From positions 186,001 to 250,000 of the forward strand of contig NZ_MJAO01000003.1 of NCBI RefSeq assembly GCF_001902635.1: a stretch of DNA of 64,000 nucleotides. Reading direction: 5' to 3'. The stretch comes from Serratia marcescens. GTDB lineage: Bacteria > Pseudomonadota > Gammaproteobacteria > Enterobacterales > Enterobacteriaceae. Every line of letters begins with the position of its first letter. The stretch's first letter is position 1. A program made the translations under genes and the position numbers. Shown piece by piece: positions 1-64,000 of the stretch. The notes beneath the pieces are model-generated. The model was not told the DNA's origin. It worked only from the letters and a program-made list of their open reading frames with translations, and searched no databases.

Positions 1-229
1 GCTGGAGATCCACACCGACGCCATCACCGCAGGCGATAAAGTGCTGGTGGTGGACGATCTGCTGGCGACCGGCGGCACCATCGAAGCGACCACCAAACTG
101 ATCCGCCGTCTGGGCGGTGAAGTGAAAGACGCCGCGTTCATCATCAACCTGCCTGATCTGGGCGGGGAAACGCGTCTGAACAAGCTGGGCATCGATTGCT
201 ACTGCCTGGTGGACTTCGCCGGCCATTGA
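1..229 (+). CDS. apt: Adenine phosphoribosyltransferase, 3' end only
   Basis: This is the C-terminal 75 codons of a gene that begins before the window. It catalyses adenine + PRPP to AMP + PPi in cytosolic purine salvage. The PRPP-binding signature [11 protein letters not shown] is read in frame shortly after the window edge, and the end ([10 protein letters not shown]) is typical of enterobacterial Apt. The gene precedes dnaX, as in E. coli. The 92 bases to the next start hold no further gene. Confidence 0.93.
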
Positions 230-321
230 TGCGGCATCGCCCCATGGGCACAACGGCCTCGCGGATCGCCGCGGGGCTGTGTTAGCATGACCCTCCAGAT
301 TACTCGACTTTTCCGGTATTA

Positions 322-2280
322 ATGAGCTATCAGGTTCTCGCCCGTAAGTGGCGCCCTCAAACGTTCGCAGACGTGGTCGGCCAGGAACATGTCCTGACCG
401 CGCTGGCCAACGGCCTCTCGCTGGGGCGGATCCATCACGCCTATCTGTTCTCAGGCACGCGCGGCGTGGGGAAAACCACCATCGCGCGCCTGCTGGCCAA
501 AGGCCTGAACTGTGAAACCGGCATCACCGCCACGCCGTGCGGCCAATGCGACAACTGCCGCGAGATCGAGCAGGGGCGCTTCGTCGATCTGATCGAGATA
601 GACGCCGCTTCCCGAACCAAGGTGGAAGATACCCGCGATCTGCTGGATAACGTCCAGTACGCGCCGGCGCGCGGCCGCTTCAAGGTCTACCTGATCGATG
701 AAGTGCACATGCTCTCGCGTCACAGCTTTAACGCGTTGCTGAAGACGCTGGAAGAGCCGCCGTCGCACGTCAAATTCCTGTTGGCCACCACCGATCCGCA
801 AAAATTGCCGGTGACCATCCTTTCCCGCTGTCTGCAGTTCCACCTCAAAGCGCTGGACGTCGATCAGATCCGTCAGCAGCTGGAAACGGTGCTGACGGCG
901 GAGCAGATCACCAGCGATGCCCGCGCGCTGCAGCTGCTGGCGCGCGCCGCCGATGGCAGCATGCGCGACGCGCTGAGCCTGACCGATCAGGCGATCGCCA
1001 TGGGGCAGGGGCAGGTGACTGCCGCCACCGTCAGCCAGATGCTCGGCACGCTCGATGACGAACAGCCGCTGGCGATCCTCGAAGCGCTGGTCAGTGCCGA
1101 CGGCGAAAAGGTGATGGCACAGGTGGCGCAGGCCGCCTCGCGCGGCGTGGACTGGGAAAATCTGCTGGTGGAGACGCTGGCGTTGCTGCACCGCGTCGCG
1201 ATGGTGCAGCTGCTGCCTTCGATGCTCGACAACCACTACGCCGCCGTGGAACAACGGCTACGCGAGCTGGCGCGTACTCTGCCGCCGGCTGACGTGCAAC
1301 TCTATTACCAGACGCTGTTGGTGGGCCGCAAGGAGTTGGCCTATGCGCCGGATCGCCGCATGGGGGTTGAGATGACCCTGTTGCGCGCGCTGGCGTTTCA
1401 CCCGAAAGCGGTGATCCCTGAGCCGGTGGCACTGGTGCAGACCGCGCCGGCGCCGATGGCGCAGCCGCAGGCCGCCGCATCGCAACAGCCAGCGCCGTTT
1501 CAGGACGCGCCGCCGCCGCTAGGGCAACCGGCCGCACCGCAGCGACAATCATCGACCCCGTTACCGGATGCCACCGCCCAGCTGTTGAAAGCGCGGTCCC
1601 AGCTGCAACGGCAGCAGGGAGCATCCACACCAAAAAAGAATGAGCCGGCGGCGCCAGGAATAGCGCGGCCGGCAAACTCGGCGCTGGGGCGTTTGGCTTC
1701 CGTGACCGAGCGCAGCCAGCAACGCCTGGCGGAGAAGAAAGTGCCGGAAAAACCGGCCAAGCCGGAAGCCTATCGCTGGCGTGCGCAGACCGAGCCGGAA
1801 GCGGCGCCGGAGCCGCTGGCGACGCCGAAAGCGCTGCGCACGGCGTTGGAGCACGAGAAAACGCCGGAGTTGGCTGCCAAGCTGGTGGTGGAGTCGCTGG
1901 AGCGCGATGCCTGGGCGGCAGAAATCGATAAGCTGAAGATCCCGAAACTGGTGCAGCAGCTGGCGTTGAACGCCTTCAAGCAGCAGCCGGAAGCGGGCAA
2001 GATTTGCCTCCATCTGCGGTCTTCGCAGCGCCATCTGAATTCGCCTTCGGCGCAGAAGACGCTGGCAGAAGCGCTCGGTGAGCTGTATGGCAACCCGATC
2101 GAGCTGACCGTGGTGGAGGACGATAATCCGGCGGAACGCACCCCGCTGGAATGGCGACAAGCCATCTATGAAGAAAAACTGGCGCAGGCGCGCCAGTCCA
2201 TCGTTGCGGATACCCATATTCAGACGCTGTGCCGGTTCTTCGACGCAGATCTGGATGAAGAGAGTATTCGCCCCCTTTAA
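322..2280 (+). CDS. dnaX: DNA polymerase III subunits tau and gamma
   Basis: Clamp-loader ATPase and organiser of the replicative polymerase III holoenzyme. The full-length tau product is 652 aa. AAA+ features are clear: Walker A GTRGVGKT at residues 45-52, a zinc site of Cys64, Cys73, Cys76 and Cys79, Walker B LIDE near 124-127, and sensor SRC at 168-170. A Pro/Ala/Gln-rich linker (about 385-500) leads to the C-terminal tau-specific domains that bind DnaB and the alpha subunit. A frameshift signal inside codons 438-439 should also give a shorter gamma protein. ybaB and recR follow closely, as in E. coli. Confidence 0.97.
   Translation: MSYQVLARKWRPQTFADVVGQEHVLTALANGLSLGRIHHAYLFSGTRGVGKTTIARLLAKGLNCETGITATPCGQCDNCREIEQGRFVDLIEIDAASRTKVEDTRDLLDNVQYAPARGRFKVYLIDEVHMLSRHSFNALLKTLEEPPSHVKFLLATTDPQKLPVTILSRCLQFHLKALDVDQIRQQLETVLTAEQITSDARALQLLARAADGSMRDALSLTDQAIAMGQGQVTAATVSQMLGTLDDEQPLAILEALVSADGEKVMAQVAQAASRGVDWENLLVETLALLHRVAMVQLLPSMLDNHYAAVEQRLRELARTLPPADVQLYYQTLLVGRKELAYAPDRRMGVEMTLLRALAFHPKAVIPEPVALVQTAPAPMAQPQAAASQQPAPFQDAPPPLGQPAAPQRQSSTPLPDATAQLLKARSQLQRQQGASTPKKNEPAAPGIARPANSALGRLASVTERSQQRLAEKKVPEKPAKPEAYRWRAQTEPEAAPEPLATPKALRTALEHEKTPELAAKLVVESLERDAWAAEIDKLKIPKLVQQLALNAFKQQPEAGKICLHLRSSQRHLNSPSAQKTLAEALGELYGNPIELTVVEDDNPAERTPLEWRQAIYEEKLAQARQSIVADTHIQTLCRFFDADLDEESIRPL
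1616..1673 (+). promoter_or_regulatory. dnaX programmed -1 frameshift signal (gamma subunit)
   Basis: Three classical elements are present in order. A Shine-Dalgarno-like AGGGAGC lies at 1616-1622. The slippery heptamer A AAA AAG lies at 1632-1638. A GC-rich hairpin covers 1644-1673 (GCCGGC pairs with GCCGGC, then GCGC with GCGC across one G-G mismatch). After a -1 slip the next codons are GAA (1638-1640) and TGA (1641-1643). The shifted product is therefore 440 aa ending Lys-Lys-Glu, matching how E. coli makes gamma. The sequence was read directly; the function is known from E. coli. Confidence 0.93.
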
Positions 2281-2306
2281 ACGCTGCGCGACGTGCGCGG
2301 CCCTAG

Positions 2307-2650
<344 letters not shown>

Positions 2651-2651
<1 letters not shown>

Positions 2652-3256
2652 TGCAAACCAGCCCGCTCCTTGAATCCCTGATGGAGGCGTTGCGCTGCCT
2701 GCCGGGCGTCGGCCCGAAATCGGCGCAGCGCATGGCGTTTCAGCTGCTGCAGCGCGATCGCAGCGGCGGTATGCGTCTGGCGCAGGCGTTGACGCGCGCG
2801 ATGTCGGAAATCGGCCACTGCGCCGACTGCCGTACCTTCACCGAGCAGGACGTCTGCACCATCTGCACTAATCCGCGCCGTCAGCAAAACGGCCAGATTT
2901 GCGTGGTGGAAAGCCCGGCGGACATCCACGCCATCGAGCAGACCGGCCAATTCGCCGGGCGCTACTTTGTGCTGATGGGCCATCTGTCGCCGCTGGACGG
3001 CATCGGGCCGGGCGATATCGGTCTGGATCGCCTGGAGCAACGGCTGGAAAAGGAAAGCATCACCGAAGTGATCCTCGCCACCAACCCGACGGTGGAAGGG
3101 GAGGCGACCGCCAACTACATCGCCGAGATGTGCGGCCAGTATGGCGTGCTTGCCAGCCGCATCGCCCACGGCGTGCCGGTGGGCGGCGAGCTGGAGATGG
3201 TTGACGGCACCACGCTGTCGCACTCGCTGGCCGGGCGTCACGCCATCAAGTTCTGA
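2651..3256 (+). CDS. recR: Recombination mediator RecR
   Basis: RecFOR-pathway protein of 201 aa that helps load RecA at single-strand gaps. Domains are visible in order: a helix-hairpin-helix segment ([17 protein letters not shown]), a four-cysteine zinc finger (CADC...CTIC), and a Toprim segment beginning [14 protein letters not shown]. The start overlaps the ybaB stop by one base. A strong intrinsic terminator follows at once and closes the dnaX-ybaB-recR unit. Confidence 0.96.
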
Positions 3257-3264
3257 TGTTTTCC

Positions 3265-3294
3265 CAGCGGGGCTGCCTGGCCCCGCTGTTTTTT
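3265..3294 (+). terminator. Intrinsic terminator after recR
   Basis: An 8-bp perfect stem (CAGCGGGG with CCCCGCTG, 8-nt loop) is followed by six T residues, nine bases after the recR stop. Confidence 0.9.
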
Positions 3295-3316
3295 GCCAAA
3301 AATTTCCCGCCGTCCG

Positions 3317-3345
3317 CTTGAAAAACAATACCCTGACCCTCATCT
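3317..3345 (+). promoter_or_regulatory. Probable sigma-32 promoter of htpG
   Basis: CTTGAAA at 3317-3323 is followed 13-15 bases later by CCCTCATCT. This fits the heat-shock consensus (CTTGAA, 13-15 bp, CCCCATnT) and the arrangement in front of E. coli htpG. The -10 is not perfect, so the call rests on motif, spacing and the identity of the gene. Confidence 0.55.
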
Positions 3346-3392
3346 GATCCTCATTGTTCGATTTTGGTAGCCATTGTCTTTTGAGGTAATCA

Positions 3393-5264
3393 ATGAGTAT
3401 GAAAGGTCAAGAAACCCGCGGGTTCCAGTCTGAAGTAAAACAGCTGCTTCATTTGATGATCCATTCGCTGTACTCCAACAAAGAAATTTTCCTGCGCGAG
3501 CTGATTTCTAACGCCTCTGACGCCGCCGACAAGCTGCGCTTCCGCGCCCTGTCTGCACCAGAGCTGTACGCCGGCGACGGCGAGCTGCGCGTACGGTTGT
3601 CCTTCGATAAAGAGCAGCGCACTCTGACCATCGCCGACAACGGCATCGGCATGCGCCGCGAAGAAGTGATCGAAAACCTCGGCACCATCGCCAAGTCAGG
3701 CACCAAAGCGTTCCTGGAATCCATCGGTTCCGACCAGGCGAAAGACAGCCAGCTGATCGGCCAGTTCGGCGTCGGTTTCTACTCGGCGTTCATCGTGGCG
3801 GACAAAGTGACCGTGCGCACCCGCGCCGCCGGCGCCGCCGATGACGAAGGCGTGTTCTGGGAATCCGCCGGTGAAGGCGACTACACCATCGCCGACATCA
3901 CCAAAGAGACCCGCGGCACCGAAATCACCCTGCATCTGCGCGAAGGCGAAGATGAGTACCTCGACGCCTGGCGCCTGCGCTCGGTGATCGGCAAATATTC
4001 CGATCACATCGCATTGCCGGTGGAGATCGAAAGCAAGAACGAAGAAGACGACACCGTCACCTGGGAGAAGATCAACAAGGCGCAGGCCCTGTGGACCCGC
4101 AGCAAGGCTGACGTGACCGACGAAGAGTACAAAGAGTTCTACAAACATATCGCCCACGACTTCACCGACCCGCTGAGCTGGAGTCACAACCGGGTGGAAG
4201 GCAAGCAGGAGTACACCAGCCTGCTGTATATCCCGGCGCAGGCGCCGTGGGACATGTGGAACCGCGATCACAAACACGGCCTGAAGCTGTACGTGCAGCG
4301 CGTGTTCATCATGGACGACGCCGAGCAGTTCATGCCGAACTACCTGCGCTTCGTGCGTGGCCTGATCGATTCCAACGATCTGCCGCTGAACGTGTCGCGC
4401 GAGATCCTGCAAGACAGCCGCGTGACGCAAAACCTGCGCGGCGCGCTGACCAAACGCGTGCTGCAGATGCTGGATAAGCTGGCCAAAGACGACGCCGAAG
4501 GCTACCAGAAATTCTGGCAGCAGTTCGGTCTGGTACTGAAAGAGGGCCCGGCGGAAGACAACGGCAATCAGGAAGCGATCGCCAAACTGCTGCGCTTTGC
4601 CTCCACGCATGGCGACAGCTCGGCACAAACCGTGTCGTTGGAAGAGTACGTCGGCCGAATGGCGGAAGGGCAGGAGAAGATTTACTACATCACCGCCGAC
4701 AGCTATGCCGCCGCCAAGAGCAGCCCGCACCTGGAGTTGTTCCGCAAGAAAGGCATCGAAGTGCTGTTGTTGTCCGATCGCATCGACGAGTGGATGATGA
4801 GCTACCTCACCGAGTTCGACGGCAAGCCGTTCCAATCGGTCAGCAAAGCGGATGAAACGCTGGATAAGCTGGCGGACGAAACCGAAGAGCAGAAGGCCGC
4901 CGAGAAGCAGCTGGAGCCGTTCATCGATCGCGTGAAAACCCTGCTGGGCGAGCGCGTGAAGGATGTGCGTCTGACGCACCGTCTGACCGATACGCCGGCG
5001 ATTGTGGTGACCGACGCTGACGAAATGAGCACCCAGATGGCCAAGCTGTTCGCCGCCGCCGGCCAGCAGGCGCCGGAAGTGAAGTACATTTTCGAGCTTA
5101 ATCCGGCGCATGCGCTGGTCAAACGCGCATCCGACGTGGGCGATAACGAACATTTCGCCGAATGGATCGACCTGTTATTGGATCAGGCGCTGCTGGCTGA
5201 ACGCGGCACGCTGGAGGATCCAAACCTGTTCATCCGTCGCATGAATAAGTTGCTGTCCGCCTAA
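3393..5264 (+). CDS. htpG: Chaperone protein HtpG (Hsp90)
   Basis: ATP-dependent cytosolic Hsp90 chaperone of 623 aa, about the normal bacterial length. The N-terminal GHKL ATPase motifs are all present: [18 protein letters not shown], the DNGIGM loop, GTIAKSG, and [11 protein letters not shown]. They are followed by the middle domain with its catalytic arginine region ([10 protein letters not shown]) and the C-terminal dimerisation domain. The start has the RBS TGAGG just upstream. The gene is single, with its own heat-shock-type promoter and a terminator after it. Confidence 0.97.
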
Positions 5265-5276
5265 AGCTGAAGATAT

Positions 5277-5316
5277 GCGCCCTTAACGGCACCGTTAGGG
5301 GCGCAATTTCGATTTT
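5277..5316 (+). terminator. Intrinsic terminator after htpG
   Basis: A 13-bp stem with one G-T pair (5277-5289 with 5292-5304) is followed by a T-rich run ending in TTTTT. Confidence 0.8.
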
Positions 5317-5439
5317 TCCCCGCATTTTCTCGCCTTTTGCTCATCCGTTTTTTTGCACATTCCGCAATCGATTTCCTTCGCGCGCCTTGAGCCTGCCCCC
5401 CCTGAAATGGTATCGTTGAGCGTTTTCGCAATTTTATAA

Positions 5440-6111
<672 letters not shown>

Positions 6112-6130
6112 TCGCGTAACGCTGTGCATG

Positions 6131-6160
6131 ACGCCGGGCCTCAAGCCCGGCGTTTTTTTT
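6131..6160 (+). terminator. Intrinsic terminator after adk
   Basis: A 9-bp stem (ACGCCGGGC with GCCCGGCGT, 5-nt loop) is followed by eight T residues. Confidence 0.92.
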
Positions 6161-6275
6161 GCCGTTTTCCCGCCAAATTGTGATCGCAGCGGCTTGTTGC
6201 GGCCGTGACCGTTAATCGCCTGCGCCAAATGGCGTATAACAGGCCTGCGTTTTAACCCTCAGCAGGGAGCCGGGC

Positions 6276-7409
6276 ATGTTCAGACAAACCAATCTTCTGG
6301 CGGAAGCCACCGCACGCCAGATCGTCCAGCGGGCGATGGGCATCATCAGCCATTCCGTCAACGTGATGGACAGCAACGGCGTGATCATCGCCTCCGGCAA
6401 CCCGCAGCGTCTGTTCCAGCGCCATGAGGGCGCCGTGCTGGCGCTGGCGGAGAATCGGGTGGTGGAAATCGATCGTGCCACCGCCGAGCACCTGAAGGGC
6501 GTGCGGCCCGGCATCAATCTGCCGTTCAGCTTTCGCAATCAGCGGGTGGGAGTGATCGGCATCTCCGGCGAACCGGCCGAGGTGCGCGCCTACGCCGAGC
6601 TGGTGAAAATGGCGGCGGAGATGATGGTGGAGCAGGCGGCGCTGCTGGATCAGCACCAGTGGGAAAAACGCTACCGGGAAGAGCTGGCGAACCAGCTGCT
6701 GCAGCCGCAGCCGAACACGGCATCGCTCGAGGCGATGGCGGCGTATCTGGGATTGGATCTGCGCCAGGCGCGCATCGTGTGGATCGTCGAACTGCAAGAG
6801 GCGCAGCCGCATCTGCTGCGCGAGCTGCTGGCGGAGCTGGAGGCCACCCAGCGCGACGCGTTGATCGCCATTACCGGCTTCAATGAAATGACCCTGCTGC
6901 GCCCGGCCTGTATGGCGCAGGGCGAGTGGAGCCTGAAGCTGGAGCGTCAACAGGCGCAGCGCTTGCAAAACCAGCTCAAACACCGCTTCCGGGTGCGGCT
7001 GATCGTCGGCGGCTTTTATGACGATCCGCAAAGCGCCTACCGCTCCAGCCTGACGGCGCGCGCCACCCAGGCGATGGCGCTGCGCCTCAAGCTGCGTCAC
7101 GCCACGCTGTTTTACCACGACTACCCGCTGCCTTCGCTGTTGTGCGATCTGGGGGAGGACTGGCGCGCGCAGGAGCTGGGGCATCCCTGGCGGACGCTGG
7201 GCGAGCAGGATGAAAAAGGCGTGCTGCGCGGCACGCTGCGCCACTATTTTTCGCAGAATTGTGATCAGACGCAGACCGCCGCGCAGCTGCATATTCACGT
7301 CAATACCCTGCGCTATCGCCTGCAGCGCATCGAAGCGATAACCGGCATGAAAATCAATCAATTAACCGACGCTCTGCGGTTGTATATCGGCATGCTGATG
7401 CACGACTGA
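6276..7409 (+). CDS. CdaR-type sugar-diacid transcriptional regulator
   Basis: 377-aa activator of the CdaR/SdaR type. The N-terminal putative sugar-diacid recognition domain starts LLAEATARQIVQRAMGIISHSVNVMD. The C-terminus carries a PucR-type helix-turn-helix (TAAQLHIHVNTLRYRLQRIE). In E. coli, CdaR activates galactarate, glucarate and glycerate genes. Here it sits directly upstream of a GntP-type permease and a glycerate kinase, its likely targets. RBS GGGAG precedes the ATG. E. coli has no such gene between adk and hemH. Family assignment is firm; the effector (perhaps D-glycerate) is inferred. Confidence 0.88.
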   Translation: MFRQTNLLAEATARQIVQRAMGIISHSVNVMDSNGVIIASGNPQRLFQRHEGAVLALAENRVVEIDRATAEHLKGVRPGINLPFSFRNQRVGVIGISGEPAEVRAYAELVKMAAEMMVEQAALLDQHQWEKRYREELANQLLQPQPNTASLEAMAAYLGLDLRQARIVWIVELQEAQPHLLRELLAELEATQRDALIAITGFNEMTLLRPACMAQGEWSLKLERQQAQRLQNQLKHRFRVRLIVGGFYDDPQSAYRSSLTARATQAMALRLKLRHATLFYHDYPLPSLLCDLGEDWRAQELGHPWRTLGEQDEKGVLRGTLRHYFSQNCDQTQTAAQLHIHVNTLRYRLQRIEAITGMKINQLTDALRLYIGMLMHD

Positions 7410-7432
7410 GTTGTGCCAACCCACAAATTTCG

Positions 7433-7455
7433 CGCCGTTCTCCCGGCGATTTTTT
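7433..7455 (+). terminator. Short terminator after the CdaR-type gene
   Basis: A 5-bp GC stem (CGCCG with CGGCG, 6-nt loop) is followed by A and six T residues. It is short, so termination may be partial and allow some read-through into the permease gene. Confidence 0.6.
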
Positions 7456-7528
7456 GTTGTTTCCCCTCAGGCCAATGCCGGGTGTGCGGGATATGTTGGC
7501 CTGCACATCAACCACGGAGAAAACAACA

Positions 7529-8794
7529 ATGACAACCGTATCCACTCTGGGGGCGCTGGTGGCGTTAGCCGTCGCCATCGTCCTGATTTTACGCAAGGTG
7601 CCACCGGCTTACGGCATGATCGCCGGCGCGTTGGCGGGCGGGCTGTGCGGCGGCGCCGACCTGGTGCAGACCGTGACGCTGATGATCGGCGGGGCGCAGG
7701 GCATCACCAACGCCGTGATGCGCATTCTGGCGGCGGGGGTGCTGGCCGGGGTGCTGATCGAATCCGGCGCGGCGCACACCATCGCCGAAACCATCGTGCG
7801 CAAGGTGGGCGAAACCCGCGCGCTGCTGGCGCTGGCGGTGGCTACACTGATCCTGACGGCGGTGGGGGTATTTATCGACGTGGCGGTGATCACCGTCGCG
7901 CCGATCGCACTGTCGATCGCCCAGAAGGCCGGCATTTCACGTGCGGCGATCTTGCTGGCGATGGTCGGCGGCGGCAAGGCCGGCAACGTGATGTCGCCCA
8001 ACCCGAACACCATCGCGGCGGCGGATAACTTCCACGTGCCGCTCACCTCGGTGATGATGGCCGGCATCGTGCCGGGGCTGTGCGGCCTGGTGGTGGCCTA
8101 TCTGCTGGCGCGTCGCCTGAGCGATAAAGGCGGCAAAGTGATGGCCGAAGAGCTGACCCAACATGCCGAAGGGGCGCGACCGGGCTTCGCTGCGGCGATC
8201 AGCGCGCCGCTGGTGGCGATCCTGCTGCTGTCGCTGCGGCCGATCGCCGGTATCGCCGTCGATCCGCTGATCGCGTTGCCGGCCGGCGGGTTGGCGGGCG
8301 CGCTGCTGATGGGGCGCATCCGCCAGTGCAATCAGTTTATGGTCTCCGGCCTGTCGCGCATGGCGCCGGTGGCGATCATGTTGCTCGGCACCGGCACGCT
8401 GGCGGGCATTATCGCCAACTCGGCGCTGAAGGATGTCTTGATTAGCGGCTTAACGCACACCGGGCTGCCGGCCTGGCTGTTGGCGCCGCTGTCCGGTGCG
8501 CTGATGTCGATGGCGACTGCGTCGACCACCGCCGGCACCGCCGTGGCTTCCGGGGTGTTCAGCTCTACGCTGCTCGAGCTGGGCGTGAGCGGGTTGGCCG
8601 GCGCGGCGATGATCCATGCGGGCGCCACGGTGCTGGATCACCTGCCGCACGGCAGCTTCTTCCACGCCACCGGCGGCAGCGTCAATATGGCGGTGCACGA
8701 GCGGCTGAAGCTGCTGCCGTATGAAACGCTGGTGGGATTCACCATCGCGGCAATCTCGGCGCTGATGTTTGGCGTATTTAACCTGGCGGGATAA
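7529..8794 (+). CDS. GntP-family permease, probably for glycerate or a related hydroxy acid
   Basis: Inner-membrane carrier of 421 aa in the gluconate:H+ symporter (GntP) family. It has about a dozen hydrophobic segments and the conserved GGGKAGNVMSPNPNT stretch. The start was set at 7529 because GGAG lies about 10 bases upstream; longer in-frame starts lack a good RBS and would add a non-membrane leader. The gene lies between a CdaR-type regulator and a glycerate 2-kinase, with a 9-base gap to the kinase. Substrate is inferred from that context only. Confidence 0.85.
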   Translation: MTTVSTLGALVALAVAIVLILRKVPPAYGMIAGALAGGLCGGADLVQTVTLMIGGAQGITNAVMRILAAGVLAGVLIESGAAHTIAETIVRKVGETRALLALAVATLILTAVGVFIDVAVITVAPIALSIAQKAGISRAAILLAMVGGGKAGNVMSPNPNTIAAADNFHVPLTSVMMAGIVPGLCGLVVAYLLARRLSDKGGKVMAEELTQHAEGARPGFAAAISAPLVAILLLSLRPIAGIAVDPLIALPAGGLAGALLMGRIRQCNQFMVSGLSRMAPVAIMLLGTGTLAGIIANSALKDVLISGLTHTGLPAWLLAPLSGALMSMATASTTAGTAVASGVFSSTLLELGVSGLAGAAMIHAGATVLDHLPHGSFFHATGGSVNMAVHERLKLLPYETLVGFTIAAISALMFGVFNLAG

Positions 8795-8803
8795 GGAACA
8801 GTG

Positions 8804-9967
8804 ATGAAAACGCTGAAAAAAGTGGTTATTGCCCCGGATTCTTTCAAAGAGAGCCTGAGCGCGCTCGGCGTCGCCGACGCCATCGAGCGGGGATTCCGCC
8901 AAATTTATCCGCAGGCGCACTACGTGAAGCTGCCGATGGCGGATGGCGGCGAAGGCACGGTGGAGTCGATGGTGGCGGCCACCGGCGGCGAGATCGTCCC
9001 GGTGACGGTCACCGGGCCGCTGGGGGAGCCGGTGCAGGGGTTCTATGGCCTGCTGGGCGACGGCGAAACCGCGGTGATTGAAATGGCCGCCGCCTCAGGG
9101 CTGCACCTGGCGCCGCCCGGCCGGCGCGATCCGCGCATCACCACCAGTTACGGCACCGGCGAATTGATGCTGGCGGCGTTGGAACGCGGCGTGAAGGCGA
9201 TCATTCTCGGCATCGGTGGCAGTGCCACCAACGACGGCGGCGCCGGGATGATGCAGGCGCTGGGCGTGAAGTTGCTGGATAAGGATCGCCGGCCGCTGCC
9301 GGTGGGCGGGGCGGCCCTGGCGCAGCTGGCGCATCTCGATCTCGCCGGGCTGGATGCGCGTTGGCAACGGGTGAGCGTAACCGCCGCCTGCGACGTTGAT
9401 AACCCGCTGTGCGGCGAAAAGGGCGCCTCGGCGGTGTTCGGGCCGCAGAAGGGGGCGACGCCGGAGATGGTGGCGCAGCTCGATGCGGCGCTGCATCACT
9501 ATGGCGAGCTGCTGGAACGGGAAACCGGCCGCGCCGTGCTCACCCAGCAGGGCGCGGGTGCGGCGGGCGGCATGGGGGCGGCGCTGCTCGGCATGCTCAG
9601 CGCGCGCTTGCGGCCGGGCATCGAGATCGTCACCGAAACCCTGCGCCTGGATGAGGCGGTGCGCGATGCCGATCTGGTGATCACCGGCGAAGGGCGGCTG
9701 GACAGCCAGTCGATCCACGGCAAAACCCCGATCGGCGTGGCGCGGGTAGCCAAACGTTACGGCGTGCCGGTGATCGCCATCGCCGGCAGCCTGACGCCGG
9801 ATTACCAGGTGGTGCATCAACACGGCATCGATGCGGCGTTTTCGGTGCTCGACCGCATCGTGACGCTGGAAGAAGCGCTGGCGGATGCCGATCGCAATCT
9901 GCAGGTGACGGCGCGCAACGTGGCGGCGGTGTGGCGACTGGCGCAAAGGGAAGGCCCACAGGCGTAG
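8804..9967 (+). CDS. Glycerate 2-kinase (first copy)
   Basis: Phosphorylates D-glycerate to 2-phosphoglycerate with ATP. At 387 aa it fits the GarK/GlxK family. Motifs include [13 protein letters not shown] at the N-terminus, [30 protein letters not shown] and ITGEGRLDSQS. ATG 8804 was preferred over GTG 8801 because AAGGAAC lies at better distance. It is the last gene of the CdaR-permease-kinase set. A second family member (56886-58028) belongs to the glyoxylate operon, so the two likely serve different glycerate sources. Confidence 0.93.
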   Translation: MKTLKKVVIAPDSFKESLSALGVADAIERGFRQIYPQAHYVKLPMADGGEGTVESMVAATGGEIVPVTVTGPLGEPVQGFYGLLGDGETAVIEMAAASGLHLAPPGRRDPRITTSYGTGELMLAALERGVKAIILGIGGSATNDGGAGMMQALGVKLLDKDRRPLPVGGAALAQLAHLDLAGLDARWQRVSVTAACDVDNPLCGEKGASAVFGPQKGATPEMVAQLDAALHHYGELLERETGRAVLTQQGAGAAGGMGAALLGMLSARLRPGIEIVTETLRLDEAVRDADLVITGEGRLDSQSIHGKTPIGVARVAKRYGVPVIAIAGSLTPDYQVVHQHGIDAAFSVLDRIVTLEEALADADRNLQVTARNVAAVWRLAQREGPQA

Positions 9968-9984
9968 CCTGTTGCTGTTATCGG

Positions 9985-10012
9985 TTTCGACGCAGGACTT
10001 TTCCGTTACAAT
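9985..10012 (+). promoter_or_regulatory. Possible sigma-70 promoter of hemH
   Basis: TACAAT at 10007-10012 (5 of 6 consensus bases) has a weak -35 (TTTCGA) 16 bases upstream. It lies about 75 bases before the hemH start. Confidence 0.4.
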
Positions 10013-10086
10013 AGCCGGCATTAATGGCTGCTGACATCCCGACCCAGAATGGAATGCCGGCCGGAAAGGAAATGAGGGGAACTGAG

Positions 10087-11049
10087 ATGAAGCAAGAGAA
10101 ACACGGCGTATTGCTGGTGAACCTGGGCACGCCAGATGCGCCGACCTCGTCGGCGGTCAAACGCTATCTGAAGGAATTCCTCAGTGACGATCGCGTGGTC
10201 GACACGGCGCCGCTGATCTGGTGGCCGATCCTCAACGGCGCGATCTTGCCGATCCGTTCGCCGCGCGTGGCGAAGCTGTATCAGTCGGTATGGATGGAGG
10301 AGGGCTCGCCGCTGCTGGTGTACAGCCGCCGCCAACAGCGGGCGCTGGCGGCGCGTATGCCGCACACACCGGTGGAGCTGGGCATGAGTTATGGTTCGCC
10401 GAGCCTGGCGGAAGCCATCGATAAACTGCTGGCGCAGGGCGTGACCAACCTAGTGGTGCTGCCGCTCTATCCGCAATATTCCTGTTCTACCAGCGCAGCG
10501 GTGTGGGATGGCGTAGCACGGGTGCTGAAAGGCTATCGCCGCTTGCCTTCGGTGGCTTTCATTCGCGATTACGCCGAACATCCGGCTTATATCGCCGCGC
10601 TGCAGCAAAGCGTGGAGCGTTCGTTCGCCGAACATGGCCAGCCGGACCGGCTGGTGCTGTCGTTCCACGGCATCCCCAAACGCTACGCGCGGCTGGGCGA
10701 TGACTACCCGCAGCGCTGCGAAGATACGCTGCGCGCGCTGAGCGCCAGGTTGCCGCTGGCGCCGGACCGGGTAATGATGACGTACCAATCGCGCTTCGGC
10801 CGCGAGCCGTGGCTGACGCCATACACCGATGAAACCCTGAAAGGGCTGCCGGCGCAGGGCGTGAAGCACATTCAGCTGATCTGCCCCGGTTTCTCGGCGG
10901 ACTGTCTGGAAACGCTGGAAGAGATCAAAGAGCAGAACCGCGAGATCTTCCTCAAAGCCGGCGGCGAGAAGTTTGAGTACATCTCCGCGCTGAACGACGA
11001 GCCGGCGCATATCGATATGATGCAGCAGCTGGTGGCGCAGCGCCTCTAA
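10087..11049 (+). CDS. hemH: Ferrochelatase
   Basis: Inserts Fe(II) into protoporphyrin IX, the last step of haem synthesis, at the inner membrane face. It is 320 aa, the E. coli length, when started at ATG 10087, which has GAGGGG upstream. An in-frame start at 10024 would add a 21-residue extension with no family counterpart. Motifs are [14 protein letters not shown] at the N-terminus and SFHGIPKRY containing the metal-site His194. The E. coli gene aes, which follows hemH there, is absent. Confidence 0.96.
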
Positions 11050-11187
11050 ACATCATGCCCGCCATCTTCCCAGCTGCAGCGTTGTTGGCGGCAACTCGAA
11101 AGCTCTAGGGTATAATTAGAATCATCGTGATCGGGCGGGAATGTGTTAACATTCTCCGCTTGTTAAACCGCCACCACCCCCAATCAC

Positions 11188-12492
11188 ATGAAATTTCCTG
11201 GTAAACGCAAGTCCAAACACTATTTTCCGGTGAACGCCCGCGATCCTCTTTTACAGCAGGCGCAGCCCGAAAGTGAAATCAGCACCTCGTATATCGTCGG
11301 CATCGACCAGACGCTGGTGGATATCGAGGCGAAGGTGGACGACGCTTTTGTCCAGCGCTACGGCCTGAGCCTGGGCCACTCTCTGGTGATTGAAGACGAC
11401 GTCGCCGCGGCGCTGTATCAGGAATTGAATGAAAAAAACCTGATCACCCATCAATTCGCCGGCGGCACCATTGGCAATACCATGCACAATTATTCGGTGC
11501 TGGCGGACGACCGTTCAGTGCTGCTCGGCGTGATGTGCAGCAACGTGAAAATTGGCAGCTATGCCTATCGTTACCTGTGCAATACCTCCAGCCGTACCGA
11601 CCTCAACTACCTGCAGGGCGTAGATGGGGCCATCGGTTGCTGCTTCACGCTGATCGGTGAAAACGGCGAACGCACCTTCGCCATCAACCCTGGCCAGATG
11701 AACCAGCTGCGCCCGGAAAGCATTCCTGAAGACGTGATCGCCGGCGCATCGGCGCTGGTGTTGAGCTCTTATCTGGTGCGCTGTAAGGAAGGGGAGCCGA
11801 TGAAGGCCGCCACCCTGCAGGCGATCGAATACGCCAAAAAGCACGATGTGCCGGTGGTGCTGACGCTGGGCACCAAGTACGTGATCGCCGACAACCCGCA
11901 GTGGTGGCGCGATTTCCTGAAGGAAAACGTGTCGATTCTGGCGATGAACGAAGACGAAGCGCTGGAGCTGACCGGGCTGAGCGATCCGCTGACCGCGTCG
12001 GACATGGCGCTGGACTGGGTGGATTTGGTGCTGTGCACCGCCGGGCCGAATGGTCTGTATATGGCGGGCTATACCGAAGAAGCCAACAAGCGTCAGACCC
12101 AACACCCGCTGTTGCCGGGGCATATCGCCGAGTTCAACCGCTACGAGTTCAGCCGCGCCATGCGCCGCGAACACTGTGAGCATCCGTTCCGTGTCTATTC
12201 GCACATCGCGCCTTATATGGGCGGGCCGGAGAAGATCATGAACACCAACGGCGCCGGTGATGGCGCGCTGTCGGCGTTGCTGCACGATATCGCCGCCAAC
12301 GGCTACCACCGCCACAACGTGCCGAACTCCAGCAAGCACGTGCGCAGTTACCTGACCTACTCCTCATTGGCGCAGGTATGCAAATACGCCAACCGCGTCA
12401 GCTACCAGGTGTTGAACCAGCATTCGCCACGCCTGACGCGCGGCCTGCCGGAGCGGGAAGACAGTCTGGAAGAGTCCTACTGGGAGCGTTAA
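11188..12492 (+). CDS. gsk: Inosine-guanosine kinase
   Basis: PfkB-family nucleoside kinase (434 aa, family length) that makes IMP and GMP from inosine and guanosine in purine salvage. The PfkB signature NTNGAGDGALSALLHDI, with the catalytic Asp, is near residues 352-368. The N-terminal MKFPGKRKSKHYFPV is characteristic of enterobacterial Gsk. It is convergent with ybaL and shares a bidirectional terminator with it. Confidence 0.96.
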   Translation: MKFPGKRKSKHYFPVNARDPLLQQAQPESEISTSYIVGIDQTLVDIEAKVDDAFVQRYGLSLGHSLVIEDDVAAALYQELNEKNLITHQFAGGTIGNTMHNYSVLADDRSVLLGVMCSNVKIGSYAYRYLCNTSSRTDLNYLQGVDGAIGCCFTLIGENGERTFAINPGQMNQLRPESIPEDVIAGASALVLSSYLVRCKEGEPMKAATLQAIEYAKKHDVPVVLTLGTKYVIADNPQWWRDFLKENVSILAMNEDEALELTGLSDPLTASDMALDWVDLVLCTAGPNGLYMAGYTEEANKRQTQHPLLPGHIAEFNRYEFSRAMRREHCEHPFRVYSHIAPYMGGPEKIMNTNGAGDGALSALLHDIAANGYHRHNVPNSSKHVRSYLTYSSLAQVCKYANRVSYQVLNQHSPRLTRGLPEREDSLEESYWER

Positions 12493-12505
12493 CCCACTGA
12501 AAAGA

Positions 12506-12534
12506 AAAGGTCCGGCAATGCCGGACCTTTTTTT
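12506..12534. terminator. Bidirectional terminator between gsk and ybaL
   Basis: An 11-bp perfect stem (AAAGGTCCGGC with GCCGGACCTTT, 3-nt loop) has a T run after it on the plus strand and an A run before it, which serves as the T run for the minus strand. Confidence 0.92.
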
Positions 12535-12550
12535 GTGCGCGCGTTGCGCT

Positions 12551-14242
12551 TCAGATTGGGCAGCCGCCCAGCTTTTCTTCTTCGCTTAGCGTATCCAACT
12601 GCAGGATGTTCAGCATGCTGTTGGCGATCTCTCGCTCGCCCATCACCACCTGATTGGCGCCGCGATCGGTGATGTAGGCCACCTCGTCGTCGTAATGGGC
12701 GCGGGCGATGATCTCGATGTTCGGCCGTCTGGCGCGCGCCGAGGCGACGATCTCGCCGGCCTCGTAGCCGTTCGGAATGGTCAGCAACAGCCAGCGCGCG
12801 CAGTCGAGCCGCGCCAGGTCCATCACCTCCGGATTGGCGGCGTTGCCCAGTACCGTCTTGATCCCCTGTTCGCGCAGCGCTTCCACCCGCGGCCGGGAGT
12901 TCTCGATCACCACCAGCGGGATACCCGCTTCGGCCAGTTTGCCGCCCAGCAGGCTGCCGACGCGGCCGTAACCGACTACCAGCGCGTGGTTGCACATTTC
13001 CACCGGGATCTGCTTCTCTTCTTCCACCGCTTCTTCGAGGATTTGCTCTTCGATGGTTTCGGTTTTGGCCAGATAGCGCTCCAGCAGGGTGAACAACAGC
13101 GGGTTGAGCATGATAGACAGAATGGCGCCGGCCAACACCAGATTGCGGCCGTGCTCCGACATCATGCCCAGCGCGATGCCGAGGCCCGCCAGAATAAAGG
13201 CGAACTCGCCGATCTGCGCCAGGCTGGCGGAGATGGTCAGCGCGGTGCGCTTGGAGTGACCGAACATTTTCACCAGCAGGAACGCGGCGGCGGATTTGCC
13301 GAACACGATGATCGCCAGCGTCGCCAGCACCGCCAGCGGTTCGTTGAGCACGATCATCGGATCGAACAGCATGCCGACCGAGACGAAGAACAGCACGGCG
13401 AACGCGTCGCGCAGCGGCAGAGTGTCGTGCGCCGCGCGGTGGCTCAGTTCGGACTCGTTCAGCACCATACCGGCGAAGAAAGCGCCCAGCGCGAAGGAGA
13501 CGTCGAACAGTTTCACTGCGCCGTAGGCGATGCCGAGCGCCAGCGCCAACACCGCCAGGGTGAACAGCTCGCGTGAACCGGTGCTGGCGGTCTTCGACAG
13601 GATCCACGGCACCAGGCGGCGGCCGACCACGATCATCAGCGCGATGAAGGCGATGACCTTACCGATGGTCAGCGCCAGCTCCATCAGTAACTGGCCGCTG
13701 CTGGCGTTATCGTTACCCAGCATATTGCCGAAAGCCGGCAGCAATACCAGCGTCAGCACCATCGCCAAATCCTCGACGATCAGCCAGCCGATGGCAATTT
13801 GCCCGCGCTGGCTGTCGATCAGCTGCCGTTCCTCCAGGGCGCGCAGCAGCACCACGGTGCTGGCGGTGGAGAGGCAAAGGCCGAACACCAGGCCGGAGAT
13901 CAGATCCCAGCCGAGCAGCTTGGACAGCCCCATGCCGAGCAGGGTAGCGACGGCGATTTGCGCCACGGCGCCGGGAATGGCGATAGATTTTACTGCGAGG
14001 AGGTCTTTCAGAGAGAAGTGCAGGCCAACACCGAACATCAACAGGATAACGCCGATTTCCGCCAGTTCCGGCGCCAGTGAAGTATCGGCGACGAAACCGG
14101 GGGTGAACGGGCCGGCGAGCACCCCTGCGGCCAGATACCCCACCAGAGGGGAGATGCGCAGGCGGTTCGCCAGCATGCCGAGGAGGAAGGCGAGTACTAA
14201 CCCTCCGACGATGGTGGTGATGAGCGGTGTTGAATTATGCAT
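12551..14242 (-). CDS. ybaL: Kef-type cation/proton antiporter YbaL
   Basis: Inner-membrane CPA2 monovalent cation:proton antiporter of 563 aa. The N-terminal two thirds are hydrophobic (about 12 membrane segments) with typical CPA2 stretches such as LVGYLAAGVLAGPFTPG. A cytoplasmic TrkA-N NAD-binding domain starts near ALVVGYGRVGSLLGG (about residue 417). RBS GGAG lies six bases before ATG. The position between gsk and fsr is the same as in E. coli. The physiological ion is not known from sequence. Confidence 0.94.
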   Translation of the reverse strand: MHNSTPLITTIVGGLVLAFLLGMLANRLRISPLVGYLAAGVLAGPFTPGFVADTSLAPELAEIGVILLMFGVGLHFSLKDLLAVKSIAIPGAVAQIAVATLLGMGLSKLLGWDLISGLVFGLCLSTASTVVLLRALEERQLIDSQRGQIAIGWLIVEDLAMVLTLVLLPAFGNMLGNDNASSGQLLMELALTIGKVIAFIALMIVVGRRLVPWILSKTASTGSRELFTLAVLALALGIAYGAVKLFDVSFALGAFFAGMVLNESELSHRAAHDTLPLRDAFAVLFFVSVGMLFDPMIVLNEPLAVLATLAIIVFGKSAAAFLLVKMFGHSKRTALTISASLAQIGEFAFILAGLGIALGMMSEHGRNLVLAGAILSIMLNPLLFTLLERYLAKTETIEEQILEEAVEEEKQIPVEMCNHALVVGYGRVGSLLGGKLAEAGIPLVVIENSRPRVEALREQGIKTVLGNAANPEVMDLARLDCARWLLLTIPNGYEAGEIVASARARRPNIEIIARAHYDDEVAYITDRGANQVVMGEREIANSMLNILQLDTLSEEEKLGGCPI

Positions 14243-14447
14243 CCATACTCCTTCTGGCTATGCATCGCGGCACGGGAGAAACGCAACAAAGTTACGAAAA
14301 GATACATTTAGTTTATTGCATTTGTTCGCGGCTTGCTTGGCTAATTTGGCCTTTTTTGTAAAAAAGCAGAGGATTTCACTTAAGGCGCGGCAATGAGGAG
14401 ATTTTGTGTCAGATAAGCCAAATAACATTGGTTTATCCGTGGGATAA

Positions 14448-14475
14448 CCCGGATGAATAAATAATTTCATCCGGG
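14448..14475 (-). terminator. Probable terminator after fsr
   Basis: A 10-bp perfect stem (CCCGGATGAA with TTCATCCGGG, 8-nt loop) lies 12 bases after the fsr stop. The following minus-strand bases are only moderately T-rich. A second imperfect hairpin lies at 14411-14436. The rest of the 245-bp fsr-ybaL gap holds no gene. Confidence 0.5.
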
Positions 14476-14487
14476 CATTCAGCGGGG

Positions 14488-15708
14488 TTATTGCGCTTTA
14501 TGCTCCATATTGGGCAGTAGCGCCGTGATAATGCCGATCAGCGGCAGGAAAGCACAGATTTGGTAGACCAGCTCGATACTGGTCAAATCGGCGACATAGC
14601 CAAGAACTGCCGCGCCTAACCCGCCCATACCGAAAGCAAAACCGAAGAATAAGCCGGAAACCATGCCGACTTTACCGGGGATCAGCTCCTGCGCGTAGAC
14701 CAGGATGGCGGAGAACGCCGAGGCGAGAATAACCCCGATGATTACCGTCAAAATGCCGGTCCAATACAGGGATGCATAGGGTAAAACAAGGGTAAACGGT
14801 GCTGCACCGAGAATAGAGCCCCAAATAACGTATTTACGCCCGATCTTGTCGCCGAGAGGTCCGCCGATAATGGTTCCGGCCGCCACCGCGAACAGAAAGG
14901 CGAACAGGTGAATCTGGGCATTCTGCACCGAAACGCCGAACTTATGTATCAGATAAAAGGTGTAATAGCTGCTGATGCTGGCCAGATAGAAGTATTTGGA
15001 GAAAATCAGCACCAGCAGGATGCCAAGCGAGTAGGCAACGGTACGTTTTGGCAGCGGTTTCAGCATCGACGGGCTTTTTGGCTGCCCTTTAGTTGCCCGG
15101 TGCTGATGTTGATACCACTTGCTGACCTGCAGCAACACCACGATCGCCAGCAGCGCCGCCAGCGAGAACCAGGCGACGTTGCCTTTGCCGTAAGGCGCGA
15201 TGATCAGCGCTGCCAGCAGCGGGCCGAGCGAGCTGCCGAAGTTGCCGCCGACCTGGAACAGCGACTGCGCCAGGCCGTGCCGCCCGCCGGAGGCCATGCG
15301 CGCCACGCGCGAGGATTCCGGGTGGAAGACCGATGAGCCGGTGCCCACCAGCGCCGCCGCCAGCAGCACCAGCGGGAAGGTGCCGGCCACCGACAGCAGC
15401 AGCAGACCGGACAGGGTGAAGCCCATACCGATCGGCAGCGAGTAAGGCTGCGGATGTTTGTCGGTGTAATAGCCGATCAGCGGCTGCAGCAGTGAAGCCG
15501 TCAGCTGATAGGTGAGGGTGATCATGCCGATCTGCACGAAACTGAGGTGAAAATCGGCTTGCAGGATCGGGTAAATCGCCAGGATCAGCGACTGGATCAT
15601 ATCGTTGAGCAGGTGAGACACGCTGATGGCGCCAAGAATGGAGAAGGCGGTTCCCTTCACCGCACTGCCCTTGGCGGGCGGCATCGCGCTTTGGCTACTG
15701 TCGGTCAT
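14488..15708 (-). CDS. fsr: Fosmidomycin resistance MFS efflux protein
   Basis: Major facilitator of the Fsr type, 406 aa with 12 predicted membrane segments. It contains GILLVLIFSKYFYLASISSYY and the A-like loop GGPLGDKIGRK. The start was placed at ATG 15708 (MTDSSQS), matching enterobacterial Fsr; an in-frame extension of 20 residues upstream has no support. It is divergent from ushA, as in E. coli. The substrate range is known only from E. coli (fosmidomycin). Confidence 0.92.
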   Translation of the reverse strand: MTDSSQSAMPPAKGSAVKGTAFSILGAISVSHLLNDMIQSLILAIYPILQADFHLSFVQIGMITLTYQLTASLLQPLIGYYTDKHPQPYSLPIGMGFTLSGLLLLSVAGTFPLVLLAAALVGTGSSVFHPESSRVARMASGGRHGLAQSLFQVGGNFGSSLGPLLAALIIAPYGKGNVAWFSLAALLAIVVLLQVSKWYQHQHRATKGQPKSPSMLKPLPKRTVAYSLGILLVLIFSKYFYLASISSYYTFYLIHKFGVSVQNAQIHLFAFLFAVAAGTIIGGPLGDKIGRKYVIWGSILGAAPFTLVLPYASLYWTGILTVIIGVILASAFSAILVYAQELIPGKVGMVSGLFFGFAFGMGGLGAAVLGYVADLTSIELVYQICAFLPLIGIITALLPNMEHKAQ

Positions 15709-15886
15709 ATTATTATTAGCCTGATAAGTTATTGAGCACAGAGATGACATCTTAGGCAGGGCGCTCAATTTTTACCATATCTGAAATAATCAGACTTACA
15801 TCGCAAAAATTTGAAATCAGTTGTCATTAATTCGCGCTACAATTTCGTCCTCATCATAAAAGTCATTTAATACACGGAGATCCGCC

Positions 15887-17539
15887 ATGCGTTTTTCGCT
15901 GAAAACCACCGCATGCGCGTTGGCCGTTTCCCTGACCTTGCTGTCGGGGGCCGCCAGTGCCTGGGAAAAGGATAAGACTTACGCCATCACCATTCTGCAT
16001 ACCAACGACCACCACGGTCACTTCTGGCAGAACGATTATGGCGAATACGGCCTGGGCGCGCAGAAAACGCTGGTGGACGGCATCCGTCAGGAAGTGGCGG
16101 CGCAGGGCGGCAGCCTGTTGTTGCTGTCCGGTGGCGATATCAACACCGGCGTGCCGGAATCGGATCTGCAGGACGCCGAGCCGGACTTCCGCGGCATGAA
16201 CCTGGTGGGTTACGACGCGATGGCGATCGGCAACCACGAATTTGACAACCCGCTGAGCGTACTGCGCCAGCAGGAGAAATGGGCGACCTTCCCGCTGCTG
16301 TCCGCCAACATCTATCAGAAAAGCACCGGCCAGCGGCTGTTTAAGCCTTACGCCTTGTTCGACAAGCAGGGCATCAAGATCGCGGTGATCGGCCTGACGA
16401 CCGATGACACCGCGAAAATGGGCAACCCGGAATACTTCACCGACATCGAGTTCCGCGTGCCGGCGCCGGAGGCGAAGCAGGTGGTGGAGCAATTGCGCAA
16501 GGACGAGAAACCGGACGTGATCATCGCCGCTACCCACATGGGGCACTACGACAACGGCGAACACGGCTCCAACGCGCCGGGCGACGTGGAGATGGCGCGC
16601 AGCCTGCCGGCCGGGTATCTGGACATGATCGTCGGCGGTCATTCGCAGGATCCGGTGTGCATGGCCGGCGATAACCGCAAACAGGTGGACTATGTGCCGG
16701 GCACGCCGTGCTCGCCGGATCGCCAGAACGGCACCTGGATCGTGCAGGCGCATGAGTGGGGCAAATATGTGGGCCGCGCCGATTTCGAATTCCGCAACGG
16801 TGAGCTGAAGCTGGTGCATTATCAGCTGATCCCGGTGAACCTGAAGAAGAAAGTGGAGAAGGCGGACGGCACCAGCGAGCGAGTGTATTACACCCGGCAG
16901 ATCGCGGAAGATCCGACCATGATGAAGCTGCTGACGCCGTTCCAGGAAAAGGGCAAGGAGCAGCTGAGCGTGAAGATCGGCAGCGTCAACGGCAAGCTGG
17001 AGGGCGATCGCAGCAAGGTGCGCTTCGTGCAGACCAACCTGGCGCGGGTGATGTTGGCGGCGCAGATGGAACGTGCCGACGCCGACTTCGCCGTCATGAG
17101 CGGCGGCGGGGTGCGCGATTCCATTGAAAGCGGCGATATCACCTACAAGAACGTGCTCAAGGTGCAGCCGTTCGGCAACACCCTGGTGCATGTCGATATG
17201 AAAGGCAGCGAGATTGAGCAGTACCTGGCGGTGGTGGCCAACATGAAGCCGGATTCCGGCGCCTACGCTCAGTTCGCCAACGTCAGCCTGGTGGCGGACG
17301 GCAAGGGCGTCAGCGAGGTGAAGATCAACGGCCAACCGCTGCAGGCGGATAAAACCTACCGCATGGCGACGTTGAATTTCAACGCGTTGGGCGGCGACGG
17401 TTATCCGAAGCTGGACGGGCTGCCGAGCTACGTCAACACCGGCTTTATCGACGCCGAGGTGCTGAAGCAATACATCGAGAAGCACTCGCCGCTGGATGCG
17501 GCGGCCTACGAGCCGAAGGGCGAGATCGTTTATAAATAA
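15887..17539 (+). CDS. ushA: Periplasmic UDP-sugar hydrolase / 5'-nucleotidase
   Basis: 550-aa secreted enzyme that hydrolyses UDP-sugars and 5'-nucleotides in the periplasm. A Sec signal peptide ends at ...SGAASA before Trp26. The metallophosphatase motifs are present: ILHTNDHHGH (metal ligands), SGGDINTGVPES, GNHEFDNP and GGHSQDP. A C-terminal 5'-nucleotidase domain follows, with QPFGNTLV. RBS CGGAGAT is well placed. The gene stands alone and faces an AraC-type gene tail to tail. Confidence 0.96.
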   Translation: MRFSLKTTACALAVSLTLLSGAASAWEKDKTYAITILHTNDHHGHFWQNDYGEYGLGAQKTLVDGIRQEVAAQGGSLLLLSGGDINTGVPESDLQDAEPDFRGMNLVGYDAMAIGNHEFDNPLSVLRQQEKWATFPLLSANIYQKSTGQRLFKPYALFDKQGIKIAVIGLTTDDTAKMGNPEYFTDIEFRVPAPEAKQVVEQLRKDEKPDVIIAATHMGHYDNGEHGSNAPGDVEMARSLPAGYLDMIVGGHSQDPVCMAGDNRKQVDYVPGTPCSPDRQNGTWIVQAHEWGKYVGRADFEFRNGELKLVHYQLIPVNLKKKVEKADGTSERVYYTRQIAEDPTMMKLLTPFQEKGKEQLSVKIGSVNGKLEGDRSKVRFVQTNLARVMLAAQMERADADFAVMSGGGVRDSIESGDITYKNVLKVQPFGNTLVHVDMKGSEIEQYLAVVANMKPDSGAYAQFANVSLVADGKGVSEVKINGQPLQADKTYRMATLNFNALGGDGYPKLDGLPSYVNTGFIDAEVLKQYIEKHSPLDAAAYEPKGEIVYK

Positions 17540-17549
17540 CACCGTACCG

Positions 17550-17585
17550 GAACGGCGTTTCTCGCTTGTCGCGGGGGCGCCGTTC
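17550..17585. terminator. Possible weak terminator after ushA
   Basis: An 8-bp stem (GAACGGCG with CGCCGTTC) with a 20-nt loop lies 11 bases after the ushA stop. There is no clear T run. Confidence 0.4.
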
Positions 17586-17648
17586 TCGCCGTCGCTTTTC
17601 CCCTCTCCATCAGCGTGTTCTGCTGGCGTTGCCGTTTTAGCCGGCACC

Positions 17649-18416
17649 TTACTTTCTTCTCTCCATATACGCCCTCGGCGGGCACCCCACCATATTCTTG
17701 AAAAAAGTGGCGAAGGCGCTGTCGCTGGAAAACGCCAGCCGACCGGCGACGTCGGATTGGCTCAGCCCTGCGGCCAGCATCTCTATCGCTTTGATCAGCC
17801 GCCATTGCTGGCGCCATTGCTGATAACCGAGGCCGGTTTCGCGGCGGAAAATCCGGCTGATGGTTTTCTCGGAAGCGCCGCTATAGCGCGATAGCTCGTA
17901 CAGCGGTGGAAGCATGTCCAGATTGGCCAGATGGCGCAGGCGCCGATCGCTGGGCAGCGGCAGCAACGTCAGTTCGCGCGGCGCGGCGGCGATTTCGTCC
18001 AGGCAGACCGCCAGAATATTGGCGTAAGGCCCATGTTGCCAGTCGGTGTCGAAGGCGGCGAATGCGATGCGCTCCAACACTTCGCGCAGCAGCGGCGAGG
18101 CTGTCAGTACGGCAAGTTGTGCAGGCAGACAGGCATAGCGCTCGGCGTCGAGATAAAGCGAACGGTAACCGACTACGCCGTTGACCTGAACGCGGTGAGC
18201 CACTTGCGGCGGGATCCAGGCCACTCTGCCCGGCGGCAGCATGCAGATGCTTTGGTTGAGCGTGATTCGCATGCTGCCTTGCTGACAGAACAGCAACTGG
18301 CCCCTGTCATGCCAATGCGTGCCCGAGTCGTGCTGCGCCAGTTCGGCGGCGATCCCGAGCACGCCGTTGTCGAGCGTATCCGGATTAAAACTGTCCTGCG
18401 CCTGAAGCCACGCCAT
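17649..18416 (-). CDS. AraC-family transcriptional regulator
   Basis: 255-aa regulator. The N-terminal cupin-like sensor (THWHDRGQLLFCQQGSMRI...PPGRVAWIPPQVAHRV) is followed by a C-terminal AraC double helix-turn-helix (SQSDVAGRLAFSSDSAFATFFKNMVGCPPRAY). This layout matches NimR-like regulators, which control a neighbouring transporter. Here the divergent neighbour, 100 bp away, is a drug-exporter-type MFS gene, its probable target. The ligand is unknown. Confidence 0.88.
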   Translation of the reverse strand: MAWLQAQDSFNPDTLDNGVLGIAAELAQHDSGTHWHDRGQLLFCQQGSMRITLNQSICMLPPGRVAWIPPQVAHRVQVNGVVGYRSLYLDAERYACLPAQLAVLTASPLLREVLERIAFAAFDTDWQHGPYANILAVCLDEIAAAPRELTLLPLPSDRRLRHLANLDMLPPLYELSRYSGASEKTISRIFRRETGLGYQQWRQQWRLIKAIEMLAAGLSQSDVAGRLAFSSDSAFATFFKNMVGCPPRAYMERRK

Positions 18417-18516
18417 AGTATGTCCGATTTTGTAAATTTATTGTCTTTTATATTGTAATCGTCTCCGGGGAGCCGATGCTACCGTGTGCAGCTTATTCTT
18501 GGCTACAGGATCTGTT

Positions 18517-19674
18517 ATGCAACGTAAACTGACTCTGACATTGGCGACGTCGATGATGATGTTTCCCCAGGTGGTGGAGACCATCTACAGCCCGGCATTG
18601 ACGCACATTGCGCACGGTTTCCGGGTGAGTGCGGAAATGGCGGCGCAAACGCTCTCTTGTTACTTTTTTGCCTTTGCGTTGGGCGTGGTGGTATGGGGAC
18701 GGATGTGCGACGTCATCGGGCGCCGCCCAACCATTTTGGCCGGGCTGACGCTCTATCTGCTGGCTTCTATCGTCGCGCTGTTCAGCGGCAGCTTCAGCGT
18801 GCTGCTGGCGGCGCGGGTGCTGGCCGCCTTTGGCGCGGCGGTCGGTTCGGTCGGGACGCAAACGGTGATTCGCGATCGCTTCGACGGTTATGAATTGGCG
18901 CGGATGTTCTCGGTGATGGGGATCGCCATGGCGATCAGCCCGGCGGTTGGCGTGTTGAGCGGCGCAGTGCTGACCCACTACTGGGGCTATCAGGGGGTGT
19001 TTGGCGGTTTGGCGCTGTTGGCGGCGCTGTTGCTGGGCTATGCCGGTTGGCAACTGCCGGAGACGCGTCCGCAGCAGGTGGTGAGGAATGCATTTTTCGG
19101 CACGCTGGGAAGGATGATCAAGGACGGGGATATTTGGCTCAGTGCGCTGTTGGTGGCGTTGTTCAATATTTGCATGTTCAGCTATTACCAGCTGGCGCCA
19201 TTCCACTTCTCGGCGTTGGAACTGCCGGCGCAGTGGTTCGGTTATACCGGTTTGGTGTTGGCGGCCGGGGTGGGTATCGGCGCGGCGATCAACACGTTTT
19301 TGATCGGCAAACACTGGCTGTTCCCCGCGTTGTTGATGCTGGCCTGCGCGTTGTCGCTGACCGGCGGCCTGCTGGTACTGCTGCTGGAAGGGACTTTGTG
19401 GTTTGTTCTGCCGATGATGCTGGTGGTGATGGCGTACGGCATCGCCATTCCCAATATTCTGGCGCGTGCGCTGCGCCATTATAAAGACTGCATCGGCACC
19501 GCCGGCGCTATCCTTGGCCTGATGTATTACCTGATGCTCGGCGGTGGCTTGGTGCTGGCGGGGCTGTCGCAGCACCTGGGCGCCGTGCTGTCGCTCTGCA
19601 GCCTCTGCGTGCTGCTGTTGGCGTGGCGAGTGGTACACAACGAACGCCGTTTGGCGTTGCCGGAAAGTGTCTGA
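18517..19674 (+). CDS. MFS transporter, Bcr/CflA drug-efflux type
   Basis: 385-aa inner-membrane protein with 12 predicted helices. Motif A appears as GRMCDVIGRRPTIL, and the Bcr-type stretch VGSVGTQTVIRDRF follows. ATG 18517 with AGGA seven bases upstream is the chosen start; GTG 18484 upstream lacks a comparable RBS. It is divergent from an AraC-type gene, suggesting inducible export. Substrate is not predictable. The pair is absent from this place in E. coli. Confidence 0.85.
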   Translation: MQRKLTLTLATSMMMFPQVVETIYSPALTHIAHGFRVSAEMAAQTLSCYFFAFALGVVVWGRMCDVIGRRPTILAGLTLYLLASIVALFSGSFSVLLAARVLAAFGAAVGSVGTQTVIRDRFDGYELARMFSVMGIAMAISPAVGVLSGAVLTHYWGYQGVFGGLALLAALLLGYAGWQLPETRPQQVVRNAFFGTLGRMIKDGDIWLSALLVALFNICMFSYYQLAPFHFSALELPAQWFGYTGLVLAAGVGIGAAINTFLIGKHWLFPALLMLACALSLTGGLLVLLLEGTLWFVLPMMLVVMAYGIAIPNILARALRHYKDCIGTAGAILGLMYYLMLGGGLVLAGLSQHLGAVLSLCSLCVLLLAWRVVHNERRLALPESV

Positions 19675-19780
19675 GTAACGAGTTGTGCCTGGCGCAGCAA
19701 GTTGGAAGTCTCGCCGTCGCCGCCTTCCAATGGTAGCCTGAGCAACCATTTGGTTTTGATAACGCAAACAGGAAGATGAC

Positions 19781-21247
19781 ATGTTGAAAACCGCAGGCTG
19801 GCTGCTGCCCGCCATTGTGGCGCTGGCGGGGTGTTCGTCATCCGGCGCGCGCCATGGACAAACTCTCGACGAGGCGCTGGCGGCCATCGGCCAGAACCAG
19901 GCGTTGGTTGGGGCATCAAGCGGTGTGATGGTGCGCGACGTCGACAGCGGCCAAGTGTTGTATCAGGCGCACGCGGATCAGCGCCTGGCGCCGGCTTCCA
20001 ACATGAAGGTGTTCACCTCTCTGGCGGCGTTCGACGTGCTGGGGGCGGATTACCGTTTTGCCACCCGGCTGCTGGCCCGCGGTAAACAGCGCGGCGACAC
20101 GTTGCAGGGGGATCTCTATCTGCAGGGCAGCGGCGATCCTACGCTGCACCCGGACGATCTCGACACCTTCGCCGCCGCGCTGGCGCAGCGCGGCATCCGC
20201 CATATTCATGGGCGACTGATCCTGGACGCCAGCGCGTTCGATCAAACGCCATTCGGCGCCGGCTGGAGCTGGGACGATGAACCCTTCGCCTTCGCCGCGC
20301 CGATCTCGGCGCTGAACTACGCCTTTACCCCCGGCGGCGATATCAACGTGGTGCAGGTGGAGGTGCAGCCGGGCGCCCGCGCCGGCACGCCGGGGCGGGT
20401 GAGCTTCTATCCCGCCAATGACGCAGTGACGCTGGTCAACCGCACCACCACCGGCGGCGACACCGCGCTGGCGTTCGACCGCCAGCCGGGCAGCAACCGA
20501 ATCGTGGTCAGCGGCACCATTGCCGCGCAGGCGGAGACCCGCTCGCGATTGATCACCGTCGATCAACCGGCCCGCGTCGTCGGCGCCTTATTGCAAAATG
20601 CCCTGCGCGCGCACGGCATCACGCTGCGCGGCGAAGCGACAGAGGGCGTCACCCCTATGGATGCTCGGCTGCTGGCCGAGAAAACTTCGCCGCCGCTCTC
20701 CCGCCTGGTCGTCACCTTCCTGAAGGTGTCCAACAACGGCTACGGCGAGATATTGACCAAAACGATGGGCCGCAAGACGCAGGGCAAAGGGGATTGGGCC
20801 GCCGGTCTGCAGGCGATTGGCCGGTTTGTGCAAAGCCAGGGCATCGCGGCCGGCGCGTACCGTCAGGTAGACGGTTCCGGGCTGTCGCGCATGAATCAGA
20901 TCACGCCGCAGCAGTTGACGACGCTGCTGCTGGCGGCCAGAAAACAGCCGTGGTTCGCCGACTGGTACAATGCCTTGCCCGTCGCGGGCGAGCCGGGGTT
21001 GCTGGTGGGCGGCACGCTGAGCAACCGCATGGTGAAGAGCGCGGCGGCGGGGCGCGCCCACGCCAAGAGCGGTTCGTTGACCGGGGTGTCGTCGCTCAGC
21101 GGCTATGTCGATTCGGCGACCGGGCGGCCGCTGGCGTTCGCCATCATCAGCAACAACTATCTGGTGCCCGGCGCGGAGGTGAAGGCGCTGGAGGACCGCC
21201 TGGTGGAGACGCTGGCGGCCTGTGACGCCACGGTGGTGTGCCGTTGA
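19781..21247 (+). CDS. PBP4-type D-Ala-D-Ala carboxypeptidase/endopeptidase, predicted lipoprotein
   Basis: Peptidase S13 enzyme of 488 aa acting on peptidoglycan cross-links in the periplasm. Active-site motifs are complete: SNMK at 73-76, SNN at 317-319 and KSG at 429-431. The N-terminus carries a lipobox (IVALAGC, Cys18), so it should be membrane-anchored rather than soluble like E. coli DacB. The KSG replaces the commoner KTG. It stands between an MFS gene and ybaK, a place where E. coli has no such gene. It may be a second DacB-like enzyme. Confidence 0.87.
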   Translation: MLKTAGWLLPAIVALAGCSSSGARHGQTLDEALAAIGQNQALVGASSGVMVRDVDSGQVLYQAHADQRLAPASNMKVFTSLAAFDVLGADYRFATRLLARGKQRGDTLQGDLYLQGSGDPTLHPDDLDTFAAALAQRGIRHIHGRLILDASAFDQTPFGAGWSWDDEPFAFAAPISALNYAFTPGGDINVVQVEVQPGARAGTPGRVSFYPANDAVTLVNRTTTGGDTALAFDRQPGSNRIVVSGTIAAQAETRSRLITVDQPARVVGALLQNALRAHGITLRGEATEGVTPMDARLLAEKTSPPLSRLVVTFLKVSNNGYGEILTKTMGRKTQGKGDWAAGLQAIGRFVQSQGIAAGAYRQVDGSGLSRMNQITPQQLTTLLLAARKQPWFADWYNALPVAGEPGLLVGGTLSNRMVKSAAAGRAHAKSGSLTGVSSLSGYVDSATGRPLAFAIISNNYLVPGAEVKALEDRLVETLAACDATVVCR

Positions 21248-21257
21248 GAGCGCGGCG

Positions 21258-21737
21258 TCAGTCGCGTTTGGCGATGTCGGCGAAGCTGCCGGCCAGCAGG
21301 CGGCACAGATCGGCGGCGGCCAGCTCGATGTCCAGCCCGCGCTTGCCGCCGGAAACGTAGATGGTGGTGAACGCTTGCGCCGGGCTGTCGATCACCGTCG
21401 GCAGCCGTTTTTTCTGCCCCAGCGGGCTGATGCCGCCCACCAGATAGCCGGTGACGCGCTGCGCCAGCTGCGGATCGGCCATTTCGGCCTTTTTGGCGCC
21501 GAGGGCGCGGGCGACCTTTTTCAGATCCAGCTGAGTGGCGACCGGCGTGACCGCCACCGCCAGGTGTTTGGCGTCGCCGTTCAGCGCCACCAGCAGGGTT
21601 TTGTAGACCCGATCGGCATCCAGCCCCAGCTTTCTTACCGCTTCGTCGCCGAAATGAGTTTCGTCGCTGTCGTGGTGATAAGGATGAAGGGTGAAGGTGA
21701 CCTTTTGTTTCTCAAGCAGAACGACTGCGGGCGTCAT
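21258..21737 (-). CDS. ybaK: Cys-tRNA(Pro)/Cys-tRNA(Cys) deacylase YbaK
   Basis: 159-aa YbaK/EbsC-family editing enzyme that hydrolyses mischarged Cys-tRNA(Pro). The family core is present: [17 protein letters not shown], with the essential Lys of the HYKTL-like segment (VYKTLLVAL), and [14 protein letters not shown]. It is convergent with the PBP4-type gene ten bases away. The ChiX RNA gene lies upstream of it on the opposite strand. Confidence 0.94.
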
Positions 21738-21843
21738 GATGTTTTGTCCAAAATGTCCCCTGCGGGGAAAGGGTGATAATCAGTCTTAAAAATACAAAAA
21801 TCCAACCGGCCCGGCAACCTGAGCGGCTGTTACATAAAGCGGG

Positions 21844-21873
21844 TTGCCAAGATATTCACCGGGTTGCTACCCT
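21844..21873 (+). promoter_or_regulatory. Predicted sigma-70 promoter of chiX
   Basis: TTGCCA at 21844-21849 and TACCCT at 21868-21873 are separated by 18 bases. The predicted start falls near 21880, just before the first hairpin of the small RNA. Confidence 0.6.
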
Positions 21874-21879
21874 GTTTAT

Positions 21880-21967
21880 TGTAACCGTTAACACGGTTGC
21901 TATGCGTATAACTAGAATACAAGAAATTCCTCTTTGACTGGCCAATAGCGATATTGGCCTCTTTTTT
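21880..21967 (+). ncRNA. chiX: ChiX small regulatory RNA
   Basis: Hfq-dependent sRNA known in E. coli to silence chitoporin mRNA and in Serratia to affect chitinase expression. It lies in the ybaK-ybaP gap on the plus strand, where E. coli chiX lies. The 3' half is nearly identical to E. coli: the seed region GAAATTCCTCTTTGAC, then the terminator hairpin GGCCAATA-GCGA-TATTGGCC followed by TC and six T. A 5' hairpin (AACCG with CGGTT) corresponds to the E. coli 5' stem-loop although its sequence differs. Its T run overlaps the end of ybaP. The 5' end is estimated from the promoter. Confidence 0.9.
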
Positions 21968-22772
21968 AGCCCTGCGGCTGCAACATCATCGGCAGATTGT
22001 CCTCGCCATACAGGTGCAACGCGCCGACCGCCACCACATAGTCACCGGCCGGCAGCGCCTCCAGCTGACGCCGCCAGTCGCGATTGCGCTGATGCATCAA
22101 CACGTCGTACAACCCGGCGCTGAAAGTGGCAGGCAGGGTGTCCAGCGCGCCGCGCGGTTTGGCGTCCAGCCACCAGCTCACCATGGTTTGCAGCAGCCGT
22201 GCGTTGGTGTGCCAGTGTTCCAGCGTATCGCGCAGCAGCGCGATGCCGCCCTCCGGCAGCTGTTCCAGCATCGCCAACTGCTGTTGCGCCCCCTCCAGCT
22301 CGATCACCGGTTTGTCCTGTGCCTTGGCGGCCTGCAGCAGCTGATAGTCCACGCCGTACTCTGCCCGCAGCCCCAGACGCTGGGCCTGGCGCGCCTGCAT
22401 CATCAGCGCCACCTGCCAGCCGGGCAGCGTGGCGAAGGCGTGCGGATCGGCGCCCAGCTCATGGCACAGCGTCAGCAGCTGTTGAAATTCCTCGGCGGAC
22501 AGGCGTTGTTCCAGCTCCGGCTGTTGCTCGGCGTGGTCGAAAGGGGAAGCGGCGTCGGTGATATCGGCTTCGACGATCAGCGCGTCGGCCTGTTGCAGCC
22601 GGGCGGCCAGTCGGGCCGGCAGCGGCGACATATCGACGGTGCCCATATGGATACTGCCCACCAGATGCAGGCGACGATCGCCCGGCAGGGTGATGTCCAG
22701 CGCCGGGTAGGCGTAACTCTTGGGCGAGATCAGGCCGAGAAAGGCGGCGAGGCGGCGTAACAGTTGACCCAT
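21966..22772 (-). CDS. ybaP: TraB/GumN-family protein YbaP
   Basis: 268-aa protein of the TraB/GumN family, a presumed metal-dependent hydrolase fold. Family motifs include LHLVGSIHMGTVDMSPLP and a C-terminal NRDWRRQLEALPAGDYVVAVGALHLYGEDNL (GALHL motif). The start was set at ATG 22772, which has AGGAG ten bases upstream; in-frame ORF sequence continues to 22910 but would overlap the copA end and lacks an RBS. Biological role is unknown. It lies downstream of copA on the same strand, as in E. coli. Confidence 0.88.
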   Translation of the reverse strand: MGQLLRRLAAFLGLISPKSYAYPALDITLPGDRRLHLVGSIHMGTVDMSPLPARLAARLQQADALIVEADITDAASPFDHAEQQPELEQRLSAEEFQQLLTLCHELGADPHAFATLPGWQVALMMQARQAQRLGLRAEYGVDYQLLQAAKAQDKPVIELEGAQQQLAMLEQLPEGGIALLRDTLEHWHTNARLLQTMVSWWLDAKPRGALDTLPATFSAGLYDVLMHQRNRDWRRQLEALPAGDYVVAVGALHLYGEDNLPMMLQPQG

Positions 22773-22906
22773 ACGGCGTGGCTCCTGGATAACGGGTGCG
22801 CGTTTCAGCGTGAAAGGCGAGGGAAAATCGTCATTCATGCTAAACGCTATCCGCCGCGCTGGAAAGCCCGGAAAACAGCGGGGCGCCATGACGGCACCCC
22901 GGGGGA

Positions 22907-25618
22907 TCACTTCCTGGGTTTAAAGCGCAGCAGCCGGTTGGCGTTGCTGACCACGGTAATCGATGACAGCGCCATCGCCGCACCCGCCACCACTGGGCTG
23001 AGCAACGCACCGGTCAGCGGGTAGAGCACGCCGGCGGCGATCGGAATGCCCAGCGTATTGTAGATAAAGGCGCCGAACAGGTTCTGCTTCATGTTGCGCA
23101 GCGTGGCCTTCGACAGCGCCACCGCATCTGCCACACCGTGCAGGCTGTGGCGCATCAGGGTGATGGCGGCGGTCTCGATGGCGATATCGCTGCCACCGCC
23201 CATCGCGATGCCCACGTCGGCCTGCGCCAGCGCCGGGGCGTCGTTGATGCCGTCACCGACCATCGCCACGCGGCGGCCCTGCGCCTGCAACTGCTTGATC
23301 GCCGCCGCTTTGCCGTCCGGCAGCACCCCGGCAATCACCCGATCGATGCCGGCCTCTTTGGCGATGGCGTTGGCGGTCACCGGGTTGTCGCCGGTCAGCA
23401 TCACCAGCTGATACCCCTGCTGGTGCAGACGTTGCAGCGCCGCGACGCTGTCCTCGCGCAGCGGATCGCGAATGGCGAACAGCGCGGCCGGTTTACCGTC
23501 AACGGCCAGCAGCACCGGCGTCACGCCGCGTTCGGCCTGGGCGCGCATCGGCGCGTCCAGTTCGGCGGTCGCGACCTGATGCTGTTCCAGCAGCGCGGCG
23601 TTGCCCAGCAGCAGCGGCACGCCGTCGATTTCCCCGCTGACGCCGGCGCCGCGCAGGGTGCGGAACTGCGCTACCTGCGGCAGCGTTTGCCCGGCGGCGC
23701 GTTCCATGATGGCGCGCGCCAGCGGGTGGTTGGAGCCTTGCTCCAGCGCGGCGGCCCAGCCGATCGCCTGTTGTTCGCTGACCTGATTGAAGGTCAGGAT
23801 CTCCACCACCTGCGGCTTTCCTTCGGTCAGGGTGCCGGTTTTGTCGAACACCAGGGTGTCCAGCTGGCTGGCTTGCTGCAGGGCGTCGGCGTCACGTACC
23901 AGCACGCCGAACTCCGCCGCGCGGCCGACGCCGGAGATGATCGACATCGGTGTCGCCAATCCCAACGCGCAAGGGCAGGCGATGATCAGCACCGTGGTGG
24001 CGATCACCAGGGTATAGACCAGCTGCGGCTGCGGGCCGAAGAAGTACCACATCGCCGCGCTGAACAGGGCGATAGCCACCACCGCCGGCACGAACACCGC
24101 CGAGACGCGGTCAGCCAGCTGGCCGATCGCCGGTTTGCTGCTCTGTGCCTGACGCACCAACTTGATGATGCGCGCCAGCGTGGTTTGGCTGCCGATGGCG
24201 GCGGCGCGGAACAGCACGCTGCCGTCGTCGACCACCGTCCCGGCATGCACCGTGTCGCCGGGGCCTTTTTGCTGCGGCACGGCTTCACCGGTCAGCATCG
24301 CTTCATCGAGCCAGACTTCGCCCTGCACGATTTCGCCGTCGACCGGCACGCGGTCGCCGGTGGCCAGCCGCAGCGTCATACCGAGCTGCACCTCCGCCAG
24401 CGGAATGTCGCGTTCGCCGTCGTCGCTCACCAGCCGCGCGGTGGGCGGCGTCAGATCCAGCAACCGCTCCAGCGCCTGTGAAGAACGCTGACGAGCGCGC
24501 TGTTCCAGCGCATGGCCGAGGTTGATCAAACCGATGATCATCGCGCTGGCCTCGTAATAGAGGTGGCGTGCTTCCATCGGGAAGAAATCGGGCCAAATGT
24601 TGACGGCGATCGAGTAGAGCCAGGCGGCGCCGGTACCGAGCGCCACCAGGGTATCCATGGTGGCGCTGCCGTTCATCAGCGCGCGCCAGGCGTTGCGGTA
24701 GAAGTGCCCGCCGGCGAACACCATCACCGCCAGGGTGATCATGCCGACCAGCAGCCACGGGCGCTGGGTTTCCGGCGTCAGCGTCATGCTGCCGCCGAAC
24801 AGCCCCCAGGCCATCAGCGGGACGCCCAACGCCAGACCGAGTGCTGCCTGCCAGCTAAAGCGCCTCATGTTGGCGCGCGCGGTCTGCTGCTGGCGTTCGC
24901 GGCGTTCGGTTTCGTCCTGGATCATCTCGGCGCCGTAGCCGGCTTTTTCCACCGCCGCCACCAGCGCCTGCGCATCGGCGGCGCCGGTCACCAGTGCGCT
25001 GCGCTCCGCCAGGTTGACGCGCGCGTGCTCCACGCCGGGCACGTTTTGCAGCGCCTGCTGCACCTTATTGACGCAGCTGGCGCAGGTCATGCCGCTGAGC
25101 AGCAGCTGCACGCTGTCGTCCGCGCCGTCGGTTGCCGGAAGGGGAAGCTGCGCCGCTGGCTGAACGTCCGGCAACGAAGGTGTTGCGTCAGTCAACGGCT
25201 CAGTTTTTGGGACGACGGTACCCGCCACGCTGGCGTGATAACCGGCATGTTCCACCGCGGCGATCAGCGCCTGCGGATCGGCATCGCCGTACACTTTCGC
25301 GCTGTCGACATCGACCTCGGCGGCGAACACGCCCGGCACCGCTTCCAGCGCTTTGCGGGTGCTGCCGACGCAGTGCATGCAGCTCAGGCCGCTCAGCTGC
25401 AGTTCGGTATCGGCACGCGGCGCGACTTCGGCCTGATAACCGGCGGCGATCACGCTGTCGATCAGCGCGCTGTCCGGCGCTTCGCCGGTCACTTTGGCGT
25501 AATGCACGTTAACGTCGGCCTGTTCGACATCACTGCGGCTTTCCAGGGCTTTTTTCACCCGCTGCGCGCAGTTCATGCAGGACAACCCCTGCAATGACAG
25601 CATAGTGGTGTGTGACAT
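22907..25618 (-). CDS. copA: Copper-exporting P-type ATPase CopA
   Basis: Inner-membrane Cu(I) efflux P1B-ATPase of 903 aa. Three N-terminal heavy-metal-binding domains carry CxxC at 14-17, 80-83 and 179-182; E. coli CopA has two in 834 aa. The membrane CPC motif is at 548-550, the phosphorylated DKTGT at 592-596, then SNHPLA and [18 protein letters not shown] precedes ATG. A CueR-type promoter lies 70-95 bases upstream. A candidate -1 frameshift site after the second metal-binding domain could yield a 139-aa chaperone. Confidence 0.97.
25131..25211 (-). promoter_or_regulatory. Candidate programmed -1 frameshift signal in copA
   Basis: On the minus strand, codons 137-138 read C CCA AAA (25211-25205), a slippery heptamer. 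A -1 slip gives CCC AAA AAC then TGA at 25202-25200, so translation would stop after 139 residues with both first metal-binding domains complete. A 9-bp stem (25175-25167 with 25139-25131) lies 29 bases downstream, and a competing short hairpin (25186-25182 with 25175-25171) lies between. E. coli copA uses a CCCAAAG slip to make the chaperone CopA(Z). Site and stop are seen; function is inferred. Confidence 0.6.
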
Positions 25619-25685
25619 GATTTGACTCCTTGCTTAAAGGCGGTGTTGAAACGGCCACCGCAGGATCTGTTTTTATTAAGAGCAG

Positions 25686-25716
25686 AGGTTAAACCTTCCA
25701 GCAAGGGAAAGGTCAA
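25686..25716 (-). promoter_or_regulatory. CueR-controlled copA promoter
   Basis: Minus-strand -35 TTGACC (25716-25711) and -10 TAACCT (25691-25686) are separated by 19 bases, the overlong spacing typical of MerR-family activation. The spacer region carries the near-palindromic CueR box at 25693-25713 with arms ACCTTTC and GGAAGGT. This matches the E. coli copA operator closely. CueR itself is encoded 21 kb away, at 47187. Confidence 0.92.
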
Positions 25717-25776
25717 GGCGGTTTTTCACCTGCGGGGAATGACGGTGGTTTTACATTGTATAACAAGGAATTATAT

Positions 25777-25815
25777 CGGCGGCAGCGCGGTCGTGTTACC
25801 CAGACCGTGCCGCCG
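25777..25815 (-). repeat. Hairpin after pigN without T run
   Basis: A strong stem (CGGCGGC plus CGGTC paired with GACCG plus GCCGCCG; one 3-nt bulge, 10-nt loop) lies 9 bases after pigN. No T run follows in the pig direction, so it may be an mRNA end-protecting structure or a leaky terminator in front of copA. Confidence 0.6.
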
Positions 25816-25823
25816 CGCTGGGG

Positions 25824-26552
25824 TTACAGCACGAAGGGAATGAAACACTTCACCTGGCGTTTATAGTTGCGCCAGACCTCACCGTAGCGCTTCTCGGCCA
25901 TTTTCTCGCTTTTGGGGATGGCGTCGGCGAAATACTGAACCAGGTTGGTCAGCGGTGCGACAAGGCCAAACAGGTTGCCGGCGAGCAGCCCGAAGCTGAT
26001 GAAAATAAGGAAGTCGCCGAAATAATTCGGATGGCGCGCCAGCCCCCAGAAGCCGCTGTTCAGCAGCCGGCCTTTATTGTTCGGATCCTGTTTGAAGCGC
26101 CGCTTTTGGTAATCGCTGCCGAAGTGGAACAGCGTGCCGATCAGGTAGACGCCAATGGCCAGCCATTGCAGCGCACTCCACGGCCCCTGCAGCTTGCTGG
26201 CCCAGTAGAAGGGCAGGCAATACAGGCCGCCGAAGATCATGACCATCATCACCGCCAGCCACGGTACCTGCTGTGTGGGCATCACGTCCTTGAGTTTGGC
26301 GGCGGCGGTGTTGCCGTACCAGCGTGTCAGCACGATGTTCATGCGCAGCAGGTACAGGCCGACCAGGACGAGGATCAGGGCTTTGTGGCTCAGATCGCCC
26401 TCGCCGAAATAGCAATAGACCAGGGTAACCGGCCCCATGGCGTTGAACCCCCACAGGAACATCGGGCGAGTGTCCTGCGCGCCGCGGCTGGTGATAAACG
26501 CCAGCAGCGCAAGGACCAACAAGACAACGGCCAAAGCCATCCATACGTTCAT
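25824..26552 (-). CDS. pigN: PigN, membrane protein of MBC formation
   Basis: 242-aa integral membrane protein with about six hydrophobic segments. Its C-terminus (LARHPNYFGDFLIFISFGLL, then YGEVWRNYKRQVKCFIP) is of the DUF1295/isoprenylcysteine methyltransferase-like fold. Genetic work on Serratia places PigN with PigF in the O-methylation that completes 4-methoxy-2,2'-bipyrrole-5-carbaldehyde. RBS AGGAG lies before ATG, and the gap after pigM is 18 bases. It is the last gene of the operon. Whether it binds substrate or methyl donor is not clear from sequence. Confidence 0.92.
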   Translation of the reverse strand: MNVWMALAVVLLVLALLAFITSRGAQDTRPMFLWGFNAMGPVTLVYCYFGEGDLSHKALILVLVGLYLLRMNIVLTRWYGNTAAAKLKDVMPTQQVPWLAVMMVMIFGGLYCLPFYWASKLQGPWSALQWLAIGVYLIGTLFHFGSDYQKRRFKQDPNNKGRLLNSGFWGLARHPNYFGDFLIFISFGLLAGNLFGLVAPLTNLVQYFADAIPKSEKMAEKRYGEVWRNYKRQVKCFIPFVL

Positions 26553-26570
26553 TGTGTTCTCCTAAGCGGA

Positions 26571-27629
26571 TTAAGGGGCGTCGTTCCCCAGGTGCGCGGA
26601 CTCGCTGGGCGGCGGCGCGGTTAAAATGCTTTGCCAGCTGCGTCTGGGCGTTGCGCTGCCCGGCTGTTGCAGATGGCCGAAACGGGCAAAAAACACCGGG
26701 GGGGCGCTGAGCGCCAGGGTTGCAGCGAGCTCGCGCCGCGCCTCGGTGTGTTGCACCAGAACGCTGAGCGGATGCAATCCCCATCCCCAGTGTTGCAGCG
26801 TGAGCCACAGGCGTCCAAGCCGCATGCCGGTGGCGAACAGGTTCTCGGCGCTTTCGTCGCTCAGGCTCAGCGCCAGGTATTGCGGGCCTTCCGCGACGCG
26901 CTGCGCCAGCCCTTGCGCCATATAGGCGGGCAAACGCAGCCCGGCCGCCAGCCGGCTTAAGCGAGGATGAAACGCCAATTGGAAGAAGCGTTTGAACGAG
27001 GTGGATACCGGGCCAAACAGATGATGCAGGTGGAAACCGTCGTCGGCGGGTAGCCGTTCGTTGAAACGGATGTATTGGTAGGTTTCCCGCCAGGCCTGAC
27101 GATCGGAAAAATCGAGCGCGGCATGGCGCGCGGTGAGCTGCGCGAGCTGGCGGCGGGCGTGTTCGTCGCCTGCGATGCTGAGTGAGCTCGCCGTTCCGTT
27201 GAACAAGGTCAGCAGCTGCATTCGTTGTGCTTCATCGATTCGCGTGGGCAGATATGCCGCCCGTGCGGTGTGCCGTTCGGCGATCAGCTGCGCCAGTTGG
27301 CGATAGGCGGCGTGATCGGGCGTGGTGGGTGCGGCCGGTGCAAAGCTCAGTAAATGCGTTGGAGCATTCTCCCAGCGCCAGGTGAGCGGCGTGCCCGCAC
27401 AGTTGAGCAGCGCGCTGAGGTACTCGAAGAAGATCCCGCAGCTCATCAGCATTTCGCGTTCCAGCGAAGGCAGACTGCGCAAGGCGCGCCGGCGGTCGAT
27501 AGACAATCGGCCACATCGGGCGGCGGCGTCATAGTGAATCGACCAGGGTTGGCAGTTGTGTGAAGAGGGCGCCTGCCGCGCAATGTCCACCGCCTGCTGC
27601 AGCGCCGCGGCGAAAAGGTCGTGGGTCAT
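26571..27629 (-). CDS. pigM: PigM, oxidoreductase (bipyrrole alcohol oxidation)
   Basis: 352-aa nitroreductase-like FMN-family protein. Recognisable parts are SSHNCQPWSIHYD near the N-terminus (FMN-contacting SxxNxQPW type) and IRFNERLPADDGFHLHHLFGP in the middle. In the accepted pathway PigM oxidises 4-hydroxy-2,2'-bipyrrole-5-methanol to the aldehyde. ATG 27629 overlaps the pigL stop (ATGA), which fixes the start; ORF sequence running further upstream lies inside pigL. A short distance to pigN suggests co-translation. Confidence 0.93.
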   Translation of the reverse strand: MTHDLFAAALQQAVDIARQAPSSHNCQPWSIHYDAAARCGRLSIDRRRALRSLPSLEREMLMSCGIFFEYLSALLNCAGTPLTWRWENAPTHLLSFAPAAPTTPDHAAYRQLAQLIAERHTARAAYLPTRIDEAQRMQLLTLFNGTASSLSIAGDEHARRQLAQLTARHAALDFSDRQAWRETYQYIRFNERLPADDGFHLHHLFGPVSTSFKRFFQLAFHPRLSRLAAGLRLPAYMAQGLAQRVAEGPQYLALSLSDESAENLFATGMRLGRLWLTLQHWGWGLHPLSVLVQHTEARRELAATLALSAPPVFFARFGHLQQPGSATPRRSWQSILTAPPPSESAHLGNDAP

Positions 27630-28273
27630 GATAAGGCTCCGAAAGCGGAAGGGGCGGAGAGGGGATAGACGGTAATGTTCGTGCTGGACGATATGCCCTC
27701 CTCTGCCGGGAAGCAGAGCGCGCACGCCCAGTCCAGGCTGCGCCACAGCCAGAAGCGCCGGCGCGCCAAACTGCCGTCGGCGCTCGACGCCAGCCCGGTT
27801 TGCCAGTCGATGCCGATCGTTCGCAAATCGTAGGGCAGGCCGCGGCCGTGGCTTTTTAAAAATGCTTCGCGAATGGCCCAGACGGCGCAGGCCTGTATGC
27901 GCCCCAAGCCCCGTTCCGCCGCGCTAAAGGCCAAGCGCCGCGCGGCGCCGGAGAAGGGGCGATAATGCTGCAGGTCGATGCCGAGCGGGATATCGCCGGT
28001 GGCGCTGGCGTACCAGAGATGCGAGTGGCTGAGGGAAACGTGACGGCGCCCCAGCAGGGGATGTTCACCGAACGGTTGCCCGCTCGCCTCATGGCGCAGC
28101 GTAAAGCCGGTCGCGCGTTCCTGGTCCCATGTCCGATTTAACAGCGTGACGGCCTGCGCCCGCGCGCTGCTTTTCACCGCCGACAGATGCCGCAATGCCG
28201 GAACGGCGGCGCGGCGGTGGGTGCCGCCCAGCGCGATGGCGATATGTGGCGCCACGCTATGCTCGATAACCAT
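27626..28273 (-). CDS. pigL: PigL, 4'-phosphopantetheinyl transferase
   Basis: Sfp/HetI-type enzyme (215 aa) that converts apo carrier domains to holo form, here the PigG carrier and the two PigH carrier domains. Motifs are GIDLQ (about 98-102) and WAIREAFLKSHGRG (about 132-145). The first normally reads GxDxE; a Gln occupies the last position. ATG 28273 was chosen, giving a 17-base overlap with pigK and GGAG 12-15 bases upstream. TTG 28303 in frame is an alternative that would add ten residues. Confidence 0.9.
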   Translation of the reverse strand: MVIEHSVAPHIAIALGGTHRRAAVPALRHLSAVKSSARAQAVTLLNRTWDQERATGFTLRHEASGQPFGEHPLLGRRHVSLSHSHLWYASATGDIPLGIDLQHYRPFSGAARRLAFSAAERGLGRIQACAVWAIREAFLKSHGRGLPYDLRTIGIDWQTGLASSADGSLARRRFWLWRSLDWACALCFPAEEGISSSTNITVYPLSAPSAFGALS

Positions 28274-28571
28274 CGGCGATGCGTTCTCCGCTGATTTCGT
28301 CAATCACTTCCGCCAGCTGATTAAAGCGTTCCACCAGGCTTTGAAACAGCGGGGTTTGCATCTCGCGCTCGAACATTTTCAGCGAGTTCAGCTGAATGAT
28401 TTCGATAAAGTGAAACGGCGCCTCCGCCGAGGGGCTGACCTCGATGACATCGAAGGCACGTACCGCGTCGAGGTGGTGACAAGCCTGATAATCGACCGTC
28501 TCCACCCAGTCGCGAAACTCGTCGCGGTGGGCGATGTCTTTGAGCCGAATTTTATGGACGATAATGTGCAT
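28257..28571 (-). CDS. pigK: PigK, small protein of unknown activity (RedY-like)
   Basis: 104-aa soluble protein, MHIIVHKIRLKDIAHRDEF at the N-terminus, with no catalytic motif I can name. The counterpart in Streptomyces undecylprodigiosin clusters is usually called RedY. Early mutant studies left its role open, and a helper role in bipyrrole formation has been suggested. The start is fixed by ATG 28571, 13 bases after the pigJ stop; longer ORF sequence in this frame lies inside pigJ. Confidence 0.88.
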   Translation of the reverse strand: MHIIVHKIRLKDIAHRDEFRDWVETVDYQACHHLDAVRAFDVIEVSPSAEAPFHFIEIIQLNSLKMFEREMQTPLFQSLVERFNQLAEVIDEISGERIADGYRA

Positions 28572-28584
28572 CTGAGCGGCCTTT

Positions 28585-30882
28585 TTAAGCGGGTTGGTGG
28601 ATGAGTAAATGGTAATTGATACCGCCGGTACCGAAGGCGTTGATCGCCGCCCGGCGCCCGTCTTCGCCGTGCGGCCAGTCGAGCGCGGTTTGCGGGATCT
28701 CGGCCGGGATCGCCGCCAGCGGCAGTTCGGCATTCAACGCCGTCACCGGCGTGGGCGGGATCTGGCCGTGTTCGAAAGCGCTCAGCACTTTGCACAGGCT
28801 GAGCGCGCCGGCGCCGGCGAAACAGTGGCCGAAGTTGTACTTCACCGAACCGATGTACAAAGGGGAGTGCGCGGCGCGGCGATACCCCTGTCGCAATGAG
28901 GCGATTTCCGCCCGATCGCCCAGTTCGGTGCCGGTGCCGTGCGCTTCGAGATACTGTACCTGGCGTGCATCGACGGCGCTCAGGCTCAGGGTTTTCTCGA
29001 TCGCCAGCGCCTGCCCCTGCGGGTCGGGCGCGGTCATGGAATAGCTGTCGCAAGATCCCGATATCGCTTCGATGGTGGCGATGGCTTGCGGTGCCGCCTG
29101 CCCGGTCAGAATGAAGAAGCCGCCGCCGTCGCCGGGGGTAAAACCGTCGGCCTGTCTGGCGAAAGGGCGAATGCGTGAAGCGGAAAGCATCATTTGCGCG
29201 CTGCACAGCACCATATCGCGTTCGAGCGTCGCCGTTTCGATGCCGCCGACCACCACCGCATCGTAGCGGCCGGCCTGTAACGCCCTGACCGCATTGTGCA
29301 AGGCGGCCAGCGAACTGGCGCAGGCCGCTTCGACCGCGTAACAGTCCGCCTCGACCCCGAGCTGTTGAGCCAACAGCTGCGCGGTGCCGATGCCGCAGGC
29401 ACCGTGCCAGCTCCAGCGATTGATCGCGGGTTGGGGCGGAGGCGAGAGAGAGAGGCCGGCGGGAGGCAATACCGGCCACAGCGCCCCCATTGCCTGTTGC
29501 CGATCGGCGCTCAGAGACAGGTTGCTGGCGACGATAATGGCGATGCGTTCAAAGCGTCGCAGGCTGTCGGACCACGTCGCGCAGCCATTAAGGGCATGCA
29601 ATTGCGTGACGTCGAGACGCTGCTTTTTGACCGGCATCATGGGGCGCACCAGCTCAAGCTGCGCCGGATCGTGCGTTGGAAAACTCATGGCATGGCCGAT
29701 GTAGGTGCTGAGCTTTTGCGGCGTGGCTCGCACGAAGGCGCCGGGATGCAGCTGTTCGGGGCTGTGATCGCGCAGGGCGTCCTCCCCGTTGCGCAGGGTT
29801 TGCCAGAAACGCGCTTTATCCAGCCCCTGCGCGGTGATGGGCTGATAGTCGATGATGCTTACGCGCGGCGAAACCGTCGGTTTTGTCGGTTTTAACGATG
29901 GCGTCGGCGTCGCCGCTATCCGCCAGCGATAGCCGGTGAAAGAGTGGCCGGCGCACGCCTGCCGCCGTTGCAACAGCATGTCGAGGAGATGGCAGAACAC
30001 CTGATTGGCGCCGGCAAAATAATCGGCGTTCGGCGCCGTATCCTGTCGTTCGGCGATCAGGGTCGAAAATTGCGCCATTACCGGCCACCCCTGTTCCTGC
30101 GCGACGTCCAGCGGGCAAACGACTAGGCTGATTGCCCCTTCCAGCCAACAGGCCGAAGAGGAAACGCCCTGTGCCAGCAGCATGTCCGCCTGGGGCTGAT
30201 GGTGGAAGCATTGTACGGCGGTTAGCACCGCCATGCGGCTGTCGGCATGGCGAAAACAGTCTTGTGCCAGCTGCAACAAGCGCAGGCCGCCCAGATCGGC
30301 GCCGTCGAGGGTTTGGCATTTGCCGCGCGTGCGGGCGAAATGGGCGATGCGCGCGGGAATGCTGGAGGCCATTTCCCCCACGCGATCGTGAGATGAACTG
30401 CCGAACGCCTGAGCCAGCGGCTGCTTGTAGTCGTCAACCCGGCGCATCACCGCCGCCGGTGGGTGCCCCTGCGCGTCAAACCGTTCCGCCAGGCTGCGCA
30501 GCGCGCCTACTTTGGTGGCGTTGCGATAGGCCGCATCGCTGCCTAAATGGGTGGCGCAAAATTGATCGCAGCGGTCGCGCAGCGCGTCGGATAGCGTCAG
30601 ATGCTGCATGGCGGCGGAAGCGGCCTGCAGCGCCAGACGAGTCTCGCGGCTGACCGCCAGTCGAAACAGCGGCGGGATGGCGAATTTTTTGAAGTCAAAA
30701 GCGGCGTCGTCGATCTGACGGCCGCGGATCGGCGCGGCGGCGTCGCTCCACGACATCGGCGGCGGGGCGTCGAACAGCGCCGACCAGGCGGCGCCGTTCG
30801 ACAGATCAACAGGATCGAAGCCGGGCAGTGCGCAGCCGATGCCGACCAGCGCCAGCGGCGCGGCGTGGGTTCCCTGGCTCAT
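28585..30882 (-). CDS. pigJ: PigJ, ketosynthase with a degenerate N-terminal KS domain
   Basis: 765-aa protein with two ketosynthase-like halves. The C-terminal KS (from about 340) has a complete triad: Cys521 in [12 protein letters not shown], His648 in [11 protein letters not shown] and His686 in [11 protein letters not shown]. The N-terminal half (about 10-310) keeps the KS fold signature but has lost the nucleophile ([12 protein letters not shown] near 189-200), resembling a chain-length-factor partner. In the pathway PigJ condenses the pyrrolyl thioester with malonyl on a PigH carrier domain. Its ATG overlaps the pigI stop (ATGA). Confidence 0.94.
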
Positions 30883-32354
30883 CGGGCGCTCACCTCGGAC
30901 AAACGCCCCCTGTCCACCTTGCCGTTCGCGTTGGTCGGCAGGCTGTCGGCGACCACCAGTTGGCTGGGGATCATATAGGCGGGCAGTCTGGGCTGCAGGA
31001 ACTGTTTGAGCTCCAGCAGGTTGGGGCGTGGCGCGCCGGGATAGAGCGTGATCACGGCGATCAGTTTTTGCCTCAGCTCGCCGAGCTCGACGTACAGCGC
31101 GGCCTGGCTGACCGAGGGATGATGATGAAGGATCGATTCGATCTCGCCCAGTTCCACCCGGTAACCGTTGATCTTCACCATGTCGTCAAGGCGGCCGCGG
31201 TAGACCAGGCCATTCGCCGTTGTCTCCACCCAGTCGCCGGTCGCGTGGCATTGGTGCGGATGCCACGCCGCCTGCCGCGATGAGGTGACGTTGCTGTAAC
31301 CGGGGGTGACGCATGGCCCGCCGATCAGCAACTCACCGCGTCGGCCCGGCGTACCGTCGATCGGCTGCAGGTGTCCTTGCTCATCCACCAACTGCGCCGT
31401 CAAGCCGGGCAGCGGATGGCCGATGGGGATCTGCTCCAGCGTCTCCAGCTGCGCTCGATCCAGCGCGTAGGCGGTGCAGACATTGGTTTCCGTCGGGCCA
31501 TACCAGTTGCTGACGCGGCACTGCGCCGGCAGATGCGTGACCAGGCGCCTCAGCGCGGCGGCCGGGTAAGGCTCACCGGCGAACGTGACCTGGCGCAGCG
31601 TTTTCACCGCCGGTGGCGTCAGCAACGCGCTCTTTTCCAGCATGGCTAAAATCGAGGGAACGCTGTACCACAGGGTGACGCCGTGCGTTTGCAACCCGCG
31701 CACGAGGGCCTGGCAATCTTTCTGCTCGCTTTCGCGCACGAGCCAGGTCGCGGCGCCGGCGCAAACGCCGGCGAACAGATCAAAGGTGCTCAGATCAAAG
31801 GCGAAACTGGCATGGTTGGCCAGCACGTCGCGCGCCGTCAGCTGCGTATCGCCGACGGCCCAGTGGATGAAAAACGTCAGCATGTCATGGGTGATTTGCA
31901 CCCCTTTCGGGGTGCCGGTGGAGCCTGAAGTATAGAGGATGGCGGCGAGGGGCGATTCGAGCGCGTCGACGGCTTCCGGCCAGGCGCCAGCGAGATCGGT
32001 GCGGTCGTCGAGCGCGCTCAGCCAGGTCTCATCGACGATCAGCGCGGGAGAGGCGGCGGCGATAATGCGTTCGATGCGCGCCGCCGGTTGGCTGAAATCG
32101 ATGGGAACATAGTGGTTGCCGCTCAGCCAGCATGCGTACATGGCGGCGACGGCGTCGGGCCCTTTTTGCAGGTTGAGCAGCACGGCCTGCCGGTTCAACC
32201 CGGCGCGTCGCAGCGCCTCCGCCATGATGCAGGCGCGGTCAGCCAGGCGGCGATAGCTCCAGCGCCGATCGCCGCACAGCAGAGCGGTGCTTTCCGGCGC
32301 TTGCCGGGCGTGCCTGAACAGCGCCCCCAGTATCGGTGAAGTGAAGGTCGCCAT
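30879..32354 (-). CDS. pigI: PigI, L-prolyl-AMP ligase
   Basis: Adenylation enzyme (491 aa) that activates L-proline and loads it on the PigG carrier, the first step of MBC synthesis. The ATP-binding loop [12 protein letters not shown] is at 140-151. The [32 protein letters not shown] and C-terminal NGKVDRG segments follow in normal order. ATG 32354 lies 4 bases after the pigH stop; in-frame sequence further upstream belongs to the end of pigH in another frame. Confidence 0.95.
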
Positions 32355-32358
32355 GATG

Positions 32359-34305
32359 TTAAACCTCGGCGGCGCGTGTGCGCTCTTCCCGTCGGACTTC
32401 GCCGTTGACGGGCACGCCGGTCTCCAGCGCCGCCGCCACCAAGATGGCGTAGGCTTCATCCAGATCTTCCCGCGTGTGCTCGCTGGTCACGCTGATGCGT
32501 AAGCGGGCGTCGCCCACGCTGACGCCCGGGAAGACCACGGTTTGGCAGAACAGCCCGCGCGCCCGGACGGCGCGGCCGAACAGCAGCGTTTTGGCGTCGT
32601 CGCCCACCACCACCGGAATGATGGCCGAGTCGGAATGCTCGAGGTCAAAACCGGCATTAAGCAGCAGCGTGCGGAAGTAGTAGATGTTGTCCCACAGTTT
32701 GGTCAGGCGTTCAGGTTCACGCAGCATCACGTCGATAGAGGCGATCACGCCGGCGGCGACCGCGGCGGGAATGGTGGCGGCGAAGACATAAGAGTTGGAG
32801 TAGAAACGCAGATATTCGACTACTTCGCCGTCGGCGCAAACGAAGCCGCCCAACCCCGACAGCGCCTTGCTCATGGTGCCCAGTTCCAGATCCACCTGGC
32901 CTTTCATATTGAAGTGTTCCGCCGTGCCCGAGCCGGTTTTGCCCAATACGCCGGTCGCGTGCGCGTCGTCGACCAATACGCGCGCGCCGTAGCGTTCGGC
33001 CAGCTTCATCAAGCGCGGCAGATCGACGATATCGCCGTGCATGCTGAAAACGCCGTCGGTGACGATCAGTTTGCCGCCCGGGTGATCGGCGTATTTGGCC
33101 AGCGATTTCTCCAGGCTGGTCAGAGAGTGGTCATAAATTTTCCGCTGTGCGCCCGCCAGCTTGCAGCCGTCCTGGATGCTCATGTGGTTGATGGCGTCGG
33201 TGAACACCAGATCGTGTCGGCTGGTCAGGGCCGAGATGCACCCCAGGTTGGCCGAGTAGCCGGACGGATAGACGATACAGTCCTCACGCCCTTTTAGCTT
33301 GGCCAGCTTGCGCTCCAGCTCCAGATGCAGCACGTTGCTGCCGGCGATGATGCGGCACCCGGTGTTGGTGGCGCCGTACAGGCCGGCGGCGTCCTGGATG
33401 GCGTGGATCACTTCCGGGTGGTTCGACAACCCCAGATAGCTGTTGGATCCGAACATCAGAAATTCGCGGCTTTTACCGGTGATGTCGTCGAACATGACCG
33501 CGCGGTTTTTGCACGGCGTTTCCAGCGGCATGCCGTACCAGTAAAGCTGGCGCTGTTTTTTATCGCGATAAAAAGCGCCGAATTCGCGCGTTTTATGGAA
33601 TAAATCCGGGTGCTCGATGCCGACGAAGTCCCGCATGGTACGGGGATCGCCGATCTCATCGCGCGCGTCCGGCTGCGGGGGCGCCACGGCGGGCTGCGGT
33701 GCGGCGGCGGCGGTAGTTCGCTGGCCAAAGCGGCTGAACCACGCTTCGCCCAGTTCCTGAACCAGCCGCGCCGCCAGGCTGTTCTCCAGCTCAGCCAGCG
33801 TGCGGCACTCCGCCAGCGCCGCGTTGTCGTCCAGGCCCAAGGTCTTGAGCAGCTCGTTGCGCGCCGTCACCACCGCCACGGAGTCGATACCCAGGTCGCC
33901 TTCAATGGCGGCGTCGGGGGTCAGTTCATGCACTTCGTACCCGCTGTGGGCGGCGAACACCTGGCGCACGAGGGCGCTCAGCCACGCCTGCGGCGTATCG
34001 GGGGCGGTTTGCACGGCAACGATCGGTGCCGGCAGCGTGAAACCGCGCTGCAAAATACCGTCGAGCGCGTCCTGAATGGTTTTGATCTCTTGGATCTCCA
34101 ACGGCGTATTTAATTGAAACTGACGGTTCAGCGCCCCGGCGATTTCCGCCAGCGCGATGGAGTCAACGCCCAAATCGTTTTCCAGATGGCTGTTCAGGGC
34201 CAGTGCCGACGGTTCGTACTCGGTCAACCGGGCGAAGGTATGCAGCACCGATTGCCGGACGGCTTCATGCGCGTGCGTGGCGCTATCGACGGAGTGAACG
34301 CTCAT
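32359..34305 (-). CDS. pigH: PigH, tandem carrier / PLP-dependent oxoamine synthase
   Basis: 648 aa. Two acyl-carrier domains lie at the N-terminus with phosphopantetheine serines Ser49 (LGVDSIAL) and Ser142 (LGIDSVAV). An alpha-oxoamine synthase domain (5-aminolevulinate synthase family, about 230-640) follows, with [15 protein letters not shown], the VDDAHATG motif and the PLP lysine segment [11 protein letters not shown]. It uses serine to make 4-hydroxy-2,2'-bipyrrole-5-methanol from the PigJ product. Start overlaps the pigG stop (ATGA). Confidence 0.95.
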
Positions 34306-34565
34306 GCGGCACCCCCTGCGGTGACTTGCGCTTGCAACCGTTGCACCAGCGCGACCATCGCCTGCACCGAGGCGAAGTTCGCCGGGTGGATCTCATGCAT
34401 GCCGATGGCGACGTTGGACTCCTGGCGCAGAAAATCCACCAGATCGAAAATGGAGGCGGAATCGACGACGTTCAGTTCAAACAGCGGGGTTTGAGCGTTC
34501 AGGCCGTCTTGATCACCATCCAGATACTGCGTGGCGATATGCTGGATCAATTTGCTTTCTAACAT
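34302..34565 (-). CDS. pigG: PigG, prolyl/pyrrolyl carrier protein
   Basis: 87-aa free-standing carrier protein. The phosphopantetheine serine is Ser36 in LNVVDSASIFDLVDFL. It carries proline loaded by PigI and is oxidised to pyrrolyl-S-PigG by PigA. RBS GGGAG lies 6 bases before ATG. It is 23 bases after pigF and overlaps pigH by 4. The carrier motif reads VDSA rather than the usual DSL, a known variation among prolyl carriers. Confidence 0.94.
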   Translation of the reverse strand: MLESKLIQHIATQYLDGDQDGLNAQTPLFELNVVDSASIFDLVDFLRQESNVAIGMHEIHPANFASVQAMVALVQRLQAQVTAGGAA

Positions 34566-34588
34566 TGCGAGCTCCCGTTGCTAACTGG

Positions 34589-35605
34589 TTATTTTTCGCC
34601 GACGATCAGGGTTCGTGGGCCGGCTATTTTCATGATGCGCGCGTTGCTGAATCCCGCCTGGCGGAACCTGTCCAGGTATTCCTGCGAGCTGCTCTCTATG
34701 CCGCCGTCGGTGGAGACCAGCATGTTCAGCGACAGCAGGGCGGTAAACTCCGGCCCCGATTTGTCTTCGTTCAGCGGCGTTTCGGAAGCGATGAAGCGAC
34801 CGCCGGCCGGCATCGCCCGATAGATGTTCCGCAGGATGGTCAGTTGGGTTTCCGGGGCGTAGTCGTGCAGCATCCATCCCAGGTGGATCAGGTCGTAGCC
34901 GCCGATCGGCAGATCGCCGCTGATGACATCGCCTTCCACCACGTCGATGCGTTCGCCATAGCCTTGCAGCGTCAGCTTGTCGCGCAAAAACGCCGAAGCC
35001 TGCGGCAGTTCGCAGATCGCCAGCGCGATCCCGGGGTAAGCGTCGGCGATCGCCATCGGCAGGCTGCCGATCCCGCTGCCGATGTCCAAAAACGCACGGT
35101 GTTGTGAGAAGTCGTAATCGCGCACAAAGCCGGCGATAAAGGGCGCGGCGAATTTACCGAGAAACTCCTGGAAATCCGCCACGTCGTCCGGGTTTTGGTA
35201 CAGAATGTCGAACCAACTGCGGTCGTCGCCGAACACCGTGCGGCGCTGGTGGGCATCGTTTCGCACCGCCGTTTTCAGCTCGCCCCACAGCGGGTACAGG
35301 AAGGTATCGATATGGCGGCCCAGCCACCCCAGCCACTGCGGTTCGTCGCTCAACAGAAAAGCCCGGTGAGCGGCGGGCAGGTGATAGAGGCCGTCTCGCT
35401 GGTCGAGATAGCCCATGGCCCGCAGCGCGATGAGCAACTGTTCGGTCGAGCGCGCCGGGCAGCCAAGCCGTGCGGCGATGTGCGCCGCGTCGGCATCCCG
35501 ATCGCGCAGCTGATCGAACAGCTTCAACGCCAGTGCGGCGGTCAGCGCTTTGGCCTGGAAAAATCCCATCATCTGGTTGACTGCATCTTGCTTGGTTAAA
35601 GGCAT
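34589..35605 (-). CDS. pigF: PigF, SAM-dependent O-methyltransferase
   Basis: 338-aa class I methyltransferase of the small-molecule O-methyltransferase family. An N-terminal winged-helix dimerisation region precedes the SAM-binding FLDIGSGIGSLPMAIADAYPG motif. GDVISGDLPIGGYDLIHLGWMLHDY is the typical acidic and His-containing catalytic section. It methylates the 4-hydroxy bipyrrole aldehyde to MBC, with PigN. RBS GGAGC is well placed, 10 bases after the pigE stop. Confidence 0.94.
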   Translation of the reverse strand: MPLTKQDAVNQMMGFFQAKALTAALALKLFDQLRDRDADAAHIAARLGCPARSTEQLLIALRAMGYLDQRDGLYHLPAAHRAFLLSDEPQWLGWLGRHIDTFLYPLWGELKTAVRNDAHQRRTVFGDDRSWFDILYQNPDDVADFQEFLGKFAAPFIAGFVRDYDFSQHRAFLDIGSGIGSLPMAIADAYPGIALAICELPQASAFLRDKLTLQGYGERIDVVEGDVISGDLPIGGYDLIHLGWMLHDYAPETQLTILRNIYRAMPAGGRFIASETPLNEDKSGPEFTALLSLNMLVSTDGGIESSSQEYLDRFRQAGFSNARIMKIAGPRTLIVGEK

Positions 35606-35615
35606 TGCCGGCTCC

Positions 35616-40777
<5,162 letters not shown>

Positions 40778-40947
40778 GATGAGTTCCTTGTGCAGCCAAA
40801 ATGGAGTGACGGCTTCAGCCAGGCGGGCAAATTTGGCACGACAAAGCCCGCGACGGTCTCTGCAGGCGGCGGTTGCCGCGCGCATCACCCTCGTTGTATT
40901 GCGCTGTTTTCAGGCGGATTGTTTACCTTCGCCGGATATGGCGCGGA

Positions 40948-43614
40948 CTAGCCATCGGCACGTTCTCCGTGTTGAATAATGACCGTCCCGCTGTCGCCAT
41001 CGAGGATCAACGTGTCGCCGCTGTTGATCAGCTGAGTGGCGTTCTTGAGGTTGACCGCCGCGGGGATGCCGAATTCGCGCGCCACGATGCAGCTGTGGGA
41101 CAGCGCGGAGCCGATGTCGGTGACGATGCCCGCTGCCAGCGCGAAGAGCGGGGTCCAGCTGGCGTCGGTAAAGCGCGCCACCAGGATTTCGTTGGGTTGC
41201 AGTTCGCCGGCCTGCGTCTGCAGATCGGTGATGACGCGCGCTTTCGCCACCACTTTTCCGGGGCTGGCCGCCAGCCCGAACAACACGCCGGTGGGGCTTT
41301 CCGCGGTGGGCGCTTTCATCCTGGGCTGATACCCCCCGACGATCGCCATCGGCGGCTCTTCCGCATGCAGATTCAGCAGATGCTGGTGGCGATTGCGTTC
41401 GATCAGATCGGCGGCGAACGCTTCCTGCGCCGACTGTTCTCCCGCCATAAACGCGCGGAAGCGCTCGAAGTCCACATACGGCAGATCGGCCGTTTTGACC
41501 ATGCCTTGCGCTTCGAGGCGCCGCAGCACTTCCAACATGATGCGGCGGTAGAACCAGGTTTCGGTGACGAAGGTGGGCCGGGTCGCTTCGCGGCGTTCGG
41601 CCATCACGCCATACAGTTTGGTGATGAGTTTCAGCTTCATCCGGCCAAACCAGGGCATTGCTTTAAGCAGCGCCGCACTGTCCTCATGGCGCAGTCGCTC
41701 CGTCTCCCGCAGTTTCTTGTGCAGATCCACCGGATGTTGCAGATACATTTTCATCACTTGCAGCAGGTAACTGGGGTCGTCGCTCCAGCGCGGAATGCTC
41801 AATTCGAACTCCTGGCGGCCACGGGCGCCGAACTCGAACAGGAAGGCGCTGAAGTCGCCTTGCCAGAAAGCACGCGAATCCTGTTCGGCGGGCAGGACGC
41901 TGACCAGTTCCTGCGCGCTGTGTCGCTCGAACAGGGCCTTCAGAGCCGGTTGACGATTGACCGTCTCCACCAGGCCGAGAATACCCAGCGTGACTTCGAT
42001 GGTGCGTAGATTGTTCATCGACGCCTTGATACGATTCTGCAATCCGTTGCCCCGCCCTTTGAGGTAACGTTCGCAGGTCAGCGCCAGCGCGTCGTAAAGC
42101 GCGAAAGACTGAAGGAAGAAGGGCATATAGGCGGCGCAGCTGTCGAGGAAATAACCGTCGATGCGGCTGAGCTCCCGTTCCAGTTCCTGATGCGTCATGG
42201 CCGTCAGATCCAACGCCAGAAAGCGGCGCGTCTCGCGCTGGCGCAGGGCGATCATCGTATCGACGGTCGCGGCGGCGCTGCGCAGGTTATGCGCCTGTTG
42301 TTTCAGCCAGTACCAGGCGCTCTTGAGATAAGCCCATCCCTGTACGCCGGAACCATAGGGATTTTTATACCCGCTGAAATCGATATCGGCGGTGGCGTAG
42401 CGGGTGGTGAATTTCATTTCGTCGCGGGTTGGCGGGCACTGGCGGAGCATGTAGGCCGATCCGGAGATATTCAGATAGACGTAGCCTTGCAAATACCCCA
42501 TATAGATCTGCCAATCGCCGATATCCGCCAGCCCCATGGTTTTGATCGCCGGGCCATGAATGTGCTTTTGATAAAACTGGCAAAACGACAGCCCCAGCGG
42601 CGTCATCAAACCGGTAACGATCTCGCCGGTGTCCATCCGGGAGAAAAAGGCCCGTTCCTTGACCGCCGGATCGCTTTCCCACGGGTTGGCGTAAAGCACC
42701 TGAGCCGGTTTGGCCTGTGTGGTGACCGGCCGCGCCTGCAGTAGCCACACCCGATCGTCTTTCACCGCCCATTCGATATCCAGTTCTGTGCCGTAAATCA
42801 GCCGGGTTTGCCGGGCCAGCGTGGCCAGCTGCAGCAGCTGTTCCGGGGTTAAACTGGGGGCGTCCCGCCTGGCCTCGGGCGTTTGCAGCAGGGCGACGCG
42901 TCCTTGCGCGTCTCGCTGGCAATAGTGCGGCTTGTGGCGAATTTGCCGTTCGCGGATCTCGCCGCTCGCCTTGTCCAAAATAAAGCTGTCGGTGGTGACT
43001 TGCCCGGAAACCACGCCTTCTCCTAGCCCCCAGCAGCTGTCGATGACGATATGGTCGGCATTGCCCGTCAGCGGATCCTGGGTAAACATGACGCCGGCGG
43101 CATCGGCATCCACCATGATCTGCAAGACGACGGCGATATCACTCTGCGCCGCCGACGTCCGGCTATACTGCGCGGCGCGTTCCGCCCAGAGCGAAGCCCA
43201 GCAGGATTGCACCTTGCGCACCACCTCGTCATCCCCGCGCACGTGCAGGTAGGTGTCGTATTGCCCGGCGAAAGAGTGGGTCAGCCCGTCCTCTTCCAGC
43301 GCCGAAGAGCGCACCGCAAGCGAGGCGTCGTTGCCCAACTGCTTGCAGGCGTGGCGGATCGCCTGGTCGAGCGGGGCGGGGATGGCGGCGCGCAAAATCA
43401 TCTCGCGCACGTTGTCCGGCTCGCCCGCGTTGAGCAGCTCTCCCGGTACGGCGAATTCGATAAATTGCCTGTAAGCCTGCGCGGTGATGCAAAACGCCGG
43501 CGGTACCGGCAAACCCGCCTGAATCAAATGATTCAGCGAATGGGCTTTGCCGCCCAGTCGATGGGGTTCCAGCGTTTTATCGCCGGAGAGCTCAACTACC
43601 AGGGTTGGGTTCAT
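40948..43614 (-). CDS. pigC: PigC, prodigiosin synthetase (MAP/MBC condensing enzyme)
   Basis: 888-aa ATP-dependent terminal enzyme that joins MBC and MAP to prodigiosin. It is built like PEP synthase/PPDK. The N-terminal ATP-grasp part starts [21 protein letters not shown] and includes [11 protein letters not shown] and [10 protein letters not shown]. The C-terminal PEP-utiliser swivelling domain has phospho-His840 in [16 protein letters not shown]. The middle is specific to PigC/RedH proteins. Start overlaps the pigB stop (ATGA). Confidence 0.95.
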
Positions 43615-45623
43615 GGCGTTACCTCCGCAGGCGTTGCGGGCATCGCGAGGCGTTCTTTCACCGCTTTGGCGGCGTGCAGCCCGGCCAACACTGCGCTTTC
43701 GATATTACCGATGCCTACGCTGTCCTGATTGGCGAAGTGAATGTTTTCAAACGGCCTGCTGGCCTGGTGAAACACCCCCTGGGCCTGTTGCCCGGCGACC
43801 GAGGTCACCAGGCCCGCGGGCCAGAACCAGATTTGAATGTCTTCAATGATGTCGGCGTTAATGCCCATATTGCCCAGCACCTTGGCGATTTCGACATAGG
43901 TCTGCTGCTGCAACGCCGGGAATTCGTTTTGCGCGGTGCGCCCTTGCCGCTCTGGCCGGGTGGTCGGTTTGAGCAGGGTTAATACCCCGGTTTCCACATT
44001 GAGGTGATTGTCCATCCAATTGGCGACCAGGCAGGTGCCGGCTTTGCTCCAGTAGTAAGGCGTGCGGGCATTTTCCGGCTCGATGAGATAGCCGCCGAAT
44101 GAGCGTTCGAGGATCGGCTTTTTCAACAGCACGTTCGCCAGGTAGTAATCTTCATGGCGGATTTTGCGGATTGCCGCCAACTGCTCTTTGGGCAGGGCGG
44201 GCAGCCAGGTTGGCAAATGCGTTTTGGGGGCGGCCCAGATCACTTGTTTGGCTCTGACTTCGCTGACTGCGCCATTGACGCTCAGCTGGATCACCGTTTC
44301 GTCGTTTCCGGGCGTGATGCCTTTAAGCTGTACGCGGCTTTGCAGCCTGACGTTGCTTTGCACATCGAGATAGTCGTGCAGCCCGGCGCTGATGCTGCCG
44401 TTACCCCCCGGCAGCGTCACCAGATTGCCGCGCAAATACCCTACCAGGAAGTGCAATCCGACGTAGGCGGACACTTCGCGGATATCGAGACATTCCACGC
44501 GCAGCGTGGTGCTCACGGCATTCTCCACCAGCTTGCCGAATTTTCTCGGCGGCCGCAGGTGCGCCGGAACCTGACCCAGCTTGTGCGGCTCGAACAAATA
44601 GGTATACAGCGGGATATTATCGAGCAGCGTCATATGCTCTTTGCTCCAGGCGCTCTCCGGCGTCCAGGGCATGCTGGGATACCGTTCGCCGCGCGGCGAG
44701 AAGGTATCCAGGAAGGCATACAGATCGGCGAAAATCGGATCGCCCAACTGCTTTGCCGCAATAACATAAGGCTTACCGATCAAGACATGCAGGAACAGCT
44801 GCCCGGTCAGGCGCCAGACGGCGGGTTTGAGCAGGTAAACCGGCTGTTTGAGAAAACCGACGACGACTTCGCCCAGGCATCGGAGCAGCAAGAAGGTGTC
44901 GAAAAACACCAGCGTGTCCTTTTCGTTGGACTTATAGGCGCCGCTCAGACCGATTTTCTTTAGCAGCTGCAACATGAACGAATCCGGCAGCGGCTCCTGG
45001 AAGCAGACCCCGGCGATGGGGAACTTCAGGCGGTTCACCGCACTATAGCGAGCGTTGCCGCCGAAGGAGGCGCTTTTTTCCAACACCAGAACCCGGCGGT
45101 CGGTCAGTTCGCTGGCCGCGGCCAGACCGGAGACACCGCCGCCGATGATCACCACGTCATACTCGTCGTCCAGCGGGGGCGTTACCGGGCCGCCTGTCGC
45201 CGGCGTGGGCGTGGAAAAGTCGCGCGTGGGGAACGTGCGCGGCTTGGGCTTGCGGTGGTGTTGCTGTCGCAGCATGTACAGCGCCGCCAGCGCAAAAATC
45301 GCATCGAGCAACAGGACCTGCGGCTGGGCGCGATGCAGGATAGTGACAAACACCGCCATCATCAGCAGCTGGCAGTAGATGACCAACGTCGTCCAACGCG
45401 GGTTGAACATCAGTACCGCGCCGGAGCCAAACAGCGCCACGCCGGTCAGCACATTGACCGCCGCGCCGTGCGCCGCCAGCCAAACCGTCGCCCCGGCGTA
45501 CCAGGTGCCCTGGTTCGTCACGGCCGCCTGCTGCAGAATATCGGCGACGTTTTCCAACTGAGGGAAGGCTTTCGCCAGGCCGGCCAGCATGTAGAGCACG
45601 GCAAAAAGGCGTTGAACGATCAT
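43611..45623 (-). CDS. pigB: PigB, membrane-anchored FAD oxidase (H2MAP to MAP)
   Basis: 670 aa. Residues 1 to about 120 form four hydrophobic helices with a DoxX-like look ([16 protein letters not shown]). The remainder is an FAD-dependent amine-oxidase-type domain with the dinucleotide loop [12 protein letters not shown] (about 160-170). It oxidises dihydro-MAP to 2-methyl-3-amylpyrrole, probably at the membrane. ATG 45623 shares its A with the pigA stop (TAATG), fixing the start; open frame further upstream is only read-through inside pigA. Confidence 0.94.
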
Positions 45624-46780
45624 TATGCGCCTCCCCGCAAGCCCAGTTTGCGGGCGACGATCTCTTTTTGTATCTCGTTGGTGCCGGAGAAAATCCGGCT
45701 GGGGATCACGTTCAGCAAGTGGCGCACCAGGCCGAGTTCTTGATCCATACCGGCGCCGCCGAAAATTTGAATCGCGTCCAGCGCGGACTGCACGGCATAT
45801 TCGGAAATCAGCAGCTTGCTCATGGCGATGTCGATCTCGGCGTCTTGGCCCCGATCGTGTTTCCAACAGGCGCGGTAGAGCATCAGCCGACACTGTTCCA
45901 GACGCAGTTTCATATCGATGATGCGGTTGGAGACGGACTGAAATTGGCCGATCGCTTTGCCGAATTGCCGGCGTTGTTTGGCATAGTGCAGCGCGCTGTC
46001 GAGCACGCGATCCATTGCGCCGACAAACAGCGCCGACAGACAGCCCTTTTCCCAGATCATCGAGTCGTGGAAGATGGCGCCGCCGGCGCCCGGCATACCG
46101 AGCCGTTGGGCTTCGGGAATGAAGACGTCGTTGAAGGTCAGTTCGCTCCACGGGCAGTTGGAGAGGCAATCTTTAGGGCTGACCGCGCCGACGTTTAAGC
46201 CGGGCGTTCCTTTCTCGATCAAAAATGCGCTGACGCCCATAAAGCCATGCTCGGGATGGGTTTTCGCATAGACGATAAAGATGTCGGCAATCGGTGCGTT
46301 GGTGATGAAAATCTTGCTTCCGTTGAGACGGTAACCGCCGTTACAGGGTTGCGCGGTTGATTTCATGGCGTAAATATCGGAACCGGCTTCCGGCTCCGTC
46401 GCCGCATTCGCCGCGATCAGCTTGCCGGCTGCCATCGCTTCGAGATACTGCGCTTTTAGCGCCTCGGAACCGAAACGGGAGAGCGGGATCACGCAGGCGC
46501 ACAGATGGGCGCAGAGCGAGAAGGACATGCCGATATCGCGGCTGCCTTTCCCCAGCGCCTCAATCATCAGCGCGGTATCGAGCGCGCTCATGCCCAGCCC
46601 GCCGAACGAGGTCGCCACGGGGGCGCGGGTAAAGCCATATGCGGCGGCTTGTCGCCACAGATCCAGGCTTAATACCCGCTGTGAAAGGCGAGCGTGCGCA
46701 TCCTGATCCAGCACCTCGCGGGCAAAACGCTGCGCGGATTCGCTTAGAGCCTGCTGCTCGCTTGATAAATTAAAATCCAT
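45623..46780 (-). CDS. pigA: PigA, L-prolyl-S-carrier dehydrogenase
   Basis: 385-aa flavoprotein of the acyl-CoA dehydrogenase family that oxidises L-prolyl-S-PigG to pyrrolyl-2-carboxyl-S-PigG in the MBC branch. Family segments: AATEPEAGSDIYAMKSTA (FAD/substrate loop), GSKIFITNAPIADIFIV, QFGKAIGQFQSVSNRIIDMK and IQIFGGAGMDQEL near the C-terminus. RBS GGAG lies about 7 bases before ATG. It is the first gene of the operon, behind a 406-bp AT-rich control region. Confidence 0.95.
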   Translation of the reverse strand: MDFNLSSEQQALSESAQRFAREVLDQDAHARLSQRVLSLDLWRQAAAYGFTRAPVATSFGGLGMSALDTALMIEALGKGSRDIGMSFSLCAHLCACVIPLSRFGSEALKAQYLEAMAAGKLIAANAATEPEAGSDIYAMKSTAQPCNGGYRLNGSKIFITNAPIADIFIVYAKTHPEHGFMGVSAFLIEKGTPGLNVGAVSPKDCLSNCPWSELTFNDVFIPEAQRLGMPGAGGAIFHDSMIWEKGCLSALFVGAMDRVLDSALHYAKQRRQFGKAIGQFQSVSNRIIDMKLRLEQCRLMLYRACWKHDRGQDAEIDIAMSKLLISEYAVQSALDAIQIFGGAGMDQELGLVRHLLNVIPSRIFSGTNEIQKEIVARKLGLRGGA

Positions 46781-46828
46781 GACGAACTCCGCTATCGGGT
46801 TGAATGATTAAAGCAGCTAATACTTCTA

Positions 46829-46853
46829 GTTTGAGTGAGGATAAAACTCAAAC
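46829..46853. repeat. Inverted repeat in the pigA leader
   Basis: GTTTGAGT (46829-46836) and ACTCAAAC (46846-46853) form a perfect 8-bp inverted repeat with a 9-base centre, 49 bases upstream of the pigA start. It could be an operator or an RNA hairpin in the pig leader. Confidence 0.65.
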
Positions 46854-47047
46854 AGCGTGGATAATGGCAAATGTAAATAAATGTTTATTTATGTGGTTTG
46901 TTATTACACTTTTGTTAATCATTGTTTTTATATTGTTGATTTTAATTTGTTTTATTTTGTGTTATTTATACACAATTACTTACATATAATAAAAATCTTA
47001 ATTTGATCATATTTTGATTGATTAAATTATCCATTGTTTCGTGGTGA

Positions 47048-47071
47048 ATACTTTGCAAGTGAAGTATGCAA
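47048..47071. repeat. Nested inverted repeats upstream of cueR
   Basis: ATACTT/AAGTAT (47048-47053 and 47062-47067) and TTGCA/TGCAA (47053-47057 and 47067-47071) are interleaved, 116 bases or more before the cueR start. Operator function is possible but unproven. Confidence 0.4.
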
Positions 47072-47186
47072 TGTTCAACGCGACGAGCGATTTTCTCATC
47101 GGTATCGGCGGTGGGGGGCTGAGGCTTGGTCAGTGGCAGAAAGCGGCTTAAGATAAGCGCTGATGCAGGAGCATTCCGGAGGGAAA

Positions 47187-47588
47187 ATGAATATTAGCGA
47201 CGTAGCGAAAAAAACCGGTTTAACCAGCAAGACAATTCGTTTTTACGAAGAGAAAGCGCTGATTACCGCCCCGATTCGCAGCGACAACGGTTACCGCCAT
47301 TATTCCGCCAAGCATGTCGAAGAGTTGACGCTGTTGCGCCAGGCGCGGCAGGTGGGCTTCAATCTGGACGAGTGCCGCGAGCTGGTGGCGTTGTTCAACG
47401 ATCCGGCCCGCCACAGCGCCGACGTGAAGGCGCGCACGCTGCAGAAGGTGGCGGAGATCGAAAAGCACATCAGCGAACTGGGAGAAATGCGCCAACGCCT
47501 GCTGACGCTGGCCGAGCAATGCCCGGGCGATGAGGGGGCTGAATGCCCCATCATCAATAACCTGGCGGGGTGCTGTCGTTCGAATTAA
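47187..47588 (+). CDS. cueR: Copper-responsive MerR-family activator CueR
   Basis: 133-aa Cu(I) sensor that activates copA. The N-terminal winged helix reads [25 protein letters not shown]. The metal site is complete: Cys112 and Cys120 in [10 protein letters not shown], and the helix residue Ser77. ATG 47187 has GGAGGG upstream; eight in-frame codons before it are not part of the family. Its stop overlaps the ybbJ stop on the opposite strand. Its target promoter at copA is conserved but lies beyond the pig cluster. Confidence 0.96.
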
Positions 47589-48046
47589 CGGTTGATGGCG
47601 CGGATCACCAGCGTGACGCCTTCCACCGCCACCACTTCCACTTCGGTGCCGGCGGGCAGATCTTCTGCCGCCTGCGCGCGCCAGCTGCTGTCGCCGATAT
47701 TGATGCGCCCCATGCCGTTGTGCATCGGTTCCGTCAGCGTGGCGCGGGTGCCGATCAGCTGGCGGTTGCGCTGGTTGAGCACTTGCGTGCTGCCGGTTGC
47801 GGCCGCCGGGCGCCGACGCAGCCAATACCACCACAGGTAGGCGACAACGACGGTCAGGGCGGCGAAGATCACGCCCTGCCACTCCCAGGGGAGCTGCGGC
47901 AGCAGCCAGATAACGGCGCCAACCAGCAGCGCTGCCACGCCGCTCCACAGCAGGTAGCCGCCGGCGCCGAGCATTTCTGCCGCCAGCAACACGCCGCCGA
48001 GAGAAAGCCAGAACCACAGCGGATTCGCCGCGATCAGTTCGAGCAT
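47585..48046 (-). CDS. ybbJ: NfeD-family membrane protein YbbJ
   Basis: 153-aa protein with three hydrophobic segments in the first half and a C-terminal OB-like NfeD domain ([29 protein letters not shown]). NfeD proteins partner stomatin-like proteins, and ybbJ lies 2 bases after qmcA, which fits. It converges on cueR with overlapping stop codons and no terminator between them. Confidence 0.92.
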
Positions 48047-48048
48047 GA

Positions 48049-48954
48049 TTATTTGCCTTTGCTTTCTTTCAACAGCTCGGTAATGCCGCCGATCGAGCCG
48101 AGCAGGCTGCTGGCGTCCAGCGGCATCATCACCACCTTGCTGTTGTTGGAGGAACCGATCTTCTGCAGCGCGTCGGTGTATTTCTGCGCCACGAAGTAGT
48201 TCACCGCCTGAATGTTGCCGCTGGCGATGGCGTCTGACACCAGCTGAGTGGCGCGCGCTTCGGCTTCGGCGGCGCGTTCACGCGCTTCCGCCTGCAGGAA
48301 CGCCGACTGACGTTCGCCCTCGGCCTTCAGGATCTGCGACTGTTTATCCCCTTCGGCGCGCAGGATAGCCGCCTGACGCACCCCTTCCGCCTCCAGAATG
48401 TCGGCGCGCTTGGTGCGCTCGGCCTTCATCTGGGCGTTCATCGAGGCGATCAGCTCCGCCGGCGGCCGCACGTCGCGGATCTCGATGCGGGTGATTTTCA
48501 CCCCCCACGGATTGGTCGCTTCATCGACGATGTGCAGCAGGCGGCTGTTGATGCTGTCGCGCTGCGACAACATCTCGTCCAGCTCCATCGAGCCGAGGAC
48601 GGTACGGAAGTTAGTCATGGTCAGGTTGACGATCGCCCGCTCGAGGTTGCTGACCTCGTAAGCGGCGCGCGCCGGGTCGACCACCTGGATAAAGCACACC
48701 GCATCGATGGCGACGTTGGCGTTGTCGCGGGAAATCACCTCTTGCGAGGGGATGTCCAGCACCTGCTCCATCATGTTGATTTTGCGGCCGATGCGGTCCA
48801 TGAACGGTACCACCAGGTTCAAACCCGGCATCAGCGTTTTGGTGTAGCGGCCGAAGCGTTCTACCGTCCATTGGAACCCTTGCGGCACAATCTTGACGCC
48901 GGCGAACACCACAATCAGCGCGACGACGATCACGATGGGAATAAAAGTAAGCAT
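48049..48954 (-). CDS. qmcA: SPFH/stomatin-like membrane protein QmcA
   Basis: 301-aa protein with one N-terminal transmembrane helix ([19 protein letters not shown]) and an SPFH domain. The glutamate/alanine-rich coiled coil ([20 protein letters not shown] and repeats) follows. Members form membrane-bound oligomeric rings linked to membrane quality control. It forms an operon with ybbJ. The next E. coli genes (ybbL and on) are missing; allS comes directly upstream. Confidence 0.94.
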
Positions 48955-49026
48955 GCAAACCTCCTGTCAGACATATGTAAACAGATATTACGCCAGCGCC
49001 GGAAGAATGCCTACCGATACCGTGAC

Positions 49027-49941
49027 TTAATCCAGAGCGCTGAGCAAACCCGCGACCAGCGGATCTCGCGTCTGGAACAGACGGATCAGGGTACGCACCG
49101 CTTCGCCGCAGCGGGTATCGGACCAGGCCAGCGACAGGGGAGAGGGCTGGCGCGGGTATTTGAGGTTTTTGGCCACTAACTCGCCGCTATCAAGATAAGT
49201 TTGGCACAGTTGGCGCGGAAGGAAACCGATCCCCAGACCGCGCAAATGGCACTCCAGTTTGGTGCGCAGGTCCGGCACCTTGATCTCCTGCTGGCCCGAT
49301 AACAGCCAGGCGATGCGCTTGGCCAAATGGCGTGCGGTGTCTTCGACGTTGATCGCCGCGTAGGGGCGCAGCTGCGTTTCGCTCAGCGGATCGGCGGCGG
49401 TGGCCAGCGGGTGTGTCGGCGAGATGGCGAACACCCAATCGATTTTGCCCAGCGGCAGCACCTTGATGCTGTTTTCCAGCGATTCATTGCCCGCCGCGCC
49501 GATCGCCAGATGGCAGTCTTCATTCAGCAGCGCGTCCCACACGCCCATATACACCTGGCGGGAAATGTGAAATTGGGTGAACGGGTATTTGGCGTGCAGG
49601 TGAGCCAACAGCCTGGCTACGGCGGCGGCGTCGTACAGCAGGTTGTTGATGACGATGTTCACCTGGTGCTCTACGCCGTCGTTGATTTGCCGCAGCTCGC
49701 CCGGCATGGCGTCCAGCCAGGTGTGCCACTGGCGGCAGCGCTCCAGCAGATACTCGCCGGCCGGCGTCAGGTTGACGGTACGGGTGGTGCGGATAAACAG
49801 CTGCGTGCCGATACTCTCTTCCAGCGTTTTGATGCGGTAGCTGATGGTGGCGGTGGTTTTGTGCAGCGACTCCGCCGCGCGGGAGAAGCTTTGGCATTCG
49901 GCAACTTTGATAAACGAACGAATGGTTTCGTGATCCAGCAT
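49027..49941 (-). CDS. allS: LysR-family activator AllS
   Basis: 304-aa LysR regulator. The helix-turn-helix (SFSRAAESLHKTTATISYRIKTLEE) and the effector domain segment VEHQVNIVINNLLYDAAAVA, then FTQFHISRQVYMGVWDALL, agree closely with E. coli AllS. In E. coli it activates the allD operon in the absence of oxygen when allantoin is present. Likely targets here are the allD/fdrA divergent promoters. It is divergent from allA across 353 bp that contain an AllR box. Confidence 0.92.
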   Translation of the reverse strand: MLDHETIRSFIKVAECQSFSRAAESLHKTTATISYRIKTLEESIGTQLFIRTTRTVNLTPAGEYLLERCRQWHTWLDAMPGELRQINDGVEHQVNIVINNLLYDAAAVARLLAHLHAKYPFTQFHISRQVYMGVWDALLNEDCHLAIGAAGNESLENSIKVLPLGKIDWVFAISPTHPLATAADPLSETQLRPYAAINVEDTARHLAKRIAWLLSGQQEIKVPDLRTKLECHLRGLGIGFLPRQLCQTYLDSGELVAKNLKYPRQPSPLSLAWSDTRCGEAVRTLIRLFQTRDPLVAGLLSALD

Positions 49942-50177
49942 GAGGAGTCCTTGGCTGACACCGCCTTTTCGGTTATCGGTGAGAAGAATCTACTGATGTT
50001 GCGGCGCGATAGGCAGCGGCAAAGCCCAACCTCACGATCCCGGTCACAGAATCATCCAATAGCGATGAGCGTGCGCCGCCCCGTTTTGCCCGATGATGAA
50101 TTAGGTTGTTTTTTAATTCATTGATTTAAGGCAACTAATATTGTTCTTCGATCGTAAAGTGTGCTGCCGATCTTGTT

Positions 50178-50194
50178 GTGGAAAGATTTTCCAA
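50178..50194. promoter_or_regulatory. AllR operator between allS and allA
   Basis: GTGGAAAGATTTTCCAA matches the gcl operator in 15 of 17 positions and the known E. coli AllR box. It lies just upstream of a possible allA promoter (CTGTCA at 50202, TAGAGT at 50226). The rest of the 353-bp allS-allA gap shows no gene. Confidence 0.78.
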
Positions 50195-50294
50195 AATAAT
50201 GCTGTCAAATTTACCACGCGCTGTCTAGAGTGAAGGCGTTGGGTGAAATATCGCCGTTTAATCGTCGTCTGGGTCATGCGCTTTGGAGAGTCAC

Positions 50295-50780
50295 ATGGAT
50301 TTAGTCATCGAAGAATTAACGCCGGCGGCCTTTGCGCCTTATGGCGATGTATTGCAAATAGAGGGTTCGCGTTTCTTTCATATCAATGATGGGAAAACCG
50401 AGCGTTATCACGACCTCGCCAAGATAGAGGTGTCCGACGGCAACCGGGTGCTGGCCAGCATCAACCGGGCGGAACCCTGCGACCTGCCGATGACCTTTTC
50501 CCTATTGGAAAAGCATCCGCTCTCGTCGCAGGCCTTTGTGCCGATGAACGGCGAACGCTTCGTGGTGATCGTCGCCGAACCGGGCGAAACGATCCCCGTT
50601 GGCACGCTGCGCGCCTTTATCACCAACGGCAGGCAGGGGATCAACTATCACCGCAATGTCTGGCACCATCCGCTGTTCGCCTATGCGAAGGTCACCGACT
50701 TCTTCACCATCGATCGCGCGGGCGCCGACAACTGCGTGGTCAGCCGCTTGCCGGAGCCGTATCGCATAGTTTTGGCATAG
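50295..50780 (+). CDS. allA: Ureidoglycolate lyase
   Basis: 161-aa enzyme splitting (S)-ureidoglycolate to glyoxylate and urea. The N-terminus MDLVIEELTPAAFAPYGDVLQ and the segment GINYHRNVWHHPLFAY, with its conserved histidines, identify the family. ATG 50295 with GGAG upstream was chosen. It precedes allR, as in E. coli, and should be repressed by AllR until glyoxylate or allantoin accumulates. Confidence 0.95.
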   Translation: MDLVIEELTPAAFAPYGDVLQIEGSRFFHINDGKTERYHDLAKIEVSDGNRVLASINRAEPCDLPMTFSLLEKHPLSSQAFVPMNGERFVVIVAEPGETIPVGTLRAFITNGRQGINYHRNVWHHPLFAYAKVTDFFTIDRAGADNCVVSRLPEPYRIVLA

Positions 50781-50850
50781 CGCTGGTCGCACGCCGCGCA
50801 GGGCGTTTATCATAGTGTCACCCATGCCGTAACTGACAAAGGAAGCTTGA

Positions 50851-51666
50851 ATGACCGAATTACGCAGGAAAGGACGACCCGCCACCGAAGCCGGCGCCAC
50901 CAAAGGGGCGCAGGCGTTGGATCGCGGGCTGGAGATCCTCCAGTACCTGGCTAACGCCGGGGGGAGTTCGTCGGTTTCCGTGCTGTCCGAAAAGTTGGAG
51001 CTGCCGCTTTCCACCACCTTCAGGCTGTTGAAAGTGTTGGAGAAATCGGAATTCGTCTTTCAGGATCCGCAGCTGGGCTGGTGGCATATCGGCATTCAGT
51101 CGTTCACCGTCGGCTCCGCTTACATGAACGATCGCGACGTGGTGTCGGTGGCCGGGCCATTCATGCGTCGGCTGATGCTGCTGTCCGGCGAGACCGCCAA
51201 CCTGGCGATCCGTAACAATTTCGACGCGGTGCTGATTCGCCAATGCGAGTGCCAGGCGATGGTGCGCATGTGCGCGCCGCTGGGCAGCCGTTTGCCGCTG
51301 CATGCATCGGGCGCCGGCAAGGCACTGCTGTACCCGCTGGCGGAAGAGGAGATGCTGGATCTGATCGTGCGTTCGGGGCTGCAATCCTATACGCCGAAGA
51401 CGCTGACCAGCGTGAACCTGCTGCGTAAAGATCTGCATCAGTCGCTGGAGCAGGGCTACACCATAGATGATGAAGAGCACGCGCTCGGCCTGAACTGCCT
51501 GGCTTCGGCAATTTTCGATCGCAATAACAACGTGATCGCCGCCATTTCCATCTCCGGGCCCAGCTCACGGGTTGGCAAGGAGCGGTTCAAAGAGCTGGGC
51601 GAACTGGTGGGGGAAGTGGCCAGAGATATCAGCGCCGCGCTGGGCGAATCGCGCAGCAAGGCGTAA
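50851..51666 (+). CDS. allR: IclR-family repressor AllR
   Basis: 271-aa repressor. The N-terminal winged helix follows [44 protein letters not shown]. The C-terminal IclR effector domain contains [15 protein letters not shown] and the end of the ligand pocket ([14 protein letters not shown]). In E. coli glyoxylate releases it from DNA and allantoin also counteracts it. Two matching operators are seen in this window. A strong terminator separates it from gcl. Confidence 0.95.
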
Positions 51667-51705
51667 ACGTCGCGCGCCGGGCTGAACCGGCGCGGAGCAA
51701 GACTC

Positions 51706-51733
51706 CCCGTTTGATGAGCAAACGGGTTTTTTT
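51706..51733 (+). terminator. Intrinsic terminator after allR
   Basis: An 8-bp stem (CCCGTTTG with CAAACGGG, 5-nt loop) is followed by seven T residues. Confidence 0.92.
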
Positions 51734-51748
51734 GACCGCAATTTCAAG

Positions 51749-51765
51749 TTGGAAAAATTTTCCAA
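51749..51765. promoter_or_regulatory. AllR operator of gcl
   Basis: TTGGAAAAATTTTCCAA is a perfect palindrome around its central A, 20 bases before the gcl start. It matches the E. coli AllR operator at the gcl promoter. Confidence 0.88.
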
Positions 51766-51785
51766 TAAATTAAGGAGAGCATCAC

Positions 51786-53567
51786 ATGGCAATTATGCGA
51801 GCGGTAGACGCGGCAATGCACGTGCTGGAAAAAGAGGGGATCACCACCGCGTTCGGCGTGCCCGGCGCGGCGATCAACCCGTTCTACGATGCGATGCGGC
51901 GGCACGGCGGCATCAAACACTACCTGGCGCGGCACGTAGAAGGGGCCTCGCACATGGCGGAAGGCTACACCCGCGCCGCCTCCGGCAATATCGGCGTGTG
52001 TATCGGCACCTCCGGCCCGGCAGGCACCGACATGATCACCGGGCTTTATTCCGCCTCCGCCGATTCGATCCCGATCCTGTGCATCACCGGCCAGGCGCCG
52101 CGTGCGCGTTTGCACAAAGAGGATTTTCAGGCGGTGGACATCGAATCGATCGCCAAGCCGGTGACCAAGATGGCGGTCACTGTGCAGGAGCCGGCGCTGG
52201 TGCCGCGCGTGCTGCAACAGGCGTTTCACCTGATGCGCTCCGGTCGGCCGGGCCCGGTGCTGATCGACCTGCCTTTCGACGTGCAGATGGCGGAGATCGA
52301 ATTCGATCCGGACACCTACTCTTCGCTGCCCGCCTATAAGCCGGCGGCCACTCAGGCGCAGATCGACAAAGCGCTGGATCTGCTGTGCGCGGCGAAAAAG
52401 CCGCTGATCATCGCCGGCGGCGGCATTCACAACGCCGATGCGGCGGATTTGCTGCAGCAGCTGGCGGAGATCTGCAACGTGCCGGTGATCCCGACGCTGA
52501 TGGGATGGGGCGCCATCCCGGACGATCACCCGTTGATGGCGGGCATGGCGGGCTTGCAGACCTCACATCGCTATGGCAACGCCAACCTGCTGGATTCGGA
52601 TCTGGTATTCGGCATCGGCAACCGCTGGGCCAACCGCCATACCGGCTCGGTGGACAAGTACACCGCCGGGCGCAAGGTGGTGCACATCGATATCGAGCCG
52701 ACGCAGATCGGCCGGGTGATTTGCCCGGATCTGGGCATCGTTTCCGACGCGCGCATCGCGCTGCAAATGCTGGTGGAAACGGCGCAGCGCCGCTTCGAGC
52801 ACGGCGAGTTGCCGAACCGCGACGCCTGGTGCGCCGCCTGCCTGCAGCGCAAGCAAACGCTGCTGCGCAAAACCCACTTCGACAACGTGCCGGTCAAGCC
52901 GCAGCGGGTATATGAAGAGATGAACCGCGCCTTCGGCCGCGATGCCTGCTACGTCACCACCATCGGGCTGTCGCAGATCGCCGCCGCGCAAATGCTGCAC
53001 GTTTTCGAACCGCGCCACTGGATCAACGCCGGTCAGGCCGGCCCGCTGGGCTGGACGCTGCCTGCGGCGCTGGGCGTGTGCGCCGCCGATCCGCAGCGCA
53101 AGGTGGTCGCGCTGTCGGGTGACTATGATTTCCAGTTTATGATCGAAGAGCTGGCGGTCGGTGCGCAGTTCAAGTTGCCGTATATCCACGTGCTGGTGAA
53201 CAACGCCTATCTGGGGCTGATCCGCCAGGCGCAACGCGGGTTCGATATGGATTACTGCGTGCAGCTGTCGTTTGAAAACATCAACAACGCAGAGATAGGC
53301 GAGTACGGCGTCGATCACGTCAAGGTGGCGGAAGGGTTGGGCTGCAAGGCGCTGCGGGTGTTCAAACCGGAAGAGATCGCGCCGGCGTTCCGTCAGGCGC
53401 AGGAACTGATGCAGCAGCACCGGGTGCCGGTGGTGGTGGAAATCATCCTGGAGCGCGTCACCAATATCTCTATGGGCACCGAGCTGGATAACGTCAACGA
53501 ATTCGAACCGGTGGCGGCAACGCCGGAAGACGCGCCGACCTCGGTCAACTTCTTTGATTACCGTTGA
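51786..53567 (+). CDS. gcl: Glyoxylate carboligase
   Basis: ThDP- and FAD-dependent enzyme of 593 aa that joins two glyoxylates to tartronate semialdehyde with loss of CO2. Val51 ([15 protein letters not shown]) replaces the catalytic glutamate of other ThDP enzymes, the hallmark of Gcl. The C-terminal ThDP motif is [15 protein letters not shown]...NNAYLG. RBS AAGGAG is well placed. It begins the gcl-hyi-glxR-MFS-glxK run, under an AllR operator. Confidence 0.97.
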
Positions 53568-53578
53568 GGAGCCTCACC

Positions 53579-54358
53579 ATGCCGAATTTTTCAGCCAACC
53601 TGTCCATGCTGTTCACCGAGGTCGATTTCATGCAGCGCTTCCGCCGGGCGAAGGAGCAGGGCTTCAGCGCGGTGGAATACATGTTCCCCTATGACTACCC
53701 GATCGCCGCGCTGCGCAGCGAACTGGAGGCGCACCGCCTGAGCCAGGTGCTGTTTAATCTGCCGGCCGGCGACTGGGCGGCGGGCGAACGGGGCATCGCC
53801 TGCTTGCCGGGGCGCGAAGCGGAGTTCCGCGACGGCGTCGGGCGCGCGATCGAGTATGCGCAGGCGCTGGGTTGCGATCGCATCAACTGTCTGATCGGCA
53901 ATCCGGATCCCGCCGTCAGCCGCCACACCACCGACGAGCGGGTGATGGCGAACCTGAGCTACGCTGCCGACACCCTGGCACGGCAGAATATCCGCCTGCT
54001 GATCGAACCGATCAACCGCTACGACATGCCGCAGTTCTACCTGCAAACCTCCCGCCAGGCGATCGAACTGATCGAGACGATCGGCAGCCCCAATTTGTAT
54101 CTGCAGTACGACCTCTACCACATGCAGCGCATGGAGGGAGAGCTGACGCAGACCCTTGAGCGCCTGCTGGCGAAGATCGACCACATTCAGGTCGCCGACA
54201 ACCCGGGGCGGCACGAGCCGGGCACCGGCGAAATCAACTGCGAGTTTATCTTCGCGCAGCTGGATCGCATGGGATACCGCGGCTGGATCGGCTGTGAATA
54301 CAAACCGCTTACCACCACGGAAAGCGGCCTGTCATGGATAAAACAATACCTGTCTTGA
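53579..54358 (+). CDS. hyi: Hydroxypyruvate isomerase
   Basis: 259-aa TIM-barrel enzyme interconverting tartronate semialdehyde and hydroxypyruvate. It starts MPNFSANLSMLFTEVDFMQRF, with ligand residues in LLIEPINRYDMPQFYL and HIQVADNPGRHEPGTGEIN. ATG 53579 follows GAGGAG; five in-frame codons upstream overlap the end of gcl and are not used by the family. Eleven bases separate it from gcl. Confidence 0.95.
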   Translation: MPNFSANLSMLFTEVDFMQRFRRAKEQGFSAVEYMFPYDYPIAALRSELEAHRLSQVLFNLPAGDWAAGERGIACLPGREAEFRDGVGRAIEYAQALGCDRINCLIGNPDPAVSRHTTDERVMANLSYAADTLARQNIRLLIEPINRYDMPQFYLQTSRQAIELIETIGSPNLYLQYDLYHMQRMEGELTQTLERLLAKIDHIQVADNPGRHEPGTGEINCEFIFAQLDRMGYRGWIGCEYKPLTTTESGLSWIKQYLS

Positions 54359-54368
54359 GGAGATGAAA

Positions 54369-55250
54369 ATGAAAGTGGGATTTATCGGTCTGGGCATCAT
54401 GGGCGCGCCGATGGCGGAGAAACTGCTGGCGGGCGGGCACACGCTTTACGCCCACACCCGGCATGAGGTGCCGGCGGCGCTGTTGCAGCAAGGGGCCATG
54501 GCCTGCCGCGATCCGCAGCAGGTGGCGGATGAGGCGGACGTGATCTTCATCATGGTGCCGGATACGCCGCAGGTGGAGGAGGTGCTGTTCGGTGAACGCG
54601 GCTGCGCCGCCGGCAAGCTGAACGGCAAAGTGGTGGTGGACATGAGCTCCATTTCACCGCTGGAGACCAAACGGTTCGCGCAGCGCATCAACCAGTTGGG
54701 CGCCCAGTACCTGGACGCGCCGGTTTCCGGCGGCGAAGTAGGCGCCAAACAGGGCACGCTGACCATCATGGTGGGCGGCGAGGAAGCGACCTTCGAACGG
54801 GTGCAGCCGCTGCTGGCGCTGATGGGCAAGAACATCACGCTGATCGGCGGCAACGGCGACGGGCAAACTTGCAAGGTCGCCAATCAGATCATCGTGGCGT
54901 TGACCATCGAAGCGGTCTCCGAGGCGCTGGTGTTCGCCTCGCGCGCCGGCGCCGATCCGGCCCGGGTGCGCGAAGCCCTGATGGGCGGTTTCGCCTCGTC
55001 GCGCATTCTGGAGGTGCACGGCGAGCGGATGATCAAGCGGGCGTTCGCGCCGGGGTTCCGCATCTCGCTGCACCAGAAGGATCTTAACCTGGCGCTGCAG
55101 GGCGCGAAGGCGCTGGCGCTCAGCCTGCCGAATACCGCCACCTGCCAAGAGCTGTTCAACGTCTGCGCCGCCAATGGCGACGGCGAGCTGGATCACTCCG
55201 CGCTGGTGCGAGCGCTGGAAATCATGGGCAACCACCGGGTGGCCGGCTAA
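54369..55250 (+). CDS. glxR: Tartronate semialdehyde reductase
   Basis: 293-aa beta-hydroxyacid dehydrogenase reducing tartronate semialdehyde to D-glycerate with NAD(P)H. The Rossmann loop is GFIGLGIMGAPM, the substrate motif DAPVSGGEVGAKQGTL, and the catalytic Lys is in GQTCKVANQ. Two ATGs are close: AGGAG at 54358-54362 abuts ATG 54363 but is 6 bases from ATG 54369, so 54369 was chosen. The hyi stop lies inside this RBS. Confidence 0.94.
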   Translation: MKVGFIGLGIMGAPMAEKLLAGGHTLYAHTRHEVPAALLQQGAMACRDPQQVADEADVIFIMVPDTPQVEEVLFGERGCAAGKLNGKVVVDMSSISPLETKRFAQRINQLGAQYLDAPVSGGEVGAKQGTLTIMVGGEEATFERVQPLLALMGKNITLIGGNGDGQTCKVANQIIVALTIEAVSEALVFASRAGADPARVREALMGGFASSRILEVHGERMIKRAFAPGFRISLHQKDLNLALQGAKALALSLPNTATCQELFNVCAANGDGELDHSALVRALEIMGNHRVAG

Positions 55251-55315
55251 GACGCTCGCCGGCGTTTTGTTTACCGGCTTATGGTTAGAATCCGAGATGT
55301 TCGACATTAATAACG

Positions 55316-55340
55316 CCCTCTTTATGATAAATAAAGAGGG
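55316..55340 (+). repeat. Strong hairpin between glxR and the MFS gene
   Basis: A perfect 10-bp stem (CCCTCTTTAT with ATAAAGAGGG, 5-nt loop) has no T run behind it. It is more likely an mRNA stabiliser or processing element than a terminator. Confidence 0.7.
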
Positions 55341-55417
55341 TCCCCGCCAATCCAATAAAAAATGATTCAGCACAATAAAAAGTAAAAAGCAGGATGCCAA
55401 CCGAGGAGATACTGAAT

Positions 55418-56758
55418 ATGGCAACCGATAATGCTGTTATTGATAAAGATATTATTACCGCCCCTGATAAAAACCGTTTATATAGAAAAATAGCTTGGCG
55501 CATTATGCCCATTTTATTAGTGAGCTATATCGTCGGTTATCTCGACCGGGTTGGGATTTCGTTTTCGAAATTCCAAATGATGCCCGATATTCTGAACGGC
55601 AATGTCTCGATGGCCGAGGCCGTTTACGGGCTGGGTGCCGGGGTGTTTTTCATCGGCTATATCATCGCCGGGGTACCCAGTAACATTCTGCTGAGCCGTT
55701 ACGGCGCCAGAAAGATCATCGCGCTGCTGATGGTGGTATGGGGGACGATCTCGATGCTGAGTATCTTTATCACCAACCCCTGGCAATTCTACCTGGCGCG
55801 TTTCCTGCTGGGGCTGGCGGAGGCCGGCTTTTACCCCGGCGTGATCCTCTATCTGACGCTGTGGTTCCCCTCCAGCCAGCGCGCCAAGATGACCGCGTTG
55901 TTCGTGTGCGGTATCCCGGTCAGCAATATCATCGGCGGCCCGCTATGCGGTTGGATCATCGAGCACATGAACGGCCTGATGAATCTCTCCGGCTGGCAGT
56001 GGTTGTTCTTTATCAGCGGCCCGCGCGCGCTGTTGATCGCCATCGTCATCTTCTGCTTCCTGGATAACACCTATCAGAGCGCCAAATGGCTCAGCCCGCA
56101 GGAGAAGGCGCTGATCAAAGAGGATATGGCGCAGAGCGTGCCGAGCCAGGGCGCCGCAGGCGGGCAGGAATGGACGATGAAGAGCATGCTGAGATCGTCC
56201 GCGTTCACCAAAATGTGGCTGATTTGCTTTTGCACCGTAATGGGTCAAGGCGGGCTGGCGTTTTGGGTGCCGACCATCATTCGCGATACCGGCGTGACTT
56301 CGGTAATGGATATCGGCCTGCTGACCATGTTGCCATACATGCTGGCGGTGGTGGCGATGCTGGTGGCCGCGCGAAGTTCGGACAAGCACCGCGAACGGCG
56401 CTGGCACATCATAGTGCCGTTCTGCATCGCCGCGGTATCGCTGATCTTTATCGGCCTGTTCCCGGACAACAAGCACGTGGTGATGGCGGCGCTGTGCGTG
56501 GCGGTGGCGTCGAGCCTGGTGCCGTCGCCGCTGTTCTGGAGCTTGCCGAACGCCATCTTTACCGGCACCTGCGCTGCAGCGGGCATCGCGCTGATTAACT
56601 CCATCGCCAATATCGGCGGATTTATTTCGCCTTATATCATCGGCTATTTCAAACAGCTGACCCACAGCAATTTGGCGGCGATGTGCGTTTTGTCGGCGAT
56701 GATGATACTGGGCGCCTTATTAACCTACAGCGTGCCGGCGAAATGGGTCAATAAATAA
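55418..56758 (+). CDS. ACS-family MFS transporter in the glyoxylate operon
   Basis: 446-aa inner-membrane carrier with 12 predicted helices. It is of the anion:cation symporter type (IMPILLVSYIVGYLDRVGISFSKFQM at helix 1, typical of GudP-, tartrate- or allantoate-type carriers). RBS GAGGAG precedes ATG 55418. E. coli has the allantoin permease allP further along at this point instead. Position between glxR and glxK suggests import of glycerate, hydroxypyruvate, tartronate or an allantoin-related acid. Confidence 0.85.
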   Translation: MATDNAVIDKDIITAPDKNRLYRKIAWRIMPILLVSYIVGYLDRVGISFSKFQMMPDILNGNVSMAEAVYGLGAGVFFIGYIIAGVPSNILLSRYGARKIIALLMVVWGTISMLSIFITNPWQFYLARFLLGLAEAGFYPGVILYLTLWFPSSQRAKMTALFVCGIPVSNIIGGPLCGWIIEHMNGLMNLSGWQWLFFISGPRALLIAIVIFCFLDNTYQSAKWLSPQEKALIKEDMAQSVPSQGAAGGQEWTMKSMLRSSAFTKMWLICFCTVMGQGGLAFWVPTIIRDTGVTSVMDIGLLTMLPYMLAVVAMLVAARSSDKHRERRWHIIVPFCIAAVSLIFIGLFPDNKHVVMAALCVAVASSLVPSPLFWSLPNAIFTGTCAAAGIALINSIANIGGFISPYIIGYFKQLTHSNLAAMCVLSAMMILGALLTYSVPAKWVNK

Positions 56759-56848
56759 CACTTTCATTCATCTTCATTAAATAGTCGGCAACAGTTTTAT
56801 TTTATTTCGCCATGCATTTCTCATCTGGTTATTTCAGCGGAGGAAGGC

Positions 56849-56917
56849 ATGGCCATTTTTATTTCTGCTCAAATAAGGATGCGCCATGAAAATTGTTATT
56901 GCACCGGATTCATTTAA
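56849..56917 (+). CDS. Possible 22-codon leader ORF overlapping glxK
   Basis: A very strong Shine-Dalgarno (CGGAGGAAGG) stands 1-2 bases to about 5 bases before ATG 56849. That frame codes 22 residues and ends at TAA 56915-56917, 32 bases inside glxK in another frame. It might couple ribosome delivery to the weaker glxK RBS. There is no homology I know, so coding is uncertain. Confidence 0.3.
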
Positions 56918-58028
56918 AGAAAGCGTCAGCGCGGAATGGGCGGCGCGGGCGATCGCGCGCGGTTTTCACGAAGTTTACCCCGCAGCCGAATGCCTTTGCC
57001 TGCCGATCGCCGACGGCGGTGAAGGTACGGTGGACGCACTGGTGGCCGCCACCGGCGGGCGCAAGGTGAACGTGAGCGCAACGGGGCTGTTGGGGGAACG
57101 GGTGGCGGCGTTTTACGGCGTCAGCGGCGACGGCAAGACGGCGGTGATCGAAATGGCGGCGGCCAGTGGCTTGATGCTGACGCCGGCGGCGCAGCGCAAT
57201 CCACTGCTGGCGACCAGCTACGGCACCGGCGAACTGATCCTGCATGCGCTGGATCAGGGCATACGTCACCTGATCCTCGGCATCGGTGGCAGTGCCACGG
57301 TGGACGGCGGCGTCGGCATGGTGCAGGCGTTGGGCGGCCGTTTCTATCGTCCGGACGGCAAGGCGTTGCCGTGGGGCGGCGGCGAGCTGGCGACGCTGAG
57401 CGGCATCGATCTCAGCGTGCTGGATGCGCGCCTGCGACAGTGCCGGATAGAAGTCGCCTGCGATGTAGACAACCCGCTGGTGGGGCCGCGTGGCGCGGCG
57501 GCGGTATTTGGGCCGCAGAAGGGCGCGACGGCGGCGATGGTGGCGCAGTTGGAACAGGGCCTGGTGCAGTATGCTGAGGTGATCCGTCAGAGCACCGGGC
57601 GCGACGTGCGGCACATCGCCGGCGGCGGGGCGGCAGGCGGCATGGGGATCGCCAGCCTGGTGTTCCTCGGCGCGACGCTGAAGCCGGGCATTGAGATCGT
57701 GATGGCGGCACTGGGGCTGGAGCAGGCGCTGGCGGACGCCGATCTGCTGATTACCGGCGAGGGGCGTATCGACAGCCAAACGCTGGGCGGCAAGGCGCTG
57801 TCCGGCGTCGCCCGTCTGGCGCGGGCGCGCGGCCTGCCGGTCATCGCGTTGGCCGGTGTGGTGGAAGAGGGGGCGGAGGCGCTGCACGCGCAGGGGATCG
57901 ACGCCATGTTCAGCATTCTGCCGCGCCTGAGTACGCTGGAGGTCGCGCTGTCGCAAGGGGAACTCAACCTGCAGCGCTGCGCCGCCAACATCGCCCGCGC
58001 GATGCGGATTGGCCAGCGATTGGGATAA
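56886..58028 (+). CDS. glxK: Glycerate 2-kinase (glyoxylate operon copy)
   Basis: 380-aa kinase making 2-phosphoglycerate from D-glycerate, the end of the glyoxylate-to-glycolysis route. It shares [45 protein letters not shown] and [10 protein letters not shown] with the copy at 8804-9967. RBS AAGGA precedes ATG. A 127-bp gap to the MFS gene contains a possible leader ORF. It converges on allE. Confidence 0.94.
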
Positions 58029-58029
58029 A

Positions 58030-58060
58030 AAAGAAGGCCACGCTGCGCGAGCAGGTGGCC
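58030..58060. terminator. Terminator between glxK and allE
   Basis: GGCCAC plus CTGC pairs with GCAG plus GTGGCC around a GCGA loop (58036-58060, one bulge). On the minus strand a T-rich run follows, so it mainly closes the allD-allC-MFS-allE operon. On the plus strand the T run is weaker. Confidence 0.7.
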
Positions 58061-58081
58061 TTGGTTTTCGCGGCGCAGCGG

Positions 58082-58867
58082 TTACGGCTCAACGTCGCGG
58101 TTACAGTCCTTGGAGTAGATGTAGCTGAAGGTTTCCTGGCCCACCGCATAGCCCGCCTGTTGCACATAGGCGCCCATAAAGATGTAGTCACCTTGCTTCA
58201 CCGGCATCCACTCGTTGTCCAGGTTGTACACGCCGGCGCCGCTGAGAATGTAGGCGCCATGCTCCTGCACGTGGGTCTCGATGTAGCCGTGGCTGGCGCC
58301 GGGCGCGAAGGAGAGGATGTGCATATTCATGTCGAAGCCCAGATCTTTCGGCAGCAGATCCTGCAGGATCACCTCGCTCATGCCTTCGTAGTGGATCTTC
58401 TCCAGGTTGGCGACGTTGTTGCTGACCACGTGCGCCTCGTAGCCCTTGATGTGCTGGTAGCGGCGCTTGTAGAGGAACAGGCGGCTGGATTGGCCGCCGT
58501 TGGCGTTTTCCAGCCGCATCGTGACGCCCGCCGGACAGTAAAGGTAGCCGCCGGCGGTCAGCGGGTAGTCGGTGGCGTCGGCGGAAGCGGTGATGGCGCC
58601 GTCGATGACGTACACAAAGGTTTCGATCTCTTCGCCGCCAAAGCCTTTGGTATTGCGGCCGCAGTCGTGCAGCGTTACCAGATAATCGACGAAGGTGGCG
58701 CCCAGTTTCGGCGTCGACAAGATGGTGACGTCGCAGTTTTCAAAGCCGGGAATGACGTTGCGCACCAGGCCGTTCGGCGGGATCAGCGCATAGTTGCCGC
58801 GTTTGATGATAGCGCGCGTTGACAGAATGTCGGTTGGATAACCGGTTTGATTGTTGAAGTAACCCAC
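58082..58867 (-). CDS. allE: (S)-ureidoglycine aminohydrolase
   Basis: 261-aa bicupin metalloenzyme (formerly YlbA) converting (S)-ureidoglycine to (S)-ureidoglycolate and ammonia. Metal and substrate motifs lie in the C-terminal cupin: LSFAPGASHGYIETHVQEHGAYILSGAGVYNLD with conserved His, Glu and His residues. RBS AGGAG lies upstream. It is last in the minus-strand operon. Confidence 0.94.
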   Translation of the reverse strand: MGYFNNQTGYPTDILSTRAIIKRGNYALIPPNGLVRNVIPGFENCDVTILSTPKLGATFVDYLVTLHDCGRNTKGFGGEEIETFVYVIDGAITASADATDYPLTAGGYLYCPAGVTMRLENANGGQSSRLFLYKRRYQHIKGYEAHVVSNNVANLEKIHYEGMSEVILQDLLPKDLGFDMNMHILSFAPGASHGYIETHVQEHGAYILSGAGVYNLDNEWMPVKQGDYIFMGAYVQQAGYAVGQETFSYIYSKDCNRDVEP

Positions 58868-58927
58868 GTTGATTCTCCTGATCGTTGAAAGGGCGCCGCG
58901 GCGGCGCCCGGTAAAAAAAAAGCGCCG

Positions 58928-60187
58928 TCAGGCCTCGGTGGCCGTTCGGGTTGGCGTAGTGCGTTTCATCAAGACGTTGACGGTGAAGAAAATGGCGGTG
59001 CCTACCAGCAGGATGGCGGCGGAGATGTAAAAGCCCATCACCTTGGAGCCGGTGCTGTCGGAGATCACGCCGGTCAGGAAGGGGGCGATCACCGACGAAG
59101 ACATGCCGAAGAAGTTGAACACGCCGAAGCTGGTGCCATAGCCTTTCTTCGGCGCGTTGTCGGCGACGAAGGAGATCATGATCGGATCGACCGCCAGCTT
59201 GCCCAGCAGCCCGTACAGGATCAGGCTGATCAGCAGCATGGTGGAGTCCGGTGAGATGACGGTGCAGACCAGCATCACCGCCGCGCACAGCTCGAGGAAA
59301 ATGATCAGCTGCACCTTCTTGTTGCGGAAACGGTCGGACATACGGCTGAAGAACAGCGCGCCCGGCACCGACGCGAATGCCACCAAGGCGGAGGAGAAGC
59401 CGATGGCCACCCCTTCAAAGCCGCGCTCTTGCTGCAGGAACGAGGGCAGCCAGGTGACGATCATGTAGTAGCCGTAGCAGGTGGCGAAGTACATCGCGTA
59501 GGCGGAGACCATGCGCAGGCTGAACAGGCCGCTGGCCTGGCCGTCCTCTTCGGGCTCGATCGCCGTCGGCGCAACTTTCTGGCTGACGGGCGCCGGGGCC
59601 CGCGGCTGCGAGCCTTTGATGACCACGGCGAACACCAGCGTCATCGCCACCAGCAGGCCGGTGATGATGAACAGCATGATCTGCCAGTTCATGTTGAAGC
59701 TTTTTACCAGCAGGCTGGAGGCGATCAGGCCGATGGCCATGCCGAGCGCCGAGCCGCTGTTGATCACTGCGGTGGCCAGGCCGCGCCGCTCCAGCGGGAT
59801 ATTTTCTGACGACAGGGAATAGGCCGAGCCGTAATAAGAGCCGCAGCCCATGCCCGCCAGCAGGCTGCCGGCGTACACCATGGTCAGGCTGGTGGCGTTG
59901 CCGATCAGCAGCGTGGCGATGATGAACAGGCAGAAGCCCGGGATCAGCACTACCTTCTTGCCGAATTTATCCACCAGGATGCCCGCCGGGATCTGCATCC
60001 CGGTGTAGGCGAAGAAGTAGAAGCTGGCGATCAGCCCCATTTCCGCATTGGAGTGCGCGCCGATGGTTTGCTGGATCTCGGGGAGGATCGGCGTCAAGAC
60101 GGTGCGATAGATCCAGATCACCGCCCAGCCCAGGCAGAGCACGACGACGATCTTTTTCCAGTAGCGCGGGTCGATGTCGTTGCTCAT
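58928..60187 (-). CDS. MFS transporter between allC and allE
   Basis: 419-aa carrier with 12 predicted helices. Features include WIYRTVLTPILPEIQQTIG in helix 1 and the motif GILVDKFGKKVVLIPG between helices 2 and 3. Its start overlaps the allC stop by 4 bases, so it is translated with allantoate amidohydrolase. This ties it to allantoin, allantoate or ureidoglycolate uptake. E. coli has no transporter at this point of its operon, where allC, allD and allE lie close together. Confidence 0.85.
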   Translation of the reverse strand: MSNDIDPRYWKKIVVVLCLGWAVIWIYRTVLTPILPEIQQTIGAHSNAEMGLIASFYFFAYTGMQIPAGILVDKFGKKVVLIPGFCLFIIATLLIGNATSLTMVYAGSLLAGMGCGSYYGSAYSLSSENIPLERRGLATAVINSGSALGMAIGLIASSLLVKSFNMNWQIMLFIITGLLVAMTLVFAVVIKGSQPRAPAPVSQKVAPTAIEPEEDGQASGLFSLRMVSAYAMYFATCYGYYMIVTWLPSFLQQERGFEGVAIGFSSALVAFASVPGALFFSRMSDRFRNKKVQLIIFLELCAAVMLVCTVISPDSTMLLISLILYGLLGKLAVDPIMISFVADNAPKKGYGTSFGVFNFFGMSSSVIAPFLTGVISDSTGSKVMGFYISAAILLVGTAIFFTVNVLMKRTTPTRTATEA

Positions 60188-61431
60188 GCCTCGGCCCCCT
60201 GCTCGGTGTAGGCCAGCTGATACAGCGTCTGCGCCAGGATTTTCACCCCTTCGTTCAAATCGGCGACGGCGGTTTTTTCCGCCGGGTTATGGCTGATGCC
60301 GGCGATGCTCGGCACGAACATCATCACCGTCGGCACGCGCGGGGCGAAGATTTGCGCGTCGTGCCCGGCGCCGCTGTGCATCATGCGGTAATTCAGCCGC
60401 TGCGTTTCGCATAGGCGGCTGACGCAGGCCACCAGCTGTTCGTTCATCGGGATCGGTGCTTCGTCCATCCACAGATCGATCTCGGCCTCGATGCCCATTT
60501 CGGCGCAAATGCGCTGGATATCCCGCTCGATCTCCTGCGTGAAGCGCAGCAGCGCGGCCTGATCGGTATGGCGGCAGTCGAGAGTGAAGTGGGTGAAGCC
60601 CGGCACCACGTTGACGGTATTCGGCTTCGGATCCACCTTGCCGAAGGTCAGCACCAGCGGATCGCCCTCGGCGCGCGCTTTGGCGATCGATTCGCAACAG
60701 ATGCGGCTGAAGGCGTGCACGGTATCCCGGCGGTAGCTCATCGGGGTGGTGCCGGCGTGGTTGGCTTCGCCCTGCAGCCGCACGTCGTAGCGCCGTTGGC
60801 CGACGATGCTGGTCACCACGCCGATGGTTTTACCTTCGGTTTCCAGTACCTTGCCCTGTTCGATGTGGATCTCGACGAAGGCCGCGATATCGCTGCGCAG
60901 TGGCTGATGCGGCGGGAGGAAATCGAAGCCGGCGTCATGCATGGCGGTGACGAAACCGACGCCCTTGGCGTCCGTGATGTGCTGCACGTCTTCCCGCCGG
61001 GCCAGGCCGACGATGTTCTTGCTTCCCCAGAAAACATAAGGGAAGCGGCTGCCTTCTTCTTCCGCCAGCGCGATGACTTCCAGACTGCGCAGCGGCGGGC
61101 CATAGGTGTCCTTGAGGTGTTTGATCGCCATAAAGGCGGCTTCGATGCCGAACTGGCCGTCGAGGTTGCCGCCGTTGACCACCGTGTCGATGTGCGAACC
61201 GGAGAGAATCACCTGGTCGGGGTATTTGCTACCCTCCAGCCGGCCGAACAGGTTGCCGACCGCATCAAAGTGGGTGCTCAGCCCCGCGGCGTCAAAGGCG
61301 TTTTTCAACGCGTGCTGCGCCTCGATCCATTCCTGGGTATAAAGCAGACGCGTCATGCCGCCGCTGGGATCGGCGCCGATTTTCGATAACCAGCCGGAAA
61401 TATCACGGATTTCTTGTTGGAAGTCTTTCAT
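60184..61431 (-). CDS. allC: Allantoate amidohydrolase
   Basis: 415-aa M20-family binuclear metal hydrolase that converts allantoate to ureidoglycine, CO2 and ammonia. Metal ligands lie in GSHIDTVVNGGNLDGQFG and LAEEEGSRFPYVFWGSKN, with HIEQGKVLE and a C-terminal SGAGHDAQ. It is 171 bp downstream of allD and overlaps the following MFS gene. The allD-allC gap holds no gene; TTGACA on the minus strand at about 61561 might be part of an internal promoter. Confidence 0.95.
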   Translation of the reverse strand: MKDFQQEIRDISGWLSKIGADPSGGMTRLLYTQEWIEAQHALKNAFDAAGLSTHFDAVGNLFGRLEGSKYPDQVILSGSHIDTVVNGGNLDGQFGIEAAFMAIKHLKDTYGPPLRSLEVIALAEEEGSRFPYVFWGSKNIVGLARREDVQHITDAKGVGFVTAMHDAGFDFLPPHQPLRSDIAAFVEIHIEQGKVLETEGKTIGVVTSIVGQRRYDVRLQGEANHAGTTPMSYRRDTVHAFSRICCESIAKARAEGDPLVLTFGKVDPKPNTVNVVPGFTHFTLDCRHTDQAALLRFTQEIERDIQRICAEMGIEAEIDLWMDEAPIPMNEQLVACVSRLCETQRLNYRMMHSGAGHDAQIFAPRVPTVMMFVPSIAGISHNPAEKTAVADLNEGVKILAQTLYQLAYTEQGAEA

Positions 61432-61602
61432 GTTTACCTGCCCGCATGTTATGTCTCAGCGGCGATGCGGCCAGGGCGGATGATAGTCGCCGCCGGCCGG
61501 CCTATTGCGCTGAGCGCGCTGATGAAGGTTTTCTTTTTCTCCCCGGCTCTGAAATGTCAACCGCGAGCCGCGGCGTAAAAAGCCCACGATAATAAAATTT
61601 CG

Positions 61603-62652
61603 TTAACTGGCGAAGGGGTCTTTATGGTCGTAAGAACGCTGGTAAATATCATTTGAAATTAAGTATTGATAAATATCGTCGACGATTTCGATACCGTTTT
61701 CATCGCTTTCCATTTCTCGCGCATGGCTGTTCTGCCCAGGATAAAGCACTTTGCTGACGCCCGGTGCCGGTTTAACGGCATTCAACTCTTTCATCACCTG
61801 GCTGATATTTTTACGGAACGCCGGTTCGTTGGTGAAATAACCCGGATTCAACACGATATGCAATTGGCCCAACTCCCGGCCGGCGCTGAGATCGTGATAC
61901 ATCGAGCTGACGTGCTTGCCGAACGGCAAACCGAGCAAAATGCCCGACAGCACGTCGACCATCATCATCAGGCCGTAGCCTTTCGGCCCGGCGATCGGCA
62001 GCAGCCCGCTGACGGCGAACGGATCGGTGGTGCGCTCGCCCTTGGCGTCCACTGCCCAGGAGTCGGGGATAGCGGCGTTGCGCGAACGGGCGTCCAGCAC
62101 TTTGCCCCAGGCCTGCACGGTGGTGGCCATATCGAAGGTAATCAGCTCGTCACCTTCGCCCGGCGCGGAAAAGGCGATGGGGTTGGTGCCGTAGTAAACC
62201 TCGGCGCCGCCGTACGGCACCACCATCGGATCGGATTGGCACAGTGAAATGCCGACCATGCCGGCGCGTGCCGCCTGCTGCACGAAGTACGACAGCGCAC
62301 CGCTGTGGCCGATGCGCCGCACGCCCACCACCGCCACGCCGTTCTCTTTCGCCATCTCGATGGCACGATCCATGCTCAGCTTGGCCGCCACGTGCCCGGC
62401 ACCGTTGTCGCCGTCGAAAATGGCGCTGCAGGGGCCGGTTTTTTCAAAGGTGAAATGGGGGTGATTATTGGTGCCGCCCTTGCTGATGCGTTCTGAATAG
62501 TATTCGACCCTAACCGCACCGTGAGAGTGGATGCCGCGCGCATCGGCATGAACCAGCACGTCGGCGACGATGCCGGCGTGTTCCTGGCTCAGGCCGGCGG
62601 CGTGAATTTTTTGCTGGATAAGCTGATGCAATTGTTGTTTAGAGACCTTCAT
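61603..62652 (-). CDS. allD: Ureidoglycolate dehydrogenase
   Basis: 349-aa NAD-dependent enzyme of the LDH2/malate dehydrogenase family oxidising (S)-ureidoglycolate to oxalurate. Segments are HADARGIHSHGAVRVEYY with the active-site His, GAEVYYGTNPIAFSAPG, and GYGLMMMVDVLSGILLGLPFG. ATG 62652 has AGGA six bases upstream; six in-frame codons before it are not used by the family. Oxalurate is the substrate of the fdrA-linked carbamoyl transfer system encoded divergently. Confidence 0.94.
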   Translation of the reverse strand: MKVSKQQLHQLIQQKIHAAGLSQEHAGIVADVLVHADARGIHSHGAVRVEYYSERISKGGTNNHPHFTFEKTGPCSAIFDGDNGAGHVAAKLSMDRAIEMAKENGVAVVGVRRIGHSGALSYFVQQAARAGMVGISLCQSDPMVVPYGGAEVYYGTNPIAFSAPGEGDELITFDMATTVQAWGKVLDARSRNAAIPDSWAVDAKGERTTDPFAVSGLLPIAGPKGYGLMMMVDVLSGILLGLPFGKHVSSMYHDLSAGRELGQLHIVLNPGYFTNEPAFRKNISQVMKELNAVKPAPGVSKVLYPGQNSHAREMESDENGIEIVDDIYQYLISNDIYQRSYDHKDPFAS

Positions 62653-62780
62653 ATACAGTCCTTTTATCACTACGGTTTATTTAATTCACCTCTGCGTTGT
62701 AATGTATAAATACCGGGGGGGAATAATGTGATCCAGATGCATTTTATTCGATTGGGTTAAAAATTCGTTGAATGAAATCA

Positions 62781-62866
62781 CCATTGTTAGAAGTTTTTTT
62801 ATAAATGTATATTTCCACATGAGTTAACTAATACTCGGTCGATTAAGTTATTTTTTCTAACAATGG
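62781..62866. repeat. 12-bp inverted repeat between allD and fdrA
   Basis: CCATTGTTAGAA at 62781-62792 recurs inverted as TTCTAACAATGG at 62855-62866, a perfect match across a 62-bp AT-rich centre. In a divergent promoter region next to allS this suggests two binding sites for one regulator, AllS being the best candidate. Confidence 0.75.
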
Positions 62867-62872
62867 ATAAAG

Positions 62873-62888
62873 TGTGACCACACTCACC
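62873..62888. promoter_or_regulatory. CRP-like site upstream of fdrA
   Basis: TGTGA-CCACAC-TCACC matches the CRP half-site consensus TGTGA-N6-TCACA at 9 of 10 defined bases. A weaker half-site (TGTGA then TGCAT) lies near 62730. The remainder of the 358-bp allD-fdrA gap is AT-rich and holds no gene. Confidence 0.55.
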
Positions 62889-63010
62889 TCTGGACGTGAT
62901 TTTAATTTGTAGCGTATTAAGCAACCTTTTCGCAGGATTCAATACATCTCCGCGTCGCCGGCGTGGGAAATATTGCCGATATAATTAAATGCTGTCTTAA
63001 GGATATCACC

Positions 63011-64000
63011 ATGATCCATGCTTTTATTAAAAAAGGGAGCTTTCAGGATTCCGTCAGCCTGATGTTGATCTCCCGCAAACTCAGCGAATCTCCCAAGGTT
63101 GAGGAAATATCCGTCATGATGGGGACACCGGCCAATAAATCTTTATTGGAGGTGACCGGTTTTTGGCATCCGCAGTTTAGCGAAGCGACGCCGAACGATA
63201 TTTGCGTGGCGATCAAAGCGGAGTCCGCCGACGAAACGATCGCCGAGGAGGTCAGCGCGGCGCTGGAGACGGCGCTCAAGGCGCTTGCACAGGGCAGCCA
63301 GGGCGGGAAAAAACTGCTGCGAGCGCGCAGCTGGCGTACCGCCCGGCAGAAACTGCCCGCCGCCAATCTGGCGCTGATCTCGATCGCCGGCGAATACGCG
63401 GCGGAGCTGGCGGATCGGGCGCTGGAAGACGGCTGCAACGTGATGATGTTCTCCGACAACGTCAGCCCGGCGCAGGAAGTGGCGTTGAAAACCAAGGCGC
63501 GTGAACGCGGGTTGATCGTGATGGGGCCGGACTGCGGCACTGCCTGCATCGCCGGTGCGCCGCTGGCGTTCGCCAACGTGGCGCCCGCCGGTTCCATCGG
63601 CGTGATCGGCGCCTCCGGCACCGGCATTCAGGAGCTGATCTCGCAAATTACCCTGGCGGGACAGGGCATCTCGCACGCCATCGGCTTAGGCGGGCGGGAT
63701 CTGACGGCGGAGATCGGCGGCATCAGCGCCATCAGCGCGCTGCGCATGCTGGCGGCGGATCCGCAGAGCTTGGTGTTGGCGTTCGTGTCCAAACCGCCGG
63801 CGCCTGAGGTGCGCCAGCGGGTGATCGATGAGATGAAAGCGCTCGGCAAGCCGGTGGTGGCACTGTTCCTCGGCGCGCAGTCCGCCGTGCGTCAGGACGG
63901 CAACATCACGTTCGCCGCCACGCTGGATGAGGCGGCGCGCCTGGCGGCGATGCTGGGCAGCGTGCAGCAACAGGCGGCACAACAGCCTGCGGTGCCCGGC
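63011..64000 (+). CDS. fdrA: FdrA protein, 5' part (oxamate carbamoyltransferase component)
   Basis: 330 codons without a stop run off the window end. The sequence MIHAFIKKGSFQDSVSLM, SVMMGTPANKSLLEVTGFW, GPDCGTACIAGAPLAFANV and GVIGASGTGIQE identifies FdrA, an acyl-CoA-synthetase-like protein. In E. coli, FdrA with its partners YlbE and YlbF is reported to split oxalurate to oxamate and carbamoyl phosphate, feeding carbamate kinase. RBS GGA lies 9 bases upstream. The partners should follow beyond the window. Confidence 0.93.
   Translation, partial: MIHAFIKKGSFQDSVSLMLISRKLSESPKVEEISVMMGTPANKSLLEVTGFWHPQFSEATPNDICVAIKAESADETIAEEVSAALETALKALAQGSQGGKKLLRARSWRTARQKLPAANLALISIAGEYAAELADRALEDGCNVMMFSDNVSPAQEVALKTKARERGLIVMGPDCGTACIAGAPLAFANVAPAGSIGVIGASGTGIQELISQITLAGQGISHAIGLGGRDLTAEIGGISAISALRMLAADPQSLVLAFVSKPPAPEVRQRVIDEMKALGKPVVALFLGAQSAVRQDGNITFAATLDEAARLAAMLGSVQQQAAQQPAVPG

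Follow-up and report, generated by a model that had tools for sequence, protein, structure and literature searches.

The copA gene in the 64,000-nucleotide stretch of Serratia marcescens DNA analysed here (the window) contains a slippery heptamer, C_CCA_AAA, closely followed by a stop in the −1 frame. This raises the question of whether some ribosomes change frame at this point, in which case one gene would supply both a Cu(I)-exporting pump and a small copper chaperone. In E. coli, a −1 frameshift in copA reportedly yields CopA(Z), as described by Meydan et al. 2017 and Drees et al. 2017, and like elements are said, in the abstract of Meydan et al. 2017, to occur in other bacteria. We consider it very probable that programmed −1 frameshifting in the window copA is genuine and represents a two-domain version of E. 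coli CopA/CopA(Z), with pump and chaperone made from one gene.

The first-pass annotation had located the slippery site at 25200-25211, and its letters, frame and coordinates proved correct: the minus strand reads CCCAAAAACTGA from 25211 to 25200. The zero frame runs GTC GTC CCA AAA ACT GAG CCG (V135 V136 P137 K138 T139 E140 P141), whereas the −1 frame entered from C_CCA_AAA reads CCC AAA AAC TGA, with the stop one codon past the slip. As had been claimed, the shifted product would end at residue 139, with 138 zero-frame residues plus Asn. The heptamer has the X_XXY_YYZ form in frame and lies in the linker before the last metal-binding domain (MBD). Pfam recognised three HMA stretches, an E1-E2 ATPase domain and a HAD hydrolase domain in CopA; two of the HMA stretches fall within residues 1-138, in agreement with the earlier statement that the gene has three MBDs and the site follows the second. 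A two-domain chaperone is the best reading of the predicted product. The promoter stretch ACCTTTCCCTTGCTGGAAGGT is, we presume, similar to the E. coli CueR box. An Rfam search of 24600-25900 returned five matches, every one under the gathering score of its family.

Table 1. Features of the copA locus, in window coordinates.
Feature	Position	Strand	Basis
copA, Cu(I)-exporting P1B-type ATPase, 903 aa, three N-terminal MBDs	22907..25618	-	Pfam; alignment with annotated E. coli copA
Slippery heptamer C_CCA_AAA	25205..25211	-	Read in sequence; alignment column common to 91/91 genes
−1 frame stop TGA, one codon past heptamer	25200..25202	-	
Predicted frameshift product, 139 aa (138 zero-frame residues + Asn), MBD1 + MBD2, including stop	25200..25618	-	Two HMA stretches
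Pseudoknot stem 1, 5' arm GCCGUUG, 5 nt past heptamer	25193..25199	-	Prediction and covariation
Pseudoknot stem 1, 3' arm CAGCGGC	25152..25158	-	Prediction and covariation
Pseudoknot stem 2, 5' arm GUUGCCGGA (half of the 9-bp stem of the first-pass annotation)	25167..25175	-	Prediction and covariation
Pseudoknot stem 2, 3' arm UCCGGCAAC	25131..25139	-	Prediction and covariation
CueR-box-like promoter stretch ACCTTTCCCTTGCTGGAAGGT	25693..25713	-	By eye

Heptamer and stop by themselves are not rare in this genome. The exact 12-mer of the site occurs once in the window, and with up to two mismatches it has 3 matches, against a shuffle mean of 3.44; the pattern CCCAAARNNTRA occurs 15 times in the genome, against 44 for a reversed-pattern control. 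The case therefore rests on comparison across relatives. What sets the predicted site above chance is its conservation, together with a putative pseudoknot and synonymous constraint.

Such a comparison covered 102 loci with a site, or 101 once L035, which has another heptamer, was removed; many of them are near relatives and are not independent. In a protein alignment, the CCA codon of the site fell in one column in 91 of 91 copA genes, which had been chosen for having the site and not for its place. The first-pass annotation had staked its claim on heptamer and −1 stop being retained in close relatives, and they are: both were found in all 12 Serratia loci and in 21 of the 22 same-genus loci (L010-L031). 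The same-genus exception (G021/L031) has lost the P-site slip (CGCAAAA) and kept the stop and most of the knot.

Of 80 loci surveyed by title, 54 are Enterobacterales, and 49 of them carry CCCAAAR with a −1 stop one codon on, placed in the linker ahead of the last MBD. The five Enterobacterales loci without the full site are those of Moellerella, two Arsenophonus, Providencia stuartii (copA frame interrupted in the record, no CCCAAAR with stop found) and Xenorhabdus kozodoii (heptamer and pseudoknot kept, near stop lost). CCCAAAR with the stop occurred in none of 22 Photobacterium, Vibrio and Salinivibrio loci and in none of four single-MBD Haemophilus, Necropsobacter and Avibacterium loci. 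It should be noted that all eight Proteus loci (L064, L065, L068-L070, L072, L075, L076) have an additional heptamer, A_AAA_AAA, within the first MBD; the −1 stop that follows it is 2 or 6 codons away.

Using a 19-nt signature, CCCAAARNNTRANCCGYTG, we found matches in 232 of the 391 genomes of the window's family and 79 of its 149 genera, compared with 7 for a reversed-pattern control (hand count). The 30 matches inspected, out of the 232, all lie in copA before a last MBD. A pattern with loose spacing was drowned in chance matches over the 391 genomes and was excluded from the counts. Among the 159 family genomes lacking the signature, follow-up covered the 35 of at least 3 Mb (hand count), and 34 of these (all but G033) were searched for CopA: 21 had no match at 1e-180, 3 had only a 45-46% identical match, which we read as a paralogue, and 10 had an orthologue (63-74% identity). 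Five of the 10 orthologues (G544, G628, G731, G515, G581) carry a slippery site and stop in other letters. In G544 (L213), A_AAA_AAA replaces C_CCA_AAA, which puts Lys-Lys for the Pro-Lys of the linker, and the stop and compensated stems are kept. G506 has lost the P-site slip and kept stop and knot; the site is lost in G527 (like Moellerella) and G707 (like Arsenophonus); the two frames are exchanged in G517, as described below; and copA is cut short in G441 (L222). In this last gene, the first MBD and the frameshift site are seemingly replaced by unrelated sequence, and by eye the linker is like that of G033. Moellerella and a like genome (L077, L215), which lack the frameshift site, have nearly identical second and third CopA MBDs. 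A further variant, G045 (L035/L145), has three MBDs followed, at the same place in the gene, by A_AAA_AAG and a −1 TGA one codon on.

Synonymous differences were counted at conserved residues in the 91 distinct genes of the 101 loci, using 45 greedy pairs. Because some of these join genes of different genera and branches may be shared between pairs, the z values are inflated. Synonymous variation in copA is lowest at residues 133-162, where the 14 lowest of 871 nine-codon windows are all found (observed/expected 0.19-0.34, against an all-window mean of 0.99). Pro137, in the heptamer, had no synonymous change where 18.6 were expected, but selection of the genes for CCCAAAR and stop accounts for part of the dip at the heptamer. 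The share over the predicted pseudoknot described below is free of this bias: Pro141 and Ala155, outside the letters used for the selection, likewise had none (18.4 and 17.7 expected, respectively).

The same region is predicted to fold into a pseudoknot. The first-pass annotation had proposed a 9-bp stem (25131-25175) as a stimulator, with the reservation that 29 bases is far for that role, and had suggested folding the RNA for a pseudoknot. The stem itself is upheld; the distance objection falls, because the stem is stem 2 of a predicted H-type pseudoknot whose stem 1, missed earlier, leaves a 5-nt spacer after the heptamer. Alignment A1, made of the 86 distinct 100-nt sites among the 101 CCCAAAR loci (L116, in which the stop has moved, was left out), contains two conserved, interlocking arm pairs. 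Stem 1 (GCCGCTG/CAGCGGC) starts 5 nt past the heptamer, and stem 2, around CCGGAA/TTCCGG, has its 5' arm within the stem 1 loop and its 3' arm beyond stem 1.

Over 14 core pairs, pairing was possible in 95.0% of 1204 cells, compared with 15.7-52.7% when partners were slid by 1-3 columns; over all 19 pairs it was 81.5% of 1633 cells. Compensatory substitutions occur in both stems: 48 cells of the core pairs differ on both sides, where shuffling gave 13.7 on average, and none of 500 shuffles, which ignore relatedness, was as high. Of the five covariation measures, two did not exceed the shuffles: the number of pairs with double changes and the number of pair types. Genes that lie outside the pattern or the alignment provide another test, and their stems are in other letters: stem 1 as ACGCUG/CAGCGU in G731, as CCACUG/CAGUGG (within 10 bp) in G515, where stem 2 is of another sequence, and as GCCACUGACU/AGUCAGUGGC in G544, as well as stem 2 as CCGGCGUC/GACGCCGG in Xenorhabdus kozodoii. 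The observed knot score was reached by 0 of 60 codon shuffles for nine of 13 sequences, including the window and E. coli, by 1 of 60 for G033, G045 (whose best-scoring knot is placed elsewhere than the common knot) and G021, and by 6 of 60 for the GC-rich G581. The nested fold of the window, from a program that cannot form pseudoknots, includes stem 1; its stability is modest (z −1.56, with 15 of 200 shuffles doing as well). Prediction and covariation both place a pseudoknot downstream of the heptamer.

That the site comes after domain two is not peculiar to the window gene. By motif, two MBDs precede it in 58 of the 101 CCCAAAR loci, one in 29 and three in 14, and a single MBD follows it in all 101; the constant is its place before the last MBD, and what varies is the number ahead. 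A midpoint-rooted tree of 56 MBDs placed the last domains in one clade (100/99). The E. coli domain falls among the first domains (that half 88/98), and the second and third domains lie in the other half, except for the Proteus mirabilis third domain, which sits on a long branch among the first domains. Xenorhabdus koppenhoeferi and Serratia AKBS12 have one-domain forms whose domain is of the first type, which suggests loss of the second one beside an unchanged signal. Judging from this tree, with its midpoint root and moderate support, the two-domain product is probably ancestral, the one-domain form of E. coli being reduced by loss of an MBD2-type domain.

The E. coli copA frameshift is experimentally established (PMC9548414, PMC5009743), the latter paper also giving 70 residues as the size of CopA(Z). 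The first-pass annotation had likened the window site to the E. coli one, and the letters bear this out: the zero frame of E. coli copA (L009), CAC CCA AAG GCT AAA, becomes CCC AAA GGC TAA in the −1 frame, for a product of 70 residues, the size published (PMC5009743). In both genes CCCAAAR lies in the linker that leads to the last MBD (PKAKPL in E. coli, PKTEPL in the window), the −1 stop comes one codon later, the interlocking stems occupy matching alignment columns, and the product, predicted in the case of the window, consists of MBD alone. They differ in that the predicted window product has two MBDs and 139 aa rather than one MBD and 70 aa, the heptamer ends in A and the stop is TGA (G and TAA in E. 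coli), and stem 1 has 7 bp from 5 nt past the heptamer (9 bp from 3 nt in E. coli). In E. coli, the nascent chain stimulates the frameshift (PMC7558416); no conserved counterpart is obvious in the listed copA genes, whose residues ahead of the site vary. The site being homologous, we take the number of domains in the product as variable rather than defining, and file the window copA, on its sequence features, as a member of the copA −1 frameshift (CopA/CopA(Z)) system with a putative two-domain product.

Other arrangements are more distant. The dnaX gene is another host gene with a −1 shift, an early stop and a shorter product; it is unrelated to copA and has an A_AAA_AAG heptamer, a hairpin and an upstream Shine-Dalgarno-like element. 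A free-standing CopZ beside CopA, such as that of H. influenzae (PMC10187127), supplies a small MBD protein along with the pump, but from a separate gene and with no frameshift, unlike the window copA. Both the frameshift site and a separate copZ-like ORF were seen in a further family (f9), probably the Pasteurellaceae, in which 14 genomes had a copA match and 12 were read. All five multi-MBD genes (G089, G199, G281, G299, G362) have CCCAAAR with a −1 stop at codon one. Seven genes have a single MBD, and a copZ-like ORF lies upstream of all six checked (L232-L237, one partly seen), the seventh being G231. Frameshift site and separate copZ-like ORF are perhaps alternative ways of supplying the chaperone in this family. 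Flags for stops inside copA in this family were considered as further frame exchanges of the kind described below and rejected, the pump frame being whole to its C-terminal stop in seven genes (G089, G107, G353, G251, G290, G123, G327); six of these seven have a copZ-like ORF upstream. The window's own genome has a second Cu-type ATPase (863-codon frame, two HMA domains; G000:C2:56500-61500, L240) and, near it, a free-standing HMA ORF (93-codon open frame), and a copper chaperone could therefore come from elsewhere than copA.

In three genomes of two genera, the frames are exchanged at the site, with the chaperone in the zero frame and the ATPase in the −1 frame. The exchange lies near 1518 in G517 (L219) and G777 (L230), two species of one genus, and near 1515 in G033 (L036). 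In G033, the MBD frame reads GCC CCA AAA CCG CGC CGC TGA, giving a 77-residue chaperone from the first ATG, and the ATPase continues in the −1 frame as CCC AAA ACC GCG CCG CTG. In G517 and G777, the MBD frame ends SPKLSR-stop, the ATPase reads CCC AAA ATT GAG CCG CTG in a −1 frame that opens only 6 nt before the heptamer, and four congeners (G609, G675, G729, G776) have the normal order. Heptamer and knot are kept in the swapped genes (the knot was scored for G517 and G033, and the letters of G777 are identical there). From the last MBD to its end, the ATPase differs between G517 and G777 in 1.4% of bases, with a dN/dS of 0.062; the pump is therefore under purifying selection despite the swap in both genomes.

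The simplest account of these genes is that the same signal would make the pump by a −1 shift and the chaperone by normal reading. We regard it as likely, judging from the sequences compared, that the copA frameshift is reversible: at least two lineages would have swapped frames through a heptamer-to-stem-1 spacing that differs by one nucleotide, and an ancestral two-domain chaperone would have been trimmed to one domain or extended to three with the signal in place. The pump of the swapped genes might instead be made by re-initiation past the chaperone stop, or the genes might be broken or misread, which we judge unlikely though worth weighing. An in-frame ATG does lie 34 codons past the first heptamer codon in G517 and G777, but no Shine-Dalgarno sequence was seen before it by eye, and in G033 no ATG separates the site from the last MBD, though GTG or TTG starts might serve there. 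The G033 swap is known from a single genome, with only one of its genus compared, and adjoins an A run, so it could be a homopolymer sequencing error (A4 for A5). Such an error is unlikely for G517 and G777, because two species share the change; the low dN/dS of their ATPase and the intact heptamer and knot also speak against broken genes.

The swapped genes bear as well on how the site itself is explained. The linker might be conserved for its protein sequence alone (PKTEPL), heptamer and −1 stop being by-products, and PK-x-x-PL is indeed conserved as protein in most listed genes. This explanation, to which we give very little credence, is largely contradicted by the synonymous counts, which are lowest exactly at the linker and knot, with no changes at Pro141 and Ala155; moreover, stem partners covary, and G045 and G544 have Lys-Lys in place of Pro-Lys yet stay slippery. 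Action of the RNA element through pausing, attenuation or transcript shortening, with a short transcript making the chaperone and no frameshifting, appears improbable. The title of Drees et al. 2017 reportedly names differential transcript formation as well as frameshifting in E. coli. Such a role, however, needs no slippery heptamer, no particular frame and no stop one codon on, all of which are kept, and the swapped genes join their MBD and pump frames only through a frame change. A frame change by transcriptional slippage would find an A5 run in the window and an A8 run in G544; since the A runs are short in E. coli-type sites (only AAAGG) and in swapped genes (only A4), we reject it as next to incredible.

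On the programmed −1 frameshift reading, a ribosome that has translated MBD1 and MBD2 would meet C_CCA_AAA, where the pseudoknot 5 nt downstream would hold it back. Some ribosomes would slip back by one base, tRNA-Pro moving from CCA to CCC and tRNA-Lys from AAA to AAA, and would then read AAC and stop at TGA, releasing a 139-residue, two-domain Cu(I)-binding protein. Those that do not slip would make the 903-residue pump. The two-domain protein would do what one-domain CopA(Z) does in E. coli, namely deliver Cu(I) from the cytosol to CopA. The analysis shows the sequence, its frames, its conservation, a covarying pseudoknot and synonymous constraint, whereas we infer that slipping happens in this organism, how often it does so and that the product acts as a chaperone.

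The frameshift in E. coli copA is already known, and the window site is a variant of it; the surprising part for a specialist is the swapped genes. Among the literature matches listed, titles and abstract openings contained neither two- or three-domain CopA(Z) products nor swapped frames, which does not establish their absence from print. Our comparison points to an old and strongly constrained cellular device, the frameshift known from E. coli, that extends over a whole bacterial family and further. The chaperone it makes would have forms with one, two or three domains, and its two outputs would be able to trade places. If true, the natural swap would mean that frameshifting at this signal is efficient enough in vivo for the supply of either product. 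The altered heptamers, compensated stems and swapped frames are natural mutants for studying bacterial frameshifting and the purpose of a multi-domain copper chaperone.
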